From assembly GCA_030538085.1 (NCBI GenBank), contig JAUNUR010000019.1, forward strand, positions 1 through 46,151: DNA of 46,151 nucleotides. The letters are read 5' to 3'. The notes beneath the pieces are model-generated. The model saw only the letters and a program-made list of their open reading frames with translations, had not been told where the DNA came from and ran no database searches. This DNA is from Pseudomonadota bacterium. GTDB lineage: Bacteria > Pseudomonadota > Gammaproteobacteria > Burkholderiales > Burkholderiaceae_C. Numbering within the stretch: position 1 is the stretch's first letter; each line of letters opens with the position of its first letter. A program made the position numbers and the translations under genes. Positions 1 through 46,151 of this stretch are shown here, one piece after another.

Positions 1-133
1 CCACCTTGCCACCGCCGCAGAAAGCGCCGCAGTTGCCCATCTGGCCCAGGCTGCACGCTTGCAGCAGCCACAGGCTGGCAGCCACCAGCAGCCAGGGCAA
101 AACGCTTTTCTTTTGTTGGGGGTGCAGTGGCAT
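1..133 (-). CDS. Partial lipoprotein, N-terminal part only
   Basis: The reverse strand reads from an ATG at 133 into the window edge, giving 44 codons without a stop. The product starts with a basic stretch (QQKKS), then a hydrophobic run rich in L, A and W, then the lipobox-like LLQAC, so a type II signal peptide with lipidation of the Cys is likely. After the Cys the visible part is short and rich in Gly and Cys (CSLGQMGNCGAFCGGG). The rest lies outside the window, so no family can be named. The start is chosen because it gives a well-formed lipoprotein signal. A repeat element lies directly upstream at 177-350. Confidence 0.5.
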   Translation of the reverse strand, partial: MPLHPQQKKSVLPWLLVAASLWLLQACSLGQMGNCGAFCGGGKV

Positions 134-176
134 GTGAATTCTTTCGTATGGCGGCGGTACGGGCGCTCGGCTTGAA

Positions 177-350
177 GCCTGAGAGGCTGTCCTCAAACTC
201 CTCGCGCCGCGCTTGTCCCCGGTCTCGGGCGCCCTGCGGCGTTGCATCCCTTGCCAATAGCACAAGCTATTGGCTGCGTAATGCGCCTTGCAGCACACCC
301 GATCCGGGGCAATCGCTTACCGCGATGAATTTGAGGACAGCCTCTGAGGC
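177..350. repeat. Inverted-repeat element, stop-codon repeat family (full copy)
   Basis: A 21-bp arm at 177-197 (core GAGGCTGTCCTCAAA) is matched by its reverse complement at 330-350 with one mismatch. The interior contains CTCCTCGCG and GGGGCAATCGCTTACCGCG, which recur at 18625-18720. Shorter or diverged copies lie at 7491-7539, 22131-22160 and 37816-37884. No ORF inside looks real. It resembles a non-coding miniature element; what mobilises it is unknown. Confidence 0.7.
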
Positions 351-704
351 CGATAGAAGCGAACCATACACCAAATAGAGTCAAAAAGAACTCATCAACG
401 TCCACTGAAGTCGAAAATCCTGATTGTTTTGATTTCTGTTTTTATCCAACAGCAAACGACTTGTCATCCTGGCGAAGGCCAGGATCCATGTTTGCCCGCA
501 CACGCCGTCTGGATTGCGGCCTTCGCCGCAATGACGAGGGAATGTGAAGGGGGTTTCTGATGGCCTGTGCTGTCGTGATTTTTGAAAACGTCAATAGTGG
601 AGTACGGCTTTCGCCGCGATGACGGGGCTGGCGCCCATACCGTGGATGGCGGCGCATGGCACACCACAACAACGCCGCACGGACATGGCGCGAGCGCCGT
701 GGAC
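351..704. repeat. Gene-free stretch with paired hairpin repeats and a 43-bp tail
   Basis: No convincing gene lies between 134 and 704. Two hairpins are visible at about 468-535: ATCCTGGC-GAAG-GCCAGGAT and ATTGCGGC-CTTC-GCCGCAAT. They are followed at 554-596 by a tail (TTTCTGATGGCC, then GCTGTCGTGATTTTTG, ending CGTCAATA) that recurs at 11547-11589 and 21761-21803. Another CTTTCGCCGCGATGACG half-hairpin follows at about 608. These look like REPIN-type or MITE-type repeats in the space after addA. Confidence 0.6.
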
Positions 705-3700
705 TCACTCCGGCTTCACCACCCGCCCATCCGCGCTCAAGAAAGCCGCCTCCACCTGCGCGCCGGGATGGATGAGGGCGATGGCATCCCGATAGCGGGC
801 CAACTGCGCCAGCAGCAGCGGATCGCGCTCGGGCCGGGTGGCGCTCTTGTAGTCGAGCACCCACCAGGCTTCGCCACCGTGCGCGCCAGCGCGGCGTCGC
901 AACAGACGGTCGATGCGCAGGCGCTGGCCCTGGTGGGTCAGCTCCACTTCGTCGAAAGCCTCCAGTACTTCATCAGCGCTCCAGGCCCAGGCGGCTTCGC
1001 CAACATGGATGGCGCGGGCCAGCGCCTCGGCGCGCGCGGCCTGCTTGGGGGTGAGGCCAAAGCGGCGCATGGCCTGGGCCACGCGCTCGGGGCGCCAGCC
1101 CGTGGGCGTGTCGGCCACGTGCTCCAGCAGCCAGTGCATGGCTTCGCCCAGACGTGAAGCGTCGGTGGGTTCCTGCTCGGTTGCTATGCTTTCAGAAGCT
1201 GCTTGCGCTTGCTCAGCAAGCGCAGGTGGCAGATTGAGCATGCAGAATGTATCCGCTGCCGCCACCGCGTCAGCCTGCGTGGGCGCTGCCACCGCCTCGA
1301 CCGGCTCAGCCAGTGGCGCCAGGCGCTGCCACCAGCTTGATGCTGGGTCGCGGTGGGGCGTGACGCCGGACAGCACCAGCCGCTGGCGCGCGCGGGTCAT
1401 CGCCACGTAGAGCGCGTTCAGTTCTTCGCGCGCGCGCGCGTCGGCCTCTTGCTGGGCCAGATCGTGCAGGCTGGGCGGGGCGGCCTTGTCGCTGGGCAGA
1501 AACGCCAGCCGCTCGGGCACGCGCGCTTCGCCGGGCCAGTCGATCAGCACCGCCGGGGCGCCAGCGCGGCCCTCGGGCGCGGCGGCGCTGTGCAGCAGCA
1601 GCACGGTGTCGGCCTCCAGCCCCTTGGCGCCGTGCACGGTGAGCAGGCGCACGGCGTTCTGCACACTGGGGCGCGGCGCGGCCAGCGACTGGCGGCGCAG
1701 CGCGCGCAGCCATTGGTAGGCCGTGAGAAAACGTCCGCCATGCACTTGCAGCGCCGCCGCCAACAGCGCGCGCAGGTCGGACAGCGTGGCGGCGCGCTCG
1801 GGCGCCGGCGCGGCGGCGGCAAAGCGCGTCAGCACGTCGCGGTGGTCGTAGATGGCTTGAAGCGCGTCGTGCGGGGGCAGGCTGAGCAGCCAGGCTTGAT
1901 ACAGCATCAAATCGGCATGCAGCGCCCGTCCGTGCTGCGTGGACAGCTCTGTTTTTTGGAGTGCGTCCAACCAGGACGGGCGGCACCCGCCTCTGTGGGG
2001 TTCGGCCGCCGGCCCCTCACCCCCACCCTCTCCCCAGAGGGGCGAGGGAGTTTCTTCGCGTGCGGCGCGAACCGCCAAGGCAAGGCGCACCAGATCCTCA
2101 TCCGGCAGGTCGAACAGCGGCGAGCGCAGCGCGTGCGCCAACGACAAATCGTGTCCCGGCGACACCAGCGCGTCGACCAGCGCCAGCACATCGCGCACGG
2201 CGGGCAGCTCGCCCAGCACGCGGTCTTCGGGTTGCTCGCAGGCGATGCCAAGCGCGCGCAGCTCGGCATGCAGCACGGACAGCGGCGCGCGCTTGCGGGC
2301 CAGCACCATCAGTTCGCGCGGCGGCGTGCCGGCGGTGATCTGCGCCGCCAGCCAGTGCGCGGCCTGGCGCGCCTCCCGCGTCATCAGGGTTTCTTCGGGC
2401 AGCGTGCGCGGCTCGGTGAGGCTGTCGCGCCACTCGGGCAGCTCGCCGGCCTCTTGCGCTTTCTCGGGCCGGGGGATGAGTGGCAGCGCGGCCAGCCCGC
2501 CCGCGGTGTCGGGCGATTCGGTGGTGTGCGCGCGAAAGCCGGCGTAGTCGCCCGCAGTCTGCGCCTGCTCCATCACCTGGTTGACGGCGGCCAGCACGGC
2601 GGGGGCGTTGCGGCGCGTGTGGTCGCAGGCCAGCAGGTCGCCGCCCAGCCCTTCGGTGATGAAGCGCTGCGCGGCGATGAACACCTGCGGCTCGGCGCGG
2701 CGGAAGCGGTAGATGCTTTGCTTGGGGTCGCCGACGATGAACACGCTGGGGCCCTCGCCGCCACCGCCCGCGCCCACGTAGCTTTGCAGCCAGGCGTGCA
2801 GCGCCTGCCATTGCAGGGGGTTGGTGTCCTGGAACTCGTCGATCAGCAGGTGGCGCACGCGCGCATCCAGCCGCTGCTGCACCCAGCCGGAGAGCACGTC
2901 GTCGTCCAGCAGCGTGAGCGCGGCGCGTTCGATGTCGCCCATGTCGATCCAGCCGCGTTCGCGCTTCAGCCGCGCGAATTCGTGGATCAGCGGGCGCGCC
3001 AGCCGCGCCAGGCGCTGGTGGTAGAGCCGCGCGTCGTGCTGCTGGCAAGCGGTGCGCAGGGTGTCGGCCTCGTTCTGGGCGGCGCGCACGGTCTCCATGG
3101 CCTGGGCCTGGTCGGCCTTCTTGCTGAACACGCGCGGCGTGCCGGCGCCATCGCCGGTGAACAGCGCGCACAGCACGCCGCTCCAGTCGCCGGCCTGCAG
3201 GGCGGCTTGCAGCTCGGCCCCCTTGGCGGCGTAGGTGGTGGCCATGCCGCCCAGCGCGCGGGCGGCGGCATCCAGCAGCTCGCGCCCGGCGGCGCGCTGC
3301 AGCAGCCAGTCGGACGGGTGGGCCACGCCCGCCAGGCGCGGGTAGAGGGCATCGAACGGCGCCACGGCCTCATCCACCTGCCCTGCCTCGTCGGCCAGCA
3401 TGAACTCGACCCGCTTGTCCAGCGCGGCGGCCAGCGCCTCGTGCGCGCGGGTGCGGCCCAGTTGCGCCACCAGCGCGGCGTAGTCGGCGCGCAAGCCGGC
3501 ATCGGCCGCCACCTGCGGCAGCCAGCGGCGCCACAGCTCGGCCACCGCGTCGGTGGTGTCTTCCAGCAGCTCGTAGCTGGCGGGCAGGCCCAGGTCGGCC
3601 AGCGCCTGCAGCGGCGCGCTGCGCAGCAGGGCGGCGAACCAGCTGTGGAAGGTGCGGATCTGCACCGGGCGGCCGTGGGCCAACACGGATTGATACAGAT

Positions 3701-4067
3701 TTTGTAGCTGCTCGCGCTGATTGAAAGCCGCCTGCTGCTCGATTCCCCTTGAAACCAGCTCGGCCTGCAAGCGCTGCTGCCATTGCTGCTGGGATTCACC
3801 CACGCGCGGGCGGGCGAATTCGGCCAGCCATTCCCGCAGCCGCTGGCGCATTTCACCGGCGGCCTTCTTGGTGAAGGTGATGGCCAGGATGTCCTGCGGC
3901 TCGGCGCCCTCCAGCAGCGCGCGCAGGATGCGCGACACCAGCATCCAGGTCTTGCCGGCGCCGGCGCAGGCTTCCACCGCCACGTGGCGGCGCGGGTCGC
4001 AGGCGATGGCGTAGAAGGCCTCGCGCGAGCAGGGGGTGCCGTTGTGGGTGTAGGCCGGTTTCATCAT
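705..4067 (-). CDS. addA: AddA-like UvrD/RecB-family helicase-nuclease
   Basis: This is a 1120-residue SF1A helicase with a C-terminal RecB-type nuclease, expected to work with the upstream AddB-like protein in double-strand-break end resection. Visible motifs are Walker A ACAGAGKT (about residues 33-40), DEFQDT from residue 410, VGDPKQSIYRFR (motif III), LLTVHGAKGLE (motif V), LYVAMTRARQRL (motif VI) and the nuclease motif VLDYKSA with Asp1072 and Lys1074. The ATG at 4067 overlaps the stop of the DUF559 gene as ATGA, which suggests translational coupling; a second Met follows at once. Residues 673-686 (TPSPLWGEGGGEGP) are encoded by a dispersed repeat read in frame, an insertion in a loop before motif V. 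AddA is preferred over RecB because the partner is AddB-like and no recC or recD is present. Confidence 0.85.
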   Translation of the reverse strand: MMKPAYTHNGTPCSREAFYAIACDPRRHVAVEACAGAGKTWMLVSRILRALLEGAEPQDILAITFTKKAAGEMRQRLREWLAEFARPRVGESQQQWQQRLQAELVSRGIEQQAAFNQREQLQNLYQSVLAHGRPVQIRTFHSWFAALLRSAPLQALADLGLPASYELLEDTTDAVAELWRRWLPQVAADAGLRADYAALVAQLGRTRAHEALAAALDKRVEFMLADEAGQVDEAVAPFDALYPRLAGVAHPSDWLLQRAAGRELLDAAARALGGMATTYAAKGAELQAALQAGDWSGVLCALFTGDGAGTPRVFSKKADQAQAMETVRAAQNEADTLRTACQQHDARLYHQRLARLARPLIHEFARLKRERGWIDMGDIERAALTLLDDDVLSGWVQQRLDARVRHLLIDEFQDTNPLQWQALHAWLQSYVGAGGGGEGPSVFIVGDPKQSIYRFRRAEPQVFIAAQRFITEGLGGDLLACDHTRRNAPAVLAAVNQVMEQAQTAGDYAGFRAHTTESPDTAGGLAALPLIPRPEKAQEAGELPEWRDSLTEPRTLPEETLMTREARQAAHWLAAQITAGTPPRELMVLARKRAPLSVLHAELRALGIACEQPEDRVLGELPAVRDVLALVDALVSPGHDLSLAHALRSPLFDLPDEDLVRLALAVRAAREETPSPLWGEGGGEGPAAEPHRGGCRPSWLDALQKTELSTQHGRALHADLMLYQAWLLSLPPHDALQAIYDHRDVLTRFAAAAPAPERAATLSDLRALLAAALQVHGGRFLTAYQWLRALRRQSLAAPRPSVQNAVRLLTVHGAKGLEADTVLLLHSAAAPEGRAGAPAVLIDWPGEARVPERLAFLPSDKAAPPSLHDLAQQEADARAREELNALYVAMTRARQRLVLSGVTPHRDPASSWWQRLAPLAEPVEAVAAPTQADAVAAADTFCMLNLPPALAEQAQAASESIATEQEPTDASRLGEAMHWLLEHVADTPTGWRPERVAQAMRRFGLTPKQAARAEALARAIHVGEAAWAWSADEVLEAFDEVELTHQGQRLRIDRLLRRRAGAHGGEAWWVLDYKSATRPERDPLLLAQLARYRDAIALIHPGAQVEAAFLSADGRVVKPE
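2013..2050. repeat. CTCTCCC/GGGAGAG-type repeat inside addA
   Basis: Starts CCCCTCACCCCCACCCTC and continues with CCCCAGAGGGGCGAGGGAG. It is the same family as the copies at 4078-4113, 4447-4484, 11507-11541 and in the tandem block at 28829-29187. Here it is read in frame within the helicase gene without breaking it. Confidence 0.8.
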
Positions 4068-4546
4068 GTGGCTTGCGCCCTCTCCCGCGAGCGGGAGAGG
4101 GTTGGGGTGAGGGCCGCAGCGCGCATTTGCAGCACGGTGCTGATGCGCTGTAGCACGGCTTCGGTGTCTTGTAGCACCTCGTGGTTCCAGAAGCGCAGCA
4201 CCAGAAAACCGGCTGCCTGGAGCATGGCGCTGCGCCTTCGATCATGAGCGACGGCCTCGGGCGATGCGTGCTGGCCACCGTCCAGTTCGATCACCAGCCT
4301 GACCTCCATGCAGGCGAAGTCGGCAAAGTACGCGCCGACAGGACGCTGGCGCCGAAACTTGAAACCCATCAGGCGGCGATCACGCAGCTTGCTCCACAGC
4401 AACGCCTCGGCGTCGGTGGCGGACTGGCGCAGCGCGCGAGCGCGCACCCTCACCCCCGCCCTCTCCCGCAAGCGGGAGAGGGAGTTGTCAGCAGGCTGAT
4501 GACCGTCTTGCGTCACATGAACCGCTTCTGTCTTGGAATTCACCAT
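4064..4546 (-). CDS. DUF559 (Vsr-like PD-(D/E)XK) endonuclease-domain protein
   Basis: A 160-residue protein whose core (about residues 37-140) matches the DUF559 family, related to very-short-patch-repair endonucleases: ATDAEALLWSKLR, then FKFRRQRPVGAYFADFAC, then LVIELDGGQH, then LVLRFWNHEVL. The Asp/Glu-rich strand is the predicted metal-binding site. The start ATG at 4546 overlaps the addB stop (ATGGTGA) and the stop overlaps the addA start (ATGA), so it sits seamlessly in the operon. Both ends are repeat-derived: residues about 21-36 (SLSRLRERAGVRV) and 145-160 (LTPTLSRSRERAQAT) are translations of inverted copies of one dispersed repeat. An upstream start at 4579 is possible but lies deeper in addB. 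The role is unknown; nuclease activity is inferred from the family. Confidence 0.8.
   Translation of the reverse strand: MVNSKTEAVHVTQDGHQPADNSLSRLRERAGVRVRARALRQSATDAEALLWSKLRDRRLMGFKFRRQRPVGAYFADFACMEVRLVIELDGGQHASPEAVAHDRRRSAMLQAAGFLVLRFWNHEVLQDTEAVLQRISTVLQMRAAALTPTLSRSRERAQAT
4078..4113. repeat. Dispersed repeat at the 3' end of the DUF559 gene
   Basis: CCCTCTCCC, a GCGAGC loop, GGGAGAGGG, then TTGGGGTGAGGG. It is in inverted orientation to the copy at 4447-4484, so the two bracket the DUF559 core. Confidence 0.85.
4447..4484. repeat. Dispersed repeat at the 5' end of the DUF559 gene
   Basis: CCCTCACCCCCG, then CCCTCTCCC, a GCAAGC loop and GGGAGAGGG. It is the reverse-oriented partner of the copy at 4078-4113. 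Confidence 0.85.
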
Positions 4547-7056
4547 GCCCCCTTGCGGCACAACCCGCGCGCCGCGCACCAGTCGCAGGCACTGCCTTCG
4601 CCCAGCGCGGGCAGCGGCGCGCCGGCGGCCACGCGCGCCAAGTCGTGCTGGATGCCGTCGGCCAGCAGCGCGGCCAGGGCGGTGATGTCCTTGCTCTCGT
4701 AAGGCTTGGCCGGTTCGCGCTCGCCCACGTTCAGGTAGAGGGCGCGCGGCGTGTCGTGGCCGGTGAGCAGAGCGTAGAAGGCGAGCTGCGTGTCCTCGGT
4801 GCCGGCCTGGATGCGTGACTGGGTGCGCGTGGCCGATTCGGTCTTGTAGTCGATCACCAGCGGGCTGCCGTCGGGCTGGCGGTCGAGGCGGTCGAGCCGG
4901 CCTTGCAGTTGCACCTCGCCCAGCGCCAACTCGTGCGTCAACTCGGCGGCTTCAAAGCGCGCGCCCGCCGCTTCGTGCCCCGCCAGCCATTGCAGGTAGC
5001 CATCGCGCAGCGCGGGCCAGGCGACCGAGAAGGGCAGGAATTCGCCCTCGTCCAGCGACAGCCTGCGCGCGGCGTCGCTGGCGGCCTGGTCCATCAGCGC
5101 CACGCGGTCGGCATCAGGCGCGGCATGCAGCGCGGTGTGAAAGGCACTGAGCACGGCGTGCACCCAGGTGCCGAAGTCGCGTTTGTCCACGTCCACATCC
5201 AGTTCGCCCTCTTCCGCCAGGCCCAACTGGCGCAACGCGAAAAAGCGGTAGGGGCAGGTGCGCAGTTGCTCGTAACCACTGGCCGACAGCGGCGTGACCG
5301 GCAGCGCGGCGCCGCTGGGCGCGGGCCGGGCCACGGGCGTAGCTGCCACTTGATGCGGCAAACGGGGCTCCTGCCCTTGCGTGACGGTCGTAGGCAGCTC
5401 CTGTAATTGAAGCGCCTGCACCAGGGGCGAAGGCAGCAACGTCTCGCCACTGTCATCGCCCTGGCGCCACAGCACATCGACGTGCGGCACGGCCAGCGCC
5501 AGTTGCCACGCCGCTTGCTGGGCGTGGCGCAATTCGTCGCGGCTGGGCAGGCGCAACATCTCGCGCTGGGCGGCGCTCCAGGGGCCAGGCGGCTCGGGCG
5601 CGGCGGGCAGACGCTGCTCGTCGGCGCCGGGCAGCACCAGCGCGGCCAGCGGACGACCGAGCAACTGGCCGAGCGGCAGCACCACCACGTCGGCGGCGGG
5701 CGCGGCGGGTGGTTTGAAGCTGGCGGCCTCCAGCGTGGCGCGTACCCACTGCGTCCACTCCGGCAGGCGCAGGCGGCGCTCGGCGTGCGGGTGGGCCACG
5801 TCGGCCAGATCGCCCGCGTAGCCCAGCGCGCCCAGCACGGCCTGGCCGGCGGCGTCTTGCGCCAGCGCGGCCCACAGGCCACAGGCGCGCAGAGCGCCCT
5901 GCAGGCTGTCCTGCCACGCGCTCAGGGCGCGGGCGCCTTGCAGGCTGGCGCGCACGGCCTCGATGGCGGCGGCGAAGTCGTCATCCCCCATCAGCGCGGC
6001 GGCGCGCGGCCAGTCGCGCACGGCATCGCGGCGCAGCCGGCGCTCCAGCGCGGCCAGTTCGGCACCGGCGAAGGCGGGGCTGAGCTTGAGCCAGTCGAGC
6101 ACCGTATCGGTGGTGGCGCGCGGGGCGCAGGCCGCCAGCAGCGCCAGCACGCCGGCGGCGGCGTGGGTGGTGGAGAGCTTCCAGCCCGTCTCGTCGCGCA
6201 GCCGCGCGCCGCGCGTGGCCAGCAGCGCGCTGATGCGGCGCGTGAGCACGCGGTCGCCCGCCACCAGGCCCACGGGCGCGCGCCCCGCGTGCAGGTGCCG
6301 CAGCACGCAGGCGGCGGCGCGCTCGGCCTCGTCCTCGGCGTCCAGGCAGGCGTGCAGCGCCACCTGGCCGGGCGCGGGCGCGTCGGGCCAGGGCAGGTGC
6401 ACGGCTTTCTCGAAATAGTGATCGGCCAGCGACAGCACCAGTGGATCGGGCTGCAGGCCGGGGGCGATAAGCAGCGCATCCAGCGCGTCGCCCACGCGCG
6501 GGCTGAACAACACGTCGCTGGCGTAGTCCGACGTGCCGGCCCAGGCCACGGCCAGGCGCGCCAGAGCGGCGTCCAGCCGCAGCGGACCGTCGCCGCCCAT
6601 GGGCATGGCGCCCTGGGCCAGCGCCATCCAGTCGGGGCGCATGGCGGCGGGCACGCTGGCGGCCAGGCGCGCCAGAGGCAAAGTCTGCTCCACCAGCGGC
6701 CCGGCCAGGGCGGCGCGCTGATCGCGCAGGCCCGCGCCTTCGAGCAGCGAAGTGGCGGTGAGCAGATCGCGCCCGGCATCGAAGCTGACGTCGTTCGGCC
6801 CAGGCGCGAAATCGGCCACGCGCGCGGCCCAGTTGTGGGTGGTCTCGAAGCGCGGCGCGAAGCCGTCGGGAAAGCGCGCCGCCCACTGCCGCGCGGCCAC
6901 CGGCAGCAACTGCGCATAGGGCAGCAGCACCACGCTGCGCGCCGGGTGCGCGCCCAGCGCGCGCAACTGGGTATCGACTAGCGCCAGCCAAGCGTCCCAG
7001 GCCGCCAGCACGGGCTGGCCGCTGGCGGCGGAATCGATTTCAGCTATCACGGTCAT
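4540..7056 (-). CDS. addB: AddB-like PD-(D/E)XK nuclease with iron-sulfur cysteines
   Basis: An 838-residue protein, the predicted partner of AddA in recombinational repair. The C-terminal third holds a RecB-family nuclease with LVIDYKTES (Asp736, Lys738). Four cysteines fit the AddB-type iron-sulfur staple: Cys601 in RTCPYRFF and Cys824, Cys827 and Cys833 in CDWCAARGLC at the extreme C-terminus. No Walker A is evident in the N-terminal part, as expected for the inactivated-helicase AddB subunit. It starts at the ATG at 7056, is divergent from trxA, and is first in the operon. Its stop overlaps the start of the DUF559 gene. The family call is strong; the exact subunit name is inferred from pairing. 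Confidence 0.85.
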   Translation of the reverse strand: MTVIAEIDSAASGQPVLAAWDAWLALVDTQLRALGAHPARSVVLLPYAQLLPVAARQWAARFPDGFAPRFETTHNWAARVADFAPGPNDVSFDAGRDLLTATSLLEGAGLRDQRAALAGPLVEQTLPLARLAASVPAAMRPDWMALAQGAMPMGGDGPLRLDAALARLAVAWAGTSDYASDVLFSPRVGDALDALLIAPGLQPDPLVLSLADHYFEKAVHLPWPDAPAPGQVALHACLDAEDEAERAAACVLRHLHAGRAPVGLVAGDRVLTRRISALLATRGARLRDETGWKLSTTHAAAGVLALLAACAPRATTDTVLDWLKLSPAFAGAELAALERRLRRDAVRDWPRAAALMGDDDFAAAIEAVRASLQGARALSAWQDSLQGALRACGLWAALAQDAAGQAVLGALGYAGDLADVAHPHAERRLRLPEWTQWVRATLEAASFKPPAAPAADVVVLPLGQLLGRPLAALVLPGADEQRLPAAPEPPGPWSAAQREMLRLPSRDELRHAQQAAWQLALAVPHVDVLWRQGDDSGETLLPSPLVQALQLQELPTTVTQGQEPRLPHQVAATPVARPAPSGAALPVTPLSASGYEQLRTCPYRFFALRQLGLAEEGELDVDVDKRDFGTWVHAVLSAFHTALHAAPDADRVALMDQAASDAARRLSLDEGEFLPFSVAWPALRDGYLQWLAGHEAAGARFEAAELTHELALGEVQLQGRLDRLDRQPDGSPLVIDYKTESATRTQSRIQAGTEDTQLAFYALLTGHDTPRALYLNVGEREPAKPYESKDITALAALLADGIQHDLARVAAGAPLPALGEGSACDWCAARGLCRKGAW

Positions 7057-7160
7057 AGCGTCGGGCTACACGAGGAAGCCGATATGGTCTTGGGGTTTCT
7101 GTCAAAATGGTCTTCACTGTATCTGGTCGATTCGACCGCATTTCCAAGGAATCCCCCCCA

Positions 7161-7493
7161 ATGGCCAATGATTTGATCAAGCATGTGAGCGACACCTCGT
7201 TCGAAGCCGATGTTCTGCAGTCCGACAAGCCCGTGCTGGTGGACTTCTGGGCCGAATGGTGCGCCCCCTGCAAGGCCATCGCGCCCACGCTGGACGAGCT
7301 GGCCACCACCTACGACGGCAAGCTACGGATAGCCAAGCTGGACGTGGCCGAAAACCGCGCTATTCCCGCCAAGTTCGGCATCCGCAACATCCCCACGCTG
7401 ATGATCTTCAAGAACGGTCAACTGGCCGCCACCAAGGTGGGCTCCATGACCAAGGCGCAGCTGTCGCAATTCATCGACCAGCAACTGGGCTGA
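7161..7493 (+). CDS. trxA: Thioredoxin
   Basis: A 110-residue cytoplasmic thioredoxin, the general protein-disulfide reductase. The active site is WCAPC with Cys34 and Cys37, in the context [14 protein letters not shown], and the cis-Pro loop is RNIPTLM. Ala instead of the commoner Gly between the cysteines is a mild variant. The ATG at 7161 is chosen because AAGGA lies about 10 bases upstream and the product then has the usual length; an upstream in-frame ATG at 7107 would add an unlikely tail. It is followed by rho and rpmE2, a common betaproteobacterial order. The TGA stop is the first three bases of a dispersed repeat. Confidence 0.95.
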
Positions 7494-7539
7494 GAGGCTG
7501 TCCCCAAAGCTCCTCGCGGCGCGCGGCGCCGCGAGGAGC
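7491..7539. repeat. Stop-codon repeat with strong hairpin after trxA (possible terminator)
   Basis: TGAGAGGCTGTCC begins at the trxA stop codon. A perfect 14-bp stem follows (7509-7522 and 7526-7539) with a 3-base loop. Only a short T run (GATTTT) follows, so intrinsic termination is possible but not typical. Confidence 0.65.
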
Positions 7540-7743
7540 GGTCGATTTTCCTGTCATAATCATTCCTCGAAAGTCGGCGCGCAGGTAAGCGCCGGCCCGG
7601 TGCCCGAACCACGGCGCACCCGCAGCAAGGCTCATCTTCTAGGCCTTGCCCGCCTCCCCCAATCTTTCCTTTCAGCCTTCCTGTCCAACACGACCGGCCG
7701 ATCCGCCGAAGGATCGCAGGTACTCAGCCAAGCGCCGACCCCC
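7540..7743 (+). promoter_or_regulatory. Leader of rho, pyrimidine-rich
   Basis: The 204-base space holds a possible -10 (CATAAT at 7555-7560) and, at about 7630-7690, a stretch rich in C and T and poor in G. Such unstructured C-rich RNA is the kind of site Rho binds, and rho genes in other bacteria are autoregulated through their leaders. The regulatory role is an inference. Confidence 0.35.
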
Positions 7744-9009
7744 ATGCATCTGAACGAACTCAAAGCACTGCACGTTTCCAAGCTGCTCGAGCAAGCCGAA
7801 ACGCTCGAAATCGACAACGCGGGCCGCATGCGCAAGCAAGAGCTGATGTTCGCGATCATCAAAAAGCGCGCCAAGGCCGGCGAGCAGGTGTTCGCCGACG
7901 GCGTGCTGGAAATATTGCCCGACGGCTTCGGCTTCCTGCGCAGCCCCGACACCAGCTACACCGCCAGCACCGACGACATCTACATCAGCCCCAGCCAGGT
8001 GCGCCGCTTCAACCTGCACACCGGCGACATGATCGAGGGCGAGGTGCGCATTCCCAAGGATGGCGAGCGCTATTTCGCGCTGACCAAGCTGGACCTGGTC
8101 AACGGCGGCCCGGCCGAGCAGAACAAGCACAAGGTGATGTTCGAAAACCTCACCCCGCTGTTCCCGCGCGAGCAGATGCGCCTGGAGCGCGACGCCTTCA
8201 AGGGCGAGGAGAACATCACCGGCCGCATCATCGACGTCATCGCCCCCATCGGCAAGGGCCAGCGCGCGCTGATCGTGGCGCCGCCCAAGAGCGGCAAGAC
8301 GGTGATGATGCAGACCATCGCCCACGCCATCAGCACCAACTACCCCGACAGCCACATGATGGTGCTGCTGGTCGATGAGCGGCCAGAAGAAGTCACCGAC
8401 ATGCAGCGCTCGGTCAAGGGCGAGGTGATCGCCTCCACCTTCGACGAGCCCGCCGCGCGCCACGTGCACGTGGCCGAAATGGTGATCGAGCGCGCCAAGC
8501 GCCTGGTCGAATTGAAGAAAGACGTGGTGATCCTGCTCGACTCCATCACCCGCCTGGCGCGCGCCTACAACAACGTCGTGCCCTCCAGCGGCAAGGTGCT
8601 GACCGGCGGCGTGGACGCCAACGCCCTGCACCGCCCCAAGCGTTTTCTGGGCGCGGCGCGCAACGTGGAGGAAGGCGGCAGCCTGACCATCATCGCCACC
8701 GCGCTGATCGACACCGGCAGCCGCATGGACGAGGTGATCTTTGAAGAGTTCAAGGGCACCGGCAACTCCGAGATCCACCTGGACCGCCGCCTGTACGAAA
8801 AGCGCGTGTTCCCCAGCATCCAGCTCAACCGCTCGGGCACCCGCCGCGAAGAACTGCTGCTGCCGCCCGAGGTGCTGCAAAAGACCCGCATCCTGCGCCA
8901 GTTCATGTACAACATGGACGAGATCGAGGCGATGGAAATGGTGATCAAGAGCATGAAGGCGACCAAAACCAACGTCGAGTTCTTCGACATGATGCGCCGC
9001 GGCGGCTGA
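7744..9009 (+). CDS. rho: Transcription termination factor Rho
   Basis: A 421-residue hexameric RNA-dependent ATPase that ends transcription. The N-terminal part has the Rho N domain ([17 protein letters not shown]) and the cold-shock-like RNA-binding fold ([13 protein letters not shown]). The ATPase core shows Walker A APPKSGKT (residues 179-186), Walker [17 protein letters not shown] and the [20 protein letters not shown] segment. The start at 7744 gives the normal length and N-terminus; an in-frame ORF reaches back to 7600 but has no family support. No strong ribosome-binding site is seen. Confidence 0.97.
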
Positions 9010-9099
9010 GCGCCCCGCGTTGAGCAGGTTAGACGCGCGGCGTCACAAGGCCCCCGGTATTTCACGCCAAACGCCCAACACCGAACGCTCAACCTCTTA

Positions 9100-9105
9100 T
9101 ATAAT
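9100..9105 (+). promoter_or_regulatory. Probable -10 box of rpmE2
   Basis: A perfect TATAAT lies about 70 bases before the rpmE2 start. No good -35 is seen at the usual spacing, so the promoter is only partly supported. Confidence 0.4.
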
Positions 9106-9176
9106 GCGCGGTTCCGTGGAAAGTACGCTGGATAGGCCGGCGCGGCTGCCGCAACTGCACACACTAAGGATTCACC

Positions 9177-9431
9177 ATGCGCGAAGGCATTCACCCCGAT
9201 TACCGCGAAGTCTGCTTCGTGGATCTGTCCAACGGCTTCAAGTTCGTCACCCGCTCCTGCGTCAACACCAAGGAAACGGTGAAGATGGACGACGGCCGTG
9301 AACTGCCGCTGTTCAAGCTCGACACCTCCAGCGAGTCGCACCCCTTCTACACCGGCACGCAGAAGTCGGTGGACAACATGGGTGGCCGCGTGGAGAAGTT
9401 CCGCAACCGCTTCGGCAAGGTCGCGCGCTAA
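9177..9431 (+). CDS. rpmE2: 50S ribosomal protein L31 type B
   Basis: An 84-residue ribosomal protein of the zinc-free (type B) L31 class. Diagnostic pieces are [12 protein letters not shown] at the N-terminus, [10 protein letters not shown] in the middle and [13 protein letters not shown] at the end. The zinc-binding CxxC pair of the type A form is absent; two isolated cysteines occur but not in that pattern. AAGGA lies 6 bases before the ATG. It follows rho and ends in a clear intrinsic terminator, so it is probably its own transcription unit. Confidence 0.95.
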
Positions 9432-9477
9432 GCAGCGCCCCACGCTCCGCGCACGCTGCCGGAGCGCTGGAACTGGA

Positions 9478-9508
9478 AAGCAGCACGGTTTACGTGCTGC
9501 TTTTTTTT
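9478..9508 (+). terminator. Intrinsic terminator after rpmE2
   Basis: A 10-bp stem (AAGCAGCACG pairing with CGTGCTGCTT), a GTTTA loop and a run of eight T. Confidence 0.9.
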
Positions 9509-9532
9509 CGCACCCTGCCTCCGGCAGAATCG

Positions 9533-11272
9533 GTGATCGTCCTTCCGTCTTCGCTTGCCTTGACCAGTCAACCCAGTCCCGCCATCGTCACCCAGGACGC
9601 CGTGCGTCGCCTGCCGCGCTGGGCGCTGCTGCTGCTGTGCATCGTCTACGTCGTGCCCGGCTACGTGGGCCGCGCGCCATGGAAGAACGCCGACATCGCC
9701 AGCTTCGGCTACATGCTGTCACTGACGGAAGCGGGGCACTGGCGGGAATGGCTGCGGCCGTCGATGATGGGCATCGCCGCCGAGGACGGCGTGCTGCTGC
9801 CCTACTGGATCGGCGCCTGGGCCATCCAGTGGCTGACCCCGCTGGGCGTGGCAACCGAGCTGGCGGTGCGCGTTCCGTCCGCGCTCATGCTGGCCGGCAC
9901 GCTGGCGGCCACCTGGTATGCCGTGTACCACCTGGCGCGCCACCCCAACGCGCAGCCCGTGGCCTTTGCCTTCGGCGGCGAGGCCAAGCCGCTGGACTAC
10001 GCCCGCGCGCTGGCCGATGGCAGCCTGCTGGCCCTCATCGCCACGCTGGGACTGGCCCAGTTCTCGCACGAGGCGGCACCGGCGGTGGCCCGCCTGTTCT
10101 TCGGCGCGCTGATGTTCTATGGGCTGGCGGCACTGCCCTCGCGCGCGTGGGCCGCGCCGCTGAGCCTGCTGGCCAGCACCGTGGGGCTGGCGCTGTCGGG
10201 CGCGCCGCTGACCGCCGCGATCTATACCGGCCTCAGCATGGCCGCCCTGGCCTGGCCTGGCGCGGTGCACGCCGGCATGCCCACCCGCTGGCGCGGCTTC
10301 GGCATTTTGCTGGCGCTGCTGGCGCTGGTGATCGGCCTGGGCTGGGCGCTGGAGCTGTTCCGCTGGCAACTGGCGCCGTGGCGGGGCAGCCTTCGCGACT
10401 GGCAGTCGCTGGGCCGGTCACTGCTGTGGTTCACCTGGCCGGCCTGGCCGCTGGTGCTGTGGACGCTGTGGCGCTGGCGCCGGCAACTGCTGTCGCTGCG
10501 CCAGCAGCGCCACCTGGGCCTGCCGCTGCTGATCGCCAGCGTGCCGGTGCTGACCACCGTGGCCACGCTGGCCGGCGACCGCGCCCTGCTGCTGGGGCTG
10601 CCCGCCCTGGCGGCGCTGGCGGCGCTGGCGCTGCCCACCTTCAGGCGCAGCGCGGCGGCGTTGATCGACTGGTTCACGCTGCTGTTTTTCACCGGCTGGG
10701 CCATCGTCATCTGGGTGGTCTGGCTGGCCATGGAAACCGGCGTGCCGGCCAAGCCGGCGGCCAACGTGGCGCGGCTGGCGCCGGGCTTCGAGCCGGTGTT
10801 CCAGTGGCCCGCCTTCATCGCCGCCATCGCCGGCACGCTGGGCTGGATCGTGCTGGTGCGCTGGCGCACCGGACGCCACCGCACGGCGCTGTGGAAAAGC
10901 CTGGTGCTGCCGGCCGCCGGCGCCACGCTGTGCTGGCTGCTGCTGATGACACTGTGGCTGCCGGCGCTGGACTATGGCCGCAGCTTCGCGCCGCAGATGC
11001 GCGAGGTGCGCGCGCTGGTGGGCGACGCGCCTTGCGTGGAAGTGCATGGCCTGGGCCCGCCGCAGGTGGCGGCGGTGCGCATCCATGGCGGCTGGCAGCC
11101 CATGCCGGCGCGCGGGCCGGTGTCCTGCCCCTGGCTGTTGGTGGACGTGGACGCGCAAGCCAGTCTGCCGGCCACCGTGAACATCCACCACTGGCGCCTG
11201 GAAGAGCGCGTGCGCCGCCCCACCGACGACAACGAGAGCCTGATGGTGTTTCGCCGCGTGGTGACGCCCTGA
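9533..11272 (+). CDS. Multi-pass membrane protein, GT-C glycosyltransferase-like
   Basis: A protein of about 579 residues with many hydrophobic segments (for example LLLLCIVYVVPGYVG, FGILLALLALVIGLGWAL and WFTLLFFTGWAIVIWVVWL) and a soluble C-terminal tail of about 100 residues. The first loop after TM1 (GRAPWKNADIASFGYML) resembles the acidic loop of ArnT/PMT-type GT-C glycosyltransferases, which use lipid-linked sugars at the periplasmic face. The resemblance is loose, so the function is tentative. The frame stays open back to a GTG at 9494, but that codon is inside the rpmE2 terminator, so the GTG at 9533 is used; a TTG near 9560 is also possible. No good ribosome-binding site is visible. 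Confidence 0.6.
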   Translation: MIVLPSSLALTSQPSPAIVTQDAVRRLPRWALLLLCIVYVVPGYVGRAPWKNADIASFGYMLSLTEAGHWREWLRPSMMGIAAEDGVLLPYWIGAWAIQWLTPLGVATELAVRVPSALMLAGTLAATWYAVYHLARHPNAQPVAFAFGGEAKPLDYARALADGSLLALIATLGLAQFSHEAAPAVARLFFGALMFYGLAALPSRAWAAPLSLLASTVGLALSGAPLTAAIYTGLSMAALAWPGAVHAGMPTRWRGFGILLALLALVIGLGWALELFRWQLAPWRGSLRDWQSLGRSLLWFTWPAWPLVLWTLWRWRRQLLSLRQQRHLGLPLLIASVPVLTTVATLAGDRALLLGLPALAALAALALPTFRRSAAALIDWFTLLFFTGWAIVIWVVWLAMETGVPAKPAANVARLAPGFEPVFQWPAFIAAIAGTLGWIVLVRWRTGRHRTALWKSLVLPAAGATLCWLLLMTLWLPALDYGRSFAPQMREVRALVGDAPCVEVHGLGPPQVAAVRIHGGWQPMPARGPVSCPWLLVDVDAQASLPATVNIHHWRLEERVRRPTDDNESLMVFRRVVTP

Positions 11273-11351
11273 ACTCCTGCATTGATAGCTGCCAGCGCTT
11301 GATGGGTGAACGCCAAAGGCCGATTTGACTTGTTTATCAACGAGTTTCCGA

Positions 11352-11369
11352 GCGTGCACGCATGCACGC
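11352..11369. other. Short hairpin after the membrane-protein gene
   Basis: GCGTGCA-CGCA-TGCACGC is a perfect 7-bp stem followed shortly by GGTTTT. It could be a weak terminator. Confidence 0.35.
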
Positions 11370-11386
11370 GGTTTTCCATCGTTTTT

Positions 11387-11462
11387 TGTGGGAGCGGGCT
11401 TGCCCGCGATAAGCCTTGGCTCAGGGCGAAACGCTGCCATCGCGGCCAAGGCCGCTCCCACA
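11387..11462. repeat. REP doublet (two inverted GGGAGCGGGC-type REPs)
   Basis: TGTGGGAGC with GGGCTTGCCCGCGAT on the left and ATCGCGGCCAAGGCCGCTCC with CCACA on the right form a convergent pair about 76 bp long. The left unit closely resembles REP sequences familiar from Pseudomonas genomes. It is the only such pair noticed in the window. Confidence 0.7.
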
Positions 11463-11471
11463 AGCTGTATC

Positions 11472-11589
11472 TATTGAAAATTTCGTAATTCATGACACGC
11501 CGCTTGCCCTCACCCCAACCCTCTCCCAGAGGGAGAGGGAGATTTCTTTCTGATGGCCCGCGCTGTCGTGATTTTTGCAAACGTCAATA
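11472..11589. repeat. Miniature element with imperfect terminal inverted repeats
   Basis: The left end TATTGAAAATTTCG and the right end, read in reverse as TATTGACGTTTTC, form an imperfect inverted repeat of about 26 bp continuing to a shared GACA. Inside is a CTCTCCC-type repeat at 11507-11541. A related left end is seen at 21596 and related right ends at 596 and 21803. Confidence 0.55.
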
Positions 11590-11615
11590 AACTTTCTTGA
11601 CAATCAAGCGATTTG

Positions 11616-13001
11616 ATGCCTGAACCCAGCCCACCGCCCCTGCCCTCGCGCGGCGCCGAGTTGCGCGCCATCGGCGGCCACGCGGGCGTGGTGCTGGTGG
11701 GCCAGCTGGCGGTGATGGCCTTCGGCGTGACCGACACGGTGGTGGCGGGCCGCTATTCCGAAACGGCACTGGCCGCGCTGGCCGTGGGCACGGCCGTCTA
11801 CGTCAGCGTCTACGTGGGCTTGATGGGCATTTTGCAGGCGCTGCTGCCGGTATGGGCGGAGCTGCACGGCAGCCGGAACGACGCGGCCGTGGGGCCATCG
11901 GTGCGGCAGTCGCTGTACCTGTGCGCCGCCACCATCGTGGTCGGCATGATGGCGCTGCTGTCACCCGGCCCGCTGCTGAACGCCGCCGGCGTGCCCGCCG
12001 AGCTGCAGGTAGAGGTGCGGCGCTATCTGGCGGTGCTGGCCTGGGCACTGCCGCCGGCGCTGCTGTTTCGCCTGTTCAGCACGCTGAACCAGAGCCTGGG
12101 CAAGCCACGCCTGGTGTCGGTGCTGCAGATCGGCTCGCTGGCCTTGAAGATTCCACTGTCGGTCTGGTTCACCTTTGGTGGCGCCGGGGTGCCGGCGCAG
12201 GGCGCGGCTGGCTGCGCCTGGGCCACGCTGGCGGTCAATTACGCGCTGCTGGCCTGTGCGCTGTGGCTGCTGCTGACGCGGGGCTTCTACCGCCCCTACG
12301 CGCTGTGGCGCCGCATGGAGCGGCCCGACTGGCCGCAACTGGGCGCCTTTCTGCGGCTGGGCATTCCGGCCGGGCTGGCGGTGCTGGTGGAGGTGTCGTC
12401 GTTCACCTTCATGGCACTGTTCATCTCGCGCATGGGCACCACGGCGGCGGCGGGGCACCAGATCGCCTCCAACATGGCGGCCGTGCTGTACATGGTGCCG
12501 CTGGCGCTGGGCATCGCCACCAGCGCCCGCACCAGCTACTGGCTGGGCGCCGGGCAGCCGGCGCTGGCGCGGCGCGCCACCTGGCTGGGCCTGGGCAGCG
12601 CCATCGCCCTGGCCGTGCTGATGGCATCGGCGCTGGCCCTGCTGGCACGGCCGGTGGCGGCGCTGTACGTTGACCAGCCGGCCATTGTCGTGGTGGCGGC
12701 TGGCCTGCTGGTGTGGGTAGCGCTGTACCACCTGGGCGACGCCGTGCAGGCCGTGAGCCTGTTCGTGCTGCGCAGCTACCGCATCACGCTGGCGCCGCTG
12801 CTGATCTACGGCGTATTCCTGTGGGGTCTGGGGCTGCCGGGCGGCTACCGCTGGGCCTTTCACGGCCTGGGCGGCATCGGCATTCAGCGCTGGGCCGATC
12901 CGGGCGCCTTCTGGCTGGCCAGCGCGGCATCGCTGGGACTGGTGGCGCTGCTGTTTCTGGCGCTGCTGGCGCGCGTCACGCGGCGGCTGCCGGCGCGCTA
13001 A
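11616..13001 (+). CDS. MATE-family multidrug/sodium exporter
   Basis: A 461-residue inner-membrane protein with about 12 hydrophobic segments and the two-fold MATE pattern: [20 protein letters not shown] with [18 protein letters not shown] near the N-terminus, and a repeat at [19 protein letters not shown] later. MATE proteins export organic cations in exchange for sodium ions or protons; the substrate cannot be read from sequence. The ATG at 11616 is preferred over an adjacent TTG at 11613. Its 3' end overlaps the phoR 3' end by 26 bases in convergent orientation, so readthrough could affect phoR. Confidence 0.85.
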
Positions 13002-14337
13002 CCTCCTCATCCGCCGCCGGCGCGGGTCGCACGCGCTGCGGCGGAAACACCAGCGCGAAGGTCGAGCCTCGGCCCGACTGGCTGCTGACCTGCAGCTCGC
13101 CACCGTGGCGCTGCACCACGTGCTTGGTGATGGCCAGACCCAAGCCGGTGCCGCCGGATTCGCGCGAGCGGCTGCGGTCCACGCGGTAGAAACGCTCGCC
13201 CAGCCGCGGCAGGTGCTCGGGCAGGATGCCTGGGCCGCTGTCGACGATTTCGATGCGCGCGCCGCCATCGGGCAGGCGCTGCCAGCGCACGTCGATGCTG
13301 CCGCCAGCGGGCGTGTAGCGCACGGCATTGTTGATGAGATTGGAGATGGCGCTGCGCAACTCGCTGGCGGCGCCGCTCAGATTGAACGCCGGCAGCGCGG
13401 CGAAACGCAGCGCCTGCGGCCGTTCCTCGTCGGGGTGCAGCAACTCGGACAATGCGCGCGCCTCGGTCTCGCACTGCGACATCAGCGTGGGCAGATCGAC
13501 CGCCTCGTGAATGCTGGGCGGCGGACTGCCCTCCAGGCGCGACAGCAGCAGCAAGTCCTTGACCAGCGTCTGCATGCGCGCCGACTGCGCCGCCATCATC
13601 TCCAGGTACTTGGCGCGCTCGGGCTCGGTCAGCGGCAGGCTCTGCATGGTCTCGACAAAGCCGGCCAGCACGGTGAGCGGCGTGCGGATCTCGTGCGACA
13701 CGTTGGCCACGAAGTCGCGCCGCATGGCGTCGGCCAGCGCCAGCGCGGTGACGTCGCGCGACAGCATCAGTTTATGGCCGTTGCCATAGGGATGCAGTTG
13801 CACCGACAGCTTCGTCGGCTGGCTGGCGGTGCCGCCGCGCCCGAACATCCTCACCTCGCGCTCGTAGTTCTTGCTGGCGTAGTAGGCGGTGAACACGGGT
13901 TCGCGCACCAGATTGCTGACGTGCTGCAGCAGGTCGCGCTGGGGATGGATGCCGAAATGCAGCCCCGCGATGTCGTTGCACCACTCGATGCGCCCCTCCT
14001 CGTCGAGCAGGATCACGCCATCGGGCGAGGCCTGGATGGCGGCCAGGAAGTCGCCCAGGCGCTGGGCGCTGTCGCGCGCCTTCTGCTGCTCGGCGCGCAG
14101 CGCGCGCGCCGTGCGATAGGCTGACTCGCCCCACAGCCCGCGCAGCACGGGTGGCCGGGCGGCATCGGGCTCGCGCACCCAGGCAATGAAACGGCGACCG
14201 CGCCAGGAATCAACCCCCACCGCCGCGGCCGAGCCCAGCAGCACACCCGCCAGCGCCCCCGCCCAGCCAAGCCACCAGGCTCCCAGGCACCCCAGCACCA
14301 GCAACGTCAGGACAAAGGAAAACAACCGAAAGGCCAT
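12976..14337 (-). CDS. phoR: Phosphate-regulon sensor histidine kinase PhoR
   Basis: A 453-residue inner-membrane kinase that phosphorylates PhoB under phosphate limitation. Two hydrophobic segments occupy about residues 4-40 ([14 protein letters not shown] and [15 protein letters not shown]) with almost no periplasmic loop, as in PhoR. A PAS domain follows ([20 protein letters not shown]), then HisKA with His215 in [10 protein letters not shown] and HATPase_c with [20 protein letters not shown] and GGTGLGLAI. It lies 60 bases downstream of phoB and is probably cotranscribed. The C-terminal AP-rich tail overlaps the MATE gene. Confidence 0.95.
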
Positions 14338-14397
14338 GTGAGCGCCCGTGTGAACCGGGGCCTGACGATATCAGGATCGGGGGGTGGGTTTATCGGC

Positions 14398-15108
14398 CTA
14401 TGCGTTCTGCAACTGCGCCAGTGGCTGGGCCGTCAGGCGGTAGCCGGCGCCGCGCACCGTCTCGATCAGCACGCTGGCCGCGCCCAGCGCCTCGCGCAGG
14501 CGCTTGACGTGCACGTCCACCGTGCGCTCCTCGATGAAGACGTGGTCGCCCCACACCTTGTCCAGCAACTGGCCACGGCTGTGCACGCGCTCGGCGTTCT
14601 TCATGAAGTAGTGCAGCAGCTTGAACTCGGTCGGGCCCATCTTGAGCATCTGGCCGTCGTAGGACACGCGGTGCGTGGACGCGTCCAGCAGCAGCGGCCC
14701 GATGGCCACCGAGCCGCCCAGTTGCTCGGGCGCGCGGCGGCGCAGCACGGCACGGATGCGGGCCAGCATCTCCTTGGTGGAAAACGGCTTGCTAATGTAG
14801 TCGTCGGCGCCGGCGTCCAGGCCGGCCACGCGGTCGGCCTCGTCGCCGCGCGCGGTCAGCATCAGGATGGGCACGCCCTTGGTGCGCGGGTCCTTGCGCC
14901 ACTTCTTGGCCAGCGACAGCCCGCTTTCGCCCGGCAGCATCCAGTCGAGCAGGATGACGTCGGGCAGCACGGCGTCCAGCTCGCGCTGGGCGGTTTCGCT
15001 GTCCATGGCCCAGGTGGGCTGGAATCCGTTGTGCCGCAGGTTGACGGCGATCAGTTCTGCGATGGGTGCCTCATCCTCGACGATGAGGACGCGTGGCATG
15101 GTTCTCAT
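14398..15108 (-). CDS. phoB: Phosphate-regulon response regulator PhoB
   Basis: A 236-residue OmpR-family regulator. The receiver domain has the acidic pair Glu11/Asp12, phospho-acceptor Asp55 in VILLDWMLPGESG, and the SKPFS switch lysine. The C-terminal winged helix has GPTEFKLLHYFM and ERTVDVHVKRLREAL. It activates genes through Pho boxes such as those before pstS and phnC. The ATG at 15108 overlaps the phoU stop as ATGA and gives MRTMPRVLIVEDE; the ATG at 15099 is an alternative three codons later. Confidence 0.96.
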   Translation of the reverse strand: MRTMPRVLIVEDEAPIAELIAVNLRHNGFQPTWAMDSETAQRELDAVLPDVILLDWMLPGESGLSLAKKWRKDPRTKGVPILMLTARGDEADRVAGLDAGADDYISKPFSTKEMLARIRAVLRRRAPEQLGGSVAIGPLLLDASTHRVSYDGQMLKMGPTEFKLLHYFMKNAERVHSRGQLLDKVWGDHVFIEERTVDVHVKRLREALGAASVLIETVRGAGYRLTAQPLAQLQNA

Positions 15109-15806
15109 TGCGCTATCGACTCCACGTGCTCCAGCGCGCTGTGACGCACGTCGGCACCCTTGACGATGTAGATGATGAATTCGGCGATGTTCTTGGCATG
15201 GTCGCCGATGCGTTCGATGGCCTTGGCCAGCGTGAGCAGGTCCAGGCTGGCCGATATGGTGCGCGGGTCTTCCATCATGTAGGTGATGAGCTTGCGCACG
15301 AAGCCGTCGAATTCCTCGTCGATGTGGTCGTCGTCGCGGATGATGACCACGGCGTCTTCCACCGACAGGCGGGCGAAGGCGTCCAGCGCCTTGCGCAACT
15401 GCTCGGCGGCCAGGTCGGCGGCGCGGCGCAACTCGGCGGTGGGCAGCACGCGCGCCTTGCCGGAGTCGATGATGCGCTTGACCATGCGGGCGATCTTGGC
15501 CGCCTCGTCGCCCACGCGCTCCAGGTTGGCGGTGGCCTTGGAAATGGCCAGCAGCAGCCGCAGGTCGATGGCCGTGGGCTGGCGCCGCGCGATGATGTTG
15601 GACAACTCGCGGTCGATCTCCAGCTCCAGCGCGTTCACGCGCTCCTCGTCCTCCTCGACCTGGTCGGCCACCTCGATGCTGAACTCCGACAGGGCGTAGA
15701 TGGCCTGCCGGATCTGCATCTCCACCAGACCGCCCAGCTCCAGCACGTTGGACGACACACGATTGAGCTCGTTGTCGAACTGGCTGGACAAATGCTTGTC
15801 GTACAT
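15105..15806 (-). CDS. phoU: Phosphate signalling protein PhoU
   Basis: A 233-residue all-helical protein with the two-fold PhoU repeat, each half carrying the metal-binding E/D pattern (NLERVGDEAAKIARMV in the first half and AIERIGDHAKNIAEFI in the second). PhoU links the PstSCAB transporter to PhoR and restrains the Pho response when phosphate is plentiful. The start at 15806 has GGAGG about 7 bases upstream. Its stop overlaps the phoB start. Confidence 0.96.
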   Translation of the reverse strand: MYDKHLSSQFDNELNRVSSNVLELGGLVEMQIRQAIYALSEFSIEVADQVEEDEERVNALELEIDRELSNIIARRQPTAIDLRLLLAISKATANLERVGDEAAKIARMVKRIIDSGKARVLPTAELRRAADLAAEQLRKALDAFARLSVEDAVVIIRDDDHIDEEFDGFVRKLITYMMEDPRTISASLDLLTLAKAIERIGDHAKNIAEFIIYIVKGADVRHSALEHVESIAQ

Positions 15807-15826
15807 GCAATGCCTCCTGGTTGTTG

Positions 15827-16648
15827 TCAGCCGAAGCGGCCGGTGATGTAGTCCTCGGTTTCCTTGCGCTTGGGCTTGAAGAACAGCTCTTCCGTGGCGC
15901 CGAACTCGATCAGCTCGCCCAGGTACATGTAGGCCGTGTAGTCGCTCACGCGCGCGGCCTGCTGCATGTTGTGGGTGACGATGGCGATGGTGTAGTCGCG
16001 CTTGAGCTCGTGCACCAGCTCTTCCACCTTGCCGGTGGAGATGGGGTCGAGCGCCGAGGTAGGCTCGTCCAGCAGCAGGATGGAGGGCTTCACCGCCACG
16101 CTGCGCGCGATGCACAGGCGCTGCTGCTGACCACCCGAGAGCGACAGGCCGTTCTGGCCCAGCTTGTCCTTCACCTCGTTCCACAGCGCGGCCTTGGACA
16201 GCGCCCACTCCACGCGCTCGTCCATGTCGGCCTTGTTCAGGTTCTCGTACAGGCGCACGCCGAAGGCGATGTTCTCGTAGATCGTCATCGGGAACGGCGT
16301 CGGCTTCTGGAACACCATGCCGATGGAGGCGCGCAGCAGGTTCACGTCGACGCTGGGGTCGAGGATGTTCTTGCCGTAGAACAGGATCTCGCCCACGGCG
16401 CGCTGGCCGGGGTACAGGCTGTACATGCGGTTGAGCGTGCGCAGCAGCGTCGACTTGCCGCAGCCCGACGGCCCGATGAAAGCCGTGGCCTTGCGCTCGG
16501 GGATGCTCATGTTGATCTTCTTCAGGCCCTGGAAGCCGTTGCCGTAGAAGAAGTCGAGGTTGCGCAGCTCCAGGGCCGTGCGCTCCTGGGCCAGGTCGTT
16601 GCCGTTGGCCCGGATGCTTGCCTGCGGACGAGGGGTAGCGATTTCCAT
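15827..16648 (-). CDS. pstB: Phosphate ABC transporter ATP-binding protein
   Basis: A 273-residue ABC ATPase that powers high-affinity phosphate uptake. It has Walker [10 protein letters not shown], a Q-loop in [12 protein letters not shown] (the KPTPFP segment is characteristic of PstB), signature [14 protein letters not shown], Walker [14 protein letters not shown] and H-loop VTHNMQQA. It lies between pstA and phoU in the usual order, with short gaps of 37 and 20 bases. Confidence 0.97.
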
Positions 16649-16685
16649 GGTTTTTCCTTTGATTTTCTTGCTGCCGGTGGCGCGC

Positions 16686-17570
16686 TCAGTTGGCGGAGGT
16701 CTTCTCGCGGAAGAACACGCGGGCGACGACGTTGATGAGCAGCACGGTGAGCGTGATCAGCAGCGCCCCGGCCCAGGCCAGGCGAATCCAGTTGTCGTAC
16801 GGGCTCATGGCGAACTGGAAGATCACCACCGGCAAGTTGGCCATGGGCTGGCCCATGTTGGTGCTGAAGAACTGGTTGTTCAGCGCGGTGAACAGCAGTG
16901 GCGCGGTCTCGCCGCTGACGCGGGCGATCGCCAGCAGCAGGCCGGTGATGACGCCGCTCTTGGCCGCGCGCAGGGTGATCATCAGCGCCACCTTCCAGCG
17001 CGGGGCGCCCAGCGCGGCAGCGGCTTCGCGCAGGCTGCCGGGCACCAGGCGCAGCATGTTCTCGGTGGTGCGCACCACCACCGGAATGGCGATCAGCGAC
17101 AGCGCCAGCGAGCCGGCGAGGCCCGAGAAGTTGCCCATGGGCGCCACCAGGATGGCGTAGACGAACAGGCCCAGCACGATGGACGGCGCCGACAGCATGA
17201 TGTCGGTGACGAAGCGGGTGAACTCGGCGGTCTTGCTCTCGTCGCCATATTCGGCCAGATAGATGCCGGCCAAGATGCCGATGGGCGTGGACACCAGCAC
17301 CGTCAGGCCCAGCATCATCAGGCTGCCGACGATGGCGTTGCGCAGGCCGCCGCCCTCTGAGCCGGGCGCCGGCGTGTCCTTGGTGAACATGTTCCAGTCC
17401 ACCGCCGCCAGCCCATTGCTGAACAGCACGAACAGGATCCACAGCAGCACCACCAGACCCAGGGCCATGGCGGCCATGGACAGGGTCAGGCCGACGGCGT
17501 TGGTGGCGCGGCGCTTCTTGTAGAGCGCATTGTTGGCATGCGTGGCATGCACGGCTTGTGTGACTTGCAT
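16686..17570 (-). CDS. pstA: Phosphate ABC transporter permease PstA
   Basis: A 294-residue inner-membrane permease with six predicted helices and a BPD_transp_1 domain. The EAA-like loop is [21 protein letters not shown], read as two parts around GAPRW. The frame is open upstream to a GTG at 17591, but the region before 17570 overlaps pstC and contains its own Shine-Dalgarno (AAAGGA), so the ATG at 17570 is used. It forms the membrane channel with PstC. Confidence 0.95.
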
Positions 17571-17574
17571 GGCG

Positions 17575-18591
17575 TCAGGTTCCTTTCGCACGCTCGGCGC
17601 GGATGATCATGATCTTGGCCAGTGCCAGCACCACGAAAGTGATGACGAACAGCAGGAAACCGAGCGCGAACAAGGTGTTCAGGTGCAGGTCCGCGGCTTC
17701 GCCGAATTCGTTGGCCAGCAACGAGGCGATGGAGGTACCGGGCGAGAACAGCGAAGTCGGCATGCGGTTGGCGTTGCCAATGACGAAGGTGACGGCCATG
17801 GTCTCGCCCAGGGCGCGGCCCAGGCCCAGCATGACGCCGCCGATCACGCCTTTTTGCGTGTACGGCAGCACCACCTTGCGCACCACCTCCCAGGTGGTGC
17901 AGCCCAGGCCGTAGGCCGATTCGCGCAGGATGGGCGGCACGATCTCGAACACGTCGCGCATCACGGCGGCGATATAGGGCAGGATCATGAAGGCCAGCAC
18001 GATGCCGGCGGCCAGGATGCCCATGCCGTTGATGGCACCGCCGAACATCCAGCCAACCAGCGGCATGCCGCCCAGCACGTTCTGCAATGGCGTCTGCAGG
18101 TAGTCGGCGAAGATCGGCGCGAACACGAACAGGCCGAACATGCCGTAGATGATGGAGGGCACGGCGGCCAGCAGTTCGATGGCGGTGCCCAGCGGACGAC
18201 GCAGCCAGGTCGGGCAGTTCTCGGTCAGGAACAGCGCGATGCCGAAGGCCAGGGGTACCGCGATGAGCAGGGCGATGCCGGCGCTCAGCAAGGTGCCGAC
18301 GATGGAGATGGCGGCGCCGAACTGCTCGTTGACGACGTCCCACTCCACCGTCCAGAGAAATTTCAGGCCGAAGGTCTTGAAGGTCGGCCAGGCGCTGAGG
18401 AACAGCGACACCATGATGCCGATGAGCGCCGCCAGCACCAGCAGCGAGAACGCCTGCGTGCCGCGGTGGAACAACATGTCCTGCCAGCGCTGGCGGCGCG
18501 CGATGGCGGCCATGCTGGGCGAAACGATGCCGGTCTGGTTTTGTTGTTGGGGTGGCGGCACGCCGTTGATGGTTGTCATTCCCACACTCAT
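17575..18591 (-). CDS. pstC: Phosphate ABC transporter permease PstC
   Basis: A 338-residue permease. A cytoplasmic N-terminus of about 45 residues is followed by six helices and the cytoplasmic coupling loop [20 protein letters not shown]. PstC-typical segments include [18 protein letters not shown] and [23 protein letters not shown] lies just before the ATG at 18591; a second ATG four codons later is possible. It is separated from pstS by a terminator and a dispersed repeat, so its expression may be lower than that of pstS. Confidence 0.95.
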
Positions 18592-18624
18592 GCAGTCCTC
18601 GTCGCTGTCATTATCGGGTCGCTA

Positions 18625-18720
18625 CTCAAAGCCTGTCCTCGGAATCCTCGCGTCGCGCTTATCCCCGCCTCGGGCGGGGGCAATCGCTTACCGCGGCGCC
18701 TTCTGAGGACAGGGCTCTTA
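18625..18720. repeat. Stop-codon repeat family, copy between pstS and pstC
   Basis: GCCTGTCCTC on the left pairs with GAGGACAGGGC on the right. The interior shares TCCTCGCG and GGGGCAATCGCTTACCGCG with the copy at 177-350, with an internal deletion. It lies within the pst operon. Confidence 0.7.
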
Positions 18721-18721
18721 C

Positions 18722-18757
18722 AAAACGACCCAACGCGCCGCACGGGCCGTTGGGTCG
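18722..18757 (-). terminator. Intrinsic terminator/attenuator between pstS and pstC
   Basis: On the reverse strand CGACCCAACG pairs with CGTTGGGTCG, followed by TTTTG. It lies directly after the pstS stop and could let pstS be made in excess over the membrane components. Confidence 0.75.
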
Positions 18758-18776
18758 CTTCAGGGAGCGCCTGGGT

Positions 18777-19802
18777 TTACTTGGCGATCTGCGACCAGAC
18801 CTTCGAACGGATGTCGCTGGTCAGGCTGTCGGGCAGGGCCACGTAATCCAGCTCGGAAGCCATCTTCTTGCCGTTCTTGAACGACCAGTCGAAGAACTTC
18901 AGCACTTCGTTGGACTGTGCCACGTCGGCCGGCTGCTTGTACATCAGGATGAACGAAGCGGTGGAGATGGGCCAGCTACCGTCGCCCTTGGCGTTGACCA
19001 TGGACACGCCCATGCCCGGCACGCTGAACCAGTCCACACCAGCGGCGGCGGCGGCAAACGCCTCCTCGGTCGGGTTGACGTACTTGCCGGCCTGGTTCTG
19101 GATCTGCATGTGGCTCAGCTTGTTGCGCTTGGCGTAGGCGTACTCGACGTAGCCGATGGCGCCCTTGATGCGGCCCACGTTGGCGGCCACGCCTTCGTTG
19201 CCCTTGCCACCCACCGAGGTAGCGGCCGGCCACTTGACGGCGGCGCCCTTGCCCACCTTGTCGGCCCAGTCCTTGCTGACGGCGGTCAGGTAGTCGGTCC
19301 ACGTGAAGGTGGTGCCGGAGCCGTCCGAACGGTGCACGACGGTGATGGCCTGGTCAGGCAGGTTCTTGCCGGGGTTCAGGGCGGTGAACTTGGGGTCGTT
19401 CCACTTGGTGATGGTGCCCATGAACATCTCGGCCAGGATGGGACCGGTCACGCGCAGCTCGCCGGGCTGAAAGCCTTCGACGTTGATCACCGGCACGGCG
19501 CCGCCGATGATGGCGGGAAACTGCACCATGCCGTCCTTGTCCAGGTCCTCGCCCTTGACGGGGGCGTCGGTGGCGCCGAAGGCCACGGTCTTGGCGCGGA
19601 TCTGGCGGATACCGCCCGACGAGCCGATCGACTGGTAGTTCAGGCCCGTGTTGGTTTCCTTCTTGTAGGCCTCGGCCCACTTGGCATACACGGGGTACGG
19701 GAAACTGGCGCCCGCGCCAGTGATGTCGGCGGCGTAAGCGGCGGTGCCGATGAACGAGCCCAGCGCCGTGACAGCCAGCGCTTTCAAGAAGGTACGTTTC
19801 AT
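18777..19802 (-). CDS. pstS: Periplasmic phosphate-binding protein PstS
   Basis: A 341-residue precursor with a Sec signal peptide (MKRTFLKALAVTALGSF, cleavage after AYA, about residue 24). The mature protein begins ADITGAGASFPYPVYAKWAE, the classic PstS start, and contains the phosphate-binding segments IGSSGGIRQI and VVHRSDGSGTTF. It binds phosphate in the periplasm and delivers it to PstCA. It is the first gene of the operon, with AAGGA about 10 bases before the ATG and a Pho box upstream. Confidence 0.97.
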   Translation of the reverse strand: MKRTFLKALAVTALGSFIGTAAYAADITGAGASFPYPVYAKWAEAYKKETNTGLNYQSIGSSGGIRQIRAKTVAFGATDAPVKGEDLDKDGMVQFPAIIGGAVPVINVEGFQPGELRVTGPILAEMFMGTITKWNDPKFTALNPGKNLPDQAITVVHRSDGSGTTFTWTDYLTAVSKDWADKVGKGAAVKWPAATSVGGKGNEGVAANVGRIKGAIGYVEYAYAKRNKLSHMQIQNQAGKYVNPTEEAFAAAAAGVDWFSVPGMGVSMVNAKGDGSWPISTASFILMYKQPADVAQSNEVLKFFDWSFKNGKKMASELDYVALPDSLTSDIRSKVWSQIAK

Positions 19803-19857
19803 GAGGAGAATCCTTGGATTGGGTTAAAGGCAGACAGGGCGACTGTATTTAGCGGAT

Positions 19858-19875
19858 GTGACAGTTTTGTGACGT
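19858..19875 (-). promoter_or_regulatory. Pho box upstream of pstS
   Basis: The top strand reads GTGACAGTTTTGTGACGT. On the pstS strand this is two 7-base half sites, ACGTCAC and CTGTCAC, spaced by AAAA, fitting the PhoB consensus. It lies about 56 bases before the pstS start and could also influence divergent ppx. Confidence 0.75.
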
Positions 19876-20016
19876 AACGCGAATGAAACATCGCGCAACC
19901 GCGCCCCGCAGCGCGCCGGCGCCCTTTGCCTGGGGCAACAACGCCTGACAAATGCGCCACAATCGGCGGGCCGGTGTCCGGCGGCCAGATTTCCACCCCT
20001 TCCCCCCGATTGATTC

Positions 20017-21525
20017 ATGCAAACAGGCACCCGTCTTGCCGCTGTGGACCTGGGCTCCAACAGCTTCCGCCTTGAAATCGCCAAACTGGAGCTGGGACAG
20101 CTTCAGCGCATGGAATATCACAAGGAAACGGTGCGCCAGGGCGGCGGCCTGGATGCCGACCGGCGCCTGTCGCAAGATGCCATGCAGCGCGGCTGGAACT
20201 GCCTGGCGCGCTTTGCCGAACGGCTGGCCGGCTTTCAGCCCGGCCAGGTGCGCGCCGTGGCCACGCAAACCCTGCGCGAGGCGCGCAACCGCGAGGAATT
20301 CCTCACCGTCGCGCAGCAGATCCTGGGCTTTCCCATCGATGTCATCGCCGGCCGCGAAGAGGCACGCCTGATCTACCAGGGCGTGGCGCACATGCTGCCG
20401 CAGTCGGACGAACGCCGCCTGGTGCTGGACATTGGTGGTCGCTCGACCGAGCTGATCATCGGCACCGAATACACCCCGCACACCATGGAGTCGTACCGCG
20501 TGGGCAGCGTGGCCTGGTCGATGCGCTATTTCGCCGACCAGCAGCTCAGCGCCAAGAATTTCGAGCGCGCCGAGATCGCCGCCAAGGCGGTGCTGGATGA
20601 CGCCACCGCCTCGCACGGGCGCAAGCACTGGGACGTGGCCTACGGCTGCTCGGGCACGGTGGGCGCCATCGCCGACACGCTGCTGCTGGCTGGCCGCTCG
20701 CCCGAGCGCTACCTGGTCACGCGCGAGGGGCTGGACTGGCTGCGCGACAGGCTGATCAAGGCCGGGCGCTTCGACGCCATCAAGCTGGAAGGCATCAAGG
20801 ACGAACGCAAGGCCGTCATCGGCGGCGGCCTGACCGTGCTGCGCGCGCTGTTCGACCTGCTGGGCATCGACCACCTGCGCTACGCCTACGGCGCGCTGCG
20901 CCACGGCGCGCTGTACGACATGCTGGACCGCCAGCACAAGAAGACCGACGTGCGCGCCTCCGCCGTCGAGGCGCTGGCCGCCAAGTTCAACGCCGAGAAG
21001 ACGCAGGCCGAGCGCGTGGCGCGCACCGCGCTGCACCTGTTCAGCCAGTTGGCGACGGGGCTGAAGAAGAAGCAGCGCCTGGAGGCCGAGCGCCAGATCG
21101 AATGGGCGGCGCGCCTGCACGAGATCGGCTCGCGCATCTCGCACGCCGACTACCACAAGCACGGCGCCTACATCCTGGACCACGCCGACGTCTCGGGCTT
21201 CGCCATGCACGAGCTGCACGACCTGAGCCAGCTGGTGCTGGGCCACCGGGGCAAGCTGCGCAAGCTGGAGTCGCGCTTTGGCGATGCCCTGCTCATGCGC
21301 CAGTTGCTGGCGTTGCGGCTGGCCGTGATTCTGTGCCACGCGCGGCAGGACCCGGACTGCGTGGACATCCAGGTAAGCGCCGATGCCGAGCCGGCGCGCG
21401 GCTTCACGCTGAGCTGCCGCGCCGGCTGGGCCGATACCTGGCCGCAGTCGGCGCACCTGCTGCGCGAGGAAGCGGTGGCGTGGCAGAAAACGCCGTGGGG
21501 CTTGCAGTTCGCGCCGCGCGCTTGA
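20017..21525 (+). CDS. ppx: Exopolyphosphatase (Ppx/GppA family)
   Basis: A 502-residue ASKHA-fold phosphatase that releases phosphate from polyphosphate (or hydrolyses pppGpp). The N-terminal half has phosphate-1 AAVDLGSNSFRLEIA, phosphate-2 LVLDIGGRSTELI and CSGTVGAIADTLL; the C-terminal half is the HD-like helical domain with ARLHEIGSRISHADYHKHGA and HELHDLSQLVLGHRG. It is divergent from pstS across a 214-base gap holding the Pho box, so it belongs functionally with phosphate starvation. No Shine-Dalgarno is seen before the ATG at 20017. Ppx and GppA cannot be told apart with certainty by eye; the length of about 500 residues favours Ppx. Confidence 0.9.
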   Translation: MQTGTRLAAVDLGSNSFRLEIAKLELGQLQRMEYHKETVRQGGGLDADRRLSQDAMQRGWNCLARFAERLAGFQPGQVRAVATQTLREARNREEFLTVAQQILGFPIDVIAGREEARLIYQGVAHMLPQSDERRLVLDIGGRSTELIIGTEYTPHTMESYRVGSVAWSMRYFADQQLSAKNFERAEIAAKAVLDDATASHGRKHWDVAYGCSGTVGAIADTLLLAGRSPERYLVTREGLDWLRDRLIKAGRFDAIKLEGIKDERKAVIGGGLTVLRALFDLLGIDHLRYAYGALRHGALYDMLDRQHKKTDVRASAVEALAAKFNAEKTQAERVARTALHLFSQLATGLKKKQRLEAERQIEWAARLHEIGSRISHADYHKHGAYILDHADVSGFAMHELHDLSQLVLGHRGKLRKLESRFGDALLMRQLLALRLAVILCHARQDPDCVDIQVSADAEPARGFTLSCRAGWADTWPQSAHLLREEAVAWQKTPWGLQFAPRA

Positions 21526-22157
21526 GCGCGCGTTCATCAAGCGCAACGACCTCAAACGCCTCACGCGGCGCCTTGAGGCCATGGCGCGCGCCTGTTGAGA
21601 ATTTCGTCATTCAGGACAAGGCCTACGCAATGCCTTCACCTCATACCGTCATTGCGGCGAAGGCCGCAATCCACACGGTGTCCGCGGGTCAACACCGTGT
21701 CAGTGTGACGCTCCATGGATGGCGGCCTTCGCCACAATGACGAGGGGATGTGAGGGGATTTTTCCGATGGCCCGCGCTGTCGTGATGATTGAAAATATCA
21801 ATAATCAGGCGATAGCTGTTTGGCGCCATATGGCGATATCAATACAGGAGCTGCTTGCCCTCTATTAAAAAGGGTTAGAGACCTTTTTAGCCCCTCAAAA
21901 AAAATACAAGCCCCCTTGCGTGCAAGCCCTCATCCCCTGCACCGGCGCCGCGCAGCACGATCACATGCCATGGGGCGCATTGGCTTTCTTCAAGGTGACA
22001 AATGACCAATGACTTCGCTGCGCTTCAATAACAAATGGCGCATTCGTCATTTGTCATGCGGCGCCAGCCGCGGTCATTTGTCATCGCTTCTCCCTTGGAC
22101 GAAAGCCGCAATGACGGGGGCAACCCAGGCACCCGCGAGGAGTTTGAGGACAGCCTC
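21526..22157. repeat. Gene-free 632 bp made of dispersed repeats
   Basis: No credible gene is present. At 21596-21803 lies an element with a left end like that at 11472, paired hairpins (ATTGCGGC-GAAG-GCCGCAAT at about 21651 and a diverged partner at about 21722) and the 43-bp tail at 21761-21803. At 21994-22085 is a copy of the GTCATTTGTCATC inverted-repeat family. At 22131-22160 is the stop-codon repeat that ends the phosphatase gene. The stretch 21804-21993 shows nothing recognisable. Confidence 0.6.
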
Positions 22158-22901
22158 TCAGGCCAGATACAGGGCCGCCAGCCGTTGACGCTCGGCCTCG
22201 CCCACGCCCAGCTCGCGCGCCAGATAGCCCCGCACGCCGCCGTAGTCGGTGTCGACGGCGTGCAGCGCGGCGTCCAGAAACTCCTGCTGCACGCGCCACA
22301 GCACGTTCAACACCTCGCGCGGCGCACGCGCGTCGGGCACCACGGGCATGCGGTACAGGTCGTTGGTGAGCAGGTAGTCCCGCATCACCACCTCGCGCGG
22401 CACGTCCAGCGCCAGCAGGATCAGCGCGGCGGCGAAGCCGGTGCGGTCCTTGCCAGCGGTGCAGTGAAACACCAGCGGCTCGTCGCGGTCCAGCAGGTGC
22501 TGGAACAACACCGCGAAACGCGCCGCGTTGTCATGCACGAAGGCGCGGTAGGTTTCTTGCATCAGCTCCACCGTGTGCTCGGGCGTCACGGTCTGGCCGG
22601 CCTCCAGCAGATCCTTCATGCGCTGCACCACCGTGGGCTCGATGGGCAGCGAATGCTGCGCCACGCCGGGCAGGTCATAGGGCACGGCGGCGCGCTCTTC
22701 CACGCCGCGAAAGTCGAACACGCGCGTGACGCCAAGGGCGGAGAACACCTCGGCATCCTGGGGCGTCAGCGCCGCCAGGTGGTCGGAGCGGAACAGCCGC
22801 CGCCAGCGCACTGGCCTGGCATCGGCACCGGTGTAGCCGCCCAGATCGCGGAAATTGCTGGCGCCTGAGAGCTTGAGAGAACGGTCGGGATGGGTGGACA
22901 T
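22158..22901 (-). CDS. Tyrosine/lipid phosphatase of the Y_phosphatase3 type
   Basis: A 247-residue cytoplasmic protein of the single-domain tyrosine phosphatase family (PF13350 type, like MptpB and LipA). The P-loop is HCTAGKDRTG with nucleophile Cys147, Lys151 and Arg153; the GKDR form is typical of this family and is linked to dual Tyr/Ser or phosphoinositide activity. The N-terminus has GASNFRDLGGYTG and LFRSDHLAALTPQD. The ATG at 22901 gives the usual start. The TGA stop is contributed by a dispersed repeat (TGAGAGGCTGTCC on this strand). It diverges from the permease fusion; no functional link is evident. Confidence 0.85.
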   Translation of the reverse strand: MSTHPDRSLKLSGASNFRDLGGYTGADARPVRWRRLFRSDHLAALTPQDAEVFSALGVTRVFDFRGVEERAAVPYDLPGVAQHSLPIEPTVVQRMKDLLEAGQTVTPEHTVELMQETYRAFVHDNAARFAVLFQHLLDRDEPLVFHCTAGKDRTGFAAALILLALDVPREVVMRDYLLTNDLYRMPVVPDARAPREVLNVLWRVQQEFLDAALHAVDTDYGGVRGYLARELGVGEAERQRLAALYLA

Positions 22902-23079
22902 GGGCGCATTGTGGGCCAAGCGCATGACACCCGCGCCACACCCGGCCTTGCGCGCTCGTCCTACAGCCGCCCGTGCGGCGCGGCCCAACAATCGCCGAAC
23001 GTCCTGCCATGCAGGCGTGCCGCGGTGCCCTGTTGCCAGGGTAGACAAATGCATCAGGGCCACAGGGAGACAGCGGCTG

Positions 23080-25491
23080 GTGACCACCCCCGAACCAACC
23101 ACGCAGACCACGCACGCTCCCCCGCCGGGAGCGGAGCGCGACCACGTCGCCATCGACGTCGCCTCGCAGACCGCCGAGGCACTGGCGCGCCAGCCGCTGG
23201 TGAACGGGCTGGTCAGCGCCGCGGTCATCGTCACCGCGCTGTATTTCGGGCGCGATCTGCTGATGCCGCTGGCGCTGGCCGTTTTGGTGGGCTTTGTGCT
23301 GGATCCGCTGGTGTCGTGGTTCAAGCGCCGGGGCCTGCCGCGCGCGCTGGCGGTGTGCATCGTGATGTTCACCACGCTGGCGCTGCTGGCGGGCAGCGCG
23401 TTCTTCATCTTCGGCCAGTTGCGCCAACTGGGCGGCAACCTGCCGGTGTACGAGCAGAACATCACCCGCAAGCTGCGAAGCTTCGGCGACATGATGCGCC
23501 AGCCCGGCGTGCTGGACCAGTATTCGCGCGTGGTCACCAAGGTCGAGCGCGAGATCGACCAGGCCCAGCGCGCGGCCACGCCGCCCAAGCCCGCCGCCGA
23601 ACGGCCCACGCGCGTGGAGATCGTCGGCCAGAGCGTGCGCCCGGCCGAGCGCGTTGGCCGCTGGATCGACGGCTTCGCCACGCCGGTGGTGATGGTCGGC
23701 ATCGTCATCGTGTTCGTGTTCCTGATCCTGCTGGACAAGGGCGACCTGCGCGACCGCGCGCTGCGCCTGCTGGACAGCAACCTGCACCGCACCACCGACG
23801 CGCTGGACGAAGCGGCGCGGCGCGTGAGCAAGTACCTGGGCATGCAGCTCATCGTGAACGCCACCTACGGCATCCCGATGGCGCTGGGCCTGCTGCTGAT
23901 CGGCGTGCCGGGCGCGCTGGTGTGGGGCGTGCTGGCCGCGGTGCTGCGCTTCGTGCCCTACGTGGGGCCGATCATCGGCGCGGTGTTTCCGGTCACGCTG
24001 GCCTTCGCCGTCGATCCCGGCTGGAACATGGTGCTGTGGACGCTGGCGCTGATCGTGACGCTGGAAGTGGTCAGCAACAACATCATCGAGCCCTGGCTGT
24101 ACGGCACCAGCACGGGCCTGTCCACGCTGTCGCTGATCCTGGCGGCCATGTTCTGGACCGCCATCTGGGGTCCCATCGGGCTGATCCTGTCGACCCCCAT
24201 CACCGTGGTGCTGCTGGTGCTGGGCCACCACCTGCCGCAGTTGCGGTTTCTGGAGGTGCTGCTGGGCAGCGAGCGCGCGCTGGACGAGCCCACGCGCCTG
24301 CACCAGCGCCTGCTGGCGGGCGATGTGGAGGAAGCTGTGGACCTGGCGATCCAGCACGCCGACGCGGAATCGCCGCGCCACTTCTACGACACGGTCGGCC
24401 TGGACGCGCTGCGCCTGGCCACCAACGCGCACGGCACCGTGGCCACGGCCGAGCACCGGCACCGCGTCATCTCGGGCATGGACCAGCTCATCGACGAAAT
24501 GCGCGACCAGTACCCGCCGCCGCCCGGCCTGCCGGTGCGCGTGGCCTGCCTGGGCGGGCGCTGGGCGGTGGACGCGCTGGCCGCCGACATGGCCGCGCAC
24601 ACGCTGGCGCTGGAGGGCATCGGCAGCCGCGTGGTGCAGGTGGGCCTGATGTCGTCCGACCATTTCGCGCAGCTCGACCTGCAAGATGTCGAGGTCGTGG
24701 TGCTGTGCTACTTCACGCCCGACCCCACCACCCTGGCCAGGTACTTCGTGCGCCGCCTGCGGCGCCACTGGCCCGATGTACGGATCATCCTGGCCGCCTG
24801 GAACCACCACCCTCACCCGCCCGAGACGGATGTGATGCAGGCCGTGGGCGCCGATGCCCTGGTGACCTCGCTGGATGAGTTGCTGGCCCAGGCCCACGCG
24901 CGGCTGACCAGCGCCGAAGAGGCGCCCTACGCTCCCGCCCCCCTGCCCGACAACGAGCCCGATCGCCTGCGCGCGCTGCACGGCAGCGGATTGCTGGAGC
25001 CGGCGCTGCGGCGGCGCCTGGATACGCTGGCCAAGCGCGCGGCGGACGCCTTCGACTGTTCAACGGCATGGGTGTCGCTGGTCGACGAGCAATGGCAGAT
25101 CAGCCAGGGCGATGCCAGCATGGCCGTCCGCCCCACGCCAGGCGCACCGGCGCCCACCACGGCGCGCGCGCTGTCACTGTGCGGTCACGTGATCGCGCAA
25201 GGCGCCACCCTGGTGGTGCCCGACGCATCGCGCGACGCGCGCTTCGCCGCCAACCCCGCGCTCAGGGAACGCGGCGTGCGCTTCTACGCTGGCGCGCCAC
25301 TGCGCACGCGCGAGGGCCTGACCCTGGGCACGCTGTGCCTGCTCGACGCCCACCCGCGCACCCTGTCGCCGCGCGACGTCATGCTGCTGGAAAACATGGC
25401 CGACGAAGTGATGCGCACCGCGCGCCAGCACCGCAAGGAGCGCGATGCCCGGCCCGAGGGCGCCGCGCCGCCGCTGGCGCGGGGGTCATGA
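23080..25491 (+). CDS. AI-2E-family permease fused to a Rossmann-like and a GAF domain
   Basis: An 803-residue membrane protein starting at a GTG with AGGGAGA 9 bases upstream. Residues about 40-390 form an AI-2E transporter (PerM/YdiK) domain with roughly eight helices, including LLMPLALAVLVGFVLDPLVS, a periplasmic-sized insertion and FVPYVGPIIGAVFP. The family exports small solutes or ions; AI-2 itself is not implied. Residues about 485-580 (PVRVACLGGRWAVDALAADM, then VEVVVLCYFTPDP) resemble a B12-binding-like Rossmann fold but lack the DxHxxG cobalamin motif. Residues about 640-790 form a GAF domain (FDCSTAWVSLVDEQWQI and GTLCLLDAHPRTLSPRDV). The architecture suggests permease activity gated by a cytoplasmic signal. 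The domain calls are by eye. Confidence 0.75.
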   Translation: MTTPEPTTQTTHAPPPGAERDHVAIDVASQTAEALARQPLVNGLVSAAVIVTALYFGRDLLMPLALAVLVGFVLDPLVSWFKRRGLPRALAVCIVMFTTLALLAGSAFFIFGQLRQLGGNLPVYEQNITRKLRSFGDMMRQPGVLDQYSRVVTKVEREIDQAQRAATPPKPAAERPTRVEIVGQSVRPAERVGRWIDGFATPVVMVGIVIVFVFLILLDKGDLRDRALRLLDSNLHRTTDALDEAARRVSKYLGMQLIVNATYGIPMALGLLLIGVPGALVWGVLAAVLRFVPYVGPIIGAVFPVTLAFAVDPGWNMVLWTLALIVTLEVVSNNIIEPWLYGTSTGLSTLSLILAAMFWTAIWGPIGLILSTPITVVLLVLGHHLPQLRFLEVLLGSERALDEPTRLHQRLLAGDVEEAVDLAIQHADAESPRHFYDTVGLDALRLATNAHGTVATAEHRHRVISGMDQLIDEMRDQYPPPPGLPVRVACLGGRWAVDALAADMAAHTLALEGIGSRVVQVGLMSSDHFAQLDLQDVEVVVLCYFTPDPTTLARYFVRRLRRHWPDVRIILAAWNHHPHPPETDVMQAVGADALVTSLDELLAQAHARLTSAEEAPYAPAPLPDNEPDRLRALHGSGLLEPALRRRLDTLAKRAADAFDCSTAWVSLVDEQWQISQGDASMAVRPTPGAPAPTTARALSLCGHVIAQGATLVVPDASRDARFAANPALRERGVRFYAGAPLRTREGLTLGTLCLLDAHPRTLSPRDVMLLENMADEVMRTARQHRKERDARPEGAAPPLARGS

Positions 25492-25575
25492 CGCGCGTGG
25501 CACGGTTCAGCGCGCACGCCTGTTGCCGGCAAGAAATAAACCAACGCCAGACAGACGCCCGCCGACTCTCCAGAG

Positions 25576-26376
25576 TCAGATCAAGGCCTTGCGAATGCGG
25601 GCGGATGCCAGGTCAATCACGCTCACCGTCGCGATGATCATCAGCATCACCGCGCAGGTCTCGGCGTATTGGAAGCCACGGATGATCTCCCACAGCACCA
25701 CGCCGATGCCGCCCGCGCCCACCATGCCCACCACCGACGCGGAGCGCACGTTGGATTCGAACCGGTACAGCGTGAACGAGATCCACAGCGGCATCACCTG
25801 CGGGATGACGCCGTAGATGATCTCGTGCAGCGCCGAGGCGCCGGTGGAGCGGATGCCCTCCACGGGCTGCGGGTCGATGGCCTCCACGGCCTCGGAAAAC
25901 AGCTTGGCCAGCGTGCCCGCGGTGTGGATCCACAGCGCCAGCACCCCGGCGAACGGCCCCAGCCCCACCGCCACCACGAACAGCATGGCGAACACCATCT
26001 CGTTGATGGCGCGGAAGGCATCCATCAGACGGCGCACCGGCTGGTGGATCCACCACGGCGCGATGTTGGCCGAGGCCAGCAGCGCCAGCGGCACCGCCGT
26101 GACCACCGCCAGCGCCGTGCCCCACAGGGCGATCTGCAGCGTGACGATGATTTCCTGCAGGTAGAGGCGCCACTGGCGGAAGTCCGGCGGGAAGAAGTCG
26201 GCGGCGTACTCGGCCATGTTGCCGGAATCGCGCAGCAGATCGAGCGGGCGCATGTCGGCGCCCTTCCACGAGCCGGCCAGCAGCACCAGCAGCAAGCCCC
26301 ACGAGAAATACCAGCCCCAGCCCTGGCGCGGCTGCTTGAAGGCGTCGGGATTGAGGGTGGCGACGTTTGCGGTCAT
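25576..26376 (-). CDS. phnE: Phosphonate ABC transporter permease PhnE
   Basis: A 266-residue inner-membrane permease with about six helices and a BPD_transp_1 domain. PhnE-typical parts are [40 protein letters not shown] with GPFAGVLAL, the coupling segment [20 protein letters not shown] and [12 protein letters not shown]. It is the last gene of phnC-D-E. A short perfect hairpin (GACTCT-CC-AGAGTC, 25564-25577) overlaps its stop. It is separated from phnD by a 185-base repeat-bearing gap. Confidence 0.93.
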
Positions 26377-26472
26377 GGCTTGGATGAGGCGTGGATCGGC
26401 ATGCCGGGGTCAGCGGCCAGCCGGTGAAATGTTGCGGGGGAATCGCCGGTTCAGGCCATCTCGCATTCAAAC

Positions 26473-26532
26473 GGATGTCATGGCGGCGCAACCGCCGTCA
26501 TCGAAGCGCGGCGAGGTCATTTTTCGTCATCA
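26473..26532. repeat. GTCATTTGTCATC-family repeat between phnD and phnE
   Basis: A diverged copy (GATGTCATGGCGGCG, then GAGGTCATTTTTCGTCATC). Other copies lie at 21994-22085, 27601-27660, 42180-42300 and about 44183-44345. Confidence 0.5.
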
Positions 26533-26561
26533 CGCCCCGTGCGACGGCAGCCATCCGTTTT

Positions 26562-27509
26562 TCAGGGGTTCAGCGTGGCGAGCTGCTTGTCGATCTCGGC
26601 CAGGCGCGCTTTCTTGTCGGCGTCGGCCAGCGTGGCATCGGCCTCGATCTTGTTGCGCTTGCCGAACAGGTCGAGCTGGCGGATCGGCGTGAGCTGCGCG
26701 TTGCTGGAAGGCTTGAAGCCCGAGAGCTTGGAGATCTTCATCACGACCTCCTTCTCGCGCGGGTCGGTCTTGGCGTAGTTGTAGAAGAAGTCCTTCAGCT
26801 TGGCCTTGACCGGCTCGGGCAGGTTCTTGCTCATCACCAGCGGGTCCAGCGGGATCAGCGGCGAGGTCCACACCACCTTGATGTCCTTGAACTTCTCGGC
26901 GTGGCGTTTTTCGACCTTCTCCAGGTTCTCGCTGTTGTTGGTGGCCACGTCGACCTGCTTGTTGGCCACCGCCAGGGCATTGGTCTCATGGTTGGCGTTG
27001 CGCACGATCTTGAAGTGCGCCTTGGGGTCGATGCCGTTCTTGGTGAAGGCGTAGAAGCCCGGCACCAGGAAGCCCGAGGTGGAGTTGGGATCGCCATTGC
27101 CGAAGCTCAGGCTCTTGCCGTTCTTCAGCACGTCGTCCAGCGTGTTCAGGGGGCTGTCCTTGTGCACGATCAGGTGCGAGTAGTAGCCCTGCGAGCCGTC
27201 GGCGTTGACCATCTGCGCGAACACCTCGCCATTGGCGCGGTCCACTGCCTCCATGGCCGACTTGTTGCCCAGCCAGGCCACGTGCACCTTGTTGAAGCGC
27301 ATGCCCTCGATGATGCCGGCGTAGTCGGGCGCGAAGAAGGCGGTGACCTTGTAGCCGGTCTGCTTGGCCATGTCGTCGATCAGCGGCTGCCAGTCGGCCT
27401 TGAGGTTCTGGGTCGCCTCGGTGGAGATCAGACCCAGGTTGATTTCCTGCGCCATGGCGCCGGTGAAAGCCAGGCCCAGGCCCAGCGCGGCGATGCAATG
27501 CTTGATCAT
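26562..27509 (-). CDS. phnD: Phosphonate-binding periplasmic protein PhnD
   Basis: A 315-residue precursor with a signal peptide (MIKHCIAALGLGLAFTGAMA, cut before QEINLGLIS). The mature protein matches PhnD: APDYAGIIEGMRFNKVHVAW, GNKSAMEAVDRANGEVFAQM, GDPNSTSGFLVPGFYAF and WTSPLIPLDPLVMSKNLP. It captures phosphonates for the PhnE permease. The ATG at 27509 with AAGAGG upstream is used; the frame extends to 27638 but that part is repeat sequence. Confidence 0.95.
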   Translation of the reverse strand: MIKHCIAALGLGLAFTGAMAQEINLGLISTEATQNLKADWQPLIDDMAKQTGYKVTAFFAPDYAGIIEGMRFNKVHVAWLGNKSAMEAVDRANGEVFAQMVNADGSQGYYSHLIVHKDSPLNTLDDVLKNGKSLSFGNGDPNSTSGFLVPGFYAFTKNGIDPKAHFKIVRNANHETNALAVANKQVDVATNNSENLEKVEKRHAEKFKDIKVVWTSPLIPLDPLVMSKNLPEPVKAKLKDFFYNYAKTDPREKEVVMKISKLSGFKPSSNAQLTPIRQLDLFGKRNKIEADATLADADKKARLAEIDKQLATLNP

Positions 27510-27600
27510 GAAAATGCCTCTTGAGGAATTGAAGGGGGTTGTTGAAGAGCGTCGCGGACGGCGCCGGACGGGCGTCGATTCATGCCGTATTGCGTTCAGT

Positions 27601-27660
27601 TCGATGACGAATGACCGCGGCTGGCGCCGCGAAGTCATTTGTCATCTGTCAGTTGTCATC
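27601..27660. repeat. GTCATTTGTCATC-family repeat overlapping the phnC stop
   Basis: GATGACGAATGACCGCGG, then CTGGCGCCGCG and GTCATTTGTCATC. The phnC stop codon (27656-27658) lies within its right end. Confidence 0.6.
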
Positions 27661-28531
27661 CCGTGCAACAGGCCGCCAGCGGCAGCGCGCCCGACCAGGA
27701 CGGCACCGCCGCCGGGGCCGGCGACGGCGCGTGGCCCTGCAACTGGGACTGGGTGCTCAGCAGCTCGTCGGCCTGCATGCCGTAGAGCTCGCGCAGCAGC
27801 GCGGGGGTGAGCTGCGCCGACGGGCCGTCGTAGACCACGCGGCCCTCGTGCAGCGCCACCACGCGCGGGCAGTAGCGCAGCGCCATGTCCACCTGGTGCA
27901 GCGAGACGACGACGGTGCAGCCGTCCTCGGCGTTGATGCGGGACAAGATGTCCATCACCTTGCGCGAGGATTCGGGGTCGAGCGAGGCGATCGGCTCGTC
28001 GGCCAGCACCACGCGGGCGCCCTGCACCAGCGCGCGGGCGATGGCGGCGCGCTGCTGCTGCCCGCCCGAGAGCGTGGACGCGCGCTGCGCATGGCACTCG
28101 GCGATGCCCACGCGGGCCAGCGCCTCCAGCCCCAGCCGGCGCTCCTGCGGCGTGAACCAGCGCAGCAGGCCGCGCCACATCGGCATGCAGTGCAGGCGGC
28201 CCACCAGCACGTTGACCAGCACCGGCAGCCGGTCCACCAGGTTGAACTGCTGGAACACGAAGCCGACGCGGGCGCGGGTCTTGCGGATGCCCCGGTGGAT
28301 GCGGCCCTCGGACTGCACGCACTGGCCGTTGATCTCGACCAGCGAACCCGGATGGGCATCGCCGGCCACCAGCCCCGCCACGTGGCGCAGCAGCGTGGAC
28401 TTGCCGGAGCCCGAGGCGCCGATCAGCGCCACCATCTCGCCCGGGTTGACGCGCAGGTGGATGTCGCGCAAGGCATGCTTGCCATTGCCGAAATGCTTGT
28501 TCAGGCGCTCGATGCGCAAGGCAGGCGTCAT
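27656..28531 (-). CDS. phnC: Phosphonate ABC transporter ATP-binding protein PhnC
   Basis: A 291-residue ABC ATPase for phosphonate import. It has Walker [10 protein letters not shown], the Q-loop in [16 protein letters not shown] (PhnC-typical), signature [18 protein letters not shown], Walker [14 protein letters not shown] and H-loop [13 protein letters not shown]. The ATG at 28531 with GGGAGA upstream is preferred to the longer frame. The C-terminal tail after about residue 260 ([12 protein letters not shown]) is longer than usual and runs into a repeat that provides the stop codon. It is the first gene of phnC-D-E, with a PhnF-like operator and a Pho box just upstream. Confidence 0.94.
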
Positions 28532-28547
28532 GAGTGGATCTCCCAAG

Positions 28548-28559
28548 TCATCTAGACAA
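28548..28559 (-). promoter_or_regulatory. Probable PhnF operator upstream of phnC
   Basis: TCATCTAGACAA differs at two positions from the perfect palindrome TTGTCTAGACAA found between phnG and phnF. It lies 17 bases before the phnC start, so a bound repressor would block the transporter operon. Confidence 0.6.
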
Positions 28560-28579
28560 CATGAGTGTGCGCAGGGTGT

Positions 28580-28597
28580 GTGACAGTGGTTTGACGC
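28580..28597 (-). promoter_or_regulatory. Probable Pho box upstream of phnC
   Basis: The top strand GTGACAGTGGTTTGACGC aligns with the pstS box GTGACAGTTTTGTGACGT: CTGTCAC and CGTCA half sites with the same spacing on the phnC strand. It lies about 49 bases before the phnC start. Confidence 0.6.
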
Positions 28598-28734
28598 AGC
28601 GTGGCCAAAGGTCATTTCCGGTCACCCTGGAAGCGGCGGCTGGATGCGCCCGAGCGTGCCGTGATGGGCGTGTCAGGCAAGGACAAGCGACCGCCGCTTG
28701 GGCAGCGAGCCAGCGCGATGCGATCGGTCGCGTG

Positions 28735-28962
28735 GCGTGCTTACCCAACAAGTGATCGTCATCAACGCTGCGGAAACCAGCACTCTTGAAGGGAAAGGAA
28801 AACACTTGAAGTGTTGGCGCGCCCGGCTCCCTCTCCCGCATGCGGGAGAGGGTTGGGGTGAGGGCAACGACGCATCGCCATGAAGCAGGTGCAGTCACGA
28901 TGCCTGCGGCATCGCCCCCCTCACCCCAGCCCTCTCCCCCCTTCGGGTGGAGAGGGGGTGTA
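28735..28962. repeat. Tandem duplication, copy 1 (228 bp)
   Basis: Starts GCGTGCTTACCCAACAAGTG. Copy 2 begins 228 bases later and is nearly identical. Each unit holds an AACACTT-G-AAGTGTT palindrome and two CTCTCCC/GGGAGAG-type repeats (28829-28864 and about 28918-28958) in opposite orientation. No ORF inside is credible. Confidence 0.85.
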
Positions 28963-29185
28963 GCGTGCTCACCCAACAAATGATCGTCATCGAAGCCGCA
29001 GAAGCCAGCACTCTTGAAGAAAAAGGAAAACACTTGAAGTGTTGGCGCGCCCGGCTCCCTCTCCCGCATGCGGGAGAGGGTTGGGGTGAGGGCAACGACG
29101 CATCGCCATGAAGCAGGTGCAGTCACGATGCCTGCGGCATCGCCCCCCTCACCCCAGCCCTCTTCCCCCTTCGGGTGGAGAGGGA
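28963..29185. repeat. Tandem duplication, copy 2
   Basis: Starts GCGTGCTCACCCAACAAATG. It carries the same palindrome and the same two repeat units as copy 1, with scattered substitutions mostly in the first 60 bases. Together with copy 1 it fills most of the 729-base gap between phnC and phnM. Confidence 0.85.
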
Positions 29186-29260
29186 ATGTCAGGGGGCTGG
29201 CTTGCAAGTGCTTTGCTTTCTCAACATTCATGCGGGTTGCCCAAGGACAGCACACCAGGC

Positions 29261-30418
29261 TCACAACACCCGGCGCCCTTCGCGCCAGGCCGCGCGCACC
29301 ACCGCCTGGCGCTGGCCCCGTGGCAGGTCCACCATGCGCACCTGGATCAGGTCTGCGCGCAGCCCCGGCGCCAGCGTGCCGCGATCCGCCAGGCCCGTGG
29401 CCTGAGCGGGGTTGTGAGTCACCAGCCGCACGGCTTGCGGCAGGGTCAGCAGCTCGTCGTCCACCAGCCGGACCACGGCGCTCAGCAGGCTGCCGGGTAC
29501 GTAGTCGGACGAGAGGATGTCCAGCAGGCCCTGGCGCACCAACTCGGCCGCGGCCACGTTGCCCGAATGCGAGCCGCCGCGTACCACGTTGGGCCCGCCC
29601 ATCACGTTGCACATGCCGCGCTCGTGCGCGGCGCGCGCGGCCAGCACGGTGGTAGGGAACTCCGACATGCAGGCCCCCTCGCCATGCGACTGCTCCACGT
29701 GCGCCAGCGTGGTGTCGTCGTGGCTGGCCAGCGCGATGCCGTGTTGGCGGCAGTAATCGACGAAGTACTGGCGGTGCGGCTCGGCGTATTGCGCCTGCAG
29801 CTTGGCGGCATGTGCCACCTGGTATTCGAACTTCTCTTGCGACCAGCCCTTCTTGCCGGTGTAGTACACGCGGGCGTGCTCGATGTTCTCCCACTGGCGC
29901 TGACCCGGCGTGTGGTCCATCAGCGAGATCAGGCGCACCAGCGGGTGTTGGGCGAACGGCGCGAACAGCTCGATGGTGTTGGGTGCCGGCAGCTCGCAGC
30001 GCACGTGCAGGAAGTGATCGGCGCGCAGCACATCGACCCGCTCACAGTGGGTCAGCGCATCCACCACCGCGCCCCAGGCCGTGCCGCGCAGGCTTTCATG
30101 GTCGGCGTCGCCCACGCCCAGCGCGTCGAACACGGTGGTGATGCCGGCGGCCACGATCTCGGCGTCGTGCGCCAGCAGCGCCGGGGTTTCGGCCCACTGC
30201 ACCTTGGGGCGCGGCATCATGTGCCGCTCCAGGTTGTCGGTGTGCATCTCCACCAGGCCCGGCATCAGGTAGTCGCCCTCCAGGTCGATGGCGTTGGGCG
30301 CCGCCGTCAGACCGCCATCCACCTGGCGGATCAGGCCGTCCGTGGCACTCAGGCAGCCCGCGATCACCTCGTCGGCCAGCACCAGCCGGGCGTTGGAAAA
30401 TAGCAATTCGCCGCTCAT
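29261..30418 (-). CDS. phnM: Ribose 1-methylphosphonate 5-triphosphate diphosphatase PhnM
   Basis: A 385-residue amidohydrolase-fold enzyme that removes pyrophosphate from ribose 1-methylphosphonate 5-triphosphate, the step before C-P bond cleavage. Metal-ligand motifs are PGLVEMHTDNLERHMMPRP, DHTPGQRQ and ALASHDDTT; MGGPNVVRGGSHSGN and DILSSDYVPGSLL are also typical. The ATG at 30418 overlaps the phnL stop (ATGA). It is the last gene of the lyase operon; downstream lies the tandem repeat block. Confidence 0.95.
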   Translation of the reverse strand: MSGELLFSNARLVLADEVIAGCLSATDGLIRQVDGGLTAAPNAIDLEGDYLMPGLVEMHTDNLERHMMPRPKVQWAETPALLAHDAEIVAAGITTVFDALGVGDADHESLRGTAWGAVVDALTHCERVDVLRADHFLHVRCELPAPNTIELFAPFAQHPLVRLISLMDHTPGQRQWENIEHARVYYTGKKGWSQEKFEYQVAHAAKLQAQYAEPHRQYFVDYCRQHGIALASHDDTTLAHVEQSHGEGACMSEFPTTVLAARAAHERGMCNVMGGPNVVRGGSHSGNVAAAELVRQGLLDILSSDYVPGSLLSAVVRLVDDELLTLPQAVRLVTHNPAQATGLADRGTLAPGLRADLIQVRMVDLPRGQRQAVVRAAWREGRRVL

Positions 30419-31137
30419 GACTTGCTCCTGAATTGCGCCACGTCGACCCGCCGCGTGGCCACCGCGTCGCCGACGGCGCGGTCGTGAAAGATGCCGATCA
30501 GCGCCGCGCCGGCGCCGCGCGCCTCGTTCATCAGCTCTACCACCGTCCGCGTGTTGGCGGCGTCGAGCGAGGCGCTGGGTTCGTCCAGCAGCAGCAGTGG
30601 CCGCGGCTTGATGAACCCGCGCGCGATGTTGATGCGCTGCTGCTCGCCGCCCGAGAAGGTGGCCGGCGGCAGGCACCACAGGCGCTCGGGAATGCGCAGG
30701 CGCGCCAGCAGCGCGCGCGCCGCCTCGCGTGCGCGGTCGATGGCGGCCTGGTCGTCGCCGGCGTCCTCCAGCAGCGGCTCGGCCACCACGTCCACCGCCG
30801 GCACGCGCGGGATCACGCGCAGGAACTGGCTGACGTAGCCCATGGTGTGGCGCCGGATCTGCGCCACCTCGCGCGGCGTGGCCTGGGTCACGTCCACGCT
30901 GCCGCCCCGCGCGTCGCGCACCCGGATGTGGCCGCTGCTGACGCGGTAGTTGGCATAGATGAGCTTGAGCAAGGTGCTCTTGCCCATGCCGGAAGGCCCG
31001 TCCAGCACCACGCACTCGCCGGGCGAGAGCCTGAGGTTGACGTCGTCCAGCACGGGCAGCGCGGCCCCCTGCTGGTGGTGCAAGGTGAAGTGCTTGCTGA
31101 CCCGCGTGAGTTCAAGCATGGCGTTGAAGGCGTTCAT
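30415..31137 (-). CDS. phnL: Phosphonate C-P lyase system ABC protein PhnL
   Basis: A 240-residue ABC-type ATPase needed for the C-P lyase pathway but not part of a membrane transporter. It has Walker A GPSGMGKST, the segment HTMGYVSQFLRVIPRVPAVD, signature TFSGGEQQRINIARGFI, Walker B LLLLDEPSASLDA and FHDRAV at the H-loop. The start at 31137 overlaps the phnK stop as ATGA; a Met at 31119 is an alternative. Confidence 0.94.
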   Translation of the reverse strand: MNAFNAMLELTRVSKHFTLHHQQGAALPVLDDVNLRLSPGECVVLDGPSGMGKSTLLKLIYANYRVSSGHIRVRDARGGSVDVTQATPREVAQIRRHTMGYVSQFLRVIPRVPAVDVVAEPLLEDAGDDQAAIDRAREAARALLARLRIPERLWCLPPATFSGGEQQRINIARGFIKPRPLLLLDEPSASLDAANTRTVVELMNEARGAGAALIGIFHDRAVGDAVATRRVDVAQFRSKS

Positions 31138-31922
31138 GGCGTCAGTACGGAGGACACGAGCAATTGCGTGTACGGGTGCTGGGGGTCGTCGAGCACCTGG
31201 TCGGTCAGGCCGGCCTCGACCACGTGGCCGCGCTGCATCACGATCATTCGCTGAGCCAGCAGCCGCGCCACCGCCAAGTCGTGCGTCACCACGATGGCGG
31301 CCAACTGCATCTGCCGGGTGAGCTGGCGCAGCAGATCCAGCAGCCGGGCCTGCACCGACACGTCCAGGCCGCTGGTCGGCTCGTCCATGAACACCAGGCG
31401 CGGCGAGGTGACCAGGTTGCGCGCGATCTGCAGGCGCTGGCGCATGCCGCCCGAGAAGCTGCGCGGCGTGTCGTCGATGCGGGCGGGGTCGATCTCCACC
31501 CGCTCCAGCCACTGCTGCGCGGTGGCGCGCAACTGCCCGTAGTGGCGCTGGCCCAGGCCCATCAGGCGCTCGGCGATGTTGGCGCCCGCCGTCACGTCCA
31601 TGCGCAGGCCGTCGGCGGCGTGCTGGTGCACGAAGCCCCAGTCGGTGCGCGCCAGCAGGCGCTGCTCGGCCTGCGACATGGCGTGCACGTTGCGCATGCA
31701 CTGGTCCAGCCCGCGGAACTCGACGCTGCCCGCATCGGGCGCAAGGCGTGCCGCCAGCGTGTTGAGCAAGGTGGTCTTGCCCGAGCCGGACTCGCCCACC
31801 ACGGCCAGCACCTCGCCCGGCCACAGGTCGAACGACGCCTCGTGCAGGGCCACGCGGTGGCCGTAGCGCTTGGCCGCGCCGCGCACGGACAGCAGGGGTT
31901 CGATACCAACGCGGGCGTTCAT
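31134..31922 (-). CDS. phnK: Phosphonate C-P lyase system ABC protein PhnK
   Basis: A 262-residue ABC ATPase that in E. coli binds the PhnGHIJ core complex. It has Walker A GESGSGKTT, DWGFVHQHAADGLRM at the Q-loop (PhnK-typical), signature SFSGGMRQRLQIARNLV, Walker B LVFMDEPTSGLDV, H-loop VTHDLAVARLL and the C-terminal DDPQHPYTQLLVSSVL. ATGA overlaps link it to phnJ upstream and phnL downstream. Confidence 0.95.
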   Translation of the reverse strand: MNARVGIEPLLSVRGAAKRYGHRVALHEASFDLWPGEVLAVVGESGSGKTTLLNTLAARLAPDAGSVEFRGLDQCMRNVHAMSQAEQRLLARTDWGFVHQHAADGLRMDVTAGANIAERLMGLGQRHYGQLRATAQQWLERVEIDPARIDDTPRSFSGGMRQRLQIARNLVTSPRLVFMDEPTSGLDVSVQARLLDLLRQLTRQMQLAAIVVTHDLAVARLLAQRMIVMQRGHVVEAGLTDQVLDDPQHPYTQLLVSSVLTP

Positions 31923-32839
31923 GCGGCCTCCCGCAGCGGCCCGGCGGCTTTGGCTCTTTCCGCGTGGTCGGCCTGGCGCGCCTGGCAGTACTCGGAGTCC
32001 GAGCACACGTGCATGCGGCCACCGGCATCGTCGGTGATGATTTCGTCCAGGAAGCTGTCGGTGGCGCCGCACAGCGCACAGGGCGTGTCCCAGCGCTGGA
32101 CTTCGAACGGGTGGTCATCGAACGCCAGGCTCTCCACCGGCGTGTAGGGCGGCACGGCGTAGATGCGCTTCTCGCGCCCGGCCCCGAACAACTGCAGCGC
32201 GGGGTTCATGTGCATCTTGGGGTTGTCGAACTTGGGGATCGGCGACGGCGCCATCACGTAGCGGCCATTGACCATCACCGGGTAGTCATAAGTGGTGGCG
32301 ATGTGGCCGTAGCGCGCGATGTCCTCGTACAGCTTGACGTGCATGAGGCCGTACTCGGCCAGGCTGTGCAGCATCCGCGTTTCGGACTCGCGCGGTTCCA
32401 GGCGCTGCATGGGCTCGGGCAGCGGCACCTGGTAGACCAGGATCTGCCCCTCGGCCAGCGGCGTTTCGGGGATGCGGTGGCGCGTCTGGATGACGGTGGC
32501 GGCGGGGGTCGAGGTGGTCACCTCGATGCCCGTCGTGCGCTGAAAGAAGCGGCGGATGTTGACCGCGTTGACGGTGTCGTCGGAGCCCTGGTCGATCACC
32601 TTCAGGCGATCCCGCGGACCGATGACGGCCGCCGTCACCTGGATGCCGCCGGTGCCCCAGCCGTAGGGCAGCGGCATCTCGCGCGAGCCGAACGGCACCT
32701 GGTAGCCGGGGATGGCGACCGCCTTCAGGATGGCGCGGCGGATCATGCGCTTGGTACGCTCGTCCAGGTAGGCGAAGTTGTGGTGTTCGTCGGTGCCGGC
32801 GGCCGGCATCGGCGGCAGGGGTTCACGCGGCGCGTTCAT
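31919..32839 (-). CDS. phnJ: C-P lyase catalytic subunit PhnJ (radical SAM)
   Basis: A 306-residue enzyme that cleaves the carbon-phosphorus bond of ribose 1-methylphosphonate 5-phosphate by radical chemistry. Cys254, Cys257, Cys279 and Cys285 have exactly the spacing of the E. coli cysteine set (CxxC, then +22, then +6). Gly45 in IPGYQVPFGSREMPLPYG corresponds to the glycyl-radical site Gly32 of E. coli. The N-terminus is about 13 residues longer than in E. coli. It overlaps phnI and phnK by ATGA. Confidence 0.97.
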   Translation of the reverse strand: MNAPREPLPPMPAAGTDEHHNFAYLDERTKRMIRRAILKAVAIPGYQVPFGSREMPLPYGWGTGGIQVTAAVIGPRDRLKVIDQGSDDTVNAVNIRRFFQRTTGIEVTTSTPAATVIQTRHRIPETPLAEGQILVYQVPLPEPMQRLEPRESETRMLHSLAEYGLMHVKLYEDIARYGHIATTYDYPVMVNGRYVMAPSPIPKFDNPKMHMNPALQLFGAGREKRIYAVPPYTPVESLAFDDHPFEVQRWDTPCALCGATDSFLDEIITDDAGGRMHVCSDSEYCQARQADHAERAKAAGPLREAA

Positions 32840-33933
32840 GCGGCCTCCTCGTCATGGGTGGTCGGCGCCGCGCGCATGCGCCGGACCAGTTCAAGTTCGG
32901 ACTGGAAGTCCACGTAGTGCGGCAGTTTCAGATGCTGCACGAAACCCGATGCCTCCAGGCTGTCGCTGTGCGAGAGCACGAACTCCTGCATCTGCGCCGG
33001 CGACTCGACCGGCTCGCCCAATTCGGGCGCGCGCAAGGCGCGGTCCACCAGACTCATCGCCATGGCCTTGCGCTCGCAATGGCCGAAGGTCAGGCCGTAG
33101 CCGCGCGTGAACTGAGGCGGCTCGGTCTTGCTGCCGGCGAACTGGTTGACCATGTCGCATTCGGTGACCTCGATGTCGCCGATCGAGATGGCGAAACCCA
33201 GCTCCTCGGGCACCACCTCCACCGCCACCTGGCCCAGTCGCAGCTCGCCCACGAAGGGGTGGCTGTGGGCATAGCCGCGCTGGGTGGAATAGGCCATGGC
33301 GAGCAGAAAACCCTCGTCGCCGCGCGCCAGGTTCTGCAGCCGGGTCGATCGCCCGGCCGGAAAGCGCAGCGGCTGCCGGGTCAGGTCGACTGGTGGCAGC
33401 TCGGCGCCCGAGGCACGTTCCGTCTCGATCAGGCCCTCGTGGTTGAGCAGCTCGACCACCTTGGGCGGCGGCGACGCCGGCGTGGCGGCCCGCGCCGTGT
33501 CCGCGCCGGTGGTGGCCCGCGCGCCCTCGACCAGCAACTGGAAGTCCAGCAGCCGTTGCGTGTAGTCGTAGGTCGGCCCCAGCACCTGGCCGCCGGGTAA
33601 GTCCTTGAAGGTGGCCGAGATACGCCGCGCCGGCGCCATGCGCCCGGTGTCCAGCGGCTGGGTCGTGCCCAGGCGGGGCAGCGTGGCGCGGTAGGCACGC
33701 AGCAGGAAAATGGCCTCGGCCAGATCGCCCGCCGCCTGCTTGATGGCCAGCGCGGCCAGCTCGGGGTCGTAGACCGAGCCCTCGGTCATCACGCGGTCCA
33801 CGGCCAGCTTCAACTGGCTGCGGATCTGGTCCACGCTCAGCTCCGGCAGCGCCGGGTCGCCGCGCCGTTGTTCGGCCAGCCGTTCATAGCTGGCCAGGAT
33901 GGCGGTCTCACCGCCCTTGACGGCCACGTACAT
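32836..33933 (-). CDS. phnI: C-P lyase core subunit PhnI
   Basis: A 365-residue core subunit that, with PhnG, H and L, couples methylphosphonate to ATP-derived ribose triphosphate. It begins MYVAVKGGETAI and contains YSTQRGYAHSHPFVGELRLG, DIEVTECDMVNQFAGS and GYGLTFGHCERKAMAMSLVD, all family hallmarks. The stop overlaps the phnJ start. An alanine-rich segment (about residues 140-155) may be a linker. Confidence 0.96.
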   Translation of the reverse strand: MYVAVKGGETAILASYERLAEQRRGDPALPELSVDQIRSQLKLAVDRVMTEGSVYDPELAALAIKQAAGDLAEAIFLLRAYRATLPRLGTTQPLDTGRMAPARRISATFKDLPGGQVLGPTYDYTQRLLDFQLLVEGARATTGADTARAATPASPPPKVVELLNHEGLIETERASGAELPPVDLTRQPLRFPAGRSTRLQNLARGDEGFLLAMAYSTQRGYAHSHPFVGELRLGQVAVEVVPEELGFAISIGDIEVTECDMVNQFAGSKTEPPQFTRGYGLTFGHCERKAMAMSLVDRALRAPELGEPVESPAQMQEFVLSHSDSLEASGFVQHLKLPHYVDFQSELELVRRMRAAPTTHDEEAA

Positions 33934-33936
33934 CGC

Positions 33937-34560
33937 TCAAACCTCCTCAAGCGCCGCCAGGCGCGTGGTGCGCGGCAGACCGGCCATGGCTTCCCGACGC
34001 ACCAGGAACACGTCCACGCCGCGCGGAAAGCGCGCATGGTTGTCCTGCCATTGCGACTCGAAACCAGCGGGCACGCCGTGCGCGGCCAGGGTCCGCGCGC
34101 CCTGGATCCCAGGCCCGCTCAATTGCCACGACACGCCTTGCGCCCCAGGCCGTGCATCACCCAGTTCCAGCACGCAGGTGGCCGAGCGGTCGGGGTCCTG
34201 GTCGGTGCCCTGGGCCAGTTGGTCGAGCGGCGGACAGTCGTCGCCCTCGGCCACCCAGACGAAGCGCGCCCGCGCCAGCTCGTCCACCAGCGTGCAGCCG
34301 GTGTGAAAGCGCAGCCAGGCCGCCACCGGCGCCTGGCGCAGGCCCGGCGACAGCCACACCGATGTTTCGGCGTCCAGCAAAGCCAGCATCAGCAAGGCCG
34401 CCGCCCTGTGCGCCGCCGCCGGGACGTGCGCCGCCGCGGGCACCGGCGTCCAGCGGCCAGGGTGCGACAGCGCCTGCAACGCGGCGCGAAACACCGCCTG
34501 GCTGCCCGTGGCCTCGTGGTCGAAGCCCGGCCCCACCTGCCTGAGATCGGCGCCGCTCAT
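33937..34560 (-). CDS. phnH: C-P lyase core subunit PhnH
   Basis: A 207-residue core subunit. It has GFDHEATGSQAVFRAALQAL and SHPGRW near the N-terminus, LALLDAETSVWLSP, FHTGC, and LSGPGIQG, followed by the C-terminal FPRGVDVFLVRREAMAGLPR, all characteristic of PhnH. It lies 3 bases from phnI and overlaps phnG by ATGA. Confidence 0.95.
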   Translation of the reverse strand: MSGADLRQVGPGFDHEATGSQAVFRAALQALSHPGRWTPVPAAAHVPAAAHRAAALLMLALLDAETSVWLSPGLRQAPVAAWLRFHTGCTLVDELARARFVWVAEGDDCPPLDQLAQGTDQDPDRSATCVLELGDARPGAQGVSWQLSGPGIQGARTLAAHGVPAGFESQWQDNHARFPRGVDVFLVRREAMAGLPRTTRLAALEEV

Positions 34561-35063
34561 GCCTCGTCCTCCGCGCCGCCATCGGATTCGCGCGCCAGGG
34601 TGAAGAACTCCACCCGCGTGCTGTCGGCACGGGCCTGCGCGCGCGCGCGCTCGTCGGCCAGGTGGCGGGCCACGGCGGGCAGCAGCGTCCGCCGCAGCGG
34701 CGCCTCGGCCCCGGGCGACTGCAGCAGGGCATCGCACAGCGCGGCCAGTTGCGCCTGGCGGTGCGAACGGCCCAGCACGTAGGCCACGCCCACGGCGGCA
34801 TCGTCGTCGGCCCCGGCGGCGCGCAGGGCGCAGCGGGTGACCGTGATCTCGCCCAGGTAAAACGGATCGCCCGTGCCGCCGGCGCGGCCCTGAACCATCA
34901 TCAGCCCGGTCTCGGGCCGGCGCAGCCATTGCGGCGCGGCGGCGGCCTGCTCGCCCAGCGAGCGCTCCATCAGCTCGATGGGCGCCCGCGCCAGCAAGGC
35001 CATCCACTGCTGGCGCGAAACCCGGCCGGAGCCGCCGCCAGTGTTGTCAAATGCGTGAAACAT
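34557..35063 (-). CDS. phnG: C-P lyase core subunit PhnG
   Basis: A 168-residue protein, first in the lyase operon. It has RQQWMALLARAPIELME, PETGLMMVQGRAGGTGDPFY with LGEITVTRCAL, and YVLGRSHRQAQLAALCDAL, matching PhnG. The ATG at 35063 is chosen; an upstream ATG at 35123 would cross the PhnF operator. It diverges from phnF. Confidence 0.94.
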   Translation of the reverse strand: MFHAFDNTGGGSGRVSRQQWMALLARAPIELMERSLGEQAAAAPQWLRRPETGLMMVQGRAGGTGDPFYLGEITVTRCALRAAGADDDAAVGVAYVLGRSHRQAQLAALCDALLQSPGAEAPLRRTLLPAVARHLADERARAQARADSTRVEFFTLARESDGGAEDEA

Positions 35064-35081
35064 ACGCAGCCTATGGTTTGG

Positions 35082-35093
35082 TTGTCTAGACAA
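35082..35093. promoter_or_regulatory. Probable PhnF operator between phnG and phnF
   Basis: TTGTCTAGACAA is a perfect 12-bp palindrome of the kind bound by HutC/PhnF-type GntR regulators. It lies 18 bases from the phnG start and 43 from the phnF start, so one site could control both operons. Confidence 0.7.
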
Positions 35094-35136
35094 TTTGTCC
35101 GTGCGCCGAAGCTTAGATTTCATTCATGTAGGTTTC

Positions 35137-35889
35137 ATGACATCGACGTTGACCCACTCTTCTTTTCCCGGCCATGACGGTGAGCGCTTCTGGGTGCGCA
35201 TCGCGCAAGAGCTGTCCCAGGCGATCGCCAGCGGCGTCTACGAAGCGGGCCAGCGGCTGCCGTCCGAAAGCGCGCTGGCGGCGCAGTTCGGCGTCAACCG
35301 CCACACCATCCGCCGGTCCCTGGCCAGCCTGGCGCAGCAAGGGCTGCTGCGCTCCGAGCAGGGCAGCGGCACCTATGTCGAGGACTTCGCCGTCGACGTG
35401 ATGCTGGGCCGGCGCACGCGGCACCGGCAGAGCCTGGCGCAGGCCGGGTTGCGCGGCAGCCTGCAAGTGCTGGACGCGGGGCGCGTGCGCGCCAGCGCCG
35501 CGCAGGCGCGGGCCCTGCGGCTGCGTCCGCGCGCGTCGGTGCTGCGCCTGCTGGTGCTGGGCATCGGCGGCGACCGTCCGCTGCACTACAGCGAGCGCTA
35601 CTTTCCGTTGCCCCGCTTCGAGGGGCTGGACGAGCAGGTGCGCCAAAGCGGCTCCATCACCGAGGCGTTCCGCGCCCTGGGCGTGGCCGACTACACGCGC
35701 GTGGAAAGCCGCATCAGCGCCCAGATGCCGTCCGCCGAAACGGCCACCTGGCTGCGGCAGCCGGCCATGCGCCCCGTGCTGCAGGTCAGCAGTGTCAACG
35801 CCGACACGGGCGGGCAGCCCATCGAGTTCTCGATCGCCTGGTTCGCCGGCGACCGGGTGCAGCTGACGGTGATGCACGATGAGCTCTGA
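35137..35889 (+). CDS. phnF: GntR/HutC-family phosphonate regulator PhnF
   Basis: A 250-residue transcription regulator. The N-terminal GntR winged helix shows IAQELSQAIASGVYEAGQRL, PSESALAAQFGVNRHTIRR and GLLRSEQGSGTYV; the C-terminal UTRA effector domain includes LRLLVLGIGGDRPLHYSERY and QPIEFSIAWFAGDRVQLTV. It probably represses the phn operons until a phosphonate or pathway metabolite binds. The ATG at 35137 is preferred to the frame-open codon at 35095. It overlaps the next gene by 11 bases. Confidence 0.93.
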   Translation: MTSTLTHSSFPGHDGERFWVRIAQELSQAIASGVYEAGQRLPSESALAAQFGVNRHTIRRSLASLAQQGLLRSEQGSGTYVEDFAVDVMLGRRTRHRQSLAQAGLRGSLQVLDAGRVRASAAQARALRLRPRASVLRLLVLGIGGDRPLHYSERYFPLPRFEGLDEQVRQSGSITEAFRALGVADYTRVESRISAQMPSAETATWLRQPAMRPVLQVSSVNADTGGQPIEFSIAWFAGDRVQLTVMHDEL

Positions 35890-36580
35890 ACCCCAAACCG
35901 CGTACCGCTACGCGGTGTATGCCGTGCCCGCGCACGACACGGCGCTGTGGGAGCTGGGCCGCCGGTGGCTGGGACGCTGCGCCGAAGACGACACGCCCCT
36001 GGCCTTCGCCGCGGACGGCTCGCCCCCGCCACATGGCTGGGACACCTGGGTTCGCGAGCCACGCCGGTATGGCTGGCATGCCACCTTGAAAGCCCCTTTC
36101 CGGTTGCGCGAAGGCATCGTGGTGGACGACCTGCGTGCTTCGTTGCGCGCGCTTTCCAGCCACTGGGGAGCCTTGGCCACGCTCCCGCTGCAGGTCACCC
36201 GGCTGGACCATTTTCTGGCCTTGTGCCCGGCTGAAGCCCATGTGGGGCAGGCGCTCGCGCAAGCTTGCGTGCTGGAGCTGAACGCGCTGGCCGATCCGCT
36301 GTCGGCGGACGAACTGGCAAGGCGGCGCGGCAAGACGGCCCTGTCCGCGCGGGAGGACGAGCTACTGCGGCGCTGGGGATACCCGTACGTGATGGAGCGC
36401 TTTCGCTTTCACTACTCGCTTACCGGTTCGTTGCGGGACCTCGCGCCGCCACTGCAACACGCCATCCACCAGGCCGCGAGCCAGCGCTTCGATGGACTGG
36501 CGCCCCAATCGCTGGGCTCCATCGCGCTGTTCGTCGAGCCCGGGCCAGGTACAAACTTTCGGCTGCTGGAGCGGTTCTAA
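35879..36580 (+). CDS. DUF1045 phosphonate-metabolism protein, 2H phosphoesterase-like
   Basis: A 233-residue protein of the DUF1045 family, commonly found in phn operons. Two motifs fit the 2H phosphoesterase pattern HxT/S: WHATLKAPF (His67, Thr69) and FHYSLTG (His178, Ser180). It begins YRYAVYAVPAHDTALWELG, typical of the family. It overlaps phnF and is immediately followed by phnN. Because no phnP is found in the window, it may carry out the cyclic-phosphate ring opening normally done by PhnP; this is an inference from fold class and context. Confidence 0.88.
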   Translation: MSSEPQTAYRYAVYAVPAHDTALWELGRRWLGRCAEDDTPLAFAADGSPPPHGWDTWVREPRRYGWHATLKAPFRLREGIVVDDLRASLRALSSHWGALATLPLQVTRLDHFLALCPAEAHVGQALAQACVLELNALADPLSADELARRRGKTALSAREDELLRRWGYPYVMERFRFHYSLTGSLRDLAPPLQHAIHQAASQRFDGLAPQSLGSIALFVEPGPGTNFRLLERF

Positions 36581-37156
36581 ATGCTGGATTCCGGCGAACG
36601 TCTTATCTACGTGATGGGCCCTTCGGGCGCGGGCAAGGACAGCGTCCTGCAGTGGGCGCGCGAACACTTGCCAGCGACCAAAGCGGGCCTGCCGCTTCAT
36701 TGGGCGCGGCGCACCATCACCCGTGCGCCCACCGATCGCGGCGAACAACACGAAAGCGTGAGCGTGGCCCTGTTCCACCAGCTCGCGCACGACGGCGCCT
36801 TTGCCTTGCAATGGGAGGCCAACCAAACCAGTTACGGCATCCGCACCGAGGCCTTGGCGCCACTGGCATGGGGAGACGGGGTGATCGTCAACGGCTCGCG
36901 AGCCCATTGCCCGCAGGCGCTGGCACGCTTTCCGCGCATGAAGCTGGTGCATGTCACGGCCAGCGCAGCCACCCTGCGCGAACGGCTCTTGGCGCGTGGC
37001 CGTGAATCAGCCGACGCGGTGGAACAACGCCTGAGCCGCCTCGCCGGCAACCAGCCGCCTGCCGCGCATCTTGAGATCGTCAACGATGGCGCGCTTGCCG
37101 ACGCGGGCCGCGTGCTGCTGGATTGGCTGCAAGCCCAGGAGAGCCGGAAGACATGA
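36581..37156 (+). CDS. phnN: Ribose 1,5-bisphosphate phosphokinase PhnN
   Basis: A 191-residue P-loop kinase related to guanylate kinase. It turns ribose 1,5-bisphosphate into PRPP, the last step of the C-P lyase pathway. Walker A is VMGPSGAGKDSVL (about residues 11-23); other markers are RTITRAPTDRGEQHESVS, ALQWEANQTSYGI and VHVTASAATLRERLLARGRE. It starts one base after the DUF1045 stop and its stop overlaps the next start (ATGA). Confidence 0.93.
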   Translation: MLDSGERLIYVMGPSGAGKDSVLQWAREHLPATKAGLPLHWARRTITRAPTDRGEQHESVSVALFHQLAHDGAFALQWEANQTSYGIRTEALAPLAWGDGVIVNGSRAHCPQALARFPRMKLVHVTASAATLRERLLARGRESADAVEQRLSRLAGNQPPAAHLEIVNDGALADAGRVLLDWLQAQESRKT

Positions 37157-37818
37157 AGTTCTACGTCAAGGCCCAGAACGTTCCAGAAGCACCCGTGCTC
37201 CTCGGCGAGGCGCCGCGCATCGCGCCGGATGCCATCCTGAAGGATTGCCACTTCGGCCGCTACACCGAGGTCAGCGAGCGCGTCCGGATGCAGGACAGCA
37301 CGCTGGACGATTACTCGTACATCCAGCCCTATTGCGACGTCATGTCGTGCGATATCGGCAAGTTCGCCAACATCGCCTCCATGGCGCGCATCAATCCGGG
37401 GTTCCATCCGATGGAGCGCCCCAGCCTGCACCATTTCACCTATCGCCGCGCCATGTACGGCATGGCCGAGCACGACGACGAGGATTTTTTTGCCTGGCGC
37501 CGCCGACAGCGCGTCGTCATCGGCCACGACACCTGGATCGGCCATGGCGCGGTCATCATGCCGGGGGTGCGCATCGGCAACGGCGCGGTCGTGGGCAGCA
37601 ACTCGGTGGTGACGCGCGACGTTCCCGCCTATGCCATCGTCGCCGGCGCGCCCGCCAAGCTGATCCGCCCGCGGTTTTCACGCGCCATCGCCGATGAGCT
37701 GCAGCAGATCCAGTGGTGGGACTGGGATCACGCCACCCTGACCGCGCGACTGGCGGATTTTCTGGATCTGCGCGGTTTCCTGGCCCGATACGGAAGCCGT
37801 TTGCCCCAAACGGCTTGA
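37153..37818 (+). CDS. Left-handed beta-helix acetyltransferase of phn operons
   Basis: A 221-residue hexapeptide-repeat acyltransferase of the xenobiotic/chloramphenicol acetyltransferase type that is often found in phn operons. Hexapeptide turns are visible in GRYTEVSERVRMQDSTLDDY, IGKFANIASMARINPGFHP and IGHGAVIMPGVRIGNGAVVG; the PAYAIVAGAPAKLIR end is typical of this class. His in the NPGFHPMERPS loop is the likely catalytic base. It is encoded with phnN by ATGA overlap. Its role may be acetylation of aminophosphonates, as PhnO does, but that is inference. The stop codon is the first part of a dispersed repeat. Confidence 0.85.
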   Translation: MKFYVKAQNVPEAPVLLGEAPRIAPDAILKDCHFGRYTEVSERVRMQDSTLDDYSYIQPYCDVMSCDIGKFANIASMARINPGFHPMERPSLHHFTYRRAMYGMAEHDDEDFFAWRRRQRVVIGHDTWIGHGAVIMPGVRIGNGAVVGSNSVVTRDVPAYAIVAGAPAKLIRPRFSRAIADELQQIQWWDWDHATLTARLADFLDLRGFLARYGSRLPQTA

Positions 37819-37884
37819 GAGCCTGTTCAAAGTCTCCTCGCGGGTGCCTGAGACGCGTGCGCCGAGACATTGAACAGGCTCTGA
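37816..37884. repeat. Stop-codon repeat family, hairpin after the acetyltransferase
   Basis: TGA of the gene continues directly into GAGCCTGTTCAA (37819-37830), which pairs with TTGAACAGGCTC (37870-37881). The interior has CTCCTCGCGGGTGCCTG, shared with the copy after the phosphatase gene. It may act as a weak terminator. Confidence 0.7.
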
Positions 37885-37970
37885 GGCCACTTCAACAGGC
37901 TGTGAACAGGCCGTGTTGTCCTACACCTTCTCCACGCCCCGCGCGGGAAAATCCTTGGAGGCGTGAAGAC
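37885..37970. other. Gap between hairpin repeat and MITE
   Basis: No gene or clear signal is seen. A short partial repeat of AACAGGCTGTGAACAGGC is present at about 37893. Confidence 0.4.
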
Positions 37971-38135
37971 TAGTACGCCGACACGGAAATTTCGAAACGT
38001 GAAAGCGCGTCTTCGCCCCGATGGCGGCGTTGCACATCCTCGCGATACCAACCGGTATCGCTACGGTGTGCGCCTTGCCCTCGGGCCGAATCCATCACTT
38101 TCACCATGTTCCGAAATTTCCGTGTCGGCGTACTA
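37971..38135. mobile_element. 161-bp MITE with TA target duplication, upstream of rpoH
   Basis: Terminal inverted repeats start GTACGCCGACACGGAAATTT at 37973 and end with the exact reverse complement at 38133; about 23 bp pair perfectly and pairing continues imperfectly. TA flanks both ends (37971-37972 and 38134-38135) in a CTAG context, the target preferred by IS630-type transposases. There is no transposase gene inside. Its right end is 15 bp from the CIRCE operator. Confidence 0.8.
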
Positions 38136-38150
38136 GGTTGAACTTCTCGT

Positions 38151-38177
38151 TTAGCACTCACTCCAAGAGAGTGCTAG
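38151..38177 (+). promoter_or_regulatory. CIRCE operator (HrcA site) upstream of rpoH
   Basis: TTAGCACTC, nine bases, GAGTGCTAG: 17 of 18 arm positions match the CIRCE consensus. It lies 33 bases before the rpoH start, so HrcA should repress rpoH. Confidence 0.9.
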
Positions 38178-38180
38178 AAT
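38151..38180 (+). promoter_or_regulatory. Possible rpoH promoter overlapping CIRCE
   Basis: TTAGCA (38151-38156) and TAGAAT (38175-38180) with an 18-base spacer form a plausible sigma-70 promoter fully covered by the operator. Confidence 0.45.
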
Positions 38181-38209
38181 ACTTGAGCAACATGAAAGGA
38201 CATTCAACG

Positions 38210-39148
<939 letters not shown>

Positions 39149-39214
39149 TTCCCTTCCCATTCCAAGGCGCCAGTAGCATTGGAATAAGGCTCTCCACCTC
39201 CTCCTCTTCTGCTG

Positions 39215-39242
39215 AAAACCCGGACTTGCATCCGGGTTTTTT
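39215..39242 (+). terminator. Intrinsic terminator after rpoH
   Basis: AAAACCCGGA, a CTTGCA loop, TCCGGGTTTT and more T residues: a 10-bp stem with a T run. Confidence 0.92.
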
Positions 39243-39293
39243 ATTTTGAGCGACAACAACGTCAAATGTAACCAAAGCCTACAATTCACGACT

Positions 39294-41057
39294 GTGCTGA
39301 TCCGTGTTGTCTGCCTCATCGTTGTCCGCTTGTCCGCGTGGCTGACCAGGGCACGGCGGTCGCTGGCCTTCTTGATGCTGCTGGCGAGCGCCGCCGCCGC
39401 AACCGCCGTGCCGCCACCCGCGCCCATCGAGCTGCAAGCCGAACAACGCACGGTCTGGCCGCTGGCGGGCCATGGACAGTTCTGGATCGACCCCACCGGG
39501 CAGCTGGACATCGATGCCGTCGCGCGGCACGGCGATGCGCTGGACTGGCGGCCCGTGGCGACCGAGGTGCGCTACACGCTCGATGGCAAGGTGCTGTGGT
39601 TTCGCTTCAGCACGCACCAGACGATCACGACCGAGCGCTGGTTCATCGAGTTGATGGATTCGGGCATCGACCGCGCGGTGCTTTACCAGCGCGGAGACGA
39701 TGGCCGCTGGCTGGCGCAGGAAGCCGGCGACGCCCGGCCCGTGCCGCAGTGGCCCGCGCCGGGCCGGGTACCCACCTTCGCCCTCGCCACCAAGACGGAG
39801 CTGCCAGTGAATTACTGGCTGCGCGTGGAGCATGCGCGCGTGCCCTTTTCGGCGCCGATCCGCATCATCGACGGCACGCCCATGGCCATCTCGCGCGATC
39901 AGGAGCAGTTTTTGCTGGGCGGCTATTTCGGCTTGCTGGCCATGGTGCTGATGCTGTCAGTGGCGCTGTCCATCGTCTGGCGTGAGCGGCTGATGATCGC
40001 CTATGCGCTGTACGTCACCGTGGTCGGCATCACGCAACTGGCACAGCTGGGCATTGGCGCGCAGTACGTGTGGCCGTACTGGGACAGTTGGAACCGCATC
40101 TCCACTTTCGTGGGTCCCTCGCTCTCGGCCGTGGTGGGGTTGCTGTTCATCCGGCTGCTGACCGAGCCGGCGCGCAGCTCAATCTGGCTCGACCGCGCCG
40201 TGCTGGCCGCGGCCTTTGTCACCGCCGCGCTGGTGATCGCCGACATCGTGGTGCCCGTGGGAACGACCTACCAGCTGATCGGCGACGTGCTGGTGGTGGT
40301 GCTGGCGCTGGCCGTGCTCTGCATGGTGCTGGCCTGGCGGCGCAGCAACGACTGGCATCTGCGGCTGGCCATTCTGGGCTTCGTGCCGCTCCTGGTGCTG
40401 GCGCTGTTTCCGCTGGCACGCACGCTGGCACTCATCTCGTCTGGCCCGTTGACACGCTACGGCCTGGCCATCGGCGCCGCGCTGGAGATGCCGATCCTGC
40501 TGTACGCCATCGCCACCGGCACGGCCAGCCGCCGCGAATCGCGCGTGCGCGCCGCCGCCTCGGCCACCACCGACCCGCTGACGGGCCTGGCCAACCTGCG
40601 CGTGCTGACCCTGCGGCTGGACAGCACGCTGACACGCGCGGAAAAGCAGGGCAGCGGTTTCGCCCTGCTGGTGGTGCATGTCGCCAACTGGCAGGACATC
40701 GCCGCCACGCATGGCTTGCAAGCGGCCGAGCGCGCGCTGGTGCTGACGGCCTCGCGCCTGCGCCGCATCGTGGGCGACGTCGATCTGGCGGCCCGCCTGA
40801 GCGAGGCCGACTTCGCCGTGCTGCTGGAAGCGCCCTGCACCCGCAACGACGCCATCGCCCGCGCGCGCCGCATCGTGGACGAGGGCTCGCGCGATTCGGC
40901 GCTGCTGGCCAAGGGCGATACGCTGGAGTTGCACGTCAGCGTGGCCATGCTGCCCAGAAAGCCGCTCAACGCGCAGGCAGTGCTGCGCTGGATACTGGGC
41001 GCCGCGCGCGCGGCCAAGGGCAGCCCGCTTGATCAGCGCGTGCGCGTGCTGGGCTGA
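39294..41057 (+). CDS. 7TMR-DISM sensor with degenerate GGDEF domain
   Basis: About 587 residues. A signal peptide (RARRSLAFLMLLASAAAATA) is followed by a periplasmic 7TMR-DISM extracellular domain (VLWFRFSTHQTITTERWFIE), seven helices (LLGGYFGLLAMVLMLSVALS through MPILLYAIATGTA) and a C-terminal GGDEF-like domain starting TTDPLTGLANLRVLTLRLDS. The active-site GGDEF is replaced: the motif region reads RLSEADFAVLLE at about residue 500, so diguanylate cyclase activity is unlikely and the domain may be a receptor or partner module. The start is uncertain: GTG at 39294 is used, a TTG near 39327 gives an equally good signal peptide, and the open frame before it lies in the rpoH terminator. Confidence 0.75.
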   Translation: MLIRVVCLIVVRLSAWLTRARRSLAFLMLLASAAAATAVPPPAPIELQAEQRTVWPLAGHGQFWIDPTGQLDIDAVARHGDALDWRPVATEVRYTLDGKVLWFRFSTHQTITTERWFIELMDSGIDRAVLYQRGDDGRWLAQEAGDARPVPQWPAPGRVPTFALATKTELPVNYWLRVEHARVPFSAPIRIIDGTPMAISRDQEQFLLGGYFGLLAMVLMLSVALSIVWRERLMIAYALYVTVVGITQLAQLGIGAQYVWPYWDSWNRISTFVGPSLSAVVGLLFIRLLTEPARSSIWLDRAVLAAAFVTAALVIADIVVPVGTTYQLIGDVLVVVLALAVLCMVLAWRRSNDWHLRLAILGFVPLLVLALFPLARTLALISSGPLTRYGLAIGAALEMPILLYAIATGTASRRESRVRAAASATTDPLTGLANLRVLTLRLDSTLTRAEKQGSGFALLVVHVANWQDIAATHGLQAAERALVLTASRLRRIVGDVDLAARLSEADFAVLLEAPCTRNDAIARARRIVDEGSRDSALLAKGDTLELHVSVAMLPRKPLNAQAVLRWILGAARAAKGSPLDQRVRVLG

Positions 41058-41138
41058 AACGCAAAAAGCGGCCGCGGCCTTCATCGCGACTACCATCGTG
41101 GCTTCACAGCCGCGCTCTTGCCATCCGCCCAGACCGCC

Positions 41139-42131
41139 ATGCCCATTGCCCCGCTCTCCCGCCGCGCGCTGATCGCCAGCGCCGCCCTGCTCGCTTCCAT
41201 CGGCGCCGCCGCCCCTGCCCTTGCGCAAGGCGTGGCCTGGCCAAGCAAGCCGCTGCGCATCATCGTCGGCTTTCCGGCGGGTTCCTCGCCCGATCTGACG
41301 GCGCGCGCGCTGGCCGACCCGCTGGAGAAGGCGCTGGGCCAGCCCGTCGTCGTCGACAACCGCGCGGGCGCGGGCGGCAACATCGGTGCCGACGCCGTGG
41401 CCAAGGCCACCGACGGCCACACCATCGGCCTGATGATCAACGGCAACATGACCATCGCCCGGCTGCTGAACCCCGCCGTGCGCTACGACCCGCTGAAGGA
41501 CCTGGCGCCGATCAGCCTGATCGGCGTGGCGCCGCTGGTGCTGGTGGCGCCCGCCAGCGCCGCGGGCGGCGATGCCAGGGCTTTCTTCGGCGCGGCGCGC
41601 ACCGCCGGTGACAAGTGGAGCTATGGCTCGCCCGGCGTCGGCACCGTGGGCCACATTGGCATGGAACTGCTGAAAAGCCGTGCCGGCCTTGCCCCGGTGC
41701 ACGTGCCCTACAACGGCTACCCGCAGGTGTTCAACGCCATGGTGGGGGGCGACCTGCAGTTGTCGATGCTGCCGCCGGCACTGGCCAACACGCAGATCAA
41801 GGCCGGCAAGCTGCGCGGCATCGGCGTGACGTCCAGCGGGCGCAGCACGCTGGTGCCCGACCTGCCCAGCCTGGCCGAAGCCGGCGTGAAGGATTTCAAC
41901 CTGGAAATCTGGAACGCCGTGGCCGCGCCTGCCAGCATGCCGAAAGCGCATGTCGACAAGCTGGCCGCCGCCGTGAGCGCCATCGTGCGCGCGCCCGAGA
42001 TGCGCCAGCGCCTGTTCCAGCAAGGCTGGCAGGCCGTGGGCTCGTCGCCCGAGGGCTTGGCCAACCGCATTCAGTCCGACACGCGCGTGCTGGGCGACAT
42101 CATCCGCACACAAGGGATCAAGGCGGAATAA
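41139..42131 (+). CDS. Bug-family (TctC) periplasmic solute-binding protein
   Basis: A 330-residue precursor with a Tat- or Sec-like signal (SRRALIASAALLASIGAAAP, ending ALAQG). The mature protein has WPSKPLRIIVGFPAGSSPDL, VVVDNRAGAGGNIGADAVAK and VPYNGYPQVFNAMVGGDLQL, hallmarks of the Bordetella uptake gene family, which is greatly expanded in Burkholderiales. Ligands are usually carboxylates or aromatic acids; none can be assigned. No tctA or tctB is next to it. The ATG at 41139 is preferred to an upstream TTG at 41118. Confidence 0.9.
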   Translation: MPIAPLSRRALIASAALLASIGAAAPALAQGVAWPSKPLRIIVGFPAGSSPDLTARALADPLEKALGQPVVVDNRAGAGGNIGADAVAKATDGHTIGLMINGNMTIARLLNPAVRYDPLKDLAPISLIGVAPLVLVAPASAAGGDARAFFGAARTAGDKWSYGSPGVGTVGHIGMELLKSRAGLAPVHVPYNGYPQVFNAMVGGDLQLSMLPPALANTQIKAGKLRGIGVTSSGRSTLVPDLPSLAEAGVKDFNLEIWNAVAAPASMPKAHVDKLAAAVSAIVRAPEMRQRLFQQGWQAVGSSPEGLANRIQSDTRVLGDIIRTQGIKAE

Positions 42132-42509
42132 GGGTCATTTTTTCCGAGGTCTTGGTGGGCAGGAGCGTGGGCTGCTCTTGATACCGTTTTGCGTTCAAGA
42201 CGATGACAAATGACCGCGGCTGGCGCCGCATGACAAATGACAAATGACGAATAGCTTCTTTGTCATTGAAGCGCAGCGAAGTCATTTGTCATTTGTCATC
42301 TTGAAAGCCAATGCGCATGAGCAGCCCGCGGCTGGATGCGGAAGCCGCGCCGAGAACGCAAATCAACCCGGCAGGTTGACGCACCTCGTGCAAAATCACA
42401 GACCACTTCAATAAAGTGAGCTATTCGCGCCTGACACACAACGATTTCAGATAAAAATACACCTGAAATTCTTTGTATACGTGGGCCTGTAGCTACTTTT
42501 TTAGAAGTA
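42132..42509. repeat. Gene-free 378 bp with a GTCATTTGTCATC-family element
   Basis: At 42180-42300 lies the fullest copy: GATACCGTTTTGCGTTC, then GATGACAAATGACCGCGG, and at the far end GTCATTTGTCATC. The ends are inverted repeats. The remainder to 42509 shows no gene and no clear signal. Confidence 0.6.
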
Positions 42510-43124
42510 TCAAGCGCCCCCCAGCAGCAGCTTGATGTCTTCGGCCACCGCCTTGGGATCGCTGCCGTAGCGGCTGTACAGGCGCAGCCGGCCTTGCGGA
42601 TCGTAGATGTAGCTGGCGGCCGTATGGTCCATGGTGTAGCTGGAGGGCGTGGCACCCTCCACCCGCTTGTAGTAGACCTTGTAGTCCTTGGCAAGCTGCG
42701 CCAGCCGCTCGGGAGAGCCAGCGTACAGGCCCAGAAAGCCGGCGTCAAAGCTGCCCATGTAGGCCTTCAGTATCTCGGGCGTGTCGCGCTCGGGGTCGAT
42801 GCTGACGAACAGCACCTGCAGCTTGTCGCCATCCGGCCCCAGCAATTGCTTGACCTGCGCCATCTCGGTCATGGTGGTGGGACACACGTCGGGGCATTGC
42901 GTGAAGCCGAAGAACATCACCACCGCCTTGCCCTTGAAATCGCCCAGGGTGCGCGGCTGGCCGTTGAAGTCGGTCAACTGAAAGCCCTTGGCGTAATCGG
43001 CGCCGGTGATGTCGATGCTGCGAAACTGCGGCTTGCCCGGTTGGCAGGCACTCAAAACGGCCACCGCGCCCGCCAGCAGGGCGCCGCCAACGATGCGTTG
43101 AATGGTGAATCGGCGTGAAATCAT
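42510..43124 (-). CDS. SCO1/SenC copper chaperone lipoprotein
   Basis: A 204-residue thioredoxin-fold protein that delivers copper to the CuA site of cytochrome c oxidase. The N-terminus is a lipoprotein signal ([15 protein letters not shown]). Copper ligands are Cys77 and Cys81 in [13 protein letters not shown] and His167 in [10 protein letters not shown]. The ATG at 43124 overlaps the stop of the upstream ctaB relic as ATGA, the arrangement expected of an intact ctaB-SCO pair. No oxidase structural genes are in the window, so its partner is elsewhere or lost. Confidence 0.93.
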
Positions 43125-43228
43125 GTCAGATAGTGGTCCAGCAACAGCGCCGCGAGCAACGGCGACAAATGAATCAGCGAAAACCGGAAGGTCTTGCGCG
43201 CCAACTGCCCAGAATAACGCCTCAAACC
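43121..43228 (-). pseudogene. ctaB: 3' relic of ctaB (protoheme IX farnesyltransferase)
   Basis: The reverse strand encodes 35 codons ending at a TGA that overlaps the SCO1 start. The product includes [16 protein letters not shown], then IHLSP, then [11 protein letters not shown], which matches what I know of the C-terminal end of betaproteobacterial CtaB (heme O synthase). Nothing else of the roughly 300-residue enzyme is present: immediately upstream in the same frame is the TGA stop of the methyltransferase gene. It has no start codon of its own and is read as a deletion remnant. Confidence 0.7.
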
Positions 43229-44155
43229 TCAAGGAAGAGGCTTGTCGTGATTGCGCTGCCGCAGGAAGGCGCGCATGTCATCCAGCCCGATGGCGGTTTC
43301 GCTGCTCACCGCATGGCGCGGCGCGGGCTTGACGGCGTGACCGTAGATGACCTCGAAAGTCAGCGCCAGCGCATCGTCCTGCCCTGAGTGTTCGCCCAGT
43401 CGCTGCCCGATGGCTTCTTCCAGACGCTGGCGCCACGCCCGCCCGCGCAGCGCGCCAAAGCGCTCCACATGCAGGTTGCGGCCCAGCTCGCGCAGCTCGC
43501 GCAGCAACCGCTCGGGCGAGGGGAAGGTCAGCGTCACGATCTCCATGTCCATCACCGGCTCGGCGAAGCCCGCCGCCGCCAACTGGTCGCCCCAGTCGTG
43601 CATGTCGGTGAACTCGTGCGCGGGCGGCGGCCAGCCCAGCCGCGCATACACGCCGCGCAACTCCTTCAGCGTGTCCGGCCCCAGGCAGGAGAACATCACG
43701 AAACCGTTCACGGCAAGCGCGCGGTGCCACTCAGCCATTAGCGCGCCGGGGTCGGCGCTGTGGTGGGCCAGCATGTTGGCCCACACCATTTGCACCGCCC
43801 CGTCCGGTGGCCGCGCCACATGCCGGGCCACGGGGCGGTCGCCCACCAGTTTTCGCCACCAGCCGGATGCCTCTTTTCCCGCCGCTTCTTCCGCCTGCTC
43901 TTCAACGGCGGAAACCCGAAAGCACTGGGCGCCGGGGTAGTGCCCCGCCGCCAGATCGTGCCCGGCCACACCACCACGCACCGGCTCCCAATGCGCCCAG
44001 GCCCGCACTGGCAGGCGGATGACGCCCAGGCGCTCGGCCATGCGGCGCGCCACCTCCTCGTGCAGCCAGGGCGACGCCTGGTGGCGCATCGCGGCCCAGC
44101 GGCGCGCGGCCACGGGATCGACGCTGGGTGGTGGCTGGCTGCTGGGTGGTGGCAT
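43229..44155 (-). CDS. BioC-like SAM-dependent methyltransferase
   Basis: A 308-residue protein. The C-terminal half has the BioC-like features MVWANMLAHHSADPGALMAE, WHRALAVNGFVMFSCLGPDT with LKELR, and FTDMHDWGDQLAAAGFAEPV followed by MDME. The N-terminal SAM-binding region is less clear than usual; LPVRAWAHWEPVRGG and WWRKLVGDRPVARHVARPPD occupy the place. In related genomes this gene stands next to comF and before the cytochrome oxidase operon; here comF is divergent. The ATG at 44155 is preferred over an upstream in-frame codon at 44263 that lies in repeat sequence. Confidence 0.75.
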   Translation of the reverse strand: MPPPSSQPPPSVDPVAARRWAAMRHQASPWLHEEVARRMAERLGVIRLPVRAWAHWEPVRGGVAGHDLAAGHYPGAQCFRVSAVEEQAEEAAGKEASGWWRKLVGDRPVARHVARPPDGAVQMVWANMLAHHSADPGALMAEWHRALAVNGFVMFSCLGPDTLKELRGVYARLGWPPPAHEFTDMHDWGDQLAAAGFAEPVMDMEIVTLTFPSPERLLRELRELGRNLHVERFGALRGRAWRQRLEEAIGQRLGEHSGQDDALALTFEVIYGHAVKPAPRHAVSSETAIGLDDMRAFLRQRNHDKPLP

Positions 44156-44182
44156 GGGCGGCAGTATATTGACCACGGCACC

Positions 44183-44345
44183 GATACCGTTTTGCGTTCG
44201 CAAAAGACATTTCTTGATCCATGACGGAATGACTTCGCCGCGGCGCGGCGTCAATGACTCCATGACGTTGGCCGTGCACGAAACGCCTGACGCTCCGTGG
44301 CGTCATGGCGGCACAGCCGTCGTCACCCCCTGCCGCGCGAACTGC
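44183..44345. repeat. Repeat-rich gap between methyltransferase and comF
   Basis: Begins GATACCGTTTTGCGTTCGCA as at 42180, then diverged units (GACGGAATGACTTCGCCGC and GTCATGGCGGCACAGCC). No gene. Confidence 0.5.
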
Positions 44346-44388
44346 CGCCGTTTTGAACGCGAATCCGTATGAAATCCTGTTCCCGTGC

Positions 44389-45108
44389 ATGTTCACCCGC
44401 CTGCTGAACCGTCTATCGCTGGCCGCGCCGGCCCACGCGCCGCTCTGGCCCAGCCAGTGCATCGTGTGCCGTGCGTGGCCGGCGCAGACCTTGTGCGGCG
44501 ACTGCACCGTGCGCTTTGCGCCAGTGGTGGCGCGCTGCACCACCTGCGCGCTGCCCGTGCCCCCCGGTGTCGCCATCTGCGGCGCGTGCTTGCGTCACCC
44601 CCCGCCGATGACGCGGTGCCTTGCCGCCCTGCCCTATGCCTGGCCGTGGGCGATGTGCATGGCCCGCTGGAAGTTCGAGGGCGACGTGGGCCTGACGCGG
44701 CCGCTGGCCCGGCTGATGATGGAGGCGCCAGAGATGCGACGGGCCACAGCCATGGCCGACATCGTGCTGCCCATGCCCATGTCGCCCCAGCGGCTGGGCG
44801 AGCGCGGCTACAACCCCGCGCTGCTGCTGGCCCGTGCCCTGGCGCGCCAGCGCACCCTTGCCGACCTGCTGCTGCGCACGCGCGACACCCCGCCCCAGCG
44901 CGGCCTGCCGCGCGCACGGCGGCTGAAAAACGTGCGCGGCGCGTTCCAGGTAAACCCTTTGCGGGCGTCCGAACTCGACGGGCGCCACGTGGCGTTGATC
45001 GACGACGTCATGACCACCGGCGCCAGCGTGCGCGAGGCCGCCAGCGCGCTGCGCGCCGCGGGGGCCAGTCAAATATCGGTGCTGGTGCTGGCGCGTGCCG
45101 CCAACTGA
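44389..45108 (+). CDS. comF: ComF-family phosphoribosyltransferase-like protein
   Basis: A 239-residue protein of the ComF/GntX family, linked to DNA uptake and utilisation. The N-terminal zinc-finger-like part has cysteine pairs in QCIVC, LCGDC, CTTC and ICGAC. The C-terminal type I phosphoribosyltransferase fold has LPMPMSPQRLGERGYNPALL, RLKNVRGAF and the PRPP loop VALIDDVMTTGAS. The ATG at 44389 (MFTRLLNRL) is used; the frame is open further upstream in repeat sequence. Confidence 0.9.
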   Translation: MFTRLLNRLSLAAPAHAPLWPSQCIVCRAWPAQTLCGDCTVRFAPVVARCTTCALPVPPGVAICGACLRHPPPMTRCLAALPYAWPWAMCMARWKFEGDVGLTRPLARLMMEAPEMRRATAMADIVLPMPMSPQRLGERGYNPALLLARALARQRTLADLLLRTRDTPPQRGLPRARRLKNVRGAFQVNPLRASELDGRHVALIDDVMTTGASVREAASALRAAGASQISVLVLARAAN

Positions 45109-45137
45109 TGGCCGCGCACCCACGCACAATCGCGCCC

Positions 45138-45620
45138 ATGTTCCACATCGTTCTGGTCGAGCCCGAAATCCCGCCCAACACGGGCAACGTCATCCGGCTG
45201 GCCGCCAACACCGGCTGCGCGCTGCACCTGATCGAGCCACTGGGTTTTTCCATGGACGACAAGCACATGCGGCGCGCGGGCCTGGATTACCACGAATACG
45301 CCACCGTGCGGCGTCACGCCGATTGGGACACGTTCATGGCGACCGAACGCCCGTCGCCCGAACGGCTGTTCGCGCTGACCACGCGCGGCACGCGCCACGT
45401 GCATGCGGTGGCGTTCCAGCCCGGCGACTGGCTGGTTTTTGGCGCCGAAACGCGCGGCCTGCCACCGGCGCTGCGTGAGTGCCTGCCGCCCGCCCAACAG
45501 TTACGCCTGCCGATGCGCGCAGGCCAGCGCAGCCTGAACCTGTCCAACGCCGTGGCCGTGACGGTGTTCGAGGCATGGCGCCAGAACGGCTTCGCCGAAA
45601 CCTGGACGCGGCGGCCATGA
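45138..45620 (+). CDS. trmL: tRNA (cytidine(34)-2'-O)-methyltransferase TrmL
   Basis: A 160-residue SPOUT methyltransferase that modifies the wobble base of tRNA-Leu. It has HIVLVEPEIPPNTGNVIRLA, the knot segments WLVFGAETRGLPPAL and LRLPMRAGQRSLNLSNAVAV. The length is that of the family. It lies 29 bases after comF. Confidence 0.95.
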   Translation: MFHIVLVEPEIPPNTGNVIRLAANTGCALHLIEPLGFSMDDKHMRRAGLDYHEYATVRRHADWDTFMATERPSPERLFALTTRGTRHVHAVAFQPGDWLVFGAETRGLPPALRECLPPAQQLRLPMRAGQRSLNLSNAVAVTVFEAWRQNGFAETWTRRP

Positions 45621-45774
45621 ACCTGGAAACGTGCTTTTTTGTCCGCCCATGACGCGCGCACGATTGACCCGCTGTAACAGACCGCTACACTCATGGGTAT
45701 ACCTGTCCGGCCTGGTTTTTCCGGGTTTTTTGCTTCTGAATGTGGCTCACAAGGCCGCACGTTGAACGCCTCCG

Positions 45775-46101
45775 ATGCTTGAAGCCTTCAAACCCCTTAT
45801 CCGCGCCGTCCTGAACATGGGACGCCGCTTTTCCGGCACCCGAACGGCCACCGTTTCCGAACTGGCACGCATTCGCCGCATCATGAGCGAGCAGGTGCTG
45901 GACTGCGAAGTGCGCGTGGCGCGCCGCGTGCGCGCGCACCTGGATGGGGCCAGCTCCGCCATGCAGCTGTGGCTGCTGCGCGCCGAGATCTACCAGGCCG
46001 TGTCAGACCAGTTCGGTCAGCAAGAGGCGATGCGCCGGGTCGAACGCCTGGCGCCACTGTTTGAAGGCCTGCTGCCCGCCAATCAGTTGCGCGGCAACTG
46101 A
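45775..46101 (+). CDS. Small protein of unknown function
   Basis: A 108-residue, Arg- and Leu-rich, probably all-helical protein with no signal peptide or transmembrane segment. It contains MSEQVLDCEVRVARRVRAHL and LLRAEIYQAVSDQFGQQEAM. I recognise no family. Codon use matches the neighbours and the start ATG at 45775 gives a compact product, so it is probably a real gene. The 154 bases before it include GGTTTTTCCGGGTTTTTTG, a possible weak terminator for trmL. Confidence 0.55.
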   Translation: MLEAFKPLIRAVLNMGRRFSGTRTATVSELARIRRIMSEQVLDCEVRVARRVRAHLDGASSAMQLWLLRAEIYQAVSDQFGQQEAMRRVERLAPLFEGLLPANQLRGN

Positions 46102-46151
46102 TCCTAGAAACGGCAGTTGACCGCTCGCTATCCTTGGACAACTGGCATGAG

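Follow-up and report, generated by a model that had tools for sequence, protein, structure and literature searches.

The window analysed here is a stretch of 46,151 nucleotides (contig JAUNUR010000019.1, assembly GCA_030538085.1) from an Ottowia genome, G000, which comprises 3.50 Mb in 134 contigs and scores 100% for completeness and 0.47% for contamination. Towards one end of the window, a remnant of ctaB is all that lies between a gene for a BioC-like methyltransferase (MT) and an intact gene for an SCO1/SenC-family protein. The features of this locus are listed below; rpoH, TctC/Bug-type and 7TM/GGDEF-type are names that we presume to apply to the window genes.

38021..39148, plus strand: rpoH-like sigma factor gene, convergent with SCO (name from the earlier note and our presumption)
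39246..41057, plus strand: 7TM/GGDEF-type gene, at the same place in the sister genome (presumed name)
41139..42131, plus strand: TctC/Bug-type binding protein gene, the other flank, also the neighbour in the sister (presumed name)
42510..43124, minus strand: intact gene for an SCO1/SenC-family protein (PF02630, E 7.1e-45; CPDVCP and DHT)
43121..43124, minus strand: ATGA overlap of the ctaB stop and the SCO start
43121..43219, minus strand: ctaB relic, whose tblastn matches coincide with ctaB
43217..43226, minus strand: predicted deletion junction zone, from comparison with the 3' ends of sister MT and ctaB
43224..43232, minus strand: truncated FNR/ANR-like box, TTGAGGTTT, overlapping the MT stop (in the sister, TTGAGGTTTATCAA)
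43229..44155, minus strand: BioC-like methyltransferase gene (MT), flank of the predicted deletion (TIGR02072, 76.6 bits, below the cut-off of 185)
44305..45108, plus strand: comF, divergent from MT (name from the earlier note)
45141..45620, plus strand: trmL (name from the earlier note)

An earlier note on this DNA gave the order trmL, comF, MT, cox/cta genes, ctaB, SCO and rpoH for the family. Two details have to be corrected: comF and trmL are transcribed divergently from MT, and a TctC-like gene, joined here and in the sister by a GGDEF-type gene, lies between SCO and the convergent rpoH. Upstream of its ATG, the SCO frame extends without a stop to a TTG at 43232 on the minus strand (42510-43232, a 240-aa ORF), and automatic annotation may place the SCO start too early.

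Reading of the minus strand bore out two observations of that note, namely that the MT stop (TGA, 43231-43229) lies directly upstream of the ctaB relic in the same frame and that the relic stop (TGA, 43123-43121) overlaps the SCO ATG (43124-43122) as ATGA. The frame after the MT stop runs on for 35 residues (43228-43121) without an earlier stop. Its residues GL fall in the deletion junction. The 31 codons that start with YS match CtaB unambiguously, and one or two preceding codons plausibly belong to it as well. The relic (43219-43121) thus comprises the stop of the heme O synthase gene and the ∼32 codons in front of it, slightly fewer than the 35 codons that had been claimed, and its identity as ctaB stands.

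A Pfam search with a 34-residue relic piece, which is too short for this purpose, gave no match even at E≤10, and the identification of the relic therefore rests on relatives. When the 33-residue relic was compared by tblastn with 234 fetched loci (about 2.4 Mb, partly redundant in that several overlapping fetches cover the same gene), 117 matches were obtained at E≤10. All 102 matches with E<1e-3 overlapped or abutted a ctaB match on the same strand, and none at this level fell outside intact ctaB in the 234 loci, so that a coincidental resemblance can be dismissed; the other 15 had E values of 0.013-7.8, the one at 0.013 being a ctaB truncated at a contig end (L212). The top match (87.5% over 32 residues, E 2e-13) provides the similarity to CtaB C termini that the earlier note had proposed to look for by alignment. 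In all 18 aa3-bearing genomes of the genus, CtaB has the C-terminal pattern (Y/F)S...KTF...DHY and stops a short way ahead of SCO, and the ATGA overlap of ctaB and SCO also occurs in G001, G013, G017 and G027. The C-terminal homology of the relic to CtaB/Cox10 is borne out by all 102 of these matches. With the model for the full-length prenyltransferase (TIGR01473; cut-off 210 bits), the best score in the window genome is 78 bits, for a gene on another contig. The relic is a pseudogene fragment and not a member of the CtaB/Cox10 family.

The operon that would once have occupied this place is seen in the sister genome, G001 (Ottowia beijingensis or a similar species, GCS-AN-3), where the order is rpoH, GGDEF-type gene, TctC-like gene, SCO, ctaB, ctaA, surf1, coxC, cox11, ctaD, coxB, MT, comF and trmL. 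The distance from MT stop to ctaB stop is 9,783 bp in the sister versus 108 bp in the window genome, from which a loss of ∼9.7 kb is deduced. On the MT side, the match to the sister extends through TTGAGGTTT (43232-43224), which is the same in both over 9 bp before the sequences part, and homology to ctaB can be recognised clearly from around 43219, placing the breakpoint within about 10 bp (43217..43226). G001 is the sister of the window genome on a four-gene tree of rpoB, MT, comF and SCO (support 100/99) and pairs with it on rpoB (87/82), for which its sequence is partial. It is very likely, on this comparison of sequences, that the aa3 operon was deleted from MT to the end of ctaB after the split from the sister. 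The lost segment of about 9.7 kb would begin immediately after the MT stop, within the FNR-like box, extend to ∼32 codons before the ctaB end and, by the sister order, would have carried coxB, ctaD, cox11, coxC, surf1, ctaA and most of ctaB. The comparison with close relatives suggested in the earlier note, together with its claim that everything between MT and the end of ctaB is missing, is thus answered by a sister that carries the operon at the identical place between the same flanks. The sister genes at the locus are split by frameshifts, as is sister rpoB, so that the sister cox operon is only presumably functional.

The search of the whole genome for coxABC, ctaA, ctaB and other oxidases, likewise suggested beforehand, detected no aa3-specific genes elsewhere either and so supported the proposed loss of the oxidase. 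No CtaD-class COX1 was detected in the genome (best score, 49 bits versus 671 for the CtaD model), nor were CtaA (PF02628) and Cox11 (PF04442). For CtaB, only a UbiA-level match below the cut-off was obtained, and CoxB was lacking, the sole COX2 match sitting inside NosZ on contig C11. An aa3 system comprising CtaD-class COX1, CoxB, CtaA, CtaB and Cox11 is accordingly not encoded in the genome as assembled. Apart from this set, two PF00510 (COX3-like) matches exceeded the cut-off, on C12 (E 1e-11) and C49 (E 1.2e-4); our guess is that these are NorE-type proteins. The genome holds three COX1 matches: a cbb3 CcoN on C116 (TIGR00780, 775.7 bits; cut-off 583) with ccoO beside it (TIGR00781, 297.7 bits; cut-off 201), a CcoN-like protein on C127 that scores 254 bits with TIGR00780 and falls short of the same cut-off, and one on C97 that looks, by eye, like NorB and whose neighbors look NorC- and NorQ-like. 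A bd oxidase is present on C114. Respiration would, from this gene content, rely on cbb3, bd and denitrification. The sub-cut-off CcoN-like gene (L104, on C127, and L002) has CcoO/CcoP-like partners and an NnrS-like neighbor (by eye); C127 also carries a distant SCO relative, and similar COX1 scores occur in G005, G006, G008 and G014.

Because the genome is a draft of 134 contigs, an operon that exists but was dropped or bypassed during contig building might be suspected. Such an artefact is extremely improbable: a genome scored 100% complete yields no CtaD-class COX1, CtaA, CtaB over the cut-off, Cox11 or CoxB, and the relic carries substitutions of its own. Over 29 codons, the relic differs from 18 intact ctaB copies by pN values of 0.07-0.24 and pS values of 0.41-0.71; the pN maximum comes from the divergent G008, without which it is 0.14. 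Among themselves, seven close intact copies show pN values of 0-0.06 and pS values of 0.13-0.54. Two relic substitutions, D3G and L19P, affect positions that are invariant in 17 of the 18 intact copies; a third, F21L, affects one that is invariant in all 18. No stop codons or frameshifts were found in the 29 codons compared. This pattern suggests that the ctaB tail is a young, decaying pseudogene, 29 codons being too few for proof.

The distribution of aa3 genes was surveyed in 29 Ottowia genomes, one per species, including the window genome. CtaB over the cut-off, CtaA and Cox11 were each present in the same 18 genomes and missing from the other 11 (G000, G003, G007, G009, G011, G020-G024 and G026), some of which are incomplete; CtaA was, however, also lacking from six of the 17 genomes with a completeness of 90% or more and a contamination of 5% or less. 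MT adjoins SCO in six of the 11 aa3-less genomes (G000, G003, G007, G021, G022 and G024). As regards the others, neither MT nor SCO was seen in G009 (62% complete), and SCO-b, a paralogue, was all that G023 showed. MT is present in the remaining three, together with SCO-b on a different contig in G020, with a weak SCO match in G026 and with no SCO match in G011. The loss inferred in the earlier note therefore stands, but the MT-SCO junction is no peculiarity of this genome, being shared by five other aa3-less Ottowia. At these five junctions no ctaB relic was seen, either by reading or by tblastn. G011 and G026 (L128 and L129), whose genomes are about 2 Mb in size, have comF behind MT in the same orientation rather than divergent from it.

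Beyond the genus, a search of genome contigs with the MT alignment returned at least 595 stretches from at least 581 relatives. Among the best 80 named loci, of which at least six belong to the genus set, 77 contain a coxB downstream of MT, the set in L217 being divergent, and 3 do not. In L183 (Polaromonas jejuensis), MT is separated from the usual coxB-ctaD by another, divergent set of oxidase genes. MT is followed by SCO in L200 and L226 (MAGs labelled Giesbergeria and Ramlibacter, respectively), with no ctaB relic seen at either junction, and L181 shows neither cox nor SCO within 9 kb downstream of MT.

Since the operon occupies this place in most wider-family loci seen, changes of state within Ottowia are read as losses. 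On the four-gene tree, the aa3 states need at least 6 changes, and a single clade of losses (10 rows versus 18) is rejected (AU p 4.9e-9). This tree has 28 rows, G009 being absent, of which eight are under half filled and ten have odd composition, and its deep branches are weak. The SCO columns exclude G020 and G023 and retain G021 and G022, whose SCO-b-like sequences may affect their placement. On the rpoB tree (19 rows), where other aa3-less species could group, two changes suffice for the whole tree. A loss ancestral to all aa3-less Ottowia, with the relic as the last trace of one old event, might be sought in that result, yet even rpoB pairs the window genome with its aa3-bearing sister. 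This, the stronger sister pairing and rejection of a single loss clade on the four-gene tree, and the five other MT-SCO junctions without a relic leave an ancestral loss very hard to credit. It can safely be stated that there were at least two losses in Ottowia and that the loss in the window genome falls on its own terminal branch.

SCO proteins carry a CxxxC motif and a distal His. Both are present in the window protein (CPDVCP and DHT), which matches PF02630 at 153 bits against a cut-off of 22.8; the distal motif in G007 is EHT. In the SCO tree, the window SCO lies outside the SCO-b clade (100/99) and among cox-linked SCOs, a part of the tree whose internal branches are weakly supported. 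The SCO sequences of G020 and G023 group with SCO-b (100/99) and were rejected as the same orphan. Those of G021 and G022, though beside MT, also group with SCO-b (93/87), so that these two genomes are weaker cases of the same SCO being kept. The SCO rate relative to MT and comF gave a ratio of 0.50 in the window genome, and a raised rate in orphan lineages was not supported (Mann-Whitney p=0.19; fixed topology, 22 genomes, 5 aa3-less and 17 aa3-bearing). The window SCO branch was 0.19 on the SCO tree without the sister and 0.134 on the fixed tree, versus 0.164 for the sister. The cox genes have indeed gone from around SCO, as the earlier note had it, but SCO is no mere orphan: the gene is intact, has no raised rate, and its retention points to cbb3.

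We consider it probable that SCO has been kept for its help in assembling the CuB site in the cbb3 oxidase that remains. According to a review (PMC7558416), Rhodobacter requires SenC for cbb3, and Sco is found in bacteria lacking aa3. In G007 (99% complete), MT-SCO is accompanied by a CcoN-class gene, with no aa3 and no NosZ match, and G011 (97% complete) has NosZ and bd, with no COX1 match at all and no SCO match; CcoN class was assigned by COX1 score except in the window genome. These two patterns point to a role in cbb3 rather than NosZ. Counter to it, G009 (62% complete) has a CcoN-class COX1 and no SCO match, and G022 (57% complete) has MT-SCO and no CcoN-class gene. SCO might instead serve another purpose, such as NosZ CuA assembly or thiol/copper defence, or might simply not have been lost yet. 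The genome does encode NosZ, the same review reports an effect of senC2 on N2O reduction in P. denitrificans (PMC7558416), and two further SCO relatives occur in the genome, on C43 (35%) and C127 (27%). The C43 relative (L103, 5158-5784) lies beside NosL-like and ABC transporter genes (names by eye), probably a nos accessory cluster. That a different SCO adjoins nos-type genes argues against such a task for the window SCO, as do G007 and G011 and the persistence of MT-linked SCO in five other aa3-less species, and we regard these alternatives as rather unlikely.

Loss of the operon would also have changed how SCO is expressed. A 14-bp box with at least 8 of 10 positions of what we take to be the FNR/ANR consensus is found at the MT stop or close to it in 13 of the 17 aa3-bearing genomes scanned (G016 was left out of the 18), overlapping the stop in 12; it is weak or absent in G005, G008, G010 and G028 (O. 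thiooxydans DSM 14619). A box was also found behind MT in nine of the best 80 named loci, L086 and L219 included, at least three of the nine being the same genomes. This putative box suggests oxygen control of aa3. The deletion cut the box, so that SCO would have to be transcribed by read-through from MT or from a promoter that has escaped notice. Loss of the cox promoter may have left SCO to read-through from MT, and the relic frame may restart at the TTG at 43225 and, ending in ATGA, keep SCO translation coupled to that of MT. A more general scheme is offered only tentatively: several deletions in Ottowia and elsewhere in Comamonadaceae would strip the aa3 operon and spare SCO joined to the MT unit, selection for SCO in cbb3 would set the right-hand edge and, in the window genome, the ctaB tail would be kept as a translational coupler from MT to SCO.

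Among the open-licence PMC papers listed, none on this loss was found. The loss is newly documented here; it is ordinary gene loss that recurs in the genus, an orphan SCO has precedents, and a role for SCO in cbb3 has already been published for SenC. Its value lies in its legibility, with a scar, near-exact breakpoints and an operon-bearing sister within a genus in which the trait varies. Ottowia lends itself to comparative study of what SCO does without its classical client and of why some lineages give up heme A respiration.

The Comamonadaceae cluster coxB-ctaD-cox11-coxC-surf1-ctaA-ctaB-sco has the same flanks as the locus described here, and close relatives show the same ctaB-ATGA-sco overlap; in contrast to that cluster, the window genome is without everything from the MT stop to the last ∼32 ctaB codons. 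The MT-SCO loci of G003, G007, G021, G022, G024, L200 and L226 resemble it in that the cox genes have gone and SCO is kept beside MT, but no ctaB relic was seen at their junctions, and the SCO of G021 and G022 belongs to another paralogue group. The SenC/Sco chaperones of aa3-less bacteria, as described in the review (PMC7558416), likewise occur without aa3 and with cbb3. In the present case, the step from a cox-linked to an orphan SCO would, unlike in those bacteria, fall on one branch.
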